Assembly: GCA_902520595.1 (NCBI GenBank)
Contig: CABYOM010000004.1
Span: forward strand, 1-59,047
Direction: 5' to 3'
DNA from: an uncultured Candidatus Poseidoniales archaeon
Lineage (GTDB): Archaea; Thermoplasmatota; Poseidoniia; Poseidoniales; Poseidoniaceae
Length of the DNA stretch: 59,047 nt
Shown: one piece after another, positions 1 through 59,047 of the stretch
How positions within the stretch are numbered: position 1 is the first letter of the stretch
How the letters are laid out: each line of letters opens with the position of its first letter
The notes under the pieces: model-generated
Seen by the model: the letters and a program-made list of their open reading frames with translations, nothing else
Databases searched by the model: none
Told to the model about the DNA's origin: nothing
Position numbers and translations under genes: made by a program

Positions 1-2073
1 CGAACAACAGACATCAATCCAAATGGAACTTTATTGGCGAGTGGATACGAGGGTGTTGTAGCGATACATGATGCTATTTCTCTTGAACTGATCTCGTATT
101 TTGAAATAGGAAGTGATGTTTTAGATGTTGAATTTTCACCTGATGGCTCAAATCTTGCTTTCACGCGTTCGGGGACATCTGCCGATACGGACACCACTCA
201 AATCATCCATGTCGAATCCATGACGCTGATGGACAAAGAACATGGTTCGAGTTCACAGCCATTGGTGGTCAAATGGTCTGTTGACGGGAACCATTTAGCA
301 GTCCCGAACAGTAACAAAGGAGTGGATATCGTACGTTTTTCTGATATGCAAATTGGTATGACTCTGAATGGTGAACACAACATGCGCGTGACGTGTATCT
401 CCTATTCAACCCTAGGAGAATACATGCTTACTGGGGATGAGTCAGGACGTGTGGTAATGTGGGATTCTGATGGAAATCCAACCGGCAAAGTTTGGGCTTT
501 GGATTCTAAAATTGAGGAATGTAGTTTCGACTCAACAGATAGCCGGTTTGCAGTTCTGACAACCGAAGGAGAACTGAGCACATGGACGTTTGCAGGTGGT
601 AATATCGGAAACACATCTCTCGAGAAAGGTTCGGCCATGAAATGGTCATCCGATAACACACTCTTGCATGTTTTAGTTGCTGGAAGCGAGCCACGGCTCA
701 TGACGGTTGATTCTACGACACTTGAACGTTCAGGGACTGTATACCTAGCACACCAAGCACTCGATTTTTCCTTGAAAGAAAATGAATTTGGAACCAGAGA
801 AGTAGTGTATGTTGCAACAAACACTGGCCACATATCTGTATACGGTGCAATGGCCGTCCCAAGTGGTTACGGAGAAAGCGGTTCAGACCTTGACGGAGAT
901 AAAGTTCCTGATATGTATGACAATGATGATGACGGTGATTCAATATCCGACGAGATTGACAGGAACTGTGAATCTGTAAACCAATTATGCAGTAAGACAC
1001 CTGACATTTCAAAAATCCGAAGCATTAACATCATGGTTAATTCGTCATCATTCACTGTTCGAGATACCTTTACTCTCGATTCTGAAACTTCCTCCATCAT
1101 GAGAAACCTTTCTCGAAAATCACTCATTGCAGATGCACAACTCAGTCAATCGGAAGAACAACTCTTTGCACAATCTATCTGTCAAAACATGAACAAAAAC
1201 CATTTTATTGATTCATGGAAGAATGTGATTCAACTCTCTACAGGCCAGCTACTTGACGGGCATGTATCGTGTGAGGTCGAACAAGGAATGACACTCACTG
1301 CTCAGATTGATTATACTACTCAAGTTTCAGTAACCTTTGTGCTGGTGTTCAATCTGAGTGAGCAATTAACACACCCATTTGATTTCACACTGCAATCACA
1401 ACCAACTGCAACAGATTCATCACTCGCTCAGCATGCAGAAATGCACCCGATTGATGTGACTGCCCAGAGTATCGATTCATCCACCGTCTACTGGTCGCCA
1501 TGGTGGATCATCGAAGGTGAACTTCCAATATCTCTTGAAGAAGAACTTGAAGAAGAGCCGAGTTTCTTCGGTAAAGTTCTTGCCGTTTTTATTGATTATC
1601 CGGTACTGTTTTTGCCCGTAATGGCATTGTTTGTTGCAGCTTTACTCGGCCTCATTCGAAACAAAAATGCAATAGATCTTGACTTCGATGAGGATGAAGA
1701 AGATTCCATTAAAGGTGAAGAAGCGACGGAGGATTCCAATACAGATATTGACAATACCGATGATGAAGTAGATTCAATTGAAGGTCGAGAAGATGACCAG
1801 ACTGAATCAACTCGTAGGAAGGTAGTTCGGAAACCAAATCCTGAAATTGAATCCCCAGTTATTGCCCGACGTACTGCAAGAAGGAATCCATATGATGATG
1901 ATGGCCCAATAACGAAAGTAAAGCGTCGACGTCTTGACAGCGGCATATCACCCCAAACCTCAGATGTTCAAAACAGGAAGACGGGTAAGAGAAAAGTTGT
2001 CTCAGCAAAGAAGAAAACTGCTGAAGTAAAGACCCGTCGTGTCGTAACTTACTCTGACAAAGATGAACAATAG
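1..2073 (+). CDS. 5'-truncated large WD40/beta-propeller-like protein with calcium-binding TSP3-type DxDGD repeats, one TM segment and an acidic/basic low-complexity C-terminal tail
   Basis: Frame is open from base 1 (RTTDINPNGTLLASGYEG...). WD40-like repeats (FSPDGSNLAF, YSTLGEYMLTGDESGRVVMWD), DLDGDKVPDMYDNDDDGDSISDEID, TM VLFLPVMALFVAALLGLI, then a charged tail. The listed start at 34 is TTG, so the true start is probably outside the window. Confidence 0.75.
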   Translation, partial: RTTDINPNGTLLASGYEGVVAIHDAISLELISYFEIGSDVLDVEFSPDGSNLAFTRSGTSADTDTTQIIHVESMTLMDKEHGSSSQPLVVKWSVDGNHLAVPNSNKGVDIVRFSDMQIGMTLNGEHNMRVTCISYSTLGEYMLTGDESGRVVMWDSDGNPTGKVWALDSKIEECSFDSTDSRFAVLTTEGELSTWTFAGGNIGNTSLEKGSAMKWSSDNTLLHVLVAGSEPRLMTVDSTTLERSGTVYLAHQALDFSLKENEFGTREVVYVATNTGHISVYGAMAVPSGYGESGSDLDGDKVPDMYDNDDDGDSISDEIDRNCESVNQLCSKTPDISKIRSINIMVNSSSFTVRDTFTLDSETSSIMRNLSRKSLIADAQLSQSEEQLFAQSICQNMNKNHFIDSWKNVIQLSTGQLLDGHVSCEVEQGMTLTAQIDYTTQVSVTFVLVFNLSEQLTHPFDFTLQSQPTATDSSLAQHAEMHPIDVTAQSIDSSTVYWSPWWIIEGELPISLEEELEEEPSFFGKVLAVFIDYPVLFLPVMALFVAALLGLIRNKNAIDLDFDEDEEDSIKGEEATEDSNTDIDNTDDEVDSIEGREDDQTESTRRKVVRKPNPEIESPVIARRTARRNPYDDDGPITKVKRRRLDSGISPQTSDVQNRKTGKRKVVSAKKKTAEVKTRRVVTYSDKDEQ

Positions 2074-2086
2074 AAGAAACGACGCA

Positions 2087-2884
2087 TCACCAAGCGAACT
2101 CTGCCCCATTTGGAAGACTACATGCTTCAACGAGAAACTGGTTTAGACCGTCAAGATGTTCTTGGTCAATTCGATTAAACACTTCACCAAAATATCGGTC
2201 AAGGCGTTCATAATCCAAATCCGAACGCGATTGAGCCCAGTGAATTACCGCTTTCCTACGTTCTTGGCTTTGTTCAAAGAGTCGTAGGTTATGGGTCAGC
2301 ATTCCCTGAGCGATTTTTAGTGAATCTACAGGTGTATCCCTGCGTGCGGCAAATACTCCAAACACCATCGGTTTTTGTGTAAAATGCAGCCAATCCATTC
2401 CCAAATCAAGTTGCACTGACTTCGGATTATCCTTAGCTCCTTCGAGGGCTCGGTCACCGATAAGTAACGCACCGTCGCATTTTTCAAGCATACTTTCAAG
2501 ATCTGGCCCCATAAGTAAAAGCTCAGGGCTAAGATTACGCTTTTCCAGTAAATACTTCAAAAGTTGAACAGATGTTGCGGAATCGGTTGGAAGTGCAATC
2601 GTTTTCATTTCTTGAAGAGGCATGTCACCAAAGACCAGCACACTCCCGACTTCTCCTCGGCTACTAATGCCAATTTCCGGTAAGAGTACCAATTCGTCAG
2701 CGTGTCGAGCATAGTCTGCAGCAGGAATCGGTGCAAGTATGCAGTCTCGACGCAATAAATGCCCCGTTAGCCATGCGGGAGGAGCGGGTAAAACATCCCA
2801 TTGCTCTTCAATTCCGTAAAAGAGAGGGTCGCAGTTCAGGAATGCCACTCTACCAATCGTTTTCATCCAACGTGGACCATCCAT
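2087..2884 (-). CDS. mqnA: Chorismate dehydratase, futalosine menaquinone pathway (MqnA family)
   Basis: RVAFLNCDPLFYGIE...APIPAADYARHADELVLLPEIGISSRGEVGSVLVF; followed by the minus-strand neighbour resembling MqnE. Confidence 0.8.
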   Translation of the reverse strand: MDGPRWMKTIGRVAFLNCDPLFYGIEEQWDVLPAPPAWLTGHLLRRDCILAPIPAADYARHADELVLLPEIGISSRGEVGSVLVFGDMPLQEMKTIALPTDSATSVQLLKYLLEKRNLSPELLLMGPDLESMLEKCDGALLIGDRALEGAKDNPKSVQLDLGMDWLHFTQKPMVFGVFAARRDTPVDSLKIAQGMLTHNLRLFEQSQERRKAVIHWAQSRSDLDYERLDRYFGEVFNRIDQEHLDGLNQFLVEACSLPNGAEFAW

Positions 2885-2893
2885 ACCATCAAC

Positions 2894-4108
2894 TCAGAGA
2901 TTTGCCATTTTCAATTTCTTCCGACGTTTCGGTTCAGGAGGTACAAAAATTTCAAATTTCTCATAGGTGGTGTTACGCTGAACTGGTATACAACCTGCAT
3001 CTTTGATGAGACGGGCGAGACGAATCCGGTCATGATCAAGTGGTGTAGTTGAGCCAGCTAAATGCATAATCGATTCCTTTTGCACTGTTCCGTCAATGTC
3101 ATCTGCACCGTATTGAAGAGCAAGTTCCGCCAACTCATCCCCTATATTCATTCGATACGCTTTGATATGTGGTATTGAGTCAAGCATGAGACGAGAAATA
3201 GCAATCGTTCGTAGTATTTCACTTCCAGTAGCGAGTTGAGCTTCGGGTAGACGGGTGTCATCCGGCAAGAATGGATAGGGAACAAAGCATTGGAAACCGT
3301 TGGTATCATCATTGAGTTCTCTTAACTGAATCATGTGCATGAGGCGTTGCTCAATGGTTTCAATTGTTCCAAAAAGCATCGTGCAATTCGTTGGAATTCC
3401 CAATTCGTGTGCAGACCTATGGATTTCAAGATATTCAGATGAACTTTCCTTGCCGTTACAAATTACTGCGCGAACATCATCATCTAAGATTTCGGCACCA
3501 CCGCCAGGTAGAGAGCCTAAGCCTGCTGATTTCAATCTTGATAATGTCTCTTTATATGACAAGTTAGAGAGTTGGGAAAGGTGCTTGATTTCTACAGCAG
3601 TTAGAGCCTTGATCGATACATGAGGGAACCTCTTTTTTGATTCACTGAAAATTGCTTCATAATGCTCCACACCCCAATCAGGATGAAGGCCACCAACCGA
3701 GTGCACTTCATCTACAAAATCTGCATACTGGGATAAATCATCGATATACGCTTCTACATCAAGTGCATAGGCGTCCTTCGAGCGCTTCGAGCGTCGAAAG
3801 GCACAAAATTTGCATGCTAGAACACAAACGTTCGTTTGGTTAACATGGACGTTTGAATTAAAAAATGCGTACTTGCCAAATCTTGAAACACGTACGCAAT
3901 TTGAAAGTCTACCAATCTCGGGCAGATTTGGATGAGAGTAGAGCAGTAAACCGTCTTCAAGCGAAAGACGTTCACCATTGGAAATCTTTTGAGCCAGTGG
4001 CCGAATCGGAGTACTCCACGATGAAAGGTCGCCAACTTCAGAAGAAAGAATCTCTCTCCAATTCACATTGCTACCAGCATCTTGGGTGGACGATTCCCAC
4101 GCTGACAT
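2894..4108 (-). CDS. mqnE: Radical SAM aminodeoxyfutalosine synthase (MqnE-like; MqnE/MqnC/CofH superfamily)
   Basis: HVNQTNVCVLACKFCAFRR (CxxxCxxC radical SAM), EVHSVGGLHPDWGVEHYE, SLPGGGAEILDDDVR; located next to mqnA. Confidence 0.75.
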   Translation of the reverse strand: MSAWESSTQDAGSNVNWREILSSEVGDLSSWSTPIRPLAQKISNGERLSLEDGLLLYSHPNLPEIGRLSNCVRVSRFGKYAFFNSNVHVNQTNVCVLACKFCAFRRSKRSKDAYALDVEAYIDDLSQYADFVDEVHSVGGLHPDWGVEHYEAIFSESKKRFPHVSIKALTAVEIKHLSQLSNLSYKETLSRLKSAGLGSLPGGGAEILDDDVRAVICNGKESSSEYLEIHRSAHELGIPTNCTMLFGTIETIEQRLMHMIQLRELNDDTNGFQCFVPYPFLPDDTRLPEAQLATGSEILRTIAISRLMLDSIPHIKAYRMNIGDELAELALQYGADDIDGTVQKESIMHLAGSTTPLDHDRIRLARLIKDAGCIPVQRNTTYEKFEIFVPPEPKRRKKLKMANL

Positions 4109-4165
4109 ATCTTAACCTGTAGGACTTCATTCTTCAAGATGTGGTTGGCACCATGTGGATGAAAA

Positions 4166-7057
4166 TCAATTCTTGATGGCAAAAATGCGAGACTTTATGA
4201 TGAATTTTCTAAACTCTTCGATAACAAAAACAGCGGAAGCAACCAACGTTACAATTATCCAGTCGGACCTTTGCAAACTCATTGTCGAAAGCAAATCGCC
4301 AATTTGGATGCCGACCAAAGGTATCGGTAAGGTTGAAAATTGAACGAAGAAGAGGAGGAGGGCAAAGGAAATCATTATTGCTAAATTTATTGCCCTGTTT
4401 GAGAATATACCGAGTTTAAATACACTTTCATCGCTCGAACGACAATTAATCACGTTAAACAATTGATACACAATGAACACTGTAAATGTCATTGTCTGAG
4501 CATAAGCAAACTTGTCATCAGCATACGCTTGTGCACCCGTATAATCTCCTGATTCGCACAGAGCCAAATCATAGCCGGTGAATGTGGCCTTGTCGGTCAA
4601 TGGAGCCACTTCACACGCTGTAGGATCAATTCCTCCTCCAGCGAGGTAAAAGACCAGCAAAGTTCCAGTGACCATTACCGCCCCAAGCCAAAATATCAGT
4701 GCCATGTCTCTGAAAGTAGGGAGACCTTCGTCGACAGGCCGGGGTGGACGGGCCATGACGTTACCGTGCTTCTTTTCCACACCCAAGGCGACTGCTGGAG
4801 GCCCATCCATCAAGATGTTAATAACCAGTATCTGAGTAGCTGTCAAGGGAAGATTCCAATTGAAGATAAAGGTGGAAATTATGATGAGTGCGACAGCAGC
4901 TACATTGGTGGAAACCTGATATCGAACAAAATTTCGAATATTTTGATAGATCTTGCGACCTTCTTCAACAGCGTGTACGATGTTCGCAAAGTTATCATCT
5001 TGTAATACCATATCTGCAGCATCCTTTGCTACATCTGTTCCAGCAATACCCATCGCTATACCAATGTTCGCACGCGAGAGGGCTGGTGCATCGTTAACAC
5101 CGTCTCCAGTCATTGCAACAATCTCTCCGCGCTCTTGCAGTCCTGAAACAATCCGCATCTTTTGTTCAGGGGTAACTCTGGAAAAGATGCTGGCCTGGGC
5201 TGCAGCCTCGGAAATAGCATATTCATCCATTTCAGCGAGTGTGCTTCCATTAACCGGAGGGATACCACCGTCAGTGATATTCAGCTCACGACCAATAGCT
5301 TCAGCCGTATATTGCTGGTCGCCGGTAATCATCTTGACATGAATTCCGGCTTTTTGGCAGATTGCAATTGCATCTTTAACTTCTGCACGCGGAGGGTCCA
5401 TGATTCCGACAAGTCCAAGGAAAATAAATCCTGATTCAACGGAAGTAACGTCTTCGATGTCTTCACCTTCATCAAGACGGCGAGCACAAAGTGCAAGAAC
5501 ACGCATGGCTTGACTGGCCATTTCTTTGTTCGCTGCCGCACCCTTTTCGATGTCTTCTGGCTGGATGGGTACAATTTCTCCGTCAAGAATTTTCCAATCA
5601 GTTATGGACAAGTATCCACCAGCCCCTCCCTTCGAGAAGACCCAACGTTCGCCTTCATATTCGTGAATTACTGTCATTCTTTTTCTTGTAGTGTCGAAGA
5701 AGAATTCATGTATTCGGGAATGACGTTGAGCAAATTTACGTACATCTCCGTTTATCTTCCATCCCAGTATGGCACATGCAGAATCTGTTGGATCGCCGAT
5801 AGCTTGCCACCGTGAGTCAACTTTCGAAATCTGAGAATTATGGCACAAACTCAAGCAAGCTGCAGACAGTCGAAACGCGAGGTCGCTCTGCAGTTGTTCC
5901 ATTTTGAGATCTGAGACTTCAACACCCTCAAATGAAAGTTTTCCCTTGGGATTGAATCCCTCACCCGACACAGTAAAGGTTCCATCGGTTGTCGTCAACT
6001 GACGAACAGTCATTTGATTTTTCGTCAGTGTACCTGTTTTGTCGGAACAGATAACTGTAGTCGAACCAAGTGTTTCTACTGCTTTCATACGTCGGATAAT
6101 GGCTTTGTGACGCGCCATGTTACGCATACCAAGAGCAAGTGTAATCACCAGAATGATAGGTAAACCCTCAGGTACAATAGCGACAAAGATAGCGATAGCG
6201 ACAATGAATTGTTCGACTGCAACATCACGAAGTTCAACGGAAGTGACTGCCGGATCTGCATACGCAATCAGCACTTTAATCGATACCATAAGTGCCGCAA
6301 CAATCAAAGCAATGAATCCTAAGAATCGACCAAGCGATTCAAGTTTAAGTTCAAGTGGGGTTTTAGGCGTCTCTGTATCAACGATGTTGCTGGCAATGCG
6401 GCCAAGTTCAGTATTCATTCCAGTTTCTACAACAACACCAATGGCACGTCCGGTTGAAACACATGTGCCCATGTATGCCATATTATTTCTGTCTGCGAGA
6501 AGAGTGGTTGATGGGAGTGGTTCGGTCGATTTGAGAATACTATCTGATTCACCCGTGAGAGATGATTCATCAATTTTGCATTGATACGACTCGATAATTC
6601 GAATGTCGGCAGGGACATTTTGTCCTTCGTCTAACTTAACAACATCGCCTGGAACTAAATCAGGAGTAGAAATCGTCCAATCAACACCGTCTCGAACAAC
6701 AACACATGTCGATACCGACATTTGTTTTAGCGCATCCATTGCCTGTTCAGCTTGCCCTTCTTGCCAAAATCCAAAGATCGCATTTGCAGTAAGTGCAATA
6801 AAAATGAATATGGCATCTCCAGGTTGGTCAGGGTGAATAAGCAAAGCGACGATTGCAGCGCTGATAAGTAAGTAATTCAATGGGTCATTGTATTGCGATA
6901 AGAAACGAATTATTGCGGATGTTGTTTCAGGTTCTTTGAGCTTATTCTTGCCGTATAATTCACGCCTTTTCGAAACTTCATCTTCACCGAGCCCTTCTAA
7001 TTGAGTATCGAGTTTTTGGATGATTTTCTCAGAATCCAAATCATGCCACGAATTCAT
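4166..7057 (-). CDS. P-type cation-transporting ATPase (Ca2+/P2-like)
   Basis: ICSDKTGTLTKNQMTVRQL phosphorylation motif, TGES, MTGDGVNDAPALSRANIGIAMG, multiple TM segments. Confidence 0.9.
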   Translation of the reverse strand: MNSWHDLDSEKIIQKLDTQLEGLGEDEVSKRRELYGKNKLKEPETTSAIIRFLSQYNDPLNYLLISAAIVALLIHPDQPGDAIFIFIALTANAIFGFWQEGQAEQAMDALKQMSVSTCVVVRDGVDWTISTPDLVPGDVVKLDEGQNVPADIRIIESYQCKIDESSLTGESDSILKSTEPLPSTTLLADRNNMAYMGTCVSTGRAIGVVVETGMNTELGRIASNIVDTETPKTPLELKLESLGRFLGFIALIVAALMVSIKVLIAYADPAVTSVELRDVAVEQFIVAIAIFVAIVPEGLPIILVITLALGMRNMARHKAIIRRMKAVETLGSTTVICSDKTGTLTKNQMTVRQLTTTDGTFTVSGEGFNPKGKLSFEGVEVSDLKMEQLQSDLAFRLSAACLSLCHNSQISKVDSRWQAIGDPTDSACAILGWKINGDVRKFAQRHSRIHEFFFDTTRKRMTVIHEYEGERWVFSKGGAGGYLSITDWKILDGEIVPIQPEDIEKGAAANKEMASQAMRVLALCARRLDEGEDIEDVTSVESGFIFLGLVGIMDPPRAEVKDAIAICQKAGIHVKMITGDQQYTAEAIGRELNITDGGIPPVNGSTLAEMDEYAISEAAAQASIFSRVTPEQKMRIVSGLQERGEIVAMTGDGVNDAPALSRANIGIAMGIAGTDVAKDAADMVLQDDNFANIVHAVEEGRKIYQNIRNFVRYQVSTNVAAVALIIISTFIFNWNLPLTATQILVINILMDGPPAVALGVEKKHGNVMARPPRPVDEGLPTFRDMALIFWLGAVMVTGTLLVFYLAGGGIDPTACEVAPLTDKATFTGYDLALCESGDYTGAQAYADDKFAYAQTMTFTVFIVYQLFNVINCRSSDESVFKLGIFSNRAINLAIMISFALLLFFVQFSTLPIPLVGIQIGDLLSTMSLQRSDWIIVTLVASAVFVIEEFRKFIIKSRIFAIKN

Positions 7058-7180
7058 AGAAGTCCCCCAACTTGCTTACGCAAGCATTCATCGGTAACGT
7101 GAACAACTTATGAGAATGATGGTGGGGGTCCCTTTGCGCGAAAGCGATGTATTCAACAACTGCTTTGCTTTGGAGATGCT

Positions 7181-9229
7181 ATGAGCGCAACGGGTGAGCC
7201 CTATATCCCTGCGTCTGAATCTCCGAAGGAACTTACACGCAGAGTGGTCATTGTAGGAATTCTTCTCGGCATACTGATGACTGCTGCAAATGCATATTTG
7301 GGTCTCAAGGTTGGAATTACAGTCTCCGCGAGTATTCCTGCGGCGGTAATGTCCATGATCATTTTGAGAACATTATTCAACGATGTTTCAATTCTAGAAA
7401 ATAACTCTGTCCAAACAATGGCAAGTGCTGGAGAGTCTCTTGCAGCAGGAATTATTTTTACAGTACCGGCATTACTCGTTATCGGTATTTGGGATGACAT
7501 ACAGTGGCTGGACACACTCATAATTGCACTGCTTGGAGGATTATTGGGTACAATGTTTACCATTGCACTAAGACGTTTATTCATCGTCGAAGAAGCTCTG
7601 CCTTATCCTGAGGGAGTTGCATGTCGAGAGGTTCTTGTTGCAGGTGAAGAAGGTGGTGAAGGCGCTTTGGCAATACTTTACGCACTCGGAATTGGTGCGA
7701 TCTACGGCCTTATGGTGAAAGGTTTCAAAGTGACTCATGAAAAAGTAGAAGTTGCTTGGGATTTTATCGGAACTCGTTTGTATGGAGGAATCGACCTTTC
7801 TGTAGCATTACTTTCTGTGGGATATATCGTTGGTGTTCGAATTGCATCGTTCATTTTTCTGGGAGGTGTCATCGGGTATGGAATATTGGTGCCCATGTAT
7901 GGACTTATTCGTGGTTGGCCTGAAACTCCAGATTTAGCATATGGATTTTACCTTATTTGGAAGTCACAAGTACGATACGTTGGTGTTGGAGCCATGGTTG
8001 TAGGAGGTGTCTACACCCTTTGGTCAATGCGAAAAACAATCATTACTGGCCTTTCTAAGGCGTTCATAAAATCTGACGGAACGGAAGAAGAACTTCTTCG
8101 AACAGAGATTGACCTACCTCTCGATAAAGTATTGCTTGTTTGCGGAATATTGGTGGGTTTGACTTTTCTCTATTATTGGTGGGCTACTGGATCGCTCATA
8201 CTCGCTTTATCCGGAGCACTTTTCTTAGGCATCGTCGCCTTCTTCTTTGCTGCAGTTGCTGGATACATTGCTGGAGTCGTAGGTTCATCGAATTCTCCAG
8301 TGTCAGGAATGACTATTGCAACTCTTTTGTTTACTGTAGCATTGGTATGGGTCATAGGCGATTTCTTCCTTGGACTCGCAACAGAAGAACTGATGCTTGC
8401 AACAATGCTCATTGCTTCAATTGTTGCAACTTCTGCAGCCATTGCAGGAGATGTCATGCAGGACTTGAAAACAGGACACATGGTTGGTGCAACTCCTTGG
8501 CGGCAACAAATTGCAGAAATTATTGGTGTCACCACTGGAGCAGTTGTCATCGGGCCTACTCTACAATTGTTGCACAAAGCATTCCGTATCACACCCACTG
8601 CTTGTGAAATGAATCCAAGGTTAGATGACCCATTGTGTGAAAATGCATTATTTGCTCCTCAGGCAGAACTCATCGGTGCAATCGTTCAAGGAGCATTTGG
8701 CGGAGATATCAACATAGAAATGGTCTTATTGGGCGCTTTACTTGCCGTCGTTCTCATCGTTTTACGAATGCCGATTATGAGTATCGCAATCGGTATTTAT
8801 CTACCACTTCTACTATCGGTTCCAATTATGCTTGGTGGTATCATCTCCTATTTCGCAATCAACGCTGCTTATCTGAGAATCGATAAAAGACTCGATAGAG
8901 AACCATCTCCTGAGGCCATAATGGCGGGCAGAGATGTCGAAAATAGAGGCGTGCTTATTGGTGCTGGTTTTATTGCTGGTGAATCGATTATGGGTGTTCT
9001 GGTCGCCGTTTTGGTGGTGGTCGGAATAAATCTACAGGCTGATTTCGGAATCACTACGCTTAACGATATCTTTTCTGTTATCTTCTTTGGCTGGTTTGTA
9101 GCAGTATTTGTTTGGCTTGCGACACGAGCCTTGCCAAAGGGTGGAAACCTGTTTACTGAGGCATTCATGATTGTTCAGAACATCGTAAAGAAATTCATCA
9201 ATGCGTTCAAACTCAATATCAACAAGTGA
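7181..9229 (+). CDS. OPT family oligopeptide transporter
   Basis: ELTRRVVIVGILLGILMTAANAYLGLKVGITVSASIPAAVMSM...; about 15 hydrophobic segments typical of OPT. Confidence 0.85.
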   Translation: MSATGEPYIPASESPKELTRRVVIVGILLGILMTAANAYLGLKVGITVSASIPAAVMSMIILRTLFNDVSILENNSVQTMASAGESLAAGIIFTVPALLVIGIWDDIQWLDTLIIALLGGLLGTMFTIALRRLFIVEEALPYPEGVACREVLVAGEEGGEGALAILYALGIGAIYGLMVKGFKVTHEKVEVAWDFIGTRLYGGIDLSVALLSVGYIVGVRIASFIFLGGVIGYGILVPMYGLIRGWPETPDLAYGFYLIWKSQVRYVGVGAMVVGGVYTLWSMRKTIITGLSKAFIKSDGTEEELLRTEIDLPLDKVLLVCGILVGLTFLYYWWATGSLILALSGALFLGIVAFFFAAVAGYIAGVVGSSNSPVSGMTIATLLFTVALVWVIGDFFLGLATEELMLATMLIASIVATSAAIAGDVMQDLKTGHMVGATPWRQQIAEIIGVTTGAVVIGPTLQLLHKAFRITPTACEMNPRLDDPLCENALFAPQAELIGAIVQGAFGGDINIEMVLLGALLAVVLIVLRMPIMSIAIGIYLPLLLSVPIMLGGIISYFAINAAYLRIDKRLDREPSPEAIMAGRDVENRGVLIGAGFIAGESIMGVLVAVLVVVGINLQADFGITTLNDIFSVIFFGWFVAVFVWLATRALPKGGNLFTEAFMIVQNIVKKFINAFKLNINK

Positions 9230-9310
9230 AATTACTCTATAATTTCCATTGAGGTTTGGGGAAAACCATCAAAGGTCTCCCGCTAAACCAGTGATTTGCG
9301 AGAGGATTGC

Positions 9311-10144
9311 ATGTCAAAGACAATTACTGAACTTGAAGAAATTGCACGTAAGTGCAGAGTGGAAATTGTCAAAATGGTCCATCGGGCTCAAGCAGGTCAT
9401 CCAGGTGGTTCCCTCTCAGAGATAGACCTCTTAACTGCGCTCTATGCGACCCGAATGCGCGTCAAAGCAGATGAGCCAAATTGGTCAGATCGTGACCGAT
9501 TCATTCTCTCTAAGGGCCATGCATCGCCAGGAATGTATGCCATACTCGCTGAAATGGGATTCATCTCGCATGAAGATCTGAAGTCATACAGAGTACTTGG
9601 CGGTGTATGTCAAGGTCATGTCGATATGAAGTGGTGCCCTGGCGTCGATTTCTCAGCCGGTTCACTTGGAATGGGACTTTCTTTTGGAATGGGTTGTGCT
9701 TCAGCAGCTCGCATCGATAAAAGCGAACGTAGGGCCTTTGTGATGATCGGTGACGGTGAAATGCAAGAAGGCAGTGTTTGGGAGGCTGCAATGGCCGCTG
9801 CTCACCACGAACTTGGTAATTTGAAAGTCATACTTGACAGAAACCGAATACAAAATGATGATTTCTGTAAAGAACAAATGCGAATGTTCGACATCCCGGC
9901 AAAGTGGAAAGCATTTGGCTGGAATGTTAAGGAAATTGACGGGCATAACATGGCTGAAATTATGGAAGGTCTCGACTTCTTAGAAGCGCCTGAAAACTGT
10001 CAGGGACCATCGATTCTCATTGCACACACAATCAAAGGTGGCGGTATTTCTTACATGGAAAACAATCCTTCTTTCCATGGTGCTGCACCCAATGATGAAC
10101 AATTCCACCAAGCAATGGTTGAACTCGGGGAAGTGGAAGCATGA
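9311..10144 (+). CDS. Transketolase, N-terminal subunit
   Basis: HRAQAGHPGGSLSEIDLLTALY, ILSKGHASPGMYAILAE, GDGEMQEGSVWEAAM (TPP-binding). The ATG at 9311 fits better than the TTG at 9296. Confidence 0.92.
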   Translation: MSKTITELEEIARKCRVEIVKMVHRAQAGHPGGSLSEIDLLTALYATRMRVKADEPNWSDRDRFILSKGHASPGMYAILAEMGFISHEDLKSYRVLGGVCQGHVDMKWCPGVDFSAGSLGMGLSFGMGCASAARIDKSERRAFVMIGDGEMQEGSVWEAAMAAAHHELGNLKVILDRNRIQNDDFCKEQMRMFDIPAKWKAFGWNVKEIDGHNMAEIMEGLDFLEAPENCQGPSILIAHTIKGGGISYMENNPSFHGAAPNDEQFHQAMVELGEVEA

Positions 10145-11076
10145 CAAGAATGGCTGCTACCCGTGATGGATATGGTCAGGCTTTACTGGATTTGGCCGAT
10201 AATGAAAAAGTAGTCGTCCTTGAAGCGGACCTTGGTAAATCAACCAAATCACTCCATTTCAGAAAGGCATACCCTGATCGCACAATCTCATGCGGAATCG
10301 GTGAGCAAAACATGCTTCTTGTTGGCGCAGGTTTAGCCGCATCTGGATACATTCCATTCGCCAGCACCTTTGCCATATTCACCGAAAGAGCATTTGAGCA
10401 AATGCGTAATGGAGTCGCTCGTCCTAACCTCGCAGTACATCTATGCGGCAGTCACGGCGGAACGCACACCGGCACAGATGGTTCGTCGGCTCAATCTATA
10501 GAAGACTTGGCTGTGTTCCGAACTTTGCCTAATGTGGTCGTCATGCATCCGTGTGATGATGTCAGCACACGTGCGCTGACTATGCAACTTCCTGGTTTAG
10601 GTAAACCGTCCTACATGCGTACAGCCCGTAACAAGACTCCAGTGCTTTATGATGGAAGAGAAGATGAAATTCAAATCGGAAAAGGTGTTGTATTGAGAGA
10701 GGGGTATGACGTAGCAATTATCTCATGCGGTGTTTTAGTTTCCGAATCACTCAAGGCTGCTGAAGCACTTGCTGAAGAAGGTATCAACGCTACTGTTGTC
10801 GATATGCACACACTCAAACCGATCGATGGCGAACTTATTGACAGTTTAGTTGCCCAATGTGGAGCGCTCGTTACAGCAGAAGACCACAACGTCATAGGTG
10901 GTCTTGGAAGTGCTGTGGCAGAATACATCGTTTCCAACTCATTTGCACCGCTCGAAATGGTAGGTGTGCCCGATCGATTTGGTGAATCTGGACAAGCAGA
11001 TGAAATGCTCGAAGTGATGGGGATTTCTGCCCCATACATTGCAAATGCTGCTAAAGAAGCAATTTCACGCAAGTAA
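10141..11076 (+). CDS. Transketolase, C-terminal subunit
   Basis: RTISCGIGEQNMLLVGAGLAASGYIPFASTFAIF; start overlaps the stop of the N-terminal subunit. Confidence 0.92.
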   Translation: MTRMAATRDGYGQALLDLADNEKVVVLEADLGKSTKSLHFRKAYPDRTISCGIGEQNMLLVGAGLAASGYIPFASTFAIFTERAFEQMRNGVARPNLAVHLCGSHGGTHTGTDGSSAQSIEDLAVFRTLPNVVVMHPCDDVSTRALTMQLPGLGKPSYMRTARNKTPVLYDGREDEIQIGKGVVLREGYDVAIISCGVLVSESLKAAEALAEEGINATVVDMHTLKPIDGELIDSLVAQCGALVTAEDHNVIGGLGSAVAEYIVSNSFAPLEMVGVPDRFGESGQADEMLEVMGISAPYIANAAKEAISRK

Positions 11077-11118
11077 CTCAACTGATACTTCTTTATTCGT
11101 GTTGCCTGTGAGCGAATC

Positions 11119-11484
11119 ATGGCCTCGAGCGATACCCTCGAAGATACAATTCTTCTGATTGATACATTTACCAAAGAACGTGATTGGCAACAGTTTCACA
11201 GTATCAAAAACCTCATGTCTTCAGTTTCCATTGAAGCGAGTGAATTGAATGAGACAATACAATGGGAAAACCCATCACCACTGGAAGTGAAAGAAAATCC
11301 AGAACTTGTTACTGCTATTGGTGATGAATTAGCAGATGTCATGGTTTATTGTTTGCGGTTATGCTCTGTTCTCGGTTTTGAACCGGTTGAACTCATCAAC
11401 CAAAAAATTGAGAAAAATCGTACCAAATATCCTGTTTCAAAGAGTAAAGGGAGTTCTAAAAAATACACAATGTATGAAAATTGA
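11119..11484 (+). CDS. MazG-like nucleotide pyrophosphohydrolase
   Basis: ERDWQQFHSIKNLMSSVSIEASELNETIQW...GDELADVMVYCLRLC; all-alpha NTP pyrophosphatase pattern (EExxE / ExxD). Confidence 0.8.
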   Translation: MASSDTLEDTILLIDTFTKERDWQQFHSIKNLMSSVSIEASELNETIQWENPSPLEVKENPELVTAIGDELADVMVYCLRLCSVLGFEPVELINQKIEKNRTKYPVSKSKGSSKKYTMYEN

Positions 11485-11535
11485 GCCAATGAGCGAAGCA
11501 AATACTTGAAAGAGTGCCTACGACAACATCACATC

Positions 11536-12198
11536 ATGGAGTTCTTCCTTGACACAGCAGATGTAGACGAAATACGAGAAATCGCCGCTTGGGGAATCCT
11601 CGACGGTGTGACGACAAACCCCTCATTGATTAAGAAAAGTGGACGGGATTTCAAACAGGTTGTTGCTGAAATTGCTTCGATTTGTGATGGCCCAATATCT
11701 GCAGAAGTGACTGCTATGGATACCGCTGGAATGATTGAACAAGGACGAGCACTCAAAGCAGAACTACCTGATAACGTGATTATCAAGATTCCGTGCACAC
11801 CTGAAGGACTGGCTGCTACCAAAGTGTTAACTCAAGACGGAATTAAAACCAACGTCACTCTCATTTTTTCTGCTGCTCAGGCACTGATGGCCGCAAAATC
11901 GGGCGCAACTTACGTTTCCCCATTCATTGGACGCATTGATGATACTGGACACGATGGAATGAACCTTATCGCTGAGATTATGGAAACTTGGGCAAATTAT
12001 CCATACATCACGACCAAAGTTTTAGCAGCATCCATTCGCCATCCAACGCATGTTTTGCAGTGCATTCAATTGGGAGCACACACCGCAACCATGCCGGCAA
12101 AAACATTCCGTCAATTGATGAAGCATCCACTTACTGACCGTGGTCTTGAAGGTTTCATGAAGGATTGGGCTGAAGTCGAAAAAGCTGGAAATGCTTGA
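11536..12198 (+). CDS. Transaldolase / fructose-6-phosphate aldolase family
   Basis: [63 protein letters not shown]. Confidence 0.92.
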
Positions 12199-12270
12199 AG
12201 AAGTGCATTTTGCTCGTAAGGAGGCTTCTTGAAGGAAGGCTTCACCCGCTTACTTACGGGAGCCGGTGTA

Positions 12271-12840
12271 ATGTCATCCAATAGGGAAATGCTCAATCGA
12301 CTTTTGTCGGGTGATTTTTCACCCGAAGAAATCGCTGATGACCCTATATTGGTCAGTTTGGCAGAACGTGTTTACGGGATAAAAATCGACCCGGTTATCA
12401 CTTCTAAGCCTCGAGATTTCGTCCCCCACTCCGGTGCCGCTGAAGTAACTGAGGTAGCGCCACCTACTGATATGTTGATTGAAGTGATTGGCGATATCGC
12501 ACCAGCTTTGCCTGTTGGCGGCATGGATCTTCCTGAAATTGCTCCACCCGTAGTTGCCGAGAAGAAGAAATCAGGAATAGTACAAAAACTTGCATTCGCA
12601 GGATTTGGTTTTGTAACACTCAATTTATTTGGAATTTGGTCCTTCGTAGCCGGCAGTTTTTGTCAAAGTGGAGATTTATGCCCTTCCGATGGATATACAC
12701 GTCTTAATTTGATGGAAATATACAAAATCGATACTGGATACGGATGGTCTGAGCCTGTTCAATCTGGCGCCTATGGTATTCCTGATATCGTTGCTGTAGT
12801 CGTTCTTGGTATCGCCATTTTGGCAATGCGTAGAAAGTGA
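12271..12840 (+). CDS. Uncharacterised membrane protein with two C-terminal TM segments
   Basis: Intact ORF with two predicted TM helices and a Cys-containing loop FCQSGDLCPSDGYTRLN. The ATG at 12271 is more plausible than the upstream TTG. Confidence 0.55.
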   Translation: MSSNREMLNRLLSGDFSPEEIADDPILVSLAERVYGIKIDPVITSKPRDFVPHSGAAEVTEVAPPTDMLIEVIGDIAPALPVGGMDLPEIAPPVVAEKKKSGIVQKLAFAGFGFVTLNLFGIWSFVAGSFCQSGDLCPSDGYTRLNLMEIYKIDTGYGWSEPVQSGAYGIPDIVAVVVLGIAILAMRRK

Positions 12841-13103
12841 TTGTGTTGACGATGTTCATCGACATGAATACTGAACTTATCGCATATTTGGGAATGATTT
12901 TGATCCTCGTTGCCTTCTTTTTAGAAACACGAAACGTAATTGAGAGTAAGTCTTCACTTTATCTTCTTCTTATGGCGGTCGGTTCTGGGCTACTCGCAAT
13001 TCGTGCTTACTTAATTGATGAATGGGCCTTTTTCATTCTTGAAATCGCATGGTTTCTCACCGCAATCGTTGGATTGCTCTACCTGAAAAGAATTACTGAA
13101 TGA
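12837..13103 (+). CDS. Small three-TM membrane protein
   Basis: ORF overlaps the stop of the preceding gene; three hydrophobic helices. Confidence 0.55.
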   Translation: MIVLTMFIDMNTELIAYLGMILILVAFFLETRNVIESKSSLYLLLMAVGSGLLAIRAYLIDEWAFFILEIAWFLTAIVGLLYLKRITE

Positions 13104-13185
13104 CACGAACGAGTGGTAAAGAATTGAGTTTATGTTGTCAATTCAAGCGTCATCTTGATGAAAGAGTGTTGACCGAAGTGCATTC

Positions 13186-14715
13186 ATGAGCCAAGGACCT
13201 GGCAAGGCCAAGCGCGGTATTCCATCTAAGGCTGAGAATTTCAATGAATGGTACCCATTCATGGTCGAGGCTGCAGAATTGGTCGACAAACGTTATCCTA
13301 TCAAGGGCATGGATGTATGGCGCCCATATGGTTGGAAAACCATGAAACTTATCGATGCACTTACTCATGCGGAGATGGAGCGAACAGACCATGAAGAAGT
13401 GAATTTCCCACTTCTCATTCCAGAAAATCTCTTGGAAAAAGAAAATGCTCTGGTTGCTCGATTAAAGCGTGCTCGTGAAGAAGGAGTCGACCCTGACGAT
13501 CTGCGTGATGAAGATGAAGAAGGTGGATTCAAGAAAGAAGTGTATTGGGTCAAACATGCTGGAGATAATGAATTGGATATTCCGATGTTCCTACGCCCTA
13601 CTTCGGAAACAGCCATGTACACAATGTTTCCATTATGGATACGATCTCACAAAGACTTGCCACTCAAGGTCTACCAAATGGTCAACACATTCCGGTATGA
13701 GACAAAGCAAACTCGTTCATTCATTCGTGTCAGAGAGATTCATTTCTTTGAAGCTCACACCGCACACGCCGATGAACAAGATGCATCTCGACAAATCGCT
13801 CAAGACCTCGAGATTGTAGACAATCTCATGCACGACTTGTGTCTTCCAATTATCAAAGCAAAGCGACCAGTCTGGGACACATTCCCTGGAGCATGGTACA
13901 CCATCGGAATTGATGCAGTAATGCCGAATGGAAGAACCCTGCAAGTTGCTTCTTGCCACCATTATCGTGACCAGTGGGCCAAAGCATTCGACCTCTCCTA
14001 TGAAAATCTTGAAGCAAAGCAAGAATATTGCCATCAGACAACTTATGGAATGTCGGAGCGATTACTCGGAGCCGTTGTTGGTATGCACGGTGATGAAAAC
14101 GGGTTGATTATGCCGCCTGCAGTTGCGCCATTCCAAGTGGTCATATGCCCAATGATTCGAAAGAACTCAGATGTAGACACCGTGGCAGTTGCACAAGACA
14201 TGGCATCTACACTCAAGAAGCACGGACTTCGAGTGAAAGTTGATTCACGAGATATCCATGCTGGTCAGAAGTATTACGATTGGGAAATTAAAGGTGTTCC
14301 ACTGCGACTCGATGTCGGTCCTCGAGACATTGCTCAAGGAACTGCATTTGCAGCTCGCCGAACTGGAGGAAAAGAACCAATCCCTATGGATGACTTACCG
14401 AATGCATGCCTTGCTATATTGGATGAAATTGCTACAGAATTACGCAATCGTTCATCTGCGCACATGCACGATGTCATACAACCCCTACCCGCCTTTGAAG
14501 AAAATGACGGGAACTGGGTCATGAAAGGTGAAATTGAAGAAGGCAAAATCTACCAAATCCCATTCGATGGAACTGACGCACATGCAGAAGCAATTGAACG
14601 TACGACTGGAATGACATTCCTCGGCGATTCAACTGAAGATTTTGATGAAGAAGTTCCATGCCACATGAGTGGTAAAATGACCAAGCGTCGTGTGATTCTC
14701 GCCAAAACCTATTGA
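13186..14715 (+). CDS. proS: Prolyl-tRNA synthetase (archaeal/eukaryotic type)
   Basis: FLRPTSETAMYTMFPLWIRSHKDLPLKVYQMVNTFRYETKQTRSFIRVREIHFFEAHTAHA; DVGPRDIAQGTAFAARRTGGKEPI. Confidence 0.95.
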   Translation: MSQGPGKAKRGIPSKAENFNEWYPFMVEAAELVDKRYPIKGMDVWRPYGWKTMKLIDALTHAEMERTDHEEVNFPLLIPENLLEKENALVARLKRAREEGVDPDDLRDEDEEGGFKKEVYWVKHAGDNELDIPMFLRPTSETAMYTMFPLWIRSHKDLPLKVYQMVNTFRYETKQTRSFIRVREIHFFEAHTAHADEQDASRQIAQDLEIVDNLMHDLCLPIIKAKRPVWDTFPGAWYTIGIDAVMPNGRTLQVASCHHYRDQWAKAFDLSYENLEAKQEYCHQTTYGMSERLLGAVVGMHGDENGLIMPPAVAPFQVVICPMIRKNSDVDTVAVAQDMASTLKKHGLRVKVDSRDIHAGQKYYDWEIKGVPLRLDVGPRDIAQGTAFAARRTGGKEPIPMDDLPNACLAILDEIATELRNRSSAHMHDVIQPLPAFEENDGNWVMKGEIEEGKIYQIPFDGTDAHAEAIERTTGMTFLGDSTEDFDEEVPCHMSGKMTKRRVILAKTY

Positions 14716-14748
14716 TCGAAATTCCAGTAAACCACTTGGCCTATAGCT

Positions 14749-14924
14749 ATGCAACCATTCTTTCGATTCAATGCGGGTATGTCGAAGACAACTGCTAGAG
14801 ACACGCTGCGTAAGCGAAAGAAATCTGCTTGGAACTAAGTTCTGACGGAAAATCCTCGGATGAAATTGAAGAAGTTGTGGTTGAATTTCCTGCTGATGAA
14901 AAGAGGGAGTTTCGAATAGTTTGA
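14749..14924 (+). pseudogene. Possible frameshifted short ORF or coding remnant
   Basis: MQPFFRFNAGMSKTTARDTLRKRKKSAWN* in one frame, continued in a second frame as AKEICLELSSDGKSSDEIEEVVVEFPADEKREFRIV*. A single indel near GCGAAAGAAATC would join them. Confidence 0.25.
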
Positions 14925-15069
14925 ACAAGAATGAAGGAGATTCGAACTGCTAAAATGAATCATTTACCCCTTACAGCATTTCCATTCACGGCAATGTTTG
15001 CAATCGTATTTCTTGGGCAATGATCCTAAGTGCTTTGTTAAGATTCAATTATTGGGTAGAATGTGAGGA

Positions 15070-16902
15070 TTATTCGCTATCAGGAAGTCCTAAATCGAGG
15101 TTAAATTTTCGTTCTAACTCTGAAACCCTTTCAGTCGAGATGCCAAGCGTTTTGGCTTGTATTTTCAGCATCTTTCGCTCATCGTCGGTTATAATCAAAT
15201 CTTCCATTGCTACTTGATATGCTTCCATGTATGATTCTTCTTTACTCTTATCCAGAACCTCGGATTCAGTAATCTGTGCCTGAATCTTAAATTCATCGTA
15301 TTGTATTACCCCATCTTCGTTCAAGTCAATCTCTTTGAATAATTCTGAACGTGACTCTAGAGGTAGTTTCGAGACCTCTGGAGCAGCTGAAAACTCCTCC
15401 GGCGAAATGAGATTGTCGTTGTTACTGTCCATTGATACAAATGCTTTCTTGATCTCTCTTTCGTCGATTGGGGCTTCACCCGTTGTGGCAAAAACACTCA
15501 TCATATTTATTCCGCTTTTGCCGTACCGTTCGGCCAAGTCTGTGTTACCTTGACCGAGTCTTTTCAATTCATCGTACCAATCCTCAAGGTAGGCTTTTCT
15601 CTCCACATCTATTCCATAGGCTGTGGCTTGTAAATTTAGCATCGAGCGTTCATTGTCGGTGATTCTGCTGTCCTTCATAGCAAGCGAATACATCTCAAGA
15701 TAACCTAATTCTTCTTGGGTATGGGATTCTGGAATAAGCTTTGATGAGAATACACCTAATGTTGATAAAATCGGTTTTCTCATCAATATGAATGTTAATC
15801 CAATGAATACACCACCGATCCAACCCTGATTAAACACAGACTCCATAAGTTCAGTACTAACTAAGAAGAGAATGGCACCCAAGCTTGCAAAAATGGTCGT
15901 TGTGAATGTCTTTCGCAACCGCTCATCAATTCCAAACATGTCGTTTTTGATGACTGCATAAGTGAAGATTATGCCCTCAAATAAAGCAGCCAAAACAACT
16001 GCTGTGGGCATCAATGGTGGAAGAATGTAGAGTGCTGTGGTCAATTCCATGCCAGGATTAAATGGGTTTACCTTCAGAGTTGGAGGTCCACCAATAATTG
16101 AAATCATCCAAAATAAGATGAGAGTTGTTGTGACTTGTAAAACGGTCTTGCCAATAAACCCTAAACGCACTGCTCTCACTTCACCGGTTAGATTTGTATT
16201 TTTCTCCTTAAGAATTCTGTTTTTCGAACGTGTGAGGGCAACGGTTGCCACAATTGCACCGATAAGAGGTATGAAGAGCAATATTCTGCTAAGTGGCCCG
16301 ATGACCACATTCGTAAACGTCAATGGATAAACCGATTCAAATTCTTCAGTGCACACCGGCTCAAAGGGCAAAGGCTCTCCTGAATATGTGGAGCCGCGAC
16401 CAGTACCTACGCTTTCGCAGTAAATCCAACTTATGTCTCCGATTGAAACATTCGTCCCTCCCAAGAAGTGACTCGAAATAAGAATCACACTCAAGCAAAA
16501 AATAGGAACGATGTACAATCCATGGAATTTGAAAAATCCAGATATTTGTTTCGCCCATTTATTTTCACTGTAGAACGTAGCTGCAACCATGTAGAGGATG
16601 AAAAGTTGCAGCGACATAGTGTAGTATGCAACTCGGGCAGGCTTCAAAAATGTCAACGCTTCTTCGGGCCATGCATACAACCAAAACAACATTGCTGTAA
16701 AGCAACGAATTGCTTCTGTTACAAGCATGAGAGCCATAAAACGATTCTTTGTTTTTTGTGGATTGGCCTTCAAAATTAAGTAAGCAAGGAAAATTAGGAA
16801 TATTCCGGATAAAATACTGAATATCGCAAGTAAATTCCAATATCCAATGAATGTACCTACTGCTCGTAGGTAATAGGAAAGAGGCGAGCCTACATCTGCC
16901 AT
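15070..16902 (-). CDS. Polytopic membrane protein with cytoplasmic EF-hand pair flanked by duplicated helical (TerB-like?) repeats
   Basis: Multiple N-terminal TM helices; EF-hands DSNNDNLISPEE and DLNEDGVIQYDE; flanking repeats YLEMYSLAMKDSRITDNERSMLNLQATAYGIDVER and YMEAYQVAMEDLIITDDERKMLKIQAKTLGISTER. Confidence 0.75.
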   Translation of the reverse strand: MADVGSPLSYYLRAVGTFIGYWNLLAIFSILSGIFLIFLAYLILKANPQKTKNRFMALMLVTEAIRCFTAMLFWLYAWPEEALTFLKPARVAYYTMSLQLFILYMVAATFYSENKWAKQISGFFKFHGLYIVPIFCLSVILISSHFLGGTNVSIGDISWIYCESVGTGRGSTYSGEPLPFEPVCTEEFESVYPLTFTNVVIGPLSRILLFIPLIGAIVATVALTRSKNRILKEKNTNLTGEVRAVRLGFIGKTVLQVTTTLILFWMISIIGGPPTLKVNPFNPGMELTTALYILPPLMPTAVVLAALFEGIIFTYAVIKNDMFGIDERLRKTFTTTIFASLGAILFLVSTELMESVFNQGWIGGVFIGLTFILMRKPILSTLGVFSSKLIPESHTQEELGYLEMYSLAMKDSRITDNERSMLNLQATAYGIDVERKAYLEDWYDELKRLGQGNTDLAERYGKSGINMMSVFATTGEAPIDEREIKKAFVSMDSNNDNLISPEEFSAAPEVSKLPLESRSELFKEIDLNEDGVIQYDEFKIQAQITESEVLDKSKEESYMEAYQVAMEDLIITDDERKMLKIQAKTLGISTERVSELERKFNLDLGLPDSE

Positions 16903-17012
16903 GTAAATACGTCAAAAGCAGTGTATATTAGGACTACTCTTTGATATTCACCTTTAAGTGCCTTTGAATAATTCGAGAACAACTTAGGAACGCTATCCAG
17001 CCGCTGCAATAT

Positions 17013-17909
17013 TTATTCAGACTCAGAAAAATTGCTCGAGGCTTTTTTACCGAAAATGATTCCTGAGAGAAGAACTGATGAACCTAGGCACCCAGCGAGC
17101 GTAAAGAGAATTGCTCCTGAAATTCCCGGACTCGCAATTGCCACACGTAAGATCACAGTCGACAATACAAAGCCGGTATTTCTAGCCAAATGGGAAAAAT
17201 CAGTAATGTACTGATATGAAAGCAAGAGTATGAGAATGTCTGCCATGATGAGTATAGTGAAGAAATCAAGGAAGAATATCATTCTGTTCGTACTCCCGTC
17301 TCCCTGTAAGAGAGCGTATGACCAAGTTGATAGCGAGTAACATGCAACCACGACATACACAGTAAGGAGTAAAAGGGCGAGTTGCTTTTTTTGTGAGATG
17401 AATTTGGTCAATTCCTCATTTGCGTTCGCATTGACATCGGCATTTCTTTGCACATTGTTAAAGAACAGTGCAGTCCAGAACAGGACGATAAAAGCGACAC
17501 ACTCCATACCCAGTGTCGTTATGCTGTCGTCAATTGATGAAGAAACTGAAGCGTCGATGTCAGACAATCTTTTGAGAATGTCTCGAACAACGAGTAGAGT
17601 TATGATTTCAAATTGTTTGCCGATAGAGTTTGTAAAAGACTTGGGTATTGTGCGTATTAATTCATAGACTTCGTAGGCTAAAAATATCGAAAATGGAGTG
17701 TACAGTGAATCGAGATATGAGTCAAACAGTCCACTTGTCTTATCAGAAAAAACGATCAATTCAAACTGGTACAGGAAACAGAGGAGAAGGTGAAACAGAA
17801 AACCAAGAATTGCAGCTCGGATGCATACAACACGCAAATTTTCGTTCACACTTTTGCCCAAGAACTTGTCATAGAGAGTATTCACGGTATCAATGTTTTT
17901 TGATTTCAT
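17013..17909 (-). CDS. Uncharacterised polytopic membrane protein
   Basis: 298-aa ORF with several hydrophobic segments; no family recognised. Confidence 0.6.
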   Translation of the reverse strand: MKSKNIDTVNTLYDKFLGKSVNENLRVVCIRAAILGFLFHLLLCFLYQFELIVFSDKTSGLFDSYLDSLYTPFSIFLAYEVYELIRTIPKSFTNSIGKQFEIITLLVVRDILKRLSDIDASVSSSIDDSITTLGMECVAFIVLFWTALFFNNVQRNADVNANANEELTKFISQKKQLALLLLTVYVVVACYSLSTWSYALLQGDGSTNRMIFFLDFFTILIMADILILLLSYQYITDFSHLARNTGFVLSTVILRVAIASPGISGAILFTLAGCLGSSVLLSGIIFGKKASSNFSESE

Positions 17910-17959
17910 TCATATAACTATGTCATGCTCCACCCTACGAAAGCAGATTCTCGAAGAAA

Positions 17960-18085
17960 AATTCTATGATGGAAATAGGTCATTGTACTGACAAAATGAG
18001 ATTCAGCGACTCCTACACAACGGTACCCTTGTATTCATGGGTGTACACAAGGGTTCCCCTTTGAGATACTAGAATCATAGAATTT
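17960..18085. repeat. Palindromic repeat family, copy E1 (divergent)
   Basis: Outer exact 12-bp inverted repeat AAATTCTATGAT (17960-17971) / ATCATAGAATTT (18074-18085). Near-symmetric about an inner near-palindrome ACAAcGGTACCcTTGT; also contains GGGTGTACACAAGGGTTCCCC, related to the other copies. Confidence 0.6.
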
Positions 18086-18126
18086 GTAGGGAATATCAAT
18101 ATATAGATAAACTCGGAGAATTCTGC

Positions 18127-18468
18127 ATGGAGGGATCACAACAAATCAGCAAATCAGAAACGTATGAATCTAGTTTGTTTTCAACCTTGAGCATTGGCGG
18201 AATGATTTCTATCTATCAGTTTTTCAACATGCGAGCAAATTTCTGCTTTTCTATCTGGGGATATCGTTGCGAATATCCTCCAGGATACGCATATCCGTTT
18301 ATCCTTCTATTTCTCTTGATCGTTCTCTCTGTTTCGTACGGAATTTGGTGTTTGACTCGTGGAAAATGGCGCTACGGAATGGGCGCCATCTCCGGGGGAT
18401 TTTTCTCTTTGCCCCTGTTTTTTCTCGCAATGGTTTTCGGAGCGATTTCTAGTGGAACTTTGGGATAA
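18127..18468 (+). CDS. Small orphan membrane protein with FxxWGYRCEYPPGYAYP loop
   Basis: 113-aa ORF with about three TM helices; shares a WG..C..PPGY..P loop with the ORF at 18731. Confidence 0.55.
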   Translation: MEGSQQISKSETYESSLFSTLSIGGMISIYQFFNMRANFCFSIWGYRCEYPPGYAYPFILLFLLIVLSVSYGIWCLTRGKWRYGMGAISGGFFSLPLFFLAMVFGAISSGTLG

Positions 18469-18473
18469 GTAGA

Positions 18474-18672
18474 AAGTAAGTAATTCGCTTGCGCTTACAA
18501 GGGGTTATGCTAAACACCATTGTGTACAATCCACCAGTTTGAAAGGGCTCTCAGTGGGCCCTTCACTACGCTAGCGATGTATATGACCCTCTGCGAACCC
18601 ATCAATATGATGAGTCTACTCACAAGGGTGTTTAGCATCAACCCTCGTAGAGATAAGCAAACCAATTATTCA
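18474..18672. repeat. ~200-bp imperfect palindrome, copy E2/E3 (two complete arms, centre CGCTAGCG at 18569-18576)
   Basis: Left arm AGTAAGTAATTCGCTTGCGCTTACAAGGGGTTATGCTAAACACCATTGTG. Reverse complement of right arm GAGTGAATAATTGGTTTGCTTATCTCTACGAGGGTTGATGCTAAACACCCTTGTG. ATGCTAAACACC is an exact 12-mer in both arms. Confidence 0.75.
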
Positions 18673-18730
18673 CTCTTATTTGTCAGATGAAAATTTATAT
18701 CATACACTAATTTCACCCTAATGTGATACT

Positions 18731-19318
18731 ATGACAAGATTAGTTGGTGAGGAAAATCTTGGTGAAAAGGAACTGCATCCCACTGAGACCTCAGTAATTG
18801 GAGCTAAAAATCAAGGTTTTTTTCATTACAATATAGTGTCACTTTGGATGGCGATTGTTCCTATCATTGGGCTTGTCCTTTGGCTTGCCCATTCAGCAAA
18901 TGACGCTGAATTCGCCAATTCAACAGGTGATGCCGCTGGATTCGTTTTGAGTGGTTTCATGATTTCCATTCCAATTGCCATGATTAGCGCACTTTTTGCA
19001 ATTCGAGCATTGGGCAAGCGATTCTTGAATCCGATGATAATCTCAATTCTAATTGCGATACCATTAGCAATTTGGGAATATTTCAATGAGTTAAATAATG
19101 GATGTTCTGATTGGGGTTGGGGAACTTGCCCCCCTGATCCACCAGGGTACGATTTACCACGTACTATTATGTTGATTTATCTCATTATTTTGGGGGTTTA
19201 CGCTCTTTCGAAATACGATAATAAAGAAGACCAAGCACGAACTTATGGTATTGCATATGGCATGGGATTTGGCTACCTAATTTACGTTCTTGCATGGTTC
19301 TACGGCTGGTTTGGATAA
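18731..19318 (+). CDS. Small orphan membrane protein with CSDWGWGTCPPDPPGYDLP loop
   Basis: 195-aa ORF with about 4-5 TM helices; loop motif resembles the ORF at 18127. Confidence 0.6.
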   Translation: MTRLVGEENLGEKELHPTETSVIGAKNQGFFHYNIVSLWMAIVPIIGLVLWLAHSANDAEFANSTGDAAGFVLSGFMISIPIAMISALFAIRALGKRFLNPMIISILIAIPLAIWEYFNELNNGCSDWGWGTCPPDPPGYDLPRTIMLIYLIILGVYALSKYDNKEDQARTYGIAYGMGFGYLIYVLAWFYGWFG

Positions 19319-19348
19319 ACTAATTCACATACAAAGAATCTATCTGAT

Positions 19349-19380
19349 GCAGTTGGGTTGAACACAAGGGGGTCCCAACG
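19349..19380. repeat. Short partial copy E5 of the palindromic repeat family
   Basis: GTTGGGTTGAACACAAGGGGGTCCCAAC: terminal GTTGGG/CCCAAC inverted repeat. The reverse complement ACCCCCTTGTGTTCAACCCA matches E1 rc AACCCTTGTGTACACCCA. Lies between two convergent genes. Confidence 0.45.
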
Positions 19381-19386
19381 TGAAGT

Positions 19387-20460
19387 TCAATCTTCAATAT
19401 GCTTCAAGCGGCTAATGGCCTTTTTCCGGTTTTCAGGAATTTTCGTATCCAATCTCTCTTGGGATTGAATCGTCACAAGGCCATCTTCTTCGTCTAATTC
19501 AAGCATTGCTAGGAAATTTTCGCTCAGAGCTTTCAATTGAGATTCTCCGAAAACAACGTAGACCTTATCGGCCTCTCCGAATACGTCTATTGACCATTCA
19601 AGTCCAAAGCAGGGAACTCCATTTCGAACTAAAATCAAACAATCTCTCATCTCAATTTTATGTCTGCTTCGAAGTTTTAATTTGCTGAAACTATTGTATT
19701 CAATGGTGTATGTTTCGGTCTTCTCTAAATCAGCGTGTAACTGTATAAGATTCTTTTTTGAGCCAGTCTCGTCTTCTTCTAAATTATATTCAGGCCAGTC
19801 AGGATGATTTACTCCAAATATCCGTGTAATCGTCAAACCTCGTTCAATTAGATCTAAATTGAAGTTAAAAAATTTCTGACCTGTTTGGGGGCGGAGCCAC
19901 CAAAGTCGCGTATTTGTGAAGGCAGTTGCATAGATTTTGTCTCCTGGTTGAGCAAATTCCGTAATCAATTGGTAGGTATCCTTCGATTCATCGGAACCTT
20001 GTAATCCCGGAGTTCTAGAGATTAATTGAATCCTCCCAAAATCACGAATATTGGCTTCCTGCTCATTAATTGTCCAATGAACAATTTGGTTTGCAACGAT
20101 TTCGCTCTTTGCATCAATTTCACGTGCAGAAATTCCCTCGATGAGATTTCGAAGTGAATAAGCAATTTTAGCTCGAATAGGGCCAATTTCTGTTAATCTC
20201 GCTTTTGAATTAGGCCAATTCATCAAAAACGTACCGAAATTACTCTCCTTCTCTTTGAGATGTAACCTGTGGATGAAAAGTACGGCTGGTCCGATGATAC
20301 TTGTTGTTACTGAAGTCAAAAGATACTGGGAGAGAACAACACTATCCCAAACAAAAATTTCTTCACCGGAAGCAACTCTTGAAGATATTGCCAATACCAA
20401 TCCAACAATCGCAGATACGACTGCTGCAATGATTATACTTGATGATCTACTTTCATTCAT
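19387..20460 (-). CDS. Uncharacterised protein, N-terminal TM pair plus soluble domain (possibly PLD-like; unproven)
   Basis: Two N-terminal hydrophobic segments, then KIYATAFTNTRLWWL...KLRSRHKIEMRDCLILVRNGVPCFGLEWSIDVFG. Start MNESRSS overlaps the stop of the transporter gene by 8 nt. Confidence 0.5.
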   Translation of the reverse strand: MNESRSSSIIIAAVVSAIVGLVLAISSRVASGEEIFVWDSVVLSQYLLTSVTTSIIGPAVLFIHRLHLKEKESNFGTFLMNWPNSKARLTEIGPIRAKIAYSLRNLIEGISAREIDAKSEIVANQIVHWTINEQEANIRDFGRIQLISRTPGLQGSDESKDTYQLITEFAQPGDKIYATAFTNTRLWWLRPQTGQKFFNFNLDLIERGLTITRIFGVNHPDWPEYNLEEDETGSKKNLIQLHADLEKTETYTIEYNSFSKLKLRSRHKIEMRDCLILVRNGVPCFGLEWSIDVFGEADKVYVVFGESQLKALSENFLAMLELDEEDGLVTIQSQERLDTKIPENRKKAISRLKHIED

Positions 20461-21328
20461 TTTCTCCACCTTCCAAAGTTTCATTTTTGTTTTGCTCAAA
20501 AATAATCAATACCATGCCAGCAATCAGTACCGAGCCTCCAACCCATGTCCATATACCGGGGACTTCAGCAGTTCCTAACTGCCATCCAATCAGGGTACCT
20601 ATCAACGGCTCGAAAAGGTATGCAACGCTAACAATGATTGGAGGGAACCACCTCAACACCATACTTATTCCAGCATGACCTACAATACCAGGGAATACAG
20701 CGAGATACAACACATAGGGTAACCAAGACAAAGCCATCCAACCTACGATTGAAATATCTGCATCAGACATTGAAAACGTTGAACCTTCTGAAATCAAGGA
20801 AATGAGCGCTAATTGAATTGCAGCTATGAATGTAACCGGGAAAGCATAGACGAATAAGGGCATCCATTTCCTCAATTTACTACCTGCGATCAAGTATCCT
20901 AAAATCGCAACAGCGCCCAATATTGCTGCTATGTCACCGATCAAAGTAGCATCAACTTCAGATGAAATTCCTAGCAGCGTGATGCTTGCACCAGTAAATC
21001 CAACAATCGCGCCCGCTATTTGTTTGACAGGAACAAATCGTCTCAGTAGTAAAGCACCAGAAACGAGGAGGAGGGGATGAATCGTCACAAGAAGTAAACT
21101 GTGTGTCAATGATGTGTTGTCTAAGGACCACACCCATGCACCCATGTGCAACCCAAGACTTAATCCAGACCCTAAAAGGATGAAAATGGTTTCCTTATCC
21201 ATAATTTTGGCCATAATTTCGGGTTGCTTGCTGCATTGTCTGTATTGAATGATGAACATCGGGGCCATCAAAATTGCAGTAAGTTGAAACCTCCACGATG
21301 CCCGAAGCATAGGTTCGACATCATCCAT
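20453..21328 (-). CDS. EamA/DMT superfamily transporter (ORF-track start; true N-terminus probably upstream)
   Basis: Repeated EamA-like TM pattern (LSLGLHMGAWVWSLDNTSLTHSLLLVTIHPLLLVSGALLLRRFVPVKQIAGAIVGFTGASI). The in-frame upstream region encodes a plausible TM1 without an ATG. Confidence 0.8.
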   Translation of the reverse strand: MDDVEPMLRASWRFQLTAILMAPMFIIQYRQCSKQPEIMAKIMDKETIFILLGSGLSLGLHMGAWVWSLDNTSLTHSLLLVTIHPLLLVSGALLLRRFVPVKQIAGAIVGFTGASITLLGISSEVDATLIGDIAAILGAVAILGYLIAGSKLRKWMPLFVYAFPVTFIAAIQLALISLISEGSTFSMSDADISIVGWMALSWLPYVLYLAVFPGIVGHAGISMVLRWFPPIIVSVAYLFEPLIGTLIGWQLGTAEVPGIWTWVGGSVLIAGMVLIIFEQNKNETLEGGENE

Positions 21329-21544
21329 AAGTTGAAAGATTGCCCCTGCACTTGAAACAGAAACTATAGCGAAGAATAGAATAATCCATAAAAGTATACT
21401 ATTTTTCTGAATATCCTCACCCCTCTTAGCAATCTAAGTCGGCCATAATAGCAAGCAAAATCTCATACTTATTGAAATCATCACTAATTAGCCCAAGTTT
21501 GAACAAACACAACGTATCGAATCCAATTAACCAAATCTGGTAAA

Positions 21545-21677
21545 TGAATAAGTGGTTTACGTATAATAACGAGGGGTCATGTTAACAACCCTTGTACACG
21601 ATTTGCATGTTCACAAGGTTTGCAGTGGGTCATATGCAACGGTACCGTTGTGTTCAAAAGCGGGTAAGCGATTGAAA
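21545..21677. repeat. Palindromic repeat family, copy E4 (complete left arm, centre CAACGGTACCGTTG at 21637-21650, truncated right arm)
   Basis: GAATAAGTGGTTTACGTATAATAACGAGGGGTCATGTTAACAACCCTTGTACAC...GCAGTGGGTCATATGCAACGGTACCGTTG aligns along almost its whole length to the E3 arm of 18474-18672. Confidence 0.7.
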
Positions 21678-22703
21678 TCAGCGAGTTGCAAGAGTGAGGT
21701 TCTTCCACATCTCTTCTGGGACTTCCATAGCAAGTCTGAGACCACCCATTGCGCCGAGACGAACCGGGTCATCAACTACGTGAACATTCACATCGCCCAT
21801 GTCGGAGAGTTTACGCTCAATCATTGCACCGAGACCCTTAATTCCAGATCCGCCACCAGCAAGAACCATGTTTCGACGGAACTCGTCATGATATTCTGGG
21901 TTTGAACCAGCAATCAATTCCTTAACGTTCTCGACAATAGGATCAACAATTGATTCGCAAGCACGTTGGATACAATCTGTGATGTCAAGATTCATTGCCT
22001 TACCTTCAATAGAAAAGTCAACCATAACTGGTTCATCAGGAGATGCAGAGCCAACAAAGGAATACTGTTCCTTCCAGCGTCGAGCCATGTCCTTGGTAAT
22101 TTGCGCACCACTGTATTTGGATTGAACTTCTTTGATAATTGCCCGGTCGATGAAATCACCAGCATGACCAGTGTGCATTTGGTCGCCTGGACCAGGGATT
22201 GTTCCGTATACACGGCAAAGGTCTGCTGTTCCTGCCCCGATATCGATGACAAGAGTGTGTTCAATCATATCGAGTGCATAAGCAACTGCGAAAGGTTCTG
22301 AAATAATCATAGCAGCGTTTACAGAACCTGCTGCAGCATCAAAGATTGATGTCTTATCGACGTAACTCGCTTCAGCAGGTGCGCCTATGACTGCGACCAC
22401 ACGGTCATAATCTTCAGGGTCGGAAAGACCGATAAGATGGGTAATGAAGTGTGCAATAAATTCACGGTCTTCTTGTGTGTCCTTGATTACACCAAGTTCC
22501 AATGGACGGAAAAGATTCAGAGCGAGTCGATTTTTGAGAGCTTCTTCACCAAAAAGAACATCTCGCTTGAGGAAGTTTCGAGCAATCGGGTCCTTTGGAG
22601 TGCCAATGACTGTGAGCTCTTCTTCTTCATGACTATCCGAAGATACCATTACGGAACGGAAGGTTCCTAAATCAATTCCAATATACAATATGTCTTCTGC
22701 CAT
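21678..22703 (-). CDS. MamK-like bacterial-type actin (MreB/MamK/ParM superfamily)
   Basis: YIGIDLGTFRSVM, LVIDIGAGTADLCRVYGTIPGPGDQ, WKEQYSFVG, NPEYHDEFRRNMVLAGGGSGIKGLGAMIERKL; motif order resembles MamK as recalled. Confidence 0.85.
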   Translation of the reverse strand: MAEDILYIGIDLGTFRSVMVSSDSHEEEELTVIGTPKDPIARNFLKRDVLFGEEALKNRLALNLFRPLELGVIKDTQEDREFIAHFITHLIGLSDPEDYDRVVAVIGAPAEASYVDKTSIFDAAAGSVNAAMIISEPFAVAYALDMIEHTLVIDIGAGTADLCRVYGTIPGPGDQMHTGHAGDFIDRAIIKEVQSKYSGAQITKDMARRWKEQYSFVGSASPDEPVMVDFSIEGKAMNLDITDCIQRACESIVDPIVENVKELIAGSNPEYHDEFRRNMVLAGGGSGIKGLGAMIERKLSDMGDVNVHVVDDPVRLGAMGGLRLAMEVPEEMWKNLTLATR

Positions 22704-22861
22704 AGCACTCGCCTAACCTTGCCATTGCGAACTACCTTATGAAGAATACCTCCCCTGTGAGAGAAGTTTTTCACCACGAATAGTCAAATCCGTACGGAAA
22801 TCTTGATTGAATAGGTTCTATAGAGTCGGGTCTGAAAAGTAATTTTCTCGGGTATTCCCTC

Positions 22862-23878
22862 TCAACACCACTCTTCACATGACTGGCAATACCATGCAGC
22901 ATATTCTGGATAGAGTTGTGCCATTTTCCCACAACTTGTACACTCTTTGAGCGTGTCTTCACCATACATTTCCAAAACCATTTGAACATGATACACATCA
23001 TCAATACCGAGTTGCTGACGCATAGACCAAAGCAATTGGTCTTCGCTTGGTGAGATAATTCCATCTTCTAAAACCAATTCGACGATACTGCGGTAATCTT
23101 CAAAATCTTGGAGATTCCGAGCATCGAGAACAATACCATTCTTCTCTGCAACAATATCAGTGCCTCCCGGGTCATCGACGAAAAGAACCAGTGATTCAGA
23201 CTTTAGTTGATCACTGCGAAGTTCAAAAGAGATTCGAACCCCTTCAAGGGTGGCAAATACCAATTCTGAATTGTTATTAATCGTCGTCGTAATCGAACGT
23301 GCCGTATCTTCAGCAGAGCGACCCTTTCGCCATCCATTCGGGTCATTGACATTAAAGCAATAAAATTCAGTACCCATTCCGGGATACTCTAATCGAATTT
23401 CTTCCCCACCGTCAAATCCATTGGCAACTACTGTAAGTGCAGCGACTTCTGTTGAAACAATATTATCATCGTCATCAAAACTGATCATCAAAGGTTTTCT
23501 CTCTTCTGTGGCGGTGTTAAAGTGGCCCTGCATTCCAGTCATCCATTTATCTTCAAGACGAGCGAGTGATTCTTCTTGCTTTTTTGAGAGGTTCTTCTCA
23601 ACGCCGAGAACTCCTGCTAAACTACCGGATTCAATCTCGCGCTTAAATTCCTCAATTTTTTCCGTGTCTTGATGATATGTTGGGACTGCGTGTGTATTTG
23701 ATTCTTCGACATAATCGGGGTCTTGCCACTCATGTTGACAAGAAACACACGAAAGATAGCCAGTCATTGTTGATGGTTGGGCATCCCCGCCACAACGAGG
23801 GCAATCACCGCCTTCATTGAATCCGAGATTATCAACAGCCTCGCGACGACCCTTTCGTATATTGCCGAATCCCGCCAT
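22862..23878 (-). CDS. Zinc-ribbon protein (two zinc ribbons) with helical TerB-like segment
   Basis: CPRCGGDAQPSTMTGYLSCVSCQHEW near the N-terminus, CTSCGKMAQLYPEYAAWYCQSCEEWC at the C-terminus, and YRSIVELVLEDGIISPSEDQLLWSMRQQLGI between them. Confidence 0.65.
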   Translation of the reverse strand: MAGFGNIRKGRREAVDNLGFNEGGDCPRCGGDAQPSTMTGYLSCVSCQHEWQDPDYVEESNTHAVPTYHQDTEKIEEFKREIESGSLAGVLGVEKNLSKKQEESLARLEDKWMTGMQGHFNTATEERKPLMISFDDDDNIVSTEVAALTVVANGFDGGEEIRLEYPGMGTEFYCFNVNDPNGWRKGRSAEDTARSITTTINNNSELVFATLEGVRISFELRSDQLKSESLVLFVDDPGGTDIVAEKNGIVLDARNLQDFEDYRSIVELVLEDGIISPSEDQLLWSMRQQLGIDDVYHVQMVLEMYGEDTLKECTSCGKMAQLYPEYAAWYCQSCEEWC

Positions 23879-23946
23879 GTTTAACCCACATCATTGCTTT
23901 TCTATCAAGGCTTTGGAGAAACGAATTCGAAACGCAACAGACCCCA

Positions 23947-24795
23947 TCATGGCTTAGGATAAGCCTTCAAACCATAACGAATAACGCCTTCCTGTGCGTA
24001 AATTCGTCGGACAGAGAACTCTACATCATCACCAATTTTTGGTGAATAATCTACATCATCGCAAACGAGAAATACTCCACGAGGGCCTTGCTCAAAACGT
24101 ACAAGAAGAGTTTGAATTCCTCCAAGAATTGGGGCACGAAGAGAAAATTCAGATGGTGCACCTGCTGCACTGAGTTTCGTCCATGATTCAACACGGGCTT
24201 CTCCTGCCAAAGCATGAGATTCACTTGGAATACGTTGGCCGGAAGAATCCAGTTGACGCGGTGGCCAAATGAGACTGTCATCGAGCTTTTGAGAAGCGAG
24301 GGATAAACGTGCACGGGCACCTTCAAGATACTGAGATTCTGAAACATAAGCACCTTGTGAAACGTGACTTACAGAATTTTCCTGCGCCCATGCATCACAA
24401 ATATCATTGTAGAATTGCCCGTCGATAAGTTCGATGTCAATAGGATTTTCAAACTCATATTCTTCCATTTCCGTTTTTGCGAGAACCATCGTTGCTTCTT
24501 CACCCGACAACAGATTCCACATGACCTGTTCAAATTCTAACCGTTCGTTATTGAGCATCGAATCGACTCCAGTAGCCAAAAACACGGTGGATGCTTCGAC
24601 TGTTGGTGGAAGGTGAATTGAATCGATGAGATGTCCTTGCTTTTTCATGTACTGAATGGCTGCAATAGCCAGAGTAGTATCGTCACTGTCTGAACCGTAT
24701 ACAATTTTTCCATCGAGAAGATAAGGAGATTGGATGAATAGTGCATTACCATTATCCACCGCTAAGTAACCTTTCCATCGGTGATGTTCACTCAT
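23947..24795 (-). CDS. DUF35/OB-fold acyl-CoA-associated protein, partner of the upstream thiolase
   Basis: C-terminal OB-like RAPILGGIQTLLVRFEQGPRGVFLVCDDVDYSPKIGDDVEFSVRRIY; start MSEHHRW overlaps the thiolase stop. N-terminal ~190 aa unusual. Confidence 0.55.
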   Translation of the reverse strand: MSEHHRWKGYLAVDNGNALFIQSPYLLDGKIVYGSDSDDTTLAIAAIQYMKKQGHLIDSIHLPPTVEASTVFLATGVDSMLNNERLEFEQVMWNLLSGEEATMVLAKTEMEEYEFENPIDIELIDGQFYNDICDAWAQENSVSHVSQGAYVSESQYLEGARARLSLASQKLDDSLIWPPRQLDSSGQRIPSESHALAGEARVESWTKLSAAGAPSEFSLRAPILGGIQTLLVRFEQGPRGVFLVCDDVDYSPKIGDDVEFSVRRIYAQEGVIRYGLKAYPKP

Positions 24796-25963
24796 TTTTA
24801 TCCCTCCCGAATATGTGAACCGCGCACGTAGCTCCTGAGCCTCCAACATTGTGTGTTAAACCAATTTCAGCATCACGCACTTGCCGTGATTTTTCGACTG
24901 TACCCCGCAATTGTTTGAACACTTCAACAGCTTGCCCAGTGCCGGTTGCACCCAGAGGATGGCCTTTCGATTTGAGCCCACCACTCGGATTGACACATAC
25001 CGATCCTTGATTGAGAATTCCTTGCCCTTCTCTGGAAAAAGAGCCCCCTTGTCCGTGTTGTGCAAACCCGAGATCTTCTGTTGCAATCAGTTCAGCAATC
25101 GTGAAACAATCATGAACTTCCGCCAAATCGACATCGTTGGAGCTAATTCCAGCAGCAGTATAGGCCAACTGTGACGCTTTTTGTGTTGCAACTAGTTGGG
25201 TTATTGATGGACGATCATGAAGTGCAAGACGATCCGATGCAGCCCCCGATGAGCGAATCCATACAGGGTCATCAGTAAATTGTTGAACGACGTGGTCGGC
25301 TGCTAGAATCACACATGATGCACCGTCTGAAGTTGGGCAGCAATCATACAACGTCAATGGGTCTGCGACCATAAATCCACTTTCAGCTTTTTCAAATGAG
25401 ACTTGCTTGCGTATGTGTGCATGCTGATTTTCATAACCGTGCATGTGATTTTTAACGCTGATATGAACTAAATCATCATGCGAAGATTGGTGTTCGTGAA
25501 AATGACGTCGTGCCATAAGGGCATATGTTCCCGGAAAAGTGAGACCTGCAAGTCGTTCCCATTCTGTGTCTCCCGAAACACCGAGCCAGAAACGCTTTCT
25601 CTCTGCGGAAAGGTCGTTCATTTTTTCAATTCCTCCAGCCACAACAATATCTGCTTGACCGCTTTTGATTGCCATCCATGCATCACGTAGAGCGAAACCA
25701 GAAGAAGCGCAGGCATTTTCAACACGGCGAACTGGAATGCCATCCAATCCCGAATGTTCGGTGAGCAATGCTGCAGTGTTACCAAGTTGAGCACCGCCAA
25801 AAGCCACACTACCGATGAATGCTTCATCCACTTGACGTGGGTCAAAATCTTTATCGACACTTGAAAAAGCGTTTTCAGCAGCCTCAGCCCACATTCCTTT
25901 CAAACCAAGTTTGTGATTGCCATACTTTGTTTGGCCAGCACCGATGACGGCTACATCAACCAT
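24788..25963 (-). CDS. Thiolase family acetyl-CoA C-acyltransferase (SCP-x/archaeal type)
   Basis: VENACASSGFALRDAWMAIKSGQADIVVAGGIEKM, VHDCFTIAELIATEDLG, NPSGGLKSKGHPLGATGTGQAVEV, NVGGSGATCAVHIF. Confidence 0.92.
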   Translation of the reverse strand: MVDVAVIGAGQTKYGNHKLGLKGMWAEAAENAFSSVDKDFDPRQVDEAFIGSVAFGGAQLGNTAALLTEHSGLDGIPVRRVENACASSGFALRDAWMAIKSGQADIVVAGGIEKMNDLSAERKRFWLGVSGDTEWERLAGLTFPGTYALMARRHFHEHQSSHDDLVHISVKNHMHGYENQHAHIRKQVSFEKAESGFMVADPLTLYDCCPTSDGASCVILAADHVVQQFTDDPVWIRSSGAASDRLALHDRPSITQLVATQKASQLAYTAAGISSNDVDLAEVHDCFTIAELIATEDLGFAQHGQGGSFSREGQGILNQGSVCVNPSGGLKSKGHPLGATGTGQAVEVFKQLRGTVEKSRQVRDAEIGLTHNVGGSGATCAVHIFGRDKNE

Positions 25964-26166
25964 GGCACTCCCAAGAGGAGTCAGCACTTGAGTGAGTCGG
26001 TCAAAATCGAGCATTAAAACCGTTGGAACTACCCGTAGAGTCTAAGAACACGCTCCACTCCCCTCAAAATATGCTACGACAATGTCGAGAACGGTCTTGT
26101 AAAATAAACAACGGATTCTTCACTGGCCCGAATTGCCACATCTGTAACGAGGAAGGTAAATTCATC

Positions 26167-26793
26167 ATGAGCGACCGAGAAGCGAATTCTCTTGGCCGAA
26201 TGCTTGCGCTCGTATTACGCCATGCTCCTGAAAAGTTTAACGTGGAAATGGACATCAACGGTTGGGTTAACAGCCGTGAGCTCTCTGAATCAATATCAAA
26301 GCAACGCCGTCACTATCACTGGTTAAGAGGCTGGCATTTCTCTGCAATCGCAAATTCAGATGACAAAGGAAGATACCAAGTTGAAGGAGAAATGATTCGT
26401 GCAACTTATGGTCACTCAATTGAATTGGAACTCGACCTCCCAACAGACCAAATTCCTGAAGCATTGTACTGGCCATGCGAAGAAGAGCAAGTTGAGACCA
26501 TCAAGGAACTCGGAATTACAACTGGAGATCGGAAGAACATTCACCTTTCACGAAGTATCTCGAACGCCATGGAAGCAGGATACAAAGGCTCTTCACAAAT
26601 CAACCGTCCAGCAATCCTTGAAGTTGATACAGTTCGCGCAATAGCAGACGGGCACATCATTTACAGAGCAGGTAAAACCGTCTTCTTGGTTGATGAAATG
26701 CCAGGAGAATACCTCTATCGAATAGAGGCAGATGACCCAATGGTTTTGGAAATAATTGCTCAGTGGGAACTCGAAGAGCAAGAAGAGGAATGA
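26167..26793 (+). CDS. kptA: RNA 2'-phosphotransferase (Tpt1/KptA)
   Basis: LGRMLALVLRHAPEKFNVEMDINGWV...RYQVEGEMIRATYGHSIEL...ALYWPCEEEQVETIKELGI...VFLVDEMPGEYLYRIE. Confidence 0.85.
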   Translation: MSDREANSLGRMLALVLRHAPEKFNVEMDINGWVNSRELSESISKQRRHYHWLRGWHFSAIANSDDKGRYQVEGEMIRATYGHSIELELDLPTDQIPEALYWPCEEEQVETIKELGITTGDRKNIHLSRSISNAMEAGYKGSSQINRPAILEVDTVRAIADGHIIYRAGKTVFLVDEMPGEYLYRIEADDPMVLEIIAQWELEEQEEE

Positions 26794-27129
26794 TCAGCGC
26801 TTCGTACCGCACGAAGGGCAGAAATCAAGGTCATTTTCAAGCCGTGCACCACAATCTTTGCAGTGTGCACCGCTGATACTCAGTGTATCCAGTTTCGACA
26901 CATGCTGTGGCGCTTCATCACGAGCAGTTGGAAGAACGATGTGAAGCGGGTCAATGCCCTGTTCTTTGAGTTCACGGAAACGGTTTCCGAAAATTATTGC
27001 CTCTTGGATAGCAGATTCAATTTGGAGTTGACGTGTTTCACGTTCAGTTCGGTCAGCTATTTCTTCTGATTCTTCAAGCACGGCTTGGAGATGACGCATG
27101 AAGTCACTCAGCGTTGGACCATCGGACAT
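26794..27129 (-). CDS. Uncharacterised protein with C-terminal zinc ribbon
   Basis: HCKDCGARLENDLDFCPSCGTKR at the C-terminus; start taken at MSDGPTLSD. Confidence 0.6.
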   Translation of the reverse strand: MSDGPTLSDFMRHLQAVLEESEEIADRTERETRQLQIESAIQEAIIFGNRFRELKEQGIDPLHIVLPTARDEAPQHVSKLDTLSISGAHCKDCGARLENDLDFCPSCGTKR

Positions 27130-27232
27130 ACTTACTGGTTGACTCGGTGGGTCATCAATGCTTGGTGGAAAAACGGTGATTTGAAAGAAAATCAAGGGTC
27201 ATCCTCATGAGCCATTCACCCTTGGTCGAAAT

Positions 27233-28057
27233 ATGCGTGAGCGTGTTGTCATCAAATGGGGTGGCGGACTTATCACAGAGAAATCGTCACTTTGCACTCC
27301 TGATTTGGAGATTTTGGAACGACTTGCACTGACTATAGTCGATTGTCAAAAGAATGGTATTGATGTCATATTGGTTCACGGTGCTGGCTCATACGGTCAC
27401 CTCCGTGCAAAACATTGGCGACTCAATGAAGGATTGCTCACCAATGTTCAAATCAAAAGCGATGGAGTGTGTAAAACTCAAAAAGAAGCAGTTAATACTG
27501 TTCGTCAAGAGATGCTAGAACTCAATGCACATGTATGTCATGCTCTTGAGCAAAAAAACATCACACCAATCGTGCACCCTCCTCACCTTTGGGCCAAGAA
27601 TACTGGGCCGAGTTTCGATGGGAATCTCAACCGGTTTAATCATCAGGAGCAAGGACAAGTGCATGTCACCTTTGGTGACGTTGTTAATGTTGAAGGGGAC
27701 GAGGCATTTGGTATTCTTTCCGGTGATGACCTTGTCGTACGATTGGCAGTCGAATTGCCTAGAGTCCAACGATTGGTATTCGCTATCAAGGGAGTTGATG
27801 GCATCTTACGCTTACCTCCTGATGTGGCCAAGGATAACGATCTTATCGAAAATTGGCATCCTGATATTGAATTTGAAGGGACACATCAATCACAAATAGA
27901 TGTAACTGGCGGCATAGGCCTCAAAGCTGCTCGAGGCGCTCTGGTTGCATCACATGAAATTGACGTAGTCATGGTGAATGGTGACTACACTGAACGTGTT
28001 TTAGACGCAATGCTCGGGAATGCTGTTCGTGGTACAAGAATTACAGCAAAACAGTGA
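27233..28057 (+). CDS. Isopentenyl phosphate kinase (amino-acid kinase fold)
   Basis: VVIKWGGGLITEKSSLCTPD...VILVHGAGSYGHLRAKHWRLNEG; GILSGDDLVVRLA; VTGGIGLKAARGAL; followed by isoprenoid genes. Confidence 0.88.
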   Translation: MRERVVIKWGGGLITEKSSLCTPDLEILERLALTIVDCQKNGIDVILVHGAGSYGHLRAKHWRLNEGLLTNVQIKSDGVCKTQKEAVNTVRQEMLELNAHVCHALEQKNITPIVHPPHLWAKNTGPSFDGNLNRFNHQEQGQVHVTFGDVVNVEGDEAFGILSGDDLVVRLAVELPRVQRLVFAIKGVDGILRLPPDVAKDNDLIENWHPDIEFEGTHQSQIDVTGGIGLKAARGALVASHEIDVVMVNGDYTERVLDAMLGNAVRGTRITAKQ

Positions 28058-28154
28058 ACTGCGTTCTTTACACTATGAAAATATCATTAATTCTCAACAG
28101 ATAGTAGAGAACTCTTCATGTAGCGACCGCGAACACATTGAAATTGGGGTTCAC

Positions 28155-29912
28155 ATGGCTGGCTATGATATATCCGATGTTCCAACCGTTGAACTGTCTG
28201 ATTCTGAGCAAACCTTACTCACTGAACTCGGTGCCGATTCAGTGCAATCACAACTTATGGCTGAAGCAATAATTCAGGTGAGTGAAAAAGACGAAATCAT
28301 CGGTCCAGTTTCCAAAATCTCTGCGCACAGAGATGCTGGTGCTTTACACCGGGCGTTCAGTGTACTTCTTTTTGATTCTGAAAACCGTATGCTCCTTCAA
28401 CGCAGGGCTGATGATAAAGTTACATTCCCTGGAGTTTGGGCGAACTCTTGTTGCTCTCATCCACTGCACTCAGAATCTGAACTCATCCAAGAAAATAACC
28501 TTGGCGTTAAGAATGCAGCCATTCGAAAAATGGAGCAAGAACTCGGAATTTCTCCCGATTCACTTTCAACAGATGATTTTCATTTTATGACAAAAATGCG
28601 TTACTCTGCACGTATGAATGAAACTTGGATTGAGAGAGAAGTCGACCACATCTTAGTTGCCAAAGTCGATGTCGAACTCAAGCCCAATCCAAATGAAGTA
28701 TCAGAAGTTGCCTGGGTCACCTTTGAGGAACTTGAAGAAATGCTGATTGAACAGGATCCACAAAACGGTTCAATTGCTCCATGGTTTCGATGCATTGCAG
28801 CGCTCATCATGACTAAAGAATGGTGGGAGGCTGCTGGAAACAGTTCTGCGTTAGCCGAACTTGCTGATGACAGAATCCATGACATGGGTGACGTCACACA
28901 CATGCTCCCAGATGCTGAAGGTGCGGGCCTCAATGTTTCAGTTCTTGAGGTCAAGCCTTTGGTTGAACAGCGAATCATGGATAGCCTCATGGCATCACGC
29001 CACGAACGGTTAGCTGATGCTATGACCCACCTCATTCACGGTGGAGGAAAACGTCTTCGTGCTACTCTTCCTTGGCTAGTTGGTAAGGCGGTAGGTGATA
29101 CACACTCAGGTATGCTTGACGTGGGTGCTGCAATTGAAACGGTCCACAATTTTACATTAGTCCATGATGATATTATGGATGATGATGAAGTCCGAAGAGG
29201 TAGGAATGCAGTCCACATTGAATTTGATCTCGCTACTGCAATTAACGCTGGCGATGCTATGCTTGCTATTGCTTTCGAAAGTTTAGTACAGGCGGAAGGT
29301 CTGGAAGATAAGGATGTAGCTCCACTTGTCAACAGAATAGCTTGGATGGTTCGAAGAGTCAGTGAAGGGCAGCAAATGGATATCGAATTTGAAGAAGAGC
29401 TGGCCGTTTCCGAAGAAGACTACATCGAAATGATTGAAGGAAAAACCGCAGTCATGTTCCTTACATGTGCAGAAATAGGAGCTCGAATGGCTGGTGCAGA
29501 CCAAGAGATCATCGAGTGCATGGCAGACTGGGGTCTAGCAGTGGGTCTCTGTTTCCAATTGATGGATGACCTAATCGATGTTCTCTCGGATTCAGATGTC
29601 CTTGGCAAGCCTGCCGGTTCGGATATTGCCCAAGGCAAACGCACACTGATGGTAATACATGCCCTCTCACAACCGGACAGTGACGATAAGACCACTCTGC
29701 TTGCAGCCTTAGGAAAGGGTGAAGATGCTGATGCTGAATCAATTCAAAATGCACTCATTGCTCTCGGTAATTTGGGTTCGATTGATTATGCAAGGAAAAG
29801 GGCTGTTGAATACCATGCAAAAGCACACGCATGCCTCGATAGAATCCCGAAAAGTCCAGCAATGCGTGCATTGCGTGAACTTACTGATTTCCAATTGAAG
29901 AGAATCAGTTAA
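28155..29912 (+). CDS. Fusion: type-I (Nudix) isopentenyl-diphosphate isomerase + polyprenyl (GGPP-like) diphosphate synthase
   Basis: N-half: HRAFSVLLFDSENRMLLQRRADDKVTFPGVWANSCCSHP (IDI-1). C-half: HGGGKRLRATLPWLV, TLVHDDIMDDDEVRRG, FQLMDDLIDVLSD (FARM/SARM Asp-rich motifs). One uninterrupted ORF. Confidence 0.9.
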   Translation: MAGYDISDVPTVELSDSEQTLLTELGADSVQSQLMAEAIIQVSEKDEIIGPVSKISAHRDAGALHRAFSVLLFDSENRMLLQRRADDKVTFPGVWANSCCSHPLHSESELIQENNLGVKNAAIRKMEQELGISPDSLSTDDFHFMTKMRYSARMNETWIEREVDHILVAKVDVELKPNPNEVSEVAWVTFEELEEMLIEQDPQNGSIAPWFRCIAALIMTKEWWEAAGNSSALAELADDRIHDMGDVTHMLPDAEGAGLNVSVLEVKPLVEQRIMDSLMASRHERLADAMTHLIHGGGKRLRATLPWLVGKAVGDTHSGMLDVGAAIETVHNFTLVHDDIMDDDEVRRGRNAVHIEFDLATAINAGDAMLAIAFESLVQAEGLEDKDVAPLVNRIAWMVRRVSEGQQMDIEFEEELAVSEEDYIEMIEGKTAVMFLTCAEIGARMAGADQEIIECMADWGLAVGLCFQLMDDLIDVLSDSDVLGKPAGSDIAQGKRTLMVIHALSQPDSDDKTTLLAALGKGEDADAESIQNALIALGNLGSIDYARKRAVEYHAKAHACLDRIPKSPAMRALRELTDFQLKRIS

Positions 29913-30375
29913 TGGTGACGATTTCTTCAGTAACAAGTTCTCCACCTTGAATCACCTTGGCATACCAACGTGCTGAAGACGGGTACTTTTTCACTGAAAT
30001 CCGCATGAAATCATCATTTGTGAACGAATCTTTGATTGTTCGGCATGGTGGAGCGTCAGAAGTGATCTCTAAAATTACAGTCTGAAAGTGGAACTGGGTA
30101 CCAACCTGTACTGAACTCCAATCTATTCCCTTAAGCAATACATTTTCACCTACTGAGCCAGGAAAAATGGGGTGACCTTCATTCGAAAGTTCAGAAAGTA
30201 CTTCCGAACTGAAGATACAAACTGCCCGATTCGGTCCACCATGATGTTTCAAATCATTTTGCTTATCGCCATTACAACCCTTTTCATGAACAAGTAAATT
30301 GGACACCTCCAATTTTGGAACACCGCCATTGGGTGCGACAAATAGGCCCACAACTGAGCCACTCATGCTTCTCAC
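29905..30375 (-). CDS. MOSC domain protein
   Basis: HEKGCNGDKQNDLKHHGGPNRAVCIFS...PGSVGENVLLKGIDWSSVQVGTQFHF...DAPPCRTI. Confidence 0.8.
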   Translation of the reverse strand: MRSMSGSVVGLFVAPNGGVPKLEVSNLLVHEKGCNGDKQNDLKHHGGPNRAVCIFSSEVLSELSNEGHPIFPGSVGENVLLKGIDWSSVQVGTQFHFQTVILEITSDAPPCRTIKDSFTNDDFMRISVKKYPSSARWYAKVIQGGELVTEEIVTIN

Positions 30376-32579
30376 TCAGCGTAATAGGATTCAGGGTAAG
30401 GTTCTGGTTTGAGCCCTTTACGTGTTCGAATTTGGCCTACGACCTTGTCAAACAGTTGAGGGGGAAGCATTTCGAAACCGAGATTCTCAGTGTTCCATAC
30501 TGCACGACCCTGAGATGCTGCTCGAATATCGTTGGAGAAACCAAAGGTCTCTGCAATCGGAAGAACACCGACTACAGTTGTAACTTCACCTTCTGATGGC
30601 ATGTCTTCGATAATTCCTCTTCGGTTAGTGACCTCGCGAGTTACTTGACCAAGCCAGTCGTTTGGAACTGATACGAACGCCTTCTGCATAGGTTCGAGAA
30701 GAACTGTTCGTGCTCTCATCATTGCACCCTTAATCCCGTTGCGAACGGCAGGAATTGTTTGGGCAGGTCCACGGTGAATTGCGTCCTCGTGAAGTTTTGC
30801 ATCTACGAGTCGGACAAACATTCCTTGAACGGGCTCATCAGCGATTGGACCCTTCGAGCACACACCATTGAATGCTTCAATAATCAATTCACGAGTTTCG
30901 TGAAGACCCTGAATACCCTTGGTATCATTCACGAGAACATTGGAACCATTGATAGCGTAAATTTTGCGCATCAAATCTTTGTCCATTCCGAGTTCACCGA
31001 ACTTACGGCCGACTTCCTTTGCGTCATTCGGTCGAATGGTTCCTGAGCCAAGATCTCCAGCACGGAGAGCTGCGACAACTTCAGGAGTGAGGGCTTCAAT
31101 TTCAAAGAAGAAACGGTTGTGACGGTTTGGTGATTTACCTTCAAACGCATTTCCACGATTGCTACCTTGAATACCTTCACGATAAACAACAATAGGTGGG
31201 CTTACGCTCACTTTGATGTTCTGTTCTTCTTCAATTCGGTAAACGGTAATCTCCAAGTGCAACTCTCCCATTCCAGCAAGCAGAGCTTCACCGGTTTCTT
31301 GGTTGGTTGTGACTTGAAGAGATGCGTCAGCCTTGGCAAGGGAACGTAGAGCGTCAATGAACTTTGGAAGGTCCTTCATACTCTTAGGCTCAACTGCAAC
31401 GGTAACAACAGGATCCGAGTAGTGCCGAATTGCTTCGAACGGAGTGAAATCTTTGTCACGTGAGAGGGTTACACCTGCTGCTGCGGAGCGAATACCGGTA
31501 AGAGCAGCGATGTTTCCTGCAACAACCTTTGGAACAGTAATTCGGTCTCCGCCGACCATCATGCTCACTTGCTGAACACGCTCGGCTTTTGCAGCACCGA
31601 TAGCGAAAACTGATTCACCCTGAGATATTGCTCCTGAATAAATTCGTCCAACAGCGACTTCACCAGCGTGTGGGTCCATCCAAATTTTGGTAATCATCAT
31701 TGCAAGTTCTGCTTCAGGGTCACAATTGACCATTGCTTTACCAATCTCAGAATCGAGGTCGCCAGTCCAAATGTTCGGGATACGGTAGGGTTGTGCCTCA
31801 ACAGGTCCAGGAAGTTTTGTAACTGCCATGTCCAAGAGAACTTCATGAACAGGCGCCTTAGATGCGAGCGTCTTTTGATCCTCGTTGTTACAGTATTCGA
31901 AAATTTGAGTCATCGACACCCCGGACTTTTTCATGTAAGGGATGGTAATACCCCAGTTGTGGTATGCACTACCGAACGCAACTGTTCCGTCCATAACACT
32001 GACTTGCCAACTTTTCTTGAATTCTTCAGGAGCGAACTGACCAATAAGTCGGTTCACTTTTTTGATGGTTTCAGTGAATCGAGCCATCATGTCTTCAGGA
32101 GTCACTTGCAATTCGTTAATCAGTCGGTCGACTTTGTTAATGAAAAGAACTGGCTTGACCTTTTCTTTGAGAGCTTGACGAACGACAGTTTCGGTTTGAG
32201 GCATTGGTCCTTCTACTGCGCATGCGAGAATGAAACATCCGTCAACAGCACGCATGGCACGGGTAACGTCCCCACCAAAGTCAACGTGACCTGGTGTGTC
32301 GATGAGATTGATGAGATAGTCAATTCCATCAACTCCGTGAACCATTGAAGCGGATGCTGCGTTAATGGTGATACCACGCGCAGATTCTTGCTCATCGAAA
32401 TCTAAAACACGAGCTGCACCGGCAAGATCACTGGACATCATTCCAGCACCAGCGATGAGGTTGTCAGACAACGTAGTCTTTCCGTGGTCAATGTGTGCAG
32501 CAATACATAAATTACGAATTTGAGGCAAAATATGCATGACTTCGGTTGCTTTGTTAATGTTATCTTCCTTTCGGCCCAT
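30372..32579 (-). CDS. fusA: Translation elongation factor 2 (aEF-2)
   Basis: NLCIAAHIDHGKTTLSDNLIAGAGM, LIDTPGHVDFGGDVTRAMRAVDG, INKVDRL. Confidence 0.97.
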   Translation of the reverse strand: MGRKEDNINKATEVMHILPQIRNLCIAAHIDHGKTTLSDNLIAGAGMMSSDLAGAARVLDFDEQESARGITINAASASMVHGVDGIDYLINLIDTPGHVDFGGDVTRAMRAVDGCFILACAVEGPMPQTETVVRQALKEKVKPVLFINKVDRLINELQVTPEDMMARFTETIKKVNRLIGQFAPEEFKKSWQVSVMDGTVAFGSAYHNWGITIPYMKKSGVSMTQIFEYCNNEDQKTLASKAPVHEVLLDMAVTKLPGPVEAQPYRIPNIWTGDLDSEIGKAMVNCDPEAELAMMITKIWMDPHAGEVAVGRIYSGAISQGESVFAIGAAKAERVQQVSMMVGGDRITVPKVVAGNIAALTGIRSAAAGVTLSRDKDFTPFEAIRHYSDPVVTVAVEPKSMKDLPKFIDALRSLAKADASLQVTTNQETGEALLAGMGELHLEITVYRIEEEQNIKVSVSPPIVVYREGIQGSNRGNAFEGKSPNRHNRFFFEIEALTPEVVAALRAGDLGSGTIRPNDAKEVGRKFGELGMDKDLMRKIYAINGSNVLVNDTKGIQGLHETRELIIEAFNGVCSKGPIADEPVQGMFVRLVDAKLHEDAIHRGPAQTIPAVRNGIKGAMMRARTVLLEPMQKAFVSVPNDWLGQVTREVTNRRGIIEDMPSEGEVTTVVGVLPIAETFGFSNDIRAASQGRAVWNTENLGFEMLPPQLFDKVVGQIRTRKGLKPEPYPESYYAE

Positions 32580-32726
32580 GGAATCACCCGTGACTTCTCG
32601 TCAATAACGGCCACCGGAAAGGGGTTCTTAAGTAACTCGCAACGAACAAACGGTTCGGGTCGACAGTGAGCGAAAAAAGGTTTTCTCAGACACTGGATGA
32701 TGGCACAAAAATCGCTTGAAATGACT

Positions 32727-33362
32727 TCAGCGAGCAGAAGCAGCGATGCGTTCCAATTCTTCCTTCTTTGCGACTGCAAACGAAGTAGCGTCACCAGAAG
32801 ATGCCTTGGAGATTTCATTGATGACACAGTTGGTCAAGGTTCTCTTTGATTTGTGAGTTCCTTGTTGAGCACCTTTAGCAAGGTTGCGAAGAGCGACATC
32901 GAGGCGTCGAGAAGGTGAAGAATCAACTGCTTTGGGTTGTGAAACTGCACCGAACTTAATTCGAGTGATTTCTTCCATTGGAGCAGCATTGCAAATAGCA
33001 TTGACAAAAATCTGAAGTGGGTTTTCTCCGGTCTTTTCTGCGATCGCATCAAGAGCAGCTTCAAATGCCTTCATTGCGCCCTGTTTCTTTCCGGTGTAAG
33101 GTCCGGTTCGCATGAGTTTGTTGATGTAGCGTTCTACGACAGATAGCTTTGCTTTACCAAACCATGCGTTTGCGTGTCGACCACCAGTGTGCGGGACTCC
33201 AACTGTTGTGAGATTGATGTAAGGAGCAAGTCCAGGGTCTTTACAGGTTATCGCTGATGCATCCCACTTACCAAAGACGAGCGTTCCAATACCGGCAATA
33301 GGTCGAACGTCTTCAACAACAACTTCGTCTTGTTCTTCTTCGACCACTTCTGACTCTGACAT
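32727..33362 (-). CDS. rps7: 30S ribosomal protein S7
   Basis: YINKLMRTGPYTGKKQGAMKAFEAALDAIAEKTGENPLQIFVNAICNAAPMEEITRIKFG; next to S12 and EF-2. Confidence 0.95.
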   Translation of the reverse strand: MSESEVVEEEQDEVVVEDVRPIAGIGTLVFGKWDASAITCKDPGLAPYINLTTVGVPHTGGRHANAWFGKAKLSVVERYINKLMRTGPYTGKKQGAMKAFEAALDAIAEKTGENPLQIFVNAICNAAPMEEITRIKFGAVSQPKAVDSSPSRRLDVALRNLAKGAQQGTHKSKRTLTNCVINEISKASSGDATSFAVAKKEELERIAASAR

Positions 33363-33373
33363 ATTCGAACACC

Positions 33374-33802
33374 TCAGCGGATTGGCTTTTCTTTTCGGCC
33401 ACGGACCATTTCGTTCAAAGAAACACCATTGACTTGAATGACTTTGTATCGGACACCAGGAATGTCTCCGTATGAACGACCCATGCGTCCACCGATACCC
33501 TCAACCATCACTTCGTCGTGTTCATCGATGAAGTTGATTGCACCGTCGCCAGGGGCGAAAGCTGTGAGTTTGTTACCGTTTTTGATAAGTGAAATCTTCA
33601 CTGCTTTTCGGATACCGGAATTCGGCTGTTTCGCCTCAATACCGACTTTTTCAATCACGATACCCTTTGCTTGAGTAGAGCCCGCAAGAGGGTCGTGTTT
33701 TGCTCGAGATTTGAGCATACGCTTCTTGTATCGGCGGTCTGACCAGCGAAACTTTTGACGGTCCTTTGCCATTTTAGCACCTGCGAAGAGTCCTCTACCC
33801 AT
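33374..33802 (-). CDS. rps12: 30S ribosomal protein S12
   Basis: [27 protein letters not shown]...[21 protein letters not shown]; start placed at MGRGLFAG. Confidence 0.95.
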
Positions 33803-34003
33803 CATAATCACCGCATTGAAGCACTCTGCCGACTTGAATCCCCTATTTAAAACGACCCTCAAAGCCTGCGTAGACGGGTCGAAGAAATATGCTAATTATA
33901 CAGTGAAATCTTTCAAACAGAACTCGGTAAAATCAGCCCATATAGTCGAAATTCTGCATGTCTGTTAAACAAGGTTCAAGCGTTGAGTTCATTTCGCAGA
34001 AGC

Positions 34004-35275
34004 ATGGCCTTTCGCGACCACCTCGGTGCAGCCACCGTAGAATCCAACCCTGTAAGCCTCATTCATGGAATGTGGGAGCACTCTCGAGCGAGTCACCATG
34101 ATCTTACTTTATTCGACAATATTCTTGAAAGCCCCGGACAGCGTGCAGCAATCAACATTTTGACTCGTGAACGGTTGTGTGAAGCGATAGGTATCACGCC
34201 AGAGGAATATATCGATACGTTAGGCTGGGCGATGAATAATCCAAGTGAACCGATTATTGTTGACGCATCTGAAGCCGAGTGTTTCGAAAATCTACAGGAG
34301 ACTGTCGACATTACGAAACTGCCTATTCCTCATCACTGGCCGCAAGATAGAGGCCGTTATTCTTCTGCGAGTGTAATTATTGCAGAAGATAACGGAATTA
34401 GAAACATGTCGTTCCACCGCCAATTTGTCCGCGATCCAAATCATTTGGTCGTGCGTCTTGTGCCACGACATCTGCGAACAATGACTATGAATGCTCGAAA
34501 GGAAGGTCGAGAAGTCGATATTGTAATTGTCAATGCTCCAGACCCTGTCGTTTTACTTGCTGCTGCTATGTCGTTTGATGAAAACATTGATGAATTAACA
34601 ATCGCAGCTGCCCTTCACGAGAAATTGTATGGTAAGCCACTGCGACTGACACGTATGCCAAACGGAGTTCTTGCTCCTGCAGATGCGGAATTTGTTCTGT
34701 GGGGGAGAATTACAAACGAGGATGATGATGAGGGCCCATATGTCGATATTACCGGAACTGTTGACGATGTTCGCCAAGAGCCGGTAATCGAAATCGATGG
34801 TGTCATCCATCGCGACAATCCAATTTTCCATGCCCTCATTCCAGGAGAAGCAGAGCACAAGACTCTGATGGGACTCCCTCGAGCTCCAACAATCAAGGCT
34901 GCTGTGAGTGAAGTTTGCGAGTGCATCGATGTCCACATGACCGAGGGTGGATGTGGTTGGTTAGCCGCTGTCATCAAGATTCGTAAAACTCGTGCAGAAG
35001 ACCCGCTTCGCGCCATTGAGGCGGCCCTTGCTGGGCATAGAAGTATGAAGATGGTAACAGTTGTTGACGAGGATATCGACATCGGAGACCCTGTTCGAGT
35101 CGAGTGGGCTATGGTCACTCGTTGGCAACCGGACAAAGATACAATTATCCTATCAAATCAAAAGGGTAGCTCACTCGACCCTTCTCGAGACTCCGACGGA
35201 CTTACAGCAAAAGTTGGTTTTGATGCTACTTTGCCTTGGGGCGTTGACCATGATGGATTTATGTCTGTTCAATGA
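34004..35275 (+). CDS. UbiD family decarboxylase
   Basis: LPIPHHWPQDRGRYSSASVIIAED...RNMSFHRQFVRDPNHLVVRLVPRHL; EFVLWGRI; VVDEDIDIGDPVRVEWAMVTRWQPDKD. Confidence 0.85.
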   Translation: MAFRDHLGAATVESNPVSLIHGMWEHSRASHHDLTLFDNILESPGQRAAINILTRERLCEAIGITPEEYIDTLGWAMNNPSEPIIVDASEAECFENLQETVDITKLPIPHHWPQDRGRYSSASVIIAEDNGIRNMSFHRQFVRDPNHLVVRLVPRHLRTMTMNARKEGREVDIVIVNAPDPVVLLAAAMSFDENIDELTIAAALHEKLYGKPLRLTRMPNGVLAPADAEFVLWGRITNEDDDEGPYVDITGTVDDVRQEPVIEIDGVIHRDNPIFHALIPGEAEHKTLMGLPRAPTIKAAVSEVCECIDVHMTEGGCGWLAAVIKIRKTRAEDPLRAIEAALAGHRSMKMVTVVDEDIDIGDPVRVEWAMVTRWQPDKDTIILSNQKGSSLDPSRDSDGLTAKVGFDATLPWGVDHDGFMSVQ

Positions 35276-35311
35276 ACATCTTAGCGAAGAAGTTGAATGT
35301 AGGGAGACGGT

Positions 35312-36328
35312 GTGCAGGTCATGACTGGGGAAAGTGCAGACCTTTTGCAACACCCACGTCGCAATTTAGGAAACCGTTACCGAACACAGGCTCAAAAATT
35401 TGTTCGACTTGCTTCCAAAGACCCTGAACGATTTGAAGATAATCTAGCATGGGCTGAGCAAAATGCTCGCCAAGCTCTTCTCCATGATTTTACCGACGAG
35501 AGGAATTGGCGATGTTTGGCTGACATCAAAGTCGTTAACGGTGATGGATTAGGTCTATGTGCAGTGCTTGAAGATATCTTTGTAGTCTTGGGACGGGATG
35601 CTGAGCAAGTCGAACAATTGAAAGATGTCGACTTTCTAATGGTTGGTCTTGAATTACTCGAAGCTGCATTCGCTCGAGACCCTCTTGACCCAGATTCATG
35701 GTGGTCGACATTTTCAGATTCGGTTTCACTCGAAAAGGAGCTTGAAGATTTTGCTGAACGGTGTAGACGTTTAGATTTCAGTGACCAGCGAGCAAACATC
35801 GTTTATGGACGTCGATTGGAGCGTTTACGTTCAGGTGGCCATGAGGACTTGTTCATTGAACTCTCTCGCCACCTACTCGCTCACCGACCCAATAACCATG
35901 AACTCTGGATGGAACTAGGACGACTCTATGAGCGCAGGAATGAGATGGATGAAGCATGGTCGTGTTATGACCACGTGCAACAACTGCAACCTCATCAGAA
36001 TCCTCGAGACTTGTTTTTGCAACGGATTACTGGGCGAATGATGGGCGAAGAAGAGAAACCCTGGACCTCGCCGAGTATCGAAAAGCGCTCACAATTCTTG
36101 GAACAAATGCTTCAACTTTCACAACGGATATCATCTGCCGATGAACCGACGGACGAAATCACTGAACCGCTGGAAGAAAAGATTGCAATACATCCTGATT
36201 TGAACCGTTTGCAATCACTCATCGAAGCCGGGGATTCGTCTGAAGCATTCTTTTTGGCGCGTAGACTCGTATCCCAGGGTGAGGATTGGGCTGAAGAGTG
36301 GGTCCAAAAAGCCAAGGAAAACTTCTGA
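35312..36328 (+). CDS. TPR-like helical repeat protein
   Basis: LLAHRPNNHELWMELGRLYERRNEMDEAWSCYDHVQQLQPHQN. Confidence 0.6.
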   Translation: MQVMTGESADLLQHPRRNLGNRYRTQAQKFVRLASKDPERFEDNLAWAEQNARQALLHDFTDERNWRCLADIKVVNGDGLGLCAVLEDIFVVLGRDAEQVEQLKDVDFLMVGLELLEAAFARDPLDPDSWWSTFSDSVSLEKELEDFAERCRRLDFSDQRANIVYGRRLERLRSGGHEDLFIELSRHLLAHRPNNHELWMELGRLYERRNEMDEAWSCYDHVQQLQPHQNPRDLFLQRITGRMMGEEEKPWTSPSIEKRSQFLEQMLQLSQRISSADEPTDEITEPLEEKIAIHPDLNRLQSLIEAGDSSEAFFLARRLVSQGEDWAEEWVQKAKENF

Positions 36329-36337
36329 GGTGATGGT

Positions 36338-36742
36338 GTGAATGACAACCAGAATCCTGTATTTGTTCTCGCGTGGGTAACTCTTGAAGGAGAACAAATG
36401 AAAAAACTTGGAGATGGAGGGAAAGTTGTCTTTGTTGAACATCCTGAGCGGGGTTGGGAAATACCAGGTGGTCACCTGGAACAAGGCGAAACACCAGAGC
36501 AAGCATTGCTTCGTGAACTTAAGGAAGAAACTGGGATTGATGGAATTATTCGACATTGGAATAAGGAATACTATCCAAAAGGCTGGGTTGCACACGTCAC
36601 AACACAGTTGGCAGAACCCAAAGAATGGCTCGTGAATGACGAGAATGTTCGAACGGTAAAATGGTGGGAAGAAATCCCTCCCTTAATCGAATGGACTCGT
36701 GAAGAGTTCAGTGACTTAACCGAATGGTGCTCTAATCTATAG
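36338..36742 (+). CDS. Nudix hydrolase
   Basis: GWEIPGGHLEQGETPEQALLRELKEETGIDG (Nudix box); GTG start. Confidence 0.88.
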   Translation: MNDNQNPVFVLAWVTLEGEQMKKLGDGGKVVFVEHPERGWEIPGGHLEQGETPEQALLRELKEETGIDGIIRHWNKEYYPKGWVAHVTTQLAEPKEWLVNDENVRTVKWWEEIPPLIEWTREEFSDLTEWCSNL

Positions 36743-36743
36743 A

Positions 36744-37808
36744 TTATATCATCGTCAATGTAGCTAAGCGAACATTCCAGAGTGACTTCAGTTCACCATC
36801 TTCAATACAATTTTGCACAATAGCGACAAGCATCGGGTCTTCAATTCCATCTGGATCTTGAATCAATGATTCAAACCGTTCGAGTTTGTCAAGTCGGTGT
36901 GCAAGACTGACCATTGCCCGTAAATCTGGCCGGTCATCACCCGTGTTTTTTTCCGGGAGATTCGAACAACACCAATCAAACACATCATGAAGATCTTCGG
37001 GGTGAACCTTGAGTTCTCTGGGCTCTTCCCCAGCATCTCTTGGTTTTGCGTTCTCAACTTGGATATGCATTTTATCGGCAGATGCATCACTTGAATTGCT
37101 TGCAAAATCCAAAAACAGGGCTCCGCCCTCAATGGCCATACCGATTTGATTCGCTTTCAAAGCATGTGCGTGCGCATTCCATGCATGACGAACCGAATCG
37201 AAACTATGACCAAGTGCGGCACAAATTCGACTGGCTCCAAGTCGGGACAATGCTACAGTTTCATCAGCATGCCCTCCATTGCGAGGAATATCAGAATAAA
37301 CAGTGAGTGCCATAAGCGGTTCACCACATGCGGTATGAAGCGCAGCCTTGTTGATGAGTGAAAGGTCGTGATCACGACTTGCGAGAGCCACAGATTTCAA
37401 ACGTGTTTCTGCCCAAGTTAGATGTTCTTTTGCAGCCTCTGTATCTCCGAGCTCATATTTGGCTAGGCCAAGTTCCATGCGAAGACGCCCCTCTAAAGCC
37501 AAATCTCGCGTGTCTGGATGTCGGGCAATATCAAGTGCTTCTTCTATGGCTTGCTGGAGGCGTGTATCGCCTAACATTCGACGGCGAACAAGTGACAAAG
37601 TGGCTTTTTCTGCGGGTGATAAAACCGTATCGATAAGCGCCAGCAATTCAGCAGCATCCAAAAAAAGAGCGGCTTCTGCTAATGGTAACCATGTGGACCA
37701 ATTCATCTCTTCACGCCACTCTTCGAGTGTGGCCATATCGACCGGTCCCTGTTCACGCCAGCGAGAAATGAAGTAACCAGGTGCGTGAGGAACCTCGATT
37801 TCCGACAC
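36744..37808 (-). CDS. TPR-like uncharacterised protein
   Basis: LRMELGLAKYELGDTEAAKEHLTWAETRL and further helical repeats. Confidence 0.5.
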   Translation of the reverse strand: MSEIEVPHAPGYFISRWREQGPVDMATLEEWREEMNWSTWLPLAEAALFLDAAELLALIDTVLSPAEKATLSLVRRRMLGDTRLQQAIEEALDIARHPDTRDLALEGRLRMELGLAKYELGDTEAAKEHLTWAETRLKSVALASRDHDLSLINKAALHTACGEPLMALTVYSDIPRNGGHADETVALSRLGASRICAALGHSFDSVRHAWNAHAHALKANQIGMAIEGGALFLDFASNSSDASADKMHIQVENAKPRDAGEEPRELKVHPEDLHDVFDWCCSNLPEKNTGDDRPDLRAMVSLAHRLDKLERFESLIQDPDGIEDPMLVAIVQNCIEDGELKSLWNVRLATLTMI

Positions 37809-38812
37809 TATTCATCACTCCTTTTTATTGTGGCAACAAGAGCAATAAATGAAGATTCTGCTGCAATTCGGTCGACCTTTCCACTCCATCCAGCTGCACC
37901 ATCATGACCTCCACCTTCTCCACCAATCTGCTCAGCAACAGTGGCCATTATTTCTCCAAGATGAATCCCCTTCTGTGTGGTATGTCGAGATGCTCGAGCA
38001 GTTAATCTCGTTTGCCCATCACGGAAGCGACTTACCAAGGCAATCTCAGCGCCTGTACCAATCAACAATCCGGCTAAACGGCCTTCAAGTGTCCCTGAAT
38101 ACGTATGAACGATGTTCCAGGGGCCCGAATCAACAGATGTCGCACGGCCAAGTCCTCGAAGCAGACTGCCACGTTCACTGGGTGTAGTTGTTTCAGATTC
38201 GACAAACTCGACGAAGGAAGCGTAGTCCAAGTCTTCTCCAGTTAAGACCCCAACAGCCGTTTGAAAAGCCCCTTTGTCTGCATGACGGAATCGCCCAGTA
38301 TCGGTGAGAAGTCCAGCCAGAAGCATCTTCCGAACAACCAGCGAACGTGATTGAGGAGAATATGCATTGAGGTAAGAATCTACAATTTGAGTTGTCGCAC
38401 GCACATCCCATTGCAAGAGAAGGTCGCCATCGTTTAATTCCCAATCACATGTAGAATGGTGGTCGAGAATGCATACAGGCACATTCGGTGGCAGATCGAG
38501 GCCTACCTGTCCTGAAGCAGCAGCATCAACAACGATAATCCCCCCAAGGGTCTTTGGCCAGACCGTTTGGTGTTCAGATAACTTTCGAAAAGGTGCTTGA
38601 AGCGATTCAACCATTCGTTTAGCAGTTCGGCCCAGATGTAAGCCGCAAGCCATCATGTTAGAGTGGACTGAGGAAAGAGCGATTGCAGAACCAATGGTAT
38701 CCATGTCACCGTTTTTTCCCGTGACCACTGGAACCGCCCCTTTCGAGCACGCTTCGCTTAACCAGTTATGGAACGCTTTGAGCTCTGATACCTGCGTATC
38801 GTTAAGATTCAT
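37808..38812 (-). CDS. DHH/DHHA1 family phosphoesterase
   Basis: GKNGDMDTIGSAIALSS, IIVDAAASGQ, CILDHHSTCDW, GEGGGHDGAAGWSG. Confidence 0.8.
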   Translation of the reverse strand: MNLNDTQVSELKAFHNWLSEACSKGAVPVVTGKNGDMDTIGSAIALSSVHSNMMACGLHLGRTAKRMVESLQAPFRKLSEHQTVWPKTLGGIIVVDAAASGQVGLDLPPNVPVCILDHHSTCDWELNDGDLLLQWDVRATTQIVDSYLNAYSPQSRSLVVRKMLLAGLLTDTGRFRHADKGAFQTAVGVLTGEDLDYASFVEFVESETTTPSERGSLLRGLGRATSVDSGPWNIVHTYSGTLEGRLAGLLIGTGAEIALVSRFRDGQTRLTARASRHTTQKGIHLGEIMATVAEQIGGEGGGHDGAAGWSGKVDRIAAESSFIALVATIKRSDE

Positions 38813-39138
38813 GCGCTTTCAGTCCCCGCGAGCATTTGTTTCAATTGATTGTACGTTGCAAGCAGTTCTGCTTCACGTTCAGTAAAGCGTTCGAGGTGAC
38901 CTTTCAAAGCAACGAGTGTTACCTCGAGTTCTTTGATTAGATTTGGACGGTCGTAAACTTCGACCAATACACCACCCATTTGTTGATGTAAAGCGAGATT
39001 ATCTGGCTGATTTTTGACATTTTCAATTGTTGCCTCCAATTCAACAACTTGGGCGCGAAGGTTTGCAACTTGTTGCCGTGCAGATTGCACTTCATTAACG
39101 ACGACTTGGAGTTGTTCAAGGTTATCCATATCTCTCAC
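38809..39138 (-). CDS. Prefoldin beta subunit-like
   Basis: Coiled-coil ~110 aa with LALHQQMGGVLVEVYDRPNLIKELEVTLVALKGHLERFTEREAEL; located in the conserved exosome gene neighbourhood. Confidence 0.75.
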   Translation of the reverse strand: MRDMDNLEQLQVVVNEVQSARQQVANLRAQVVELEATIENVKNQPDNLALHQQMGGVLVEVYDRPNLIKELEVTLVALKGHLERFTEREAELLATYNQLKQMLAGTESA

Positions 39139-39147
39139 CTGTTGTGC

Positions 39148-39408
39148 TCATTCGGTTTTGGTTGATGAACCCTCGGACTTACCTGAGAGTGAGAATAGAA
39201 GAGAATCAACAGCAATTATTCCACGCATTCGAGTATTCCACATAGCACGCAAATCCTTCGATTTTTGTTCATGCAAATAAAATTCAAAACTCTCTTTCGT
39301 GGCAGACCAATGAATTTCTTCATCCGTCACCAGAGCATCAGCAAGAGCCTTGGTATCGGCACTGGTTTTTGACTGAACGCATAGAGTAAGTGACCAACTC
39401 GCAGTCAT
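39148..39408 (-). CDS. KEOPS subunit Pcc1-like
   Basis: LRAMWNTRMRGIIAVDSLL; size and position between L37Ae and prefoldin beta match the archaeal cluster. Confidence 0.65.
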   Translation of the reverse strand: MTASWSLTLCVQSKTSADTKALADALVTDEEIHWSATKESFEFYLHEQKSKDLRAMWNTRMRGIIAVDSLLFSLSGKSEGSSTKTE

Positions 39409-39432
39409 GTAAAGACACTCCTTCGAGTGTAA

Positions 39433-39792
39433 TCACTCTTCTTCGGAAATTTCACCAGCAGCGAGAGCACGCTCGTAATCAAGCGCAGCCTGTTGGGCGA
39501 TGAATGCCATATCTGCTGTGGTTGCTCCTTCAACTGAACGTCGTAGAATTCGACTGTTGGTATCGGATGCTCGAGTGAATGGTTCCCATGCACCACCAGC
39601 GAAGGTGTGGTCGCACTTTGCGCAATGCCAAATTCCAACAGAAACTCTGCGGACTTTACGGTATTGACAAACAGGACACGTGTATTTTGCAGTCTTCTTT
39701 GCTAATGCAGCACCTGCGTTTCGACGGACTGAAACACCATATCGGGCTCCAAATCGTGCTGTTGCACCTGCTTTTTGTGTTCGCTTTGCCAA
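39433..39792 (-). CDS. rpl37ae: Ribosomal protein L37Ae with C-terminal extension
   Basis: FGARYGVSVRRNAGAALAKKTAKYTCPVCQYRKVRRVSVGIWHCAKCDHTFAGGAWEP. Confidence 0.92.
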   Translation of the reverse strand: MAKRTQKAGATARFGARYGVSVRRNAGAALAKKTAKYTCPVCQYRKVRRVSVGIWHCAKCDHTFAGGAWEPFTRASDTNSRILRRSVEGATTADMAFIAQQAALDYERALAAGEISEEE

Positions 39793-40578
39793 TCAGTTCC
39801 CCTCCTGGGTTGCTACGAGTTTACGAAGTTCGGAGCATCGCTGATGCGCCACCTCGAATATCTCTGCAAATTCCGCCGGCGTGAACACCCCTCTTAACCC
39901 CTTTTGTAGAGAGTGGAGGTGCCCTTCATCGCCAAGAGTGATGTGAATGCGCTCATCGCCACCGAGTTCTTCCTCTTCTGAAGGATCGAAAACATATCGA
40001 CCACCTACTCGAGTAAACGAAGCCATAATCGGAGTGCCATTCACTTTCAGAGTGTAATCTTCACCGACATCAAAACGTTCAGCAGGAACAACTGCGGTTC
40101 GTAGAGCTGCAATTGCTGCAAGGCCGCATGCATCAAACACATTACCGCCATCGGATAAAACATGGATGTCAATCATGACACCCCAGACTTTCTCACCAGG
40201 AACAATGCACAGACTTTCCATGTCAATGCATCCCGATTCACGAATTCCTCGGTCAACAACACGTCCAAGTTCAATGGATTGGGGTGATGGTGGTCCAGGC
40301 TCATATTTTCGGTGTGCAACCGGTCGCAACTCGGCGCCACACATCAAAGAACCTTGAGAGGGTCGGTCTGGCCAAGGAGTACGTATTTCGAACTTCACAC
40401 CGGCGTAAACAATGGTTTTACCCATGACGACTTTCGCAGAACCTTCAGCATTGTAAAGGCAATCGATTTGTAAATCAACATCGCGTCCATCCCAACGGCC
40501 ACGGCCATCGAGGCGAAGATCATCGTCAGCAAGTCGAGCAAGTTCTTGGCGAAGAAGAGTTGGTACGAGTTCGACCAT
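39793..40578 (-). CDS. rrp42: Exosome subunit Rrp42
   Basis: RDVDLQIDCLYNAEGSAKVVMGKTIVYAGVKFE...; inactive RNase PH-like, next to Rrp41. Confidence 0.92.
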   Translation of the reverse strand: MVELVPTLLRQELARLADDDLRLDGRGRWDGRDVDLQIDCLYNAEGSAKVVMGKTIVYAGVKFEIRTPWPDRPSQGSLMCGAELRPVAHRKYEPGPPSPQSIELGRVVDRGIRESGCIDMESLCIVPGEKVWGVMIDIHVLSDGGNVFDACGLAAIAALRTAVVPAERFDVGEDYTLKVNGTPIMASFTRVGGRYVFDPSEEEELGGDERIHITLGDEGHLHSLQKGLRGVFTPAEFAEIFEVAHQRCSELRKLVATQEGN

Positions 40579-41306
40579 CAGTTCTCACCTCCTTCGTATC
40601 GGCGCTTGAGCGCATCAACCATAATTTCATGAATCTCTGCAGCTGCTTTGAAATTGTATTCCATTGCAAGATTGTATTCATCTGGAGAGAGGTCGCCATC
40701 CATTTGCAAGAAGGCAATTTCTCCCGTATTTGGCAATATGCCAACAGGCAAGTCTGCTTGACCGTAATTGTCTTCAGCCTTGTCCAAATCTAAAACAACA
40801 ATGTCTTCGACTTTTCCAGAAGCAACACCGACAAGAAGGTCTCTCATTGGAATTCCAGCATCAGCCAAAGCAACCGATGCGGCAGTGATACCTGCACACC
40901 GAGTTCCCGCCTCTGCAGCGAGAATCTCTATTTCAACACGAATCTTCGATCGTGGATAGCGTTCGACGAGAACAACTGATTCAAGAGCCTCAGCAGTCAC
41001 TTTCGAAATTTCTCGAGAACGGCGGTTGAAACCTGGCCGAATTCGGTCGCTTGTTGAGAATGGAGCCATGTTGTAACGAACATCGATAACAGCACGGTCC
41101 TGTCGCTGAATCTTACGTGGATGTGCCTCCATAGGCCCATACACAGCAGCAACTGCAACATTCAATCCATGCGTAACCATCGCTGAACCATCAGCAGCAG
41201 GAAGAATTCCTGCCTCGATGGTCACTGGTCGCATTTCGTCAAGCTTGCGTCCGTCCAGTCGAAGACCGTCGTCGCGTAATAATTTCACATCACCGTATCC
41301 GCCCAT
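40578..41306 (-). CDS. rrp41: Exosome subunit Rrp41
   Basis: RLDGRKLDEMRPVTIEAGILPAADGSAMVTHGLNVAVAAVYGP; VEIEILAAEAGTRCAGITAASVALADAGIPMRDLLV. Confidence 0.95.
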   Translation of the reverse strand: MGGYGDVKLLRDDGLRLDGRKLDEMRPVTIEAGILPAADGSAMVTHGLNVAVAAVYGPMEAHPRKIQRQDRAVIDVRYNMAPFSTSDRIRPGFNRRSREISKVTAEALESVVLVERYPRSKIRVEIEILAAEAGTRCAGITAASVALADAGIPMRDLLVGVASGKVEDIVVLDLDKAEDNYGQADLPVGILPNTGEIAFLQMDGDLSPDEYNLAMEYNFKAAAEIHEIMVDALKRRYEGGEN

Positions 41307-42037
41307 TAAGCATCACCATTTGTTGGAGCATTTTTTTCAAGAGCAGAGAGGTCTGCTTCGAATGATTCTTTGTGTCCAGAAGTGTGAACCAAATCGATTG
41401 CCTGGCGAGCCCAAGCAATTCCATCAGCGTCACCATCGACCCAAACTTTACCATTTTCACCGACGATGATTCTGCAATCGCATGCATCACGAAGTCGTTG
41501 AATGGTAGCATTACCTTCACCACGAAGGCGTTCTATGTGAGTTACAGGAACTGAATGAACTGAACCTTGATTGAGACGTCGCAGACCAACACCTTTCATT
41601 GTAAGCACGACATTATGGCATTCATCGACTTCTTGAACACGTGCCAAGACTACATCTCCAATACCCATGTGCTGTCGAGCAGCTCCGAATTCGACTTTCC
41701 AAGGTGCGAGTGACATTGGTAAAAGTCCTTGAAATGGTCCGTTGATATTCATGAACCAAAGATTGTTGCGAACTTCAGCAACCGTTGCAACGATGAGGTC
41801 GCCTGAACGTGGCATGTATGCACTGTTAATCGGGTCGACTGAAACCGTGTTGTTAAGGTGTTTAACCCACCCGAGACGGGTGGCTATAATTGTATCATTT
41901 TGTGCGAGTGCACCACTTCCTACGCGCATCCCGGCAGATGGCCCAATAGCCATACCCGGGGTCACGAGGCGCAGCTCGGCGCCGTTTTGACCGTTGGACA
42001 TTTCTTTCTCTCCAATTGTGGCGAATCGCCTACCCAT
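41306..42037 (-). CDS. rrp4: Exosome subunit Rrp4
   Basis: S1 region LVVATVAEVRNNLWFMNINGPFQGLLPMS-like (LIVATVAEVRNNLWFMNINGPFQGLLPMS) and KH-like RLRDACDCRIIVGENGKVWVDGD. Start MGRRFAT or MSNGQNG. Confidence 0.92.
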   Translation of the reverse strand: MGRRFATIGEKEMSNGQNGAELRLVTPGMAIGPSAGMRVGSGALAQNDTIIATRLGWVKHLNNTVSVDPINSAYMPRSGDLIVATVAEVRNNLWFMNINGPFQGLLPMSLAPWKVEFGAARQHMGIGDVVLARVQEVDECHNVVLTMKGVGLRRLNQGSVHSVPVTHIERLRGEGNATIQRLRDACDCRIIVGENGKVWVDGDADGIAWARQAIDLVHTSGHKESFEADLSALEKNAPTNGDA

Positions 42038-42083
42038 GATAAAGCCGACCCTTAGAGAATCTATTGAACAAGGCAACTCAAAC

Positions 42084-42770
42084 TTATAATTCTCTGAACT
42101 CAGTGTCCGAAGATTGACGCATAAGTTTTCCAATAATTGTGTCCTTCATCCCGGCAGGTAACTCAATAATTGCCGCCCATGTACCGTTTTCGAGCCACTG
42201 CTCTTTTTCCATATATTGCCGCAGCACTCTCGAGGCTGAACCGTAAGCAGAACCGGGAACACGGATTGCCAGACGAATCGACTCAAAGGAAAGAGGAATC
42301 ATTGGCTTCAACAATTCAATGGCATCCTTTACCTGGTCCTCTAACCGCTTGAAGGGGTCTACAGAATACCTGGATTCATCAAGCGCTAACTCAATGCGAG
42401 TTTTTGGATGTGGACTTTTTGATTTCGGATCAACCGCCATTGTGTGAATCTCATGGACAATTTGTTGACGCATTTGCTCGACTCTTGCTTTTCGTTGGGC
42501 AGTTGTCAGTTGGATACTTCCTTTCGACAGAATAATCTTTGCAATTTCCAAAATATCCTGCGTTCCAAATGTATTTTCAATTGCCTCTTCTGTGGGACGT
42601 TCTGCACCACGGATGTCATGGAATACCTCATCCATTGCGAGAAATTGGTCGATGTCAACAGAAGTTGGATCTGCTTTGAAATCTTCAACTGAATTCGGAT
42701 CGACAAGTAGTTCGTATCGCTTTCCACCTTTTTCCATGCGTGCAAGCACGGCATCATCGAGACTTACCAT
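42084..42770 (-). CDS. Ribosome maturation protein SBDS
   Basis: GKRYELLVDPNSVEDFKAD...FHDIRGAERPTEE...IRLAIRVPGSAYGSASRVLRQYM. Confidence 0.94.
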   Translation of the reverse strand: MVSLDDAVLARMEKGGKRYELLVDPNSVEDFKADPTSVDIDQFLAMDEVFHDIRGAERPTEEAIENTFGTQDILEIAKIILSKGSIQLTTAQRKARVEQMRQQIVHEIHTMAVDPKSKSPHPKTRIELALDESRYSVDPFKRLEDQVKDAIELLKPMIPLSFESIRLAIRVPGSAYGSASRVLRQYMEKEQWLENGTWAAIIELPAGMKDTIIGKLMRQSSDTEFREL

Positions 42771-42824
42771 ATTCTCCCTCGTGTTTAGGTGGGGGAGACA
42801 GCATTTGAACGTGGCTATCTAATT

Positions 42825-43547
42825 TCACTCTTCCAACGGTTTGAGCCGGTCGATTTGCTTGTTGACCTCAGAGCGGTCGAGCACACGGTATCCATCAGCA
42901 TCGACTACAGTCACTTCAACTGCTTCACGGTTAAGTTCAGTATCGTTTGCGCTGCGAAGAGCTTCAAGACCGAGTTTCATGGCAGCGTTTAGCGTCAAAC
43001 CTTCTTTCCAGTTAGACTCAAAGAATTCTATCACAGTGTTTCGTCCGCTTCCAATAGCCCCTGCATGGTAGGATTGGTATGCACCACTTGGGTCAGTCTC
43101 GTAGAGGTGGATACCATTGTCGTCAACCCCACCGATGAGGAGAGCGGTTCCAAATGGTCGAGAACCTCCATATTGGGTGAAGGATTGCTTGAAATCACAA
43201 AGTTTCTTGACAAGGACATCAACTGGAACTCGTGCTGCATAAGTGATGCGATTAACTTGGGCATCAACACGAGCACGGGCTACTAACTGACGAGCGTCAG
43301 CAACAAGCCCGGAGGTTGCAATACCAATGTGGCCGTCGACTTTGAACATCTTTTCAATCGACTCAGGAATAATCAGTCGGCTTACAATGCGCTTGTCGCA
43401 GACTAAAACAACACCGTCACGGAACTTCAAACCTGCAGTCGTGGTTCCTCTTTTGACTGATTCTCGTGCATATTCAACTTGGAACAATCGTCCGTCTGGG
43501 CTGAATGTCGTAATTCCGTGGTCGTATCCTCTTCCGCTTGGTTGCAT
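42825..43547 (-). CDS. psmA: 20S proteasome alpha subunit
   Basis: YDHGITTFSPDGRLFQVEYARESVKRGTTTAGLKF; GSRPFGTALLIGGVD. Confidence 0.97.
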   Translation of the reverse strand: MQPSGRGYDHGITTFSPDGRLFQVEYARESVKRGTTTAGLKFRDGVVLVCDKRIVSRLIIPESIEKMFKVDGHIGIATSGLVADARQLVARARVDAQVNRITYAARVPVDVLVKKLCDFKQSFTQYGGSRPFGTALLIGGVDDNGIHLYETDPSGAYQSYHAGAIGSGRNTVIEFFESNWKEGLTLNAAMKLGLEALRSANDTELNREAVEVTVVDADGYRVLDRSEVNKQIDRLKPLEE

Positions 43548-43717
43548 GTCGTCACTCTCAATGTTCCGTTAAATCGACGCTTTATGAGGATGAGGGTTCA
43601 AGTGAATGAATCATCGCACGTAGGCCGAGACACTTTGCTGAGTTCGCCACCCCATTTGAACCCTCACCCAAACCACTTCACCCCTAAACTCTTCAAATAG
43701 TTCTCCTTAGGAAGTAT

Positions 43718-44383
43718 ATGCGAGTCGCTGTCCTGTCTTCAGGTGGTAAAGATTCTGCTGCTGCATGGTGGTGGGCTATGTGCAAAGGCTGGGAAGTCAC
43801 ACACTTGGTCACAGTTCGAGTAACTGGAGGAGATTCATGGATGTTTCAGGTCCCGGGAACGCACTTAGTTGAATACCAAGCTAAACTTGCCGGTATCGAA
43901 TGGATTCAAGTCGAATCGAGAGGCGAACAAGAAGTAGAAATCGACGACCTAGAACAGGCCCTTTCGGAACTAAAAATCGACGGCGTTGTTAGCGGAGCGT
44001 TGAGATCAGACTATCAAAAAAGTAGAATTGAAAGAATGGCTGAACGGTTGAACATCAAAAGTTGGACACCATTATGGCATCAAAAGAGTCAATTACACAT
44101 GAAAGGACTGATTGAGAATGGATTTCAAGTATTCATCACTGGAGTGAGCAGTGAGGGACTTGGTAGGGAATGGATTGGCAGGACGCTCGACGCTTCATCG
44201 CTTCTAAAACTGGAAGAATTATCACAAAAATACAGATTCAATATTGATGGGGAAGGTGGCGAATACGAAACATTGGTCACTGGAGGGCCACATTTTGCGG
44301 GCCACCTTGAACTGGACGGAACCGTACACTGGGATGGACGTAGAGGAACATTCGAAATCGAACAGGTTCACTGTATCGCTTGA
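43718..44383 (+). CDS. Diphthine-ammonia ligase-like (Dph6/MJ0570 family) ATP-binding protein
   Basis: MRVAVLSSGGKDSAAAWWWAM (PP-loop), VVSGALRSDYQKSRIERMAERLNIKSWTPLWHQ, GEGGEYETLV. Confidence 0.9.
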   Translation: MRVAVLSSGGKDSAAAWWWAMCKGWEVTHLVTVRVTGGDSWMFQVPGTHLVEYQAKLAGIEWIQVESRGEQEVEIDDLEQALSELKIDGVVSGALRSDYQKSRIERMAERLNIKSWTPLWHQKSQLHMKGLIENGFQVFITGVSSEGLGREWIGRTLDASSLLKLEELSQKYRFNIDGEGGEYETLVTGGPHFAGHLELDGTVHWDGRRGTFEIEQVHCIA

Positions 44384-45798
44384 CGAGCAAGTGCTACGCA
44401 TTCATCGACAATTTCTCCTGAAACTCCGATGTGATTTGCTGGCTCGAACATCGCTTCTAATTCTTCAGCAGAAAAGGCGGCAGCAATAGCTGGAGTTCGA
44501 CTGCAAACATCGATGAGTTCAATATTTTTGTCCACTGCCTCGAAAGATGCTGCTCGAAGAATTTCATGGGCTTCATCACGTGGAATACCGTGGTCGACCA
44601 GGTCAATCATCACTTTTTCAGCCATCACTAAACCGTTCTGTGAATGAATATTAGCAAGACAGCGCTCTGCATCAACCCACATGTTTTTCAAAACGTCACG
44701 GGTTTTCGCCATCACATCTTCGCAAAGTGCAGACGCATGCGAAAGTGTGAACCGTTCACTGCTGGAGTTCGCCAAATCACGCTCATGCCAAAGTAATGCG
44801 TTTTCATAAGTCGGGATAATCATAGCACGGACAATTCGTGCCAATCCACTTGCATTTTCTGACTTAATAGGGTTCTTTTTATGAGCCATTGTTGAAGAAC
44901 CAACTTGCTTTTCAACATCGAATCCTTCACCTGCTTCACGTATTTCTGAGCGTTGAAGGTTACGAACCTCTTGGAGTATTTTCTCACAACTTGCAGCAAC
45001 ATTTGCGAGCCAAGAAACATACTCTATGTATCGGTCTCGACCGACCACCTGTGTCGTTGCCAATGGTACCCCAAGTCCTAAGTGAGTCAAAATTAAACGC
45101 TGTAATTCACGAGCGTTTTCACCTTGCGCAGCACCTGTCCCGACCGCTCCTAGGAATTTACCTACAGATATCCGTGGCGAAGCTTCATCGAGGCGAATTA
45201 ATTGACGGCGGAGTTCATCGAGCCAAACTGCTGCTTTCAATCCAAACGTGATCGGCACAGCTGCTTGACCGTGTGTACGACCGAGCATGACGGTATCTCG
45301 TTCTCGTTCAGCGACGTCTGCACAGACACCAATCAGTAAGCAGAGTTGTTCACGCAATAAGACAATACTGTCTCGAAGCTGAAGTGCGACCGCTGTGTCA
45401 ACAATGTCATTGGATGTTGCTCCAAGGTGAATACACCATCCCGCTTCACCAGCAGCCTCTGCCATGGCCTTGGTCAGGGCCATTATGTCATGCCGTGTTT
45501 CAGCTTCAATTTCAGACACACGTTCTTTTGTTACAGAAACTGGATTCGAAATAGAGGCAACAATGTTGTAGTCTTCTTCAGTTACGCGTCCAAGTTGCAT
45601 ATGAGCCCAAATCAGTGCTCGTTCAACCTCAAGCTGGCGCTCATGACGTCCAACCTCAGACCATATTCGTTTGAAGTCTTGGCAGCCGTAGCGGTAATCA
45701 AGTGGGCAGAAGGCCATATTGGAGTCAGCACGCCACGCTTCATCAACATTGCCTTTGAAAAATATGCCATTCAGAGGCAGAGGTCTTGATTCATTCAT
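44368..45798 (-). CDS. purB: Adenylosuccinate lyase
   Basis: HLGATSNDIVDTAVALQLRDS, GRTHGQAAVPITFGLKAAVWLDE, GSSTMAHKKNPIKSENASGLARIVRA. Confidence 0.95.
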   Translation of the reverse strand: MNESRPLPLNGIFFKGNVDEAWRADSNMAFCPLDYRYGCQDFKRIWSEVGRHERQLEVERALIWAHMQLGRVTEEDYNIVASISNPVSVTKERVSEIEAETRHDIMALTKAMAEAAGEAGWCIHLGATSNDIVDTAVALQLRDSIVLLREQLCLLIGVCADVAERERDTVMLGRTHGQAAVPITFGLKAAVWLDELRRQLIRLDEASPRISVGKFLGAVGTGAAQGENARELQRLILTHLGLGVPLATTQVVGRDRYIEYVSWLANVAASCEKILQEVRNLQRSEIREAGEGFDVEKQVGSSTMAHKKNPIKSENASGLARIVRAMIIPTYENALLWHERDLANSSSERFTLSHASALCEDVMAKTRDVLKNMWVDAERCLANIHSQNGLVMAEKVMIDLVDHGIPRDEAHEILRAASFEAVDKNIELIDVCSRTPAIAAAFSAEELEAMFEPANHIGVSGEIVDECVALARQAIQ

Positions 45799-46219
45799 CC
45801 TGATCGACAGGTCCCATAACCGAGCGTATGAGAATGATAGCCAGAATTGTTGAGAGAACAAACGAAACACCGACATAAAGCGAGATGTTGTACCACATCA
45901 TCCCAACACCAACCAGCGAAGCATACGATACGATTTGGCAGATTGCAGAAGCAAAATGCAACCTGTCCATGCGCTCTTGACTGAGCTTGCCATTATGTTC
46001 AAGTAAAAAGGTGTAAATCAAAAAGTAGATTCCTTGAAACGGAATTGTCGCCGCTATAATGGCAAGAGCAATCTCACGAATAAAGGTCGGATTCGATTCC
46101 TGTTCCATTCCTTGAAAAAGCATGAAAGCGGTGTTGGTTCCGAGGAGTGCCGCCATTATTGTCCAGCGCTTGTCTTGAGATGAAGTTCGACTTTCAACAT
46201 TCACCGATTCCTCACTCAT
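45791..46219 (-). CDS. Four-TM membrane protein, unknown
   Basis: Hydrophobic ORF starting MSEESVNVE; overlaps the purB start by a few nt. Confidence 0.5.
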   Translation of the reverse strand: MSEESVNVESRTSSQDKRWTIMAALLGTNTAFMLFQGMEQESNPTFIREIALAIIAATIPFQGIYFLIYTFLLEHNGKLSQERMDRLHFASAICQIVSYASLVGVGMMWYNISLYVGVSFVLSTILAIILIRSVMGPVDQDE

Positions 46220-46313
46220 AGCCCCTACGCTGTGAGGAAAGGGTTTGATGTTTACCGTCCAATACACCCTCAAAGATGAGGTTTTCACATGCACCAATCA
46301 ACTTTCGATTCTA

Positions 46314-46568
46314 TCAAAAAGGTATCCAAGACCAAAGAAAACTAAAGTCTAGAATACTCAAAATTTTGATTATTGCCCCAGTTACCGTCGCTGATATAAG
46401 AAGAACGAGAAGCATAGAAAGGGGACCATACTGGTTTGAATCACGGAAGAGTGTGCGAATAATTCCGTCCCGTTTCAAAGCCTCCATGAATGAAGATGCT
46501 TCGGAATAATCCGGGAGTGGTCGGCGTGGAATTCGCTCACCTTCTCGAACAATGAGGTCGTCGCCCAT
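46314..46568 (-). CDS. Small single-TM protein
   Basis: ORF with one TM (YGPLSMLLVLLISATVTGAIIKIL) near the C-terminus. Confidence 0.4.
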   Translation of the reverse strand: MGDDLIVREGERIPRRPLPDYSEASSFMEALKRDGIIRTLFRDSNQYGPLSMLLVLLISATVTGAIIKILSILDFSFLWSWIPF

Positions 46569-46596
46569 GAGGCTGGGTTGAAGAGGTAGGGCATGA

Positions 46597-47247
46597 ATGT
46601 TCCTCAAAAAATCAAACGTGGGTAAGTATCAATGCCGAGTGCCTCTTCAGCGGTCTATGGGCAGAGCACGCTTTGAAGCAAGTGGAAAGCATATCCATTT
46701 GGCTGTTGAAGGAAGCATAGGCGGGACAAGCCTCGGATTGCATATGGCCACTGATGTTATTGAACAAGGTGGAAGAGTCCTGTGGGCCTCTCCGATGATG
46801 CCAGACAATGTTCGGTTTGGGCAGATATTTTCTCATCTTTCAATTGCTCATTCATCTCGATATCATGCAATGAATTTGGTTGGTGATTTTGATCAGGCAA
46901 TGGATATTTTGATTCAGACTTCAAATTCGTTACCAAGTGTAGAACTGGTCGTGTTGGATGATTGGTGTGACTCTTCAGGAAAAATACCAGCCGCCAGAAT
47001 TGCTGCGGTTCAGAGACTTTCTGAGCAAATTGATCCCTCGATTTGTCTGCTGCTTACCAGTAAAGGAAGTATCGACGCAAGTGGAAATTCCAAGGATGCC
47101 ATAGTTGCTCGTGGTCGAGAAGCAATGAGCAATGCAGGCTTTGAAATCTGGAGATTGGAGCGGCCGAAGGACGGAGCTCACAGAATTTTGGTTCAGCAAG
47201 ATGGGTCAATAGAATTGAAGTTAGAAGAAGAAGGGTATTTTCTCTAA
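46597..47247 (+). CDS. RecA-like (degenerate P-loop) ATPase-fold protein
   Basis: IHLAVEGSIGGTSLGLHMATDVIEQGGRVLWAS (Walker-A-like with K to T), VELVVLDDW (Walker-B-like). Confidence 0.5.
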   Translation: MFLKKSNVGKYQCRVPLQRSMGRARFEASGKHIHLAVEGSIGGTSLGLHMATDVIEQGGRVLWASPMMPDNVRFGQIFSHLSIAHSSRYHAMNLVGDFDQAMDILIQTSNSLPSVELVVLDDWCDSSGKIPAARIAAVQRLSEQIDPSICLLLTSKGSIDASGNSKDAIVARGREAMSNAGFEIWRLERPKDGAHRILVQQDGSIELKLEEEGYFL

Positions 47248-47513
47248 GCTTCATCTTCTTCGTCTTCACCGAGTAATTCCGCCATTTCTTCGAGTGCTTC
47301 ATCATCCGGTTCATCAAACTGGCTCGGATTTTTTGCACCGCCACCAAGTGTATCTTCTCCAGCAATCTTCGGAGCAGCATCCTCAAGCATCGACTGGCGG
47401 TTTTCAGCGGCACGCTTTGCAATAAACCAAGCCATCCCCAAAAACAGCACGACAAGTACAACATAGGCTATATTCTTGGTTAACTCTTCACTCGCCATAT
47501 TCTTGTCAATCAA
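47244..47513 (-). CDS. Small single-TM protein with acidic tail
   Basis: NIAYVVLVVLFLGMAWFIAKRAAENR followed by DEPDDEALEEMAELLGEDEEDEA. Confidence 0.5.
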   Translation of the reverse strand: MIDKNMASEELTKNIAYVVLVVLFLGMAWFIAKRAAENRQSMLEDAAPKIAGEDTLGGGAKNPSQFDEPDDEALEEMAELLGEDEEDEA

Positions 47514-47555
47514 CGATGTGACTTATTTATTTCCCAAGAACTGAACTGGATTGAT

Positions 47556-48749
47556 TCAATCAAGCCACTCCAATGGTCGAGCAAGATGTCTACGAGCATC
47601 GGCCGGAGGCTGAACCCATGAATCGTAAGGTGGAACACGTGGAATTTCTAACCAGACCTCTTCCGTGCGTAGTTTGCACTTCGGACAACGGCATCCTTGT
47701 CCTCGCCCCATTGACTTCATGCGAACTCCACACTTTTCACAGAAAGGTCGTTGTTGGTTTGGGACAGATGAAACAACACGCAATTTCTCAAGATGTAGAA
47801 CACCGAACTCAGGGGAGATTCCGTTTCCAAGCACAACATCGCCGGGTTGGAGCCATTGTGCAAGTTTCTTAACCGAACCCGATTCGGAAAATGCTAACCA
47901 TTTACCGTGCTCTGTTGTTAGTACACAATGCCCTCGATTCAACACTTCAACGTCAGCAATTGATGCTCGGAGCGGTTCGCCAAGATGGTCATCTGTTGCC
48001 TGATTGGTAGCAAAAGTGCGTAAGCCGATTGAAGGTTCAGTTGATTCGGCAGAGAGGAGTATTTCTGCAGCACTGTTAGCTGTTTTTTCGTCACGTGCCC
48101 GTAATCCAAAGAGAACTGGACAAGGGCCCCGAGGTGCAACCATACCCGTTCCTTTTCGAGGATCTCGTGAGAGAAATGTAGATTCGATAGCGTCGACTAA
48201 ATCCAATGTTTTTTCACAAACAGAACGCTGTATAACGCCATGTCGATTCGGTAGACGCCATGCAATCGCTTCCCATGTTTGCTTCTTCCCATGCCAAGCA
48301 ACAGCCGCAGTAGCTCCAATTCTGCCTTGTCCACCCCAACAGCGGTCCGCTTGGGGAACCTCATCTAAGTGAACTTCTGATTGAACAGCCTTGGTATAAA
48401 ATGATTCATCAATGGTTGAATCTGAAAACCAAACCATACCAGGGTCTGCCGGATACTGTTTTCGCTCATCATGAGTAGAGTTGGATACATTTCCTTTGAG
48501 AGGCATCAAGTGTTTTTCCCAATAACGGTCAAGATGTTCAAGGAGCATAGGCTCATTTTCTGTCACCAATTCAACAGCAACAGCTGCATTACCTCGAGTG
48601 CGATGTTGAGCGAACGGCCAAAGCCGGACCAAGCGTGGGGTTTTGATTGAAACTGAATCTGGCAAACTTTTCAGAAGAAGATGGAATGAATATGTCGTAC
48701 ATCCTTGATTAAGGCTGTCGGTATCATCCAATCCTAGCCAACCCATCAA
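47556..48749 (-). CDS. tiaS: tRNA(Ile2) 2-agmatinylcytidine synthetase TiaS
   Basis: MGWLGLDDTDSLNQGCTTYSFHLLLKSL; TRGNAAVAVELV; C-terminal zinc ribbon CEKCGVRMKSMGRGQGCRCPKC. Confidence 0.92.
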   Translation of the reverse strand: MMGWLGLDDTDSLNQGCTTYSFHLLLKSLPDSVSIKTPRLVRLWPFAQHRTRGNAAVAVELVTENEPMLLEHLDRYWEKHLMPLKGNVSNSTHDERKQYPADPGMVWFSDSTIDESFYTKAVQSEVHLDEVPQADRCWGGQGRIGATAAVAWHGKKQTWEAIAWRLPNRHGVIQRSVCEKTLDLVDAIESTFLSRDPRKGTGMVAPRGPCPVLFGLRARDEKTANSAAEILLSAESTEPSIGLRTFATNQATDDHLGEPLRASIADVEVLNRGHCVLTTEHGKWLAFSESGSVKKLAQWLQPGDVVLGNGISPEFGVLHLEKLRVVSSVPNQQRPFCEKCGVRMKSMGRGQGCRCPKCKLRTEEVWLEIPRVPPYDSWVQPPADARRHLARPLEWLD

Positions 48750-48750
48750 A

Positions 48751-49419
48751 TCACCGCACTGGATGGAAGTCATCACCTTTATTTTCGGAATCAAGAATTC
48801 GTTCAATTACTGGAAAGATTCCGTGTGAATCATCGACCTGGAAGAGTCGCAAGCCTTGAGCCCAACCAGCACCCATGTCACTTCCTCGGTCGCCAACCAT
48901 ACAATCAAACAAGTGTGCAGGATTCGGCTTCTTGCCCCACCAATCAACTTCAGCATCTTTCGGAGAAATTTCTGCGATTGATTGACCTTGAGGGTGTTCG
49001 ATTTTCCCTCGAAGTACTTTTTCTCCAAATCGTAACATTCCCGGCATCGGTTTACGACACATGCATCGATCACGGTGGCGATGTGGGCAGGCAAGAATCA
49101 TATCAAAATGAGCATCTTGGTCAAATTTCAGAAACGCACTGCGCATGTGGTCGTGAATTGAGTGCAGTCGATGCTCATCCCACAAACCTCGCATGATTGG
49201 AGACTGGTTTGTAACGACGCAGATTCTGTATCCGGCCCGACGGAGCATTCCCACTGACTGCGCAGCATTGGGGAGGGGGATAAATTCACTTGGCTGATTG
49301 ATGTACTCTGAACTGCCAATATTGAGGACTCCATCGCGGTCAAGAAAAGCAATACCGCCGTGTGAAGGAGCGGAAGCCGGCAAGGGAGTCGGCGTGTACT
49401 GAACTACGAACCCTCGCAT
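48751..49419 (-). CDS. HAD phosphatase, GmhB/HisB-N-like
   Basis: GGIAFLDRDGVLNIG, RICVVTNQSPIMRG, CPHRHRDRCMCRKPMPGML, MVGDRGSDMGAGWAQGL. Confidence 0.88.
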   Translation of the reverse strand: MRGFVVQYTPTPLPASAPSHGGIAFLDRDGVLNIGSSEYINQPSEFIPLPNAAQSVGMLRRAGYRICVVTNQSPIMRGLWDEHRLHSIHDHMRSAFLKFDQDAHFDMILACPHRHRDRCMCRKPMPGMLRFGEKVLRGKIEHPQGQSIAEISPKDAEVDWWGKKPNPAHLFDCMVGDRGSDMGAGWAQGLRLFQVDDSHGIFPVIERILDSENKGDDFHPVR

Positions 49420-49468
49420 GGTTATCCCAGCAGGTAGAAGGTGAAGTGATTTTGGTCGAACCAACAGA

Positions 49469-50419
49469 GTGTTGAAATGGAATCAGCATGTGGAATGCCT
49501 CATGCTGTTCAGCGCTGAAGTGGCTTCACTCATCGGTGCTACAGGGCTAATTTCGCTCGCAGTTTCGTGGCACAGAAGGAAAAAAGGCGAAATACGCCTC
49601 GCCCAATTTGGTTGGGTTCTTGTCGGTTTAACCTTCTTCAATGATGCAGAGAAATATTTGTCGCACGGCGATGCTGTGCTTACTGTATTTACCATCGCAA
49701 CACTTCCAATGGCTGTTGGAATGGCGATATGGGAACAACGTGTGAATGATCCAAAAACACAGCGGGCTTTGATTTGGTCGAGAGGAGCTGTTGCTTATGC
49801 AGGTGGGCCTTACTTACTCATTGCCCATGTTCCTTGGCTCAACGTTCTAGCTATCTGGTTTGTCGCAAGTCAAGCAGCCCTGTTTTTGCGGTTTTCTGGT
49901 TCTGGAGACGTCGTTCTTGGTGAGACGACCGTTAACACAGTCAACGGTGAAGTTGCATGGAGTACATGGGATGGGAACCGATGGTTTATGGGCGAGTTTG
50001 TTGGCGAATATCCATTTCAAACTGAACTTTTACTCAGTGATGGGACGGCTATTGGAATTAATTTCGTATTAGCATGCACTGCTTTGCAATCGATGGTCAT
50101 CTTCATCGGCGCTATTGCAGTTCTCGACATTGATTGGAAGCGACGATGTCGGGCACTGATTCTCACACTTCCGGTCATTCACATTCTCAACTTGTTCCGT
50201 AATGCTGGATTAATTTGGATGCATATGACCTATACCGAATGGTCGTATCTGGGAATGTCAGTCTTTGAGTTCGGACACGCTTATGCTGCCCGTGTCGTCT
50301 CGTTAGGAGCCATGTTCTTGATGGCTATCGTCATGTTCGATATCCTACCCGAATTACATCGACACATTGTTCGATTGTTGCGACCGTTTGGATTGTTACA
50401 ACCCCAAGCAAAGAAATAG
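49469..50419 (+). CDS. artA: Archaeosortase A-like (exosortase/archaeosortase superfamily)
   Basis: Polytopic; LACTALQSMVIFIGA (Cys), HILNLFRNAGLIWMHMTY (Arg), MSVFEFGHAYAARVVSLGAMF (Arg) in the expected order. Confidence 0.85.
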   Translation: MLKWNQHVECLMLFSAEVASLIGATGLISLAVSWHRRKKGEIRLAQFGWVLVGLTFFNDAEKYLSHGDAVLTVFTIATLPMAVGMAIWEQRVNDPKTQRALIWSRGAVAYAGGPYLLIAHVPWLNVLAIWFVASQAALFLRFSGSGDVVLGETTVNTVNGEVAWSTWDGNRWFMGEFVGEYPFQTELLLSDGTAIGINFVLACTALQSMVIFIGAIAVLDIDWKRRCRALILTLPVIHILNLFRNAGLIWMHMTYTEWSYLGMSVFEFGHAYAARVVSLGAMFLMAIVMFDILPELHRHIVRLLRPFGLLQPQAKK

Positions 50420-50421
50420 GC

Positions 50422-53400
50422 TCACTGTTGCGCCCAATCTTGTGATGCATCGCTTCGCACCCATTTGATGCCACTACCTGCAGGATATTCAATGACTTCT
50501 TGACCGCTTGCATCGATCATACCCATCAATGCAGACGGAGGTGATTGAGGAGACGGTGTTTCAAATAAATCGCTCATGTCACCAATAGGAAGTGAATTTT
50601 CATTCTGAGGTGCTTTGTATGCATCAAATGGATTTTCCTGTTCTGAAGAATCGTTTGAAGGTTCCACTGGGCTCTCAAACTGTTCGATGGAAGGAAGCAC
50701 TTTGTCCTCTTTCTGTAGCATTCGTTCGTCAAAATCTGGAACACTGGAGTTTTCCCATTCTTGGGACGAATTGCTGTTTCCACCACTGCGTAAGAAGAAC
50801 ACGAGAATACCGATAAGCATGACAAACAGGACTCCGCCAGCAGAGTAAATCATGTCATTCGCGACACCAGGGGCGATGTCTGCATTATCACCAACTCCAT
50901 CACCATCGGTGTCAAGAGTTTCATCTGGATCATCCGGGAATGCATCTTCATCATCAGGAACACCGTCTTTATCACCGTCAAAAGCATCGAATGTGGTCTC
51001 ACAAACAAGTGCAGCCAATTCGATTTCATCGCCATCGAGTACGCTATCCTTGTCACCATCGAAAGAAGTGAATTTATAGGAATTCACGAAGGATTGTGAT
51101 GAAAACAGTTCGAGTGACACACGGTCAAAGTTTTCCAATTGATCGAACATGCTCTCTAATTCATTACTGCATGTGCAGAGTTCCTGAACAATTTCACGAT
51201 ACTCAAGCGTCTCATCACCATTGAGATCTATATCCGAGAAAACAACATCATCTGCATCAATTGAATCAAATTCTCGAACAGAAAGAACGCCATCGTTGTC
51301 AATATCGTACTGAGTCATGACCTCCTTGGCTGATTCTTGGCAAGACATGACTACGACGGGTTCATCGGGGTCATCAGGGTCGACAGATGGCAAGTCGGAA
51401 TATTCCCAATTAGCGACTAATGATACGTCTGAAAAGGATTCTTCAGCGATGAGTGAGATATCAAAACGGCCGTTTGAAGGCATTTCAATATACAGCGTAT
51501 GTTCAGTACCCTCTCCCTTGGATTCGACGGTTATTGATTCGCTTTCGATTTCCATGCCCGGCATTTGTCGTCCACCAGGCCCGCCATTGCCTTCATTTTG
51601 GCCGCCACCAAAGTTGAAGATAATCTGTTCTCCCTCGCCTTCAATGAGCAACTCACCTTCACCTCCAAATGAAATTATTTCGAGGTATTCACCGGCTTCT
51701 TCTAACTGAACGAAAAAGAACAGTTCTTCGCCTTCAGGTGCCTCGATGCCTGAAATTTCTTCACCGTTGAAGAGTTCGATTGGAGTACCATCATAACTCC
51801 AAACATATCGGTCTTCAAAGGAAGCTGTAATCATAACGTTGGCAAAGATTTCTTCAGTGTAGACCAAAATATACCACATGCCAGGCGTGGGGTCATTGAA
51901 ACCAACCATGTCACCTGCACCAGGTGTGCCTGAAAGGTAATCGAAGTTAGCAGCATCCGGGGCTTCAAGATATTGCAAGAAGAGAGTCGCTTCACCATAA
52001 CCTTCTGAAAGGTCAACTTCAAGTCGTTCAGTACCGGTAGGCACGTCGATTTTGAAATATTGAAGAAGCCCATCATAACCGCTCAAAGGACCGTAGGCAA
52101 TACCGGGAGAGAGTTCAATGGCGTCTTCAGGAGCCACGTTGTCAGGAGCATATGCGAAACTGGCCTTGATTGTGAAATCAAGGGCACGGCCAAAAGTGAA
52201 TGCAGAAGCGTAGTATATCCCGGGTTCAACATCATACAATGTAGCCATTTCTTCATTGCCTTGGCCGGTGCTCCAAGCAAGTTTCGAAGCACTGCCTTCC
52301 AAATCGTCATCTTCCTCGAAAATATCGCTGAACAAATCAAACGGATCTGGAACCGTCATCCATGAAAGTCCAAGATTTATGTTACCGGTGCCATCGTAAG
52401 TCTCGACTGATAAACTGGCAAGAGGTTCTGTGACGTTTACATAATAATACAAAATTCGATCTTCAAGAGGTGCCTGTCGACCAACATCAATCGATTGGTC
52501 AGTGACTGGAATACTGTTCTTTAATTCTGTCATCTCACTCAATTCTGGAGGTGGATCAGCGATTTCCCAGGTGAGAGTGACTGTCAAATCTTCAATGTCC
52601 TCAGTAGGGATGATGACAATCCACCAGGTGCCAGCATCTGGCCAACTCCAATCTTCCCAAAGGTAACTAAATTCAGCGACAAAGTGATCATCATGTTCCC
52701 ATGAACTTGGTATTGATTCATGAGAAATGTAAACATCGATATCAATTGGTTGTTTTTCGAATTGGTCCCAAGAATACATGTTGAAGTACATTTCTTTGGT
52801 CATTTCTTCGACATCAGCATAAAACAAAAGTTGGTCACCTGCTTCTGCAGATTCAATGATAATATCTTCATCATTGAACAATTCAACAGCCTGAGTAACT
52901 ATTGTGCCATCAGGCATAACCCAATCTGCACCGTCAATCTCTCCTGTTCGGTTTGCCTCATCTGAGGTTACCGGGCCTTCACCCTCTGCGAAGGTCCAGT
53001 TCGAAATCCAGTTTGTTGACATGTTTGAAGCAGTAATTCCAATTGAGATGTTGTCAAGCATTCCTTCAAAGAAGTTGCAGTCGCAACCTGCACCCATGCT
53101 TGCGATGTAAAGCTCATCACATGAATCACCAGATGTGAAACAGTCATTTGAGCCAAAGTCACCTTGAGGAATCATCGATTTTTCTGCAGAAATGTTTCCA
53201 GCATGTTCACCGTTGATTTTGAAATGTCCACCAACAGATTCAATGAAATCGATTTCAATATGGCTCCATTGATTTGCAACAACGGTCATGTTTGAGAGTG
53301 GATGCTTGGAAAGACTGTATTCGGAAGCATAACCAACTGCACCGTTGTTGAGATACATTCCCCATCCATAATCACCCTTCATGGTAATGAACTGAATACC

Positions 53401-54063
53401 CTGAATTGAGTAAGGAAATACCCAAGCGGAAAGGTGAAGACCACCAGTGATATTGAGAGTATCATCATGAGGAACTACGATCTTATCACCGTCACCGTTG
53501 AACCGAAGTGAAAAATCAGCACCCTCGCCAACCTCTACAACGCCATAAACTGGGAAATATTGCGGATCATTTTCCAAGTCATTCCACGTGCCTGGCATGA
53601 TGTTGCCCATGTTCGTACTCGCTATGTGAATAAAATCTTCATCGCCCCCTTCAGAGGGTTGACTGTCACCCCAGTTGTTGTAGTAAAAGGGGGAACCATC
53701 ATGCCATTTGTAAAAACCATCTTCATCATAGTCTGACAGGCCGGTCCAGAGATGTCGGGATTGATTATCAAACGTTGAGAAGGTATCAAAAATCCATTGA
53801 TTTTCAACTTCATCGTTGATGGTTGTCAAGAAACCGTCTAACCCGCGAGCGGCATCTGCTGCATCTTCCCATGAACTGGCACTGAGGAGGTGGTATGTGT
53901 GGCCGTTTTCAGGATTCACGGCAGTATCAAGAATTTCAATCCCGGTTGAATTTTCTGCTTCAACAGACATCAAGAGAGGTGATACTGAACTTAAGAAAAA
54001 CAGTGTTAAGACAATGACTGCCTGTGCTTTCATATAAAATTGCATCAAACGGTAACTTATCAA
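50422..54063 (-). CDS. Large secreted/membrane-anchored multidomain protein: C-type lectin, LamG-like, PPC-like, EF-hand and TSP3-like repeats, TM, cytoplasmic tail
   Basis: Signal-like N-terminus; HTYHLLSASSWEDAADAARGLDGFLTTINDEVENQWI...LWTGLSDYDEDGFYKWHDGSPFYYNNW (CTLD). LamG-like SLRFNGDGDKIVVPHDDTLNITGGLHLSAWVFP. EF-hands DIDNDGVLSVREFD. DTDGDGVGDNAD; TM VLFVMLIGILVFFL. Confidence 0.88.
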   Translation of the reverse strand: MISYRLMQFYMKAQAVIVLTLFFLSSVSPLLMSVEAENSTGIEILDTAVNPENGHTYHLLSASSWEDAADAARGLDGFLTTINDEVENQWIFDTFSTFDNQSRHLWTGLSDYDEDGFYKWHDGSPFYYNNWGDSQPSEGGDEDFIHIASTNMGNIMPGTWNDLENDPQYFPVYGVVEVGEGADFSLRFNGDGDKIVVPHDDTLNITGGLHLSAWVFPYSIQGIQFITMKGDYGWGMYLNNGAVGYASEYSLSKHPLSNMTVVANQWSHIEIDFIESVGGHFKINGEHAGNISAEKSMIPQGDFGSNDCFTSGDSCDELYIASMGAGCDCNFFEGMLDNISIGITASNMSTNWISNWTFAEGEGPVTSDEANRTGEIDGADWVMPDGTIVTQAVELFNDEDIIIESAEAGDQLLFYADVEEMTKEMYFNMYSWDQFEKQPIDIDVYISHESIPSSWEHDDHFVAEFSYLWEDWSWPDAGTWWIVIIPTEDIEDLTVTLTWEIADPPPELSEMTELKNSIPVTDQSIDVGRQAPLEDRILYYYVNVTEPLASLSVETYDGTGNINLGLSWMTVPDPFDLFSDIFEEDDDLEGSASKLAWSTGQGNEEMATLYDVEPGIYYASAFTFGRALDFTIKASFAYAPDNVAPEDAIELSPGIAYGPLSGYDGLLQYFKIDVPTGTERLEVDLSEGYGEATLFLQYLEAPDAANFDYLSGTPGAGDMVGFNDPTPGMWYILVYTEEIFANVMITASFEDRYVWSYDGTPIELFNGEEISGIEAPEGEELFFFVQLEEAGEYLEIISFGGEGELLIEGEGEQIIFNFGGGQNEGNGGPGGRQMPGMEIESESITVESKGEGTEHTLYIEMPSNGRFDISLIAEESFSDVSLVANWEYSDLPSVDPDDPDEPVVVMSCQESAKEVMTQYDIDNDGVLSVREFDSIDADDVVFSDIDLNGDETLEYREIVQELCTCSNELESMFDQLENFDRVSLELFSSQSFVNSYKFTSFDGDKDSVLDGDEIELAALVCETTFDAFDGDKDGVPDDEDAFPDDPDETLDTDGDGVGDNADIAPGVANDMIYSAGGVLFVMLIGILVFFLRSGGNSNSSQEWENSSVPDFDERMLQKEDKVLPSIEQFESPVEPSNDSSEQENPFDAYKAPQNENSLPIGDMSDLFETPSPQSPPSALMGMIDASGQEVIEYPAGSGIKWVRSDASQDWAQQ

Positions 54064-54105
54064 GCAATTGGTGTGTTGACTAACATCACACTTGCAGTTT
54101 GAGTA

Positions 54106-57100
54106 TCATTTGAGGCGCTTGCCGCCGATTCTTAATTCAGTTTGCAATGGCATTTGATGCTCCCAAGCAAATTCTTTGACGATTCGCCAAGCTTTTTCAG
54201 ATCCTTCGTAATCTTTCACCTCAATTATGTTGTTGCGCGTATTGGCTTTGAAGGCAGCTACAGGTTCCGCATTCTTGAACACCAAATATGCAGAACCAAA
54301 TCCGAATCTTTCTTTCAAGATGTCTGAAAAGTAAGGAGCAATTGGGTCACTGGGAGGAAGAACGAAATCACGTATCGGTGGGATTTCTTGGGCTTCCTCA
54401 AGTAAATTTTTACGACCCCAGCACACTTGGTCAAGGTCTTCGATGAGGAAACCTTTGACCAAAGTTCCATCTTCTTCAAATGAGGTGAGTACAGATTTAA
54501 TTTCCTCTGGCTTAAATGGAGTTCCTGCAAGACGGAGAATTTGTTTGAGCGTGATGACTGGATATTCTTTGACGAGGTTTCTTAGGTATTCACGCCGCAA
54601 CTCAATTCGATCGAGGTCTTTCGATACTTTCACGGTACGAAATCCGCCTCTAAAGTCTTGAACGATGTGACCAGTTCGAACCAATGGTTGAATCAGTTTC
54701 CTAAATTCCGACTGGGTTAACGCATGACGCTCTTTGAACAAGTTGGGGTCAGAATTCCCGCTAAAGAATTCGATAATATCCCAGAGTTCGTCCTCATGAG
54801 GTTCTCCACGAATCGCAAGAAGATTTTGGAAATGCTCGTAGGTCGACCAAACTTGATGTCCTCGAAGATTTACACCTTGATGCAAACGATTTGCACTGGC
54901 CATACTTTTGAGGTCGACCCGATAAAGTTCACATCTGCCTCTCAACGCAAAATCATCACGTATTTCATCGACCTTTCTCACTGCTGCACTTTCATGCTCA
55001 TGACGAGTTTTTTGATGCAAATGATGACGATAGAAAAGGGCCCTTTCTGCAATTTCTCTTGGTTGAGGGTCCACAACTCCGCCCCGAATCATTCGCTCCC
55101 CTGCCATCTTGAAGCCAATCGATTCAAGTGCAGAACGCGTCTTTTCATCCATATCAGTAACAGGTTCGCTGTTGAAATTCGACATCACTGCAACATCGAC
55201 TAATTGGTCAGCGTGATTTTCGAGAAGCAATTCAAAGGCAGAACAGAATTCTTCAAGATAAGCAGTCGGGACGTGTAAATCTTTGATGACCAAGTAATCA
55301 TTTACTTTGAACATCAGCACTTTGCCGATAGGGTCAATTCCCTTGAACACTGGAAGGTACCATCCTCGGTCGAGAACACTTCGAACTTCCCAAATGAATC
55401 GAGAAACATAAGGGTCGGACTGTGTGAGAATTCGCATTTTCCGGTCTTCTCTGCGAGGACGCTGGAGTAACTGGACTTCTTCGGGCATACAGTAGAATGC
55501 CTCAGGATCAGGAACCAAAGCCATGACTTTCGCAATGCGGCCATCTTTCTCAAGATTCATCAAAGCAACAGTGAGCTCCTCGAAAGAGCGAGAAACATAG
55601 AAACGCAAAGTGCTGCCCTTTACTGGACCCATTCGACGAATTATTTCAACCAAAGCACTCTCGAAATCAAGTGCATCGTAAACGTCGTGGACTCTGTGGA
55701 AAAGTGACAGCCGCCGCCTTCGACCTGAAACATCTTCAAATTGTTTAACAACCAACATTTGCCGTTCGAGGTTGGACATGGCATATTTGATGTCGCGCTG
55801 AAGCGCACGATGCTCATCTCCTTTCGGGAAATCTTGTAATATTTCTTGACGCGTGAGATTTTCACCGATTGGAATACGACGCAGGAGTTCTTCCTCCATT
55901 GGGCCAATCCACGGTTCAGGTTTCAAGCCGAGGAGCATAGGAATAGTGTCCTTGTTGGTATACCCCATCCGGTTGTGCAAGAGCCGACCCATAATGACAT
56001 CAGAATCCAACTGCATGTCCTGCCAATCTTTGAAGCGGAAATCTTTGACTCGATACAAAAGTTCCTGCTGTTTCTGGAAAAGAACGTGTGAGTCAAATGC
56101 AGTGAATCCGTCATTGTATTGTTTGAAGGTCTTGTCGAGAACGAGATTTTGAACCCATCTGTATTCGACAACTTCTTCAGCCCCATCAATCAATCGATGC
56201 TCGTCAATCTTGAGAATATATTCTGCGTCATCTGTTTGTTTATAGAATCCTACAGACAAAACATTGCGTGTTTCAAGTTCGAGTAAAATTCGATCAACCA
56301 TCTTTCGAGGGAACGGTAATCGATCGCTGAGAACATCGCCAGTTTGGGGCCCTTCACTACCGAGCATTTCAATAATTTTCACACGCAACGCTTCGTGAGG
56401 GTCACCGAGTTCTTTATCCTCCCAAGCAGTCGGAACCCTTCCATCAAATTCCGTTGCGACACGGTAAGAAATCCCACTGATGTGAAGCTCGCGTAAGTCA
56501 TCGACTTCACCACCACCATTCATGGAAAGACAACCGAGCGTTCCGTGAATTTCTGCCATGAATGTGCTGAACCACTTCCCGTCCAATTCTGGAGCACCGG
56601 TTCCATCGATTTTGGTAATTTTACCATCTTGGCAGAGAATTTCGACCCATTCTCGAAGCACCTCCATTTCAATGCCTTTGAGTTTCTCGCTATACAACGG
56701 GTTTTGAAAAGAAGAATCTAATCCACCTCCATGAGACATCAGAGTGAATAATTGTTCAGCATCTTTCGGAATGGGTGCTTTATCAAGATAGAATCTTGAC
56801 AATTGCTCTGGAGATAATTCTGTTGCTAGACTACGAGTTCCCAGGAGTCTCTGAAGAACTGCAGGATCAATGTCTTTTACCAAGAAGGCGCGAGTCTTCA
56901 TAGCCATTAAATCTTCAAATGCCGACATGAAAAGCGACATTCCAAGTCGAGAAGGAACGGTCACTTTGTTATGGACAATACGAGCATCACCCGTCAGGCA
57001 GAGGCTCAAAAACTGCTGGAGACTCTTCATGTCGATATCGCCAAACATGATTTCATTTTTTGCCTCTCTCATCAACAGACTGTCATCGATTGTTCGATGT

Positions 57101-58431
57101 TTGTTCAATAACGCATCAGCACGTTGCTGGAACTGTTGTGGGCTGACTTCATCTGATCCAATCCGTTTTGGTATAATCATCGAGCGACCTGAAACCTCTC
57201 TGAATCTTTTGGCAAAAATTTGAGTGTTTACGATATACCGCTCAATGACTTCAGTGTAATCGTTATCCCTAAACGCTTGATACATCTGCCCGGGGTCGAC
57301 TTCTTCGGAGGTTCGAATCAAAAGACCATTTTCATCGAATGACAATTCAATAACCGATATATTGTTTGATTCCGCTAGACCGGCCATAAAATATCCGAGA
57401 GCGGTATTGAAGCCTCTTCCTCTGCATGTGGTAATCATATATGTTGGATGGCCCCCTGAGACGACTTGCTCAACCAAGATTCGATTTGGGTCTGGGACCT
57501 GGAAAGAATCGATGGAATGCTCTTCTAAATGTCGGGCGATTGCATTCGCTACATCTGAAGAAAGTCCGTACGCATCACGAAGTAAGATTCGAGGATCTTG
57601 TTCGCGACGCAGGGCAACAATGCAGTGGCCTATGAGATTGAGTAACGCATTGGAGAGTTCACGTGAACGTGAACGAGCCTCTCCAGACCACGAAGGAACC
57701 GTTGGTCGATGCCCAGTGACTGAGGCGACATTTACGCGTGTACCTTGAATGTTGGTGACCCTGTAGGTTGAACCACCAAGTAAAATCACGTCACCTCCGC
57801 GAAGATTGGAAACGAAGGAACCTGAAAGCTGTCCGAGAATTGAACCTTCAGCGTTGAAAACAAGGTAGGAATTATCTGGAGCAATCGTTCCAATATTTTG
57901 GTAATAAATCATACGAGCATAACCACGCTTTCCATAGATGTTCTCTTCCCAGTCAATCCAGATACGTCGCTCGTCTTCAAGCATGTCCAGAACTTCAATG
58001 AAATCATCATATTCGAAATTACGGTATGACCAAGCATTAACAATAACTTCGTACGCTTCATCAATATCAATATCGTTGATGATGACCAAGCCAATCATAA
58101 ATTGTGCAACGACATCTAAACAATTTTCTGGGAAATCAAGTCGATCCATATCACCAGTTTGGATTGCCGATTGCAATGCAGCGAGTTCGATGAGGTCATC
58201 AACACTCGATGGTAAAAATCGGGCGCGAGGAATCCCGCCTACATGGTGACCTGCTCGACCAATTCTTTGAAGAGCAGTTGCAATATCACCGGGGCTACCA
58301 ATCTGTAAAACCAAGTCAACAGAACCAATGTCTATACCCATTTCTAGAGATGAGGATGTGACAACTGCACGAAGGTGTCCATGTTTCAATTTCTTTTCAA
58401 CATCAGCCGTGTAATCAATATTTACCATCAT
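54106..58431 (-). CDS. C-terminal portion of an Lhr-type SF2 helicase (starts inside RecA2; lacks motifs I-III)
   Basis: Begins MMVNIDYTADVEKKLKHGHLRAVVTSSSLEMGIDIGSVDLVLQIGSPGDIATALQRIGRAGHH (motifs V and VI). The in-frame TGA immediately before the ATG rules out extension. Confidence 0.85.
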   Translation of the reverse strand: MMVNIDYTADVEKKLKHGHLRAVVTSSSLEMGIDIGSVDLVLQIGSPGDIATALQRIGRAGHHVGGIPRARFLPSSVDDLIELAALQSAIQTGDMDRLDFPENCLDVVAQFMIGLVIINDIDIDEAYEVIVNAWSYRNFEYDDFIEVLDMLEDERRIWIDWEENIYGKRGYARMIYYQNIGTIAPDNSYLVFNAEGSILGQLSGSFVSNLRGGDVILLGGSTYRVTNIQGTRVNVASVTGHRPTVPSWSGEARSRSRELSNALLNLIGHCIVALRREQDPRILLRDAYGLSSDVANAIARHLEEHSIDSFQVPDPNRILVEQVVSGGHPTYMITTCRGRGFNTALGYFMAGLAESNNISVIELSFDENGLLIRTSEEVDPGQMYQAFRDNDYTEVIERYIVNTQIFAKRFREVSGRSMIIPKRIGSDEVSPQQFQQRADALLNKHRTIDDSLLMREAKNEIMFGDIDMKSLQQFLSLCLTGDARIVHNKVTVPSRLGMSLFMSAFEDLMAMKTRAFLVKDIDPAVLQRLLGTRSLATELSPEQLSRFYLDKAPIPKDAEQLFTLMSHGGGLDSSFQNPLYSEKLKGIEMEVLREWVEILCQDGKITKIDGTGAPELDGKWFSTFMAEIHGTLGCLSMNGGGEVDDLRELHISGISYRVATEFDGRVPTAWEDKELGDPHEALRVKIIEMLGSEGPQTGDVLSDRLPFPRKMVDRILLELETRNVLSVGFYKQTDDAEYILKIDEHRLIDGAEEVVEYRWVQNLVLDKTFKQYNDGFTAFDSHVLFQKQQELLYRVKDFRFKDWQDMQLDSDVIMGRLLHNRMGYTNKDTIPMLLGLKPEPWIGPMEEELLRRIPIGENLTRQEILQDFPKGDEHRALQRDIKYAMSNLERQMLVVKQFEDVSGRRRRLSLFHRVHDVYDALDFESALVEIIRRMGPVKGSTLRFYVSRSFEELTVALMNLEKDGRIAKVMALVPDPEAFYCMPEEVQLLQRPRREDRKMRILTQSDPYVSRFIWEVRSVLDRGWYLPVFKGIDPIGKVLMFKVNDYLVIKDLHVPTAYLEEFCSAFELLLENHADQLVDVAVMSNFNSEPVTDMDEKTRSALESIGFKMAGERMIRGGVVDPQPREIAERALFYRHHLHQKTRHEHESAAVRKVDEIRDDFALRGRCELYRVDLKSMASANRLHQGVNLRGHQVWSTYEHFQNLLAIRGEPHEDELWDIIEFFSGNSDPNLFKERHALTQSEFRKLIQPLVRTGHIVQDFRGGFRTVKVSKDLDRIELRREYLRNLVKEYPVITLKQILRLAGTPFKPEEIKSVLTSFEEDGTLVKGFLIEDLDQVCWGRKNLLEEAQEIPPIRDFVLPPSDPIAPYFSDILKERFGFGSAYLVFKNAEPVAAFKANTRNNIIEVKDYEGSEKAWRIVKEFAWEHQMPLQTELRIGGKRLK

Positions 58432-58608
58432 TCATTTTGTTTGAGTGCAAAATAGAATCAAACGGGCATTTATGTTGACAACATTTTTTCTCTTTTCTAC
58501 GATTTCGGTAGATTTTTCACCTCTACAGTAAGAGTTTTGTTAAATTGAAAAAACGATACATTGATTTACTCGTAGCATCCGATGTGCGAACACGGGTGTG
58601 AAAAATAA

Positions 58609-59047
58609 ATGGCAGATATTCACTACTTAGAGAATCCTCTTGAGACAGAGGAACTCTTGGAGTTATTATGTCCACCCGTTCGCAACTGGTTCAAAGATAA
58701 ATTTCCTGATTTTACCGACCCGCAAAAATTAGCAATTCCAGCCATAATGGAACAAGAGCATTTGCTGCTTTGTTCACCAACAGGTTCTGGAAAAACGCTC
58801 ACAGCATTCCTCTCGATAATTGATCAACTCGTCCGTCGAGCATTAGATAATAAATTGGATAAACGCGTATACTGTGTTTACATCTCGCCAATCAAAGCCC
58901 TTGCAAACGACATTGAGCGCAATTTAATCGGTCCATTGACAGAAATTTCAGAATCGTATTTACCGAGTCGAGCACAAGAGATTAAAGTCGGCCTTCGAAC
59001 TGGAGATACGCCCCAGTCAGAGCGTCAAAAGATGCTTCGCAATCCCC
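58609..59047 (+). CDS. N-terminal portion of an Lhr-type SF2 helicase (runs off the window)
   Basis: MADIHYLENPLETEELLELLCPPVRNWFKDKFPDFTDPQKLAIPAIMEQEHLLLCSPTGSGKTLTAFLSIIDQLVRR...VYCVYISPIKALANDIERNL...GLRTGDTPQSERQKMLRNP (Q motif, Walker A, motif Ia). Not in the ORF track because it hits the edge. Confidence 0.88.
   Translation, partial: MADIHYLENPLETEELLELLCPPVRNWFKDKFPDFTDPQKLAIPAIMEQEHLLLCSPTGSGKTLTAFLSIIDQLVRRALDNKLDKRVYCVYISPIKALANDIERNLIGPLTEISESYLPSRAQEIKVGLRTGDTPQSERQKMLRNP

Follow-up and report, generated by a model that had tools for sequence, protein, structure and literature searches.

A putative mobile gene-cassette system of Poseidoniales with a short serine recombinase as candidate enzyme

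Integrons are the textbook example of gene-cassette capture and use tyrosine recombinases. Staphylococcal cassette chromosome (SCC) elements encode the large serine recombinases CcrA, CcrB or CcrC (roughly 450-560 aa) and form tandem cassettes at one target, some of them without a recombinase, in units of tens of kb. In the pdif modules of Acinetobacter plasmids, genes mobilised by Xer-dif lie as single-gene modules between inversely oriented XerC/D sites of ~28 bp. Integrons have been reported in Archaea (PMC9668308), in a paper whose text mentions neither Thermoplasmatota, Poseidoniales nor serine enzymes. Our literature search, with subscription papers and preprints outside its scope, found no description of such a system in Poseidoniales and none of serine-recombinase cassettes.

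Here, we analysed a stretch of 59,047 nucleotides (the window) from an uncultured Poseidoniales archaeon. Based on sequence comparisons, we consider it highly probable that the repeats in this window bound mobile gene cassettes and serve as their recombination ends, and that the cassettes are most likely moved by a short serine recombinase that some of them carry. As in integrons, the units are small, contain one or a few genes, stand in arrays and mostly lack a mobility gene; exchange appears to be site-specific at imperfect-palindrome sites, and many clusters are without an enzyme gene. In contrast to integrons, the candidate enzyme is a serine rather than a tyrosine recombinase, the crossover is TA inside GGGTACCC (GG-TA-CC) rather than G^TTRRRY, and many chromosomal target sites replace the one attI. 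Each unit has two arms (A and C) and its cargo faces either way, whereas attC fixes the orientation in integrons. The only protein matching the integron integrase model TIGR02249 is XerA-like (104 bits, cut-off 265) and not near the ends. The ends show neither the GTTRRRY crossover and fixed orientation of attC sites nor a single attI platform next to intI.

The serine recombinase, the tandem cassettes and the recombinase-free cassettes are shared with SCC, and among NCBIfam models CcrB scores highest, but at 87 bits against a curated cut-off of 900 the protein is not assigned to CcrA, CcrB or CcrC. Moreover, the Poseidoniales recombinase has 262 aa, the units measure 0.5-3 kb, the targets are many and the palindromic TA core is without polarity. 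In its way of operating the system resembles both integrons and SCC, yet it qualifies as a member of neither. The elements of serine integrases (TP901-1, Bxb1, phiC31) are similar in the catalytic domain with part of the Recombinase domain, in the 2-nt crossover and in the short target facing longer arms in the element; they differ in that the Poseidoniales enzyme is too short for the C-terminal zinc-ribbon/coiled-coil region, the A and C arms are ~105 and ~47 nt, the TA crossover is symmetric and the cargo is proposed to be moved in trans. The IS607 family (serine transposase), also known in Archaea, likewise combines a small serine recombinase with a small mobile unit, but its model scores 29 bits (cut-off 110), no TnpB was detected in the units examined, and the Poseidoniales units have complex ends and the GGGTACCC target. 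Modules bounded by inverted sites recall pdif, from which the ends of ~50-110 nt and the serine enzyme differ. An integron-like mode of operation thus seems to have evolved here around a serine enzyme and sites that are both unrelated to those of integrons.

A cassette array beside mreB

The four elements that a first-pass annotation had reported (17960-18085, 18474-18672, 19349-19380 and 21545-21677) are real and positioned as claimed, and its ordered consensus with the centres CGCTAGCG and CGGTACCG is correct. It had noticed no copies elsewhere in the window, and searches of the window with profiles of the two end types (A and C) indeed match nothing further. Its description of four related elements holds for the two A-type elements, which share one end: self-alignment over ~200 nt showed that 18474-18672 contains a ~105-nt end twice, in inverted orientation (arms of 48 nt, 73% complementary), and 21545-21652 is a single copy of this end with 71% identity to it. 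The element at 17960-18085 is a separate, shorter end of type C (profile E = 2e-6), and therefore only the core CAACGGTACC is common to it and the other elements, while 19349-19380 is a weak C-type remnant.

The array extends from 18024 to 21644 downstream of the mreB-like gene and consists of a C end, a 113-aa gene, an A-A junction, three genes and an A end. To its left is a chromosomal gene for a membrane protein with weak similarity to DUF6796 (17013-17909, minus strand), whose counterpart in genome G006 adjoins mreB without any insert. The left target half-site (...CACAACGG-TA, 18014-18025, unstranded) leads into the C-type end that opens the array (TA-CC...ACAAGGGTTCCCC, 18024-18070, plus strand, profile E 1.9e-6). 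Cassette 1 carries a 113-aa membrane protein without Pfam family (18127-18468, plus strand) and ends in an A-type end (18475-18573, plus strand, core TA at 18572-18573), which meets the A-type end of cassette 2 (18572-18672, minus strand) in the A-A junction centred on CGCTAGCG; both were found with the A profile. The cargo of cassette 2 is a 195-aa membrane protein, again without Pfam family (18731-19318, plus strand). The degenerate C-type end behind it (ACAAGGGGGTCCC, 19349-19380, unstranded, weak profile match with E 0.86) is a boundary as well, because homology with a cassette of G006 begins at 19384. Cassette 3 contains a 370-aa protein without Pfam family (19387-20499, minus strand) and an EamA-family transporter identified by Pfam (20453-21328, minus strand), so that the earlier statement that the genes belong to no recognised family stands for three cargo genes but not for the fourth. 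Its A-type end (21545-21644, plus strand, A profile, core TA at 21643-21644) closes the array on the right, next to the right target half-site (TA-CCGTTGTGTTCAAAAGC, 21643-21661, unstranded) and the core gene of the MreB/actin family (21678-22703, minus strand). In G003, G004 and G053, this position is likewise a junction, formed there by different cassette ends. The A ends of the window belong to the subtype GAATAAGTGGTTTGCTTATG...ATATACAACGC-TA. Joining the two half-sites gives the predicted empty site ACACAACGG TA CCGTTGTGT, and two to three cassettes seem to have been captured downstream of mreB.

End types, junctions and mobility in related genomes

Copy numbers of the ends rest on profile searches, an approach already suggested in the first-pass annotation. 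In 638 kb of related loci, the A profile gave 192 matches, compared with one (E 0.35) in reversed sequence, and the C profile 157, compared with none; these matches are not due to chance. Ends are present in 94 of the 146 Poseidoniales (marine group II archaea) genomes sampled and were not seen outside this order. They are not confined to one platform but occur on many contigs and at single sites, for example with eight matches around the single-contig genome G072. A search of IMG/VR with two end patterns and the recombinase returned 0 matches and every match to plasmids was below 60% identity, leaving a virus or plasmid origin of ends or recombinase without support.

Each unit has a long A end (~105 nt) and most have in addition a short C end (~47 nt), both terminating at TA. 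The units are joined end to end at one common TA in short arrays or stand singly at GGTACC/GGGTACCC targets, and the A-A (CGC TA GCG), A-C and C-C (CGG TA CCG) junctions are what had been perceived as palindromes. In total, 207 A and 74 C ends were counted, with 29 A-A, 26 A-C and 10 C-C junctions and with 30 A..C, 17 A..A and no C..C units. Detection of the C end displaced an initial model with a single type of terminal inverted repeat and A..A units; many of the A..A units are longer and probably include an undetected C-C joint. Adjacent A ends 0.1-5 kb apart face outward in 27 cases and inward in two. The core TA is near invariant (T 92%, A 98%), conservation of the flank extends only 8-9 nt (TACC[CG][AT]T), and cargo genes face either way (16 versus 14).

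Among the related genomes compared, copies mark boundaries of presence and absence of small genes. We found an exact empty site GGGTACCC in G004 where G003 carries a 1.8-kb array: when the two flanks of the array on contig C8 of G003 are joined, contig C73 of G004 aligns with them colinearly (91%) across ...AGGGTACCCATTG..., and in G061 and G071 the same site is occupied by other cassettes. An unoccupied target has the sequence GGG-TA-CCC, which becomes GGG-TA-[cassette]-TA-CCC when occupied. Ends of homology blocks fall within 15 nt of a core in 56 of 171 cases, where ~1% per side is expected, and blocks stop at TA cores ~15-30 times more often than by chance. Near-identical units were detected at different places and in different species and genera, including a 2.08-kb unit with 99% identity among copies at two loci of G003 and in G045 and G055, and another with 99.94% identity between G055 and G019. 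Between species, cassettes share 97-99.9% identity, compared with 78-86% for the core genes of these species. Among the explanations offered initially, these observations favour a recombination site for cassette capture.

A serine recombinase linked to A ends

The report that no recombinase is visible nearby is true for the window, but relatives encode a serine recombinase inside the same ends. In a subfamily of ~262 aa, 12 of the 13 testable members begin 0.1-0.6 kb inside an A end and read inward, compared with 0 of 18 more distant serine recombinases. At locus L236, the recombinase gene lies in a complete unit bounded by an A and a C end. The block of A end and recombinase gene is kept while the cargo behind it varies, and the A ends of recombinase units are up to 87-93% identical to those of units without the gene. 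The protein has the catalytic domain of serine recombinases (PF00239, E 1e-30), with R18, S20, D93, R94 and R97 (R, S, D-R-x-x-R) invariant in 15 sequences, and its predicted fold matches Bxb1 and TP901-1. It covers only part of PF07508, and the structure model has one small helical C-terminal domain; the C-terminal part of large serine recombinases (full Recombinase domain, zinc ribbon, coiled coil) is absent from the 262-aa protein. The sequences also suggest the common 2-nt central dinucleotide of such enzymes, TA being present once when the site is empty and at both junctions when it is occupied.

Any relative of the recombinase was found in only 34 of 319 Poseidoniales genomes and the cassette-borne subfamily in ~13; the 1.42 Mb analysed of the window's own genome contain no gene of this kind. 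The serine recombinase that this genome does encode (contig C7, beside a DNA methyltransferase) was rejected as a candidate, since the gene and its relatives are without such ends. No recombinase with exactly the A-end subtype of the window was found, the best matches spanning ~20 nt. In the tree, cassette-borne recombinases are not cleanly monophyletic, with two non-cassette sequences and L303 placed among them with weak support.

We propose that the ~262-aa recombinase, whose gene some units carry immediately inside their A end, cuts at TA and excises units as circles with one joined A-TA-C site, which would then insert at target cores or at junctions of other units, and that it also mobilises in trans those units that lack the gene. 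Since TA reads the same on both strands, the reaction would have no polarity; therefore, units could be inserted in either direction and junctions of the A-A, A-C and C-C kinds would all form. The repeated ACAAGGG/CCCTTGT motifs in both end types are predicted to be accessory binding sites of the recombinase. We give an even chance to the broader reading of an order-wide serine-recombinase counterpart of the integron, with several recombinase/end subtypes, in which any gene between A and C ends is movable in trans. If true, this would be a main route by which accessory genes are exchanged in an archaeal group that is uncultured, ranks among the most abundant in the surface ocean and has been little studied with regard to gene exchange. 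The combination of A end, C end and GGTACC target would provide an exact signature with which to search for the flexible gene pool of Poseidoniales. The system would also account for many of the breaks in assemblies of their genomes and be a source of short serine recombinases that have a defined palindromic core of 8 bp. It also raises the question of how units of one or two genes form and become bounded by A and C ends.

Alternative explanations

Non-autonomous transposons with terminal inverted repeats (MITE-like, of IS630/Tc1-mariner type), which target and duplicate TA with the help of an unseen DDE transposase, would explain TA at both insert ends and once in the empty site, the inverted ends and the many units without a mobility gene. 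We regard them as unlikely. No DDE transposase domain was detected among ~96 cassette ORFs and no recognised transposase in the cargo, the target is GG-TA-CC rather than any TA, the unit ends differ (A and C) with no C..C unit seen, and the serine recombinase is located at the A end. The combination of two like terminal repeats with a DDE transposase was not found in the units, and the specific GGGTACCC target, the unlike ends and the missing DDE transposase also disfavour the plain foldback/MITE element initially considered. Even less likely is an action of XerA, the conserved tyrosine recombinase of the chromosome, on the cores in a pdif-module- or integron-like manner, which would imply a dif site resembling CAACGGTACCGTTG. 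Nearly every genome has one XerA-like gene (PF00589 match in 56 of 60, with an NCBIfam XerA match), so the enzyme would always be present, and the core has inverted half-sites; however, none of 30 XerA loci has an A or C end nearby, XerA is also encoded in genomes without ends, the junctions exchange at the common TA and not over an overlap of 6-8 bp, and a better enzyme candidate is physically linked to the ends. The flanks of other tyrosine recombinases contained a sole A-like match, weak and partial (L222, E 5e-4). We also considered the AT-rich outer palindrome (GAATAAGTGGTTTGCTTATG) as a dif-like site but dropped this idea because breakpoints are at the core and not at the outer palindrome.

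Plain regulatory or terminator palindromes, with gene content varying by homologous recombination at dispersed repeats, are the least likely alternative. The repeats are in intergenic gaps, are able to fold and can break assemblies (ends near contig ends 53 times versus 12.7 expected), but copies only ~70% alike are a poor substrate for homologous recombination, and the empty site and the position of breakpoints at the 2-nt core, rather than anywhere along the repeat, already largely refute this explanation. RNAalifold on 25 aligned copies predicted no consensus base pair and Rfam gave no match, which disagrees with the structured RNA suggested earlier; the repeat model (R1) was therefore used as a sequence-only model. 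In principle, the recombinase could be a common passenger of the cassettes and not the enzyme that moves them, but its constant position at the A end speaks against this. Array junctions could be misjoins of metagenome-assembled genomes at repeats, but the same anatomy is present inside long contigs of G003 and G069 and in the single-contig G072.

Repeat ends and the cassette array in the window

The four repeat elements described in the first-pass annotation (17960-18085, 18474-18672, 19349-19380 and 21545-21677) are present as claimed, and profiles derived from them match over 200 copies in related loci and hardly any when the sequence is reversed. A long A end of about 105 nt (...ACAAGGGTTATGCTAAACACCCTTGTAAACAATT...ATTCACAAGGGTTCGCAGTGGGTCATATACAACGC-TA) and a short C end of about 47 nt (TA-CCGTTGTATACGCATACGTACACAAGGGGGCCCCTTGTATACAC) both terminate at a TA, here called the core. 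Because abutting units (cassettes with their ends) have one TA in common, A-A, A-C and C-C junctions are palindromes, with the center CGC TA GCG in A-A junctions (in the window at 18572) and CGG TA CCG in C-C junctions. The loci read contain 29 A-A, 26 A-C and 10 C-C junctions, counts that by simple arithmetic, rather than a formal test, fit random unit orientation if about 45% of the weak C ends are detected. Units delimited in these loci were A..C (30, mostly 0.5-1 kb with one main gene) or A..A (17), and none was C..C. The A..A units are mostly longer and are probably two units whose C-C joint was missed by detection. Neighboring A ends 0.1-5 kb apart face outward in 27 cases and inward in 2, and cargo genes point about equally toward A (14) and toward C (16).

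The last ~12 nt before the A-end core, between GTGGGTC and CGCTA, occur as discrete recurring variants (ATATACAACGC, GATACAGACGC, GTGCTAACGC, CTATTCGTCGC and CCAGTACACTGCC). In the Poseidoniales genome G003, one cassette is present as two near-identical copies that differ in this variant at one end. Such variants may correspond to specificity groups of the recombinase, or reflect exchange within the core region.

The window is contig C4 of G000, a 1.42-Mb archaeal MAG (~70% complete) from a genus for which more than 60 species genomes were available. Its array (18024-21644) consists, in order, of a C end, a 113-aa gene, an A-A junction, a 195-aa gene, a degenerate C end (19349-19380), a 370-aa gene with an EamA transporter, the only Pfam family among the cargo genes, and an A end. 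To the right of this A end lies a target half-site beside an mreB-like gene, and the outer flanks, when joined, give the perfect palindrome ACACAACGG-TA-CCGTTGTGT. In G003, G004 and G053, this point beside mreB is joined to other sequence, and in G006 the left flanking gene and mreB are 97 bp apart with no insert. The left target half-site and the C end lie between the arms of a perfect 12-nt inverted repeat (AAATTCTATGAT at 17959-17970 and ATCATAGAATTT at 18074-18085); with one arm in the flank and the other inside the cassette, this repeat is not accounted for by the cassette model.

An empty site and exchange between species

A 1.8-kb array in G003 (contig C8), bounded by ...AAAGGG-TA and TA-CCCATTG..., has its empty site in G004 (C73), where the uninterrupted AGAGGGTACCCATTG is found at 91% identity. 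Different cassettes occupy this GGGTAC site in G061 and G071, and the ~70-bp stretch holding it is absent from several other relatives. Where loci share homologous blocks, 56 of the 171 block ends lie within 15 nt of a core, against an expectation of ~1% per side. Copies of a 2.08-kb GDSL-lipase/GH43 unit at two places in G003, in G045 and in G055 share 99.1-99.5% identity, and G055 and G019 have a 1.73-kb stretch in common at 99.94% identity, while the core flanks of these species diverge by 14-22%. Judged from these sequences, such near-identical units amid divergent flanks are the product of recent exchange. Cassette ends also fall within 500 bp of a contig end in 53 of 266 cases (12.7 expected), as sites variable within populations would give; the loci were chosen by repeat matches, a choice that does not by itself yield this excess.

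Cassettes in G000 (C22, locus L129) and G045 (C3, L149) sit behind homologous genes in their left flanks, and target sites are therefore reused across species. Head-to-tail repeats of ~150 bp lie within a cassette region, where they show as several offset alignments between G055 and G053 (L124:5574-7020 versus L125:602-1146).

A ends (E <= 1e-4) were detected in 94 of 146 Poseidoniales genomes, from 19 of 21 genera and both families, with as many as 27 matches per genome. Every matching genome in a phylum-wide sample is within Poseidoniales, all named database contigs with the repeat are Candidatus Poseidoniales/Poseidoniaceae or unclassified marine Euryarchaeota, and IMG/VR gave no matches.

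A candidate serine recombinase

No transposase or recombinase family was found among ~96 cargo proteins. The XerA-like tyrosine recombinase, one per genome, shows no linkage to A or C ends; this conserved 364-aa protein (L104:1369-2463) has an N-terminal extension and adjoins a helix-hairpin-helix/lysine-rich protein. Of 60 genomes of the genus, 11 carry serine recombinases (PF00239), and in G015 all three that match the subfamily described here lie inside A ends. With these three as queries, matches were found in 34 of 319 Poseidoniales genomes. In the nearest subfamily, all members with enough flank (three in G015, and those in G032, G112, G206, G076, G115, G077, G089, G145 and G194) have an A end 0.1-0.6 kb upstream of the start, with the gene reading inward; a further G032 copy has one 1.6 kb upstream, and more distant serine recombinases have none beside them (0 of 18). 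Locus L236 (G077) holds a whole unit, with A end, recombinase, cargo, C end and C-C joint. What G032 shares with G015, and G206 with G076, is a homologous block made up of exactly the A end plus the recombinase gene; the cargo past this block is different. The G015 element and its counterpart in G201, a genome of another genus, have 99.6% identity across 2,175 bp.

A different serine recombinase of 292 aa (L214:4430-6543; G000 C7:31929-34042) directly precedes a DNA cytosine methyltransferase gene and is not linked to A or C ends. It has close relatives in G005, G061, G020, G053, G200 and G240, several of them truncated.

The cassette-borne protein has 262 aa, with invariant R, S and D-R-x-x-R, a catalytic domain resembling those of the TP901-1 and Bxb1 integrases, and only part of the Recombinase domain. 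Its predicted structure has a pLDDT of 78 and was therefore used at domain level only. A ends of units with the gene are up to 87-93% identical to those of units without it, including units in G000 C22 and C43, a likeness that supports movement in trans; the A subtype of the window has no close match among A ends of recombinase units.

Sequence comparison establishes the ends, core, target and empty site, interspecies exchange, and the recombinase's linkage to the A end. In the proposed mechanism, the candidate enzyme would cut at TA and release a circular intermediate with one A-TA-C joint. Units without the gene would be moved in trans, and the ACAAGGG motifs are probably accessory binding sites. 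In serine integrases, a self-complementary crossover dinucleotide abolishes polarity; with TA, mixed A-A, A-C and C-C junctions are therefore predicted, as seen.

Relation to known cassette systems

The system resembles integrons in its small passive cassettes in arrays, and SCC in its serine recombinase, tandem cassettes and passive relatives; by membership criteria it belongs to neither. A report on archaeal integrons deals with IntI/attC, and Thermoplasmatota, Poseidoniales and serine enzymes are absent from its text (PMC9668308). We found no prior description of such a system in the literature searched, outside subscription papers and preprints. We rate it as belonging among site-specific-recombinase gene cassettes and as close to a new class.
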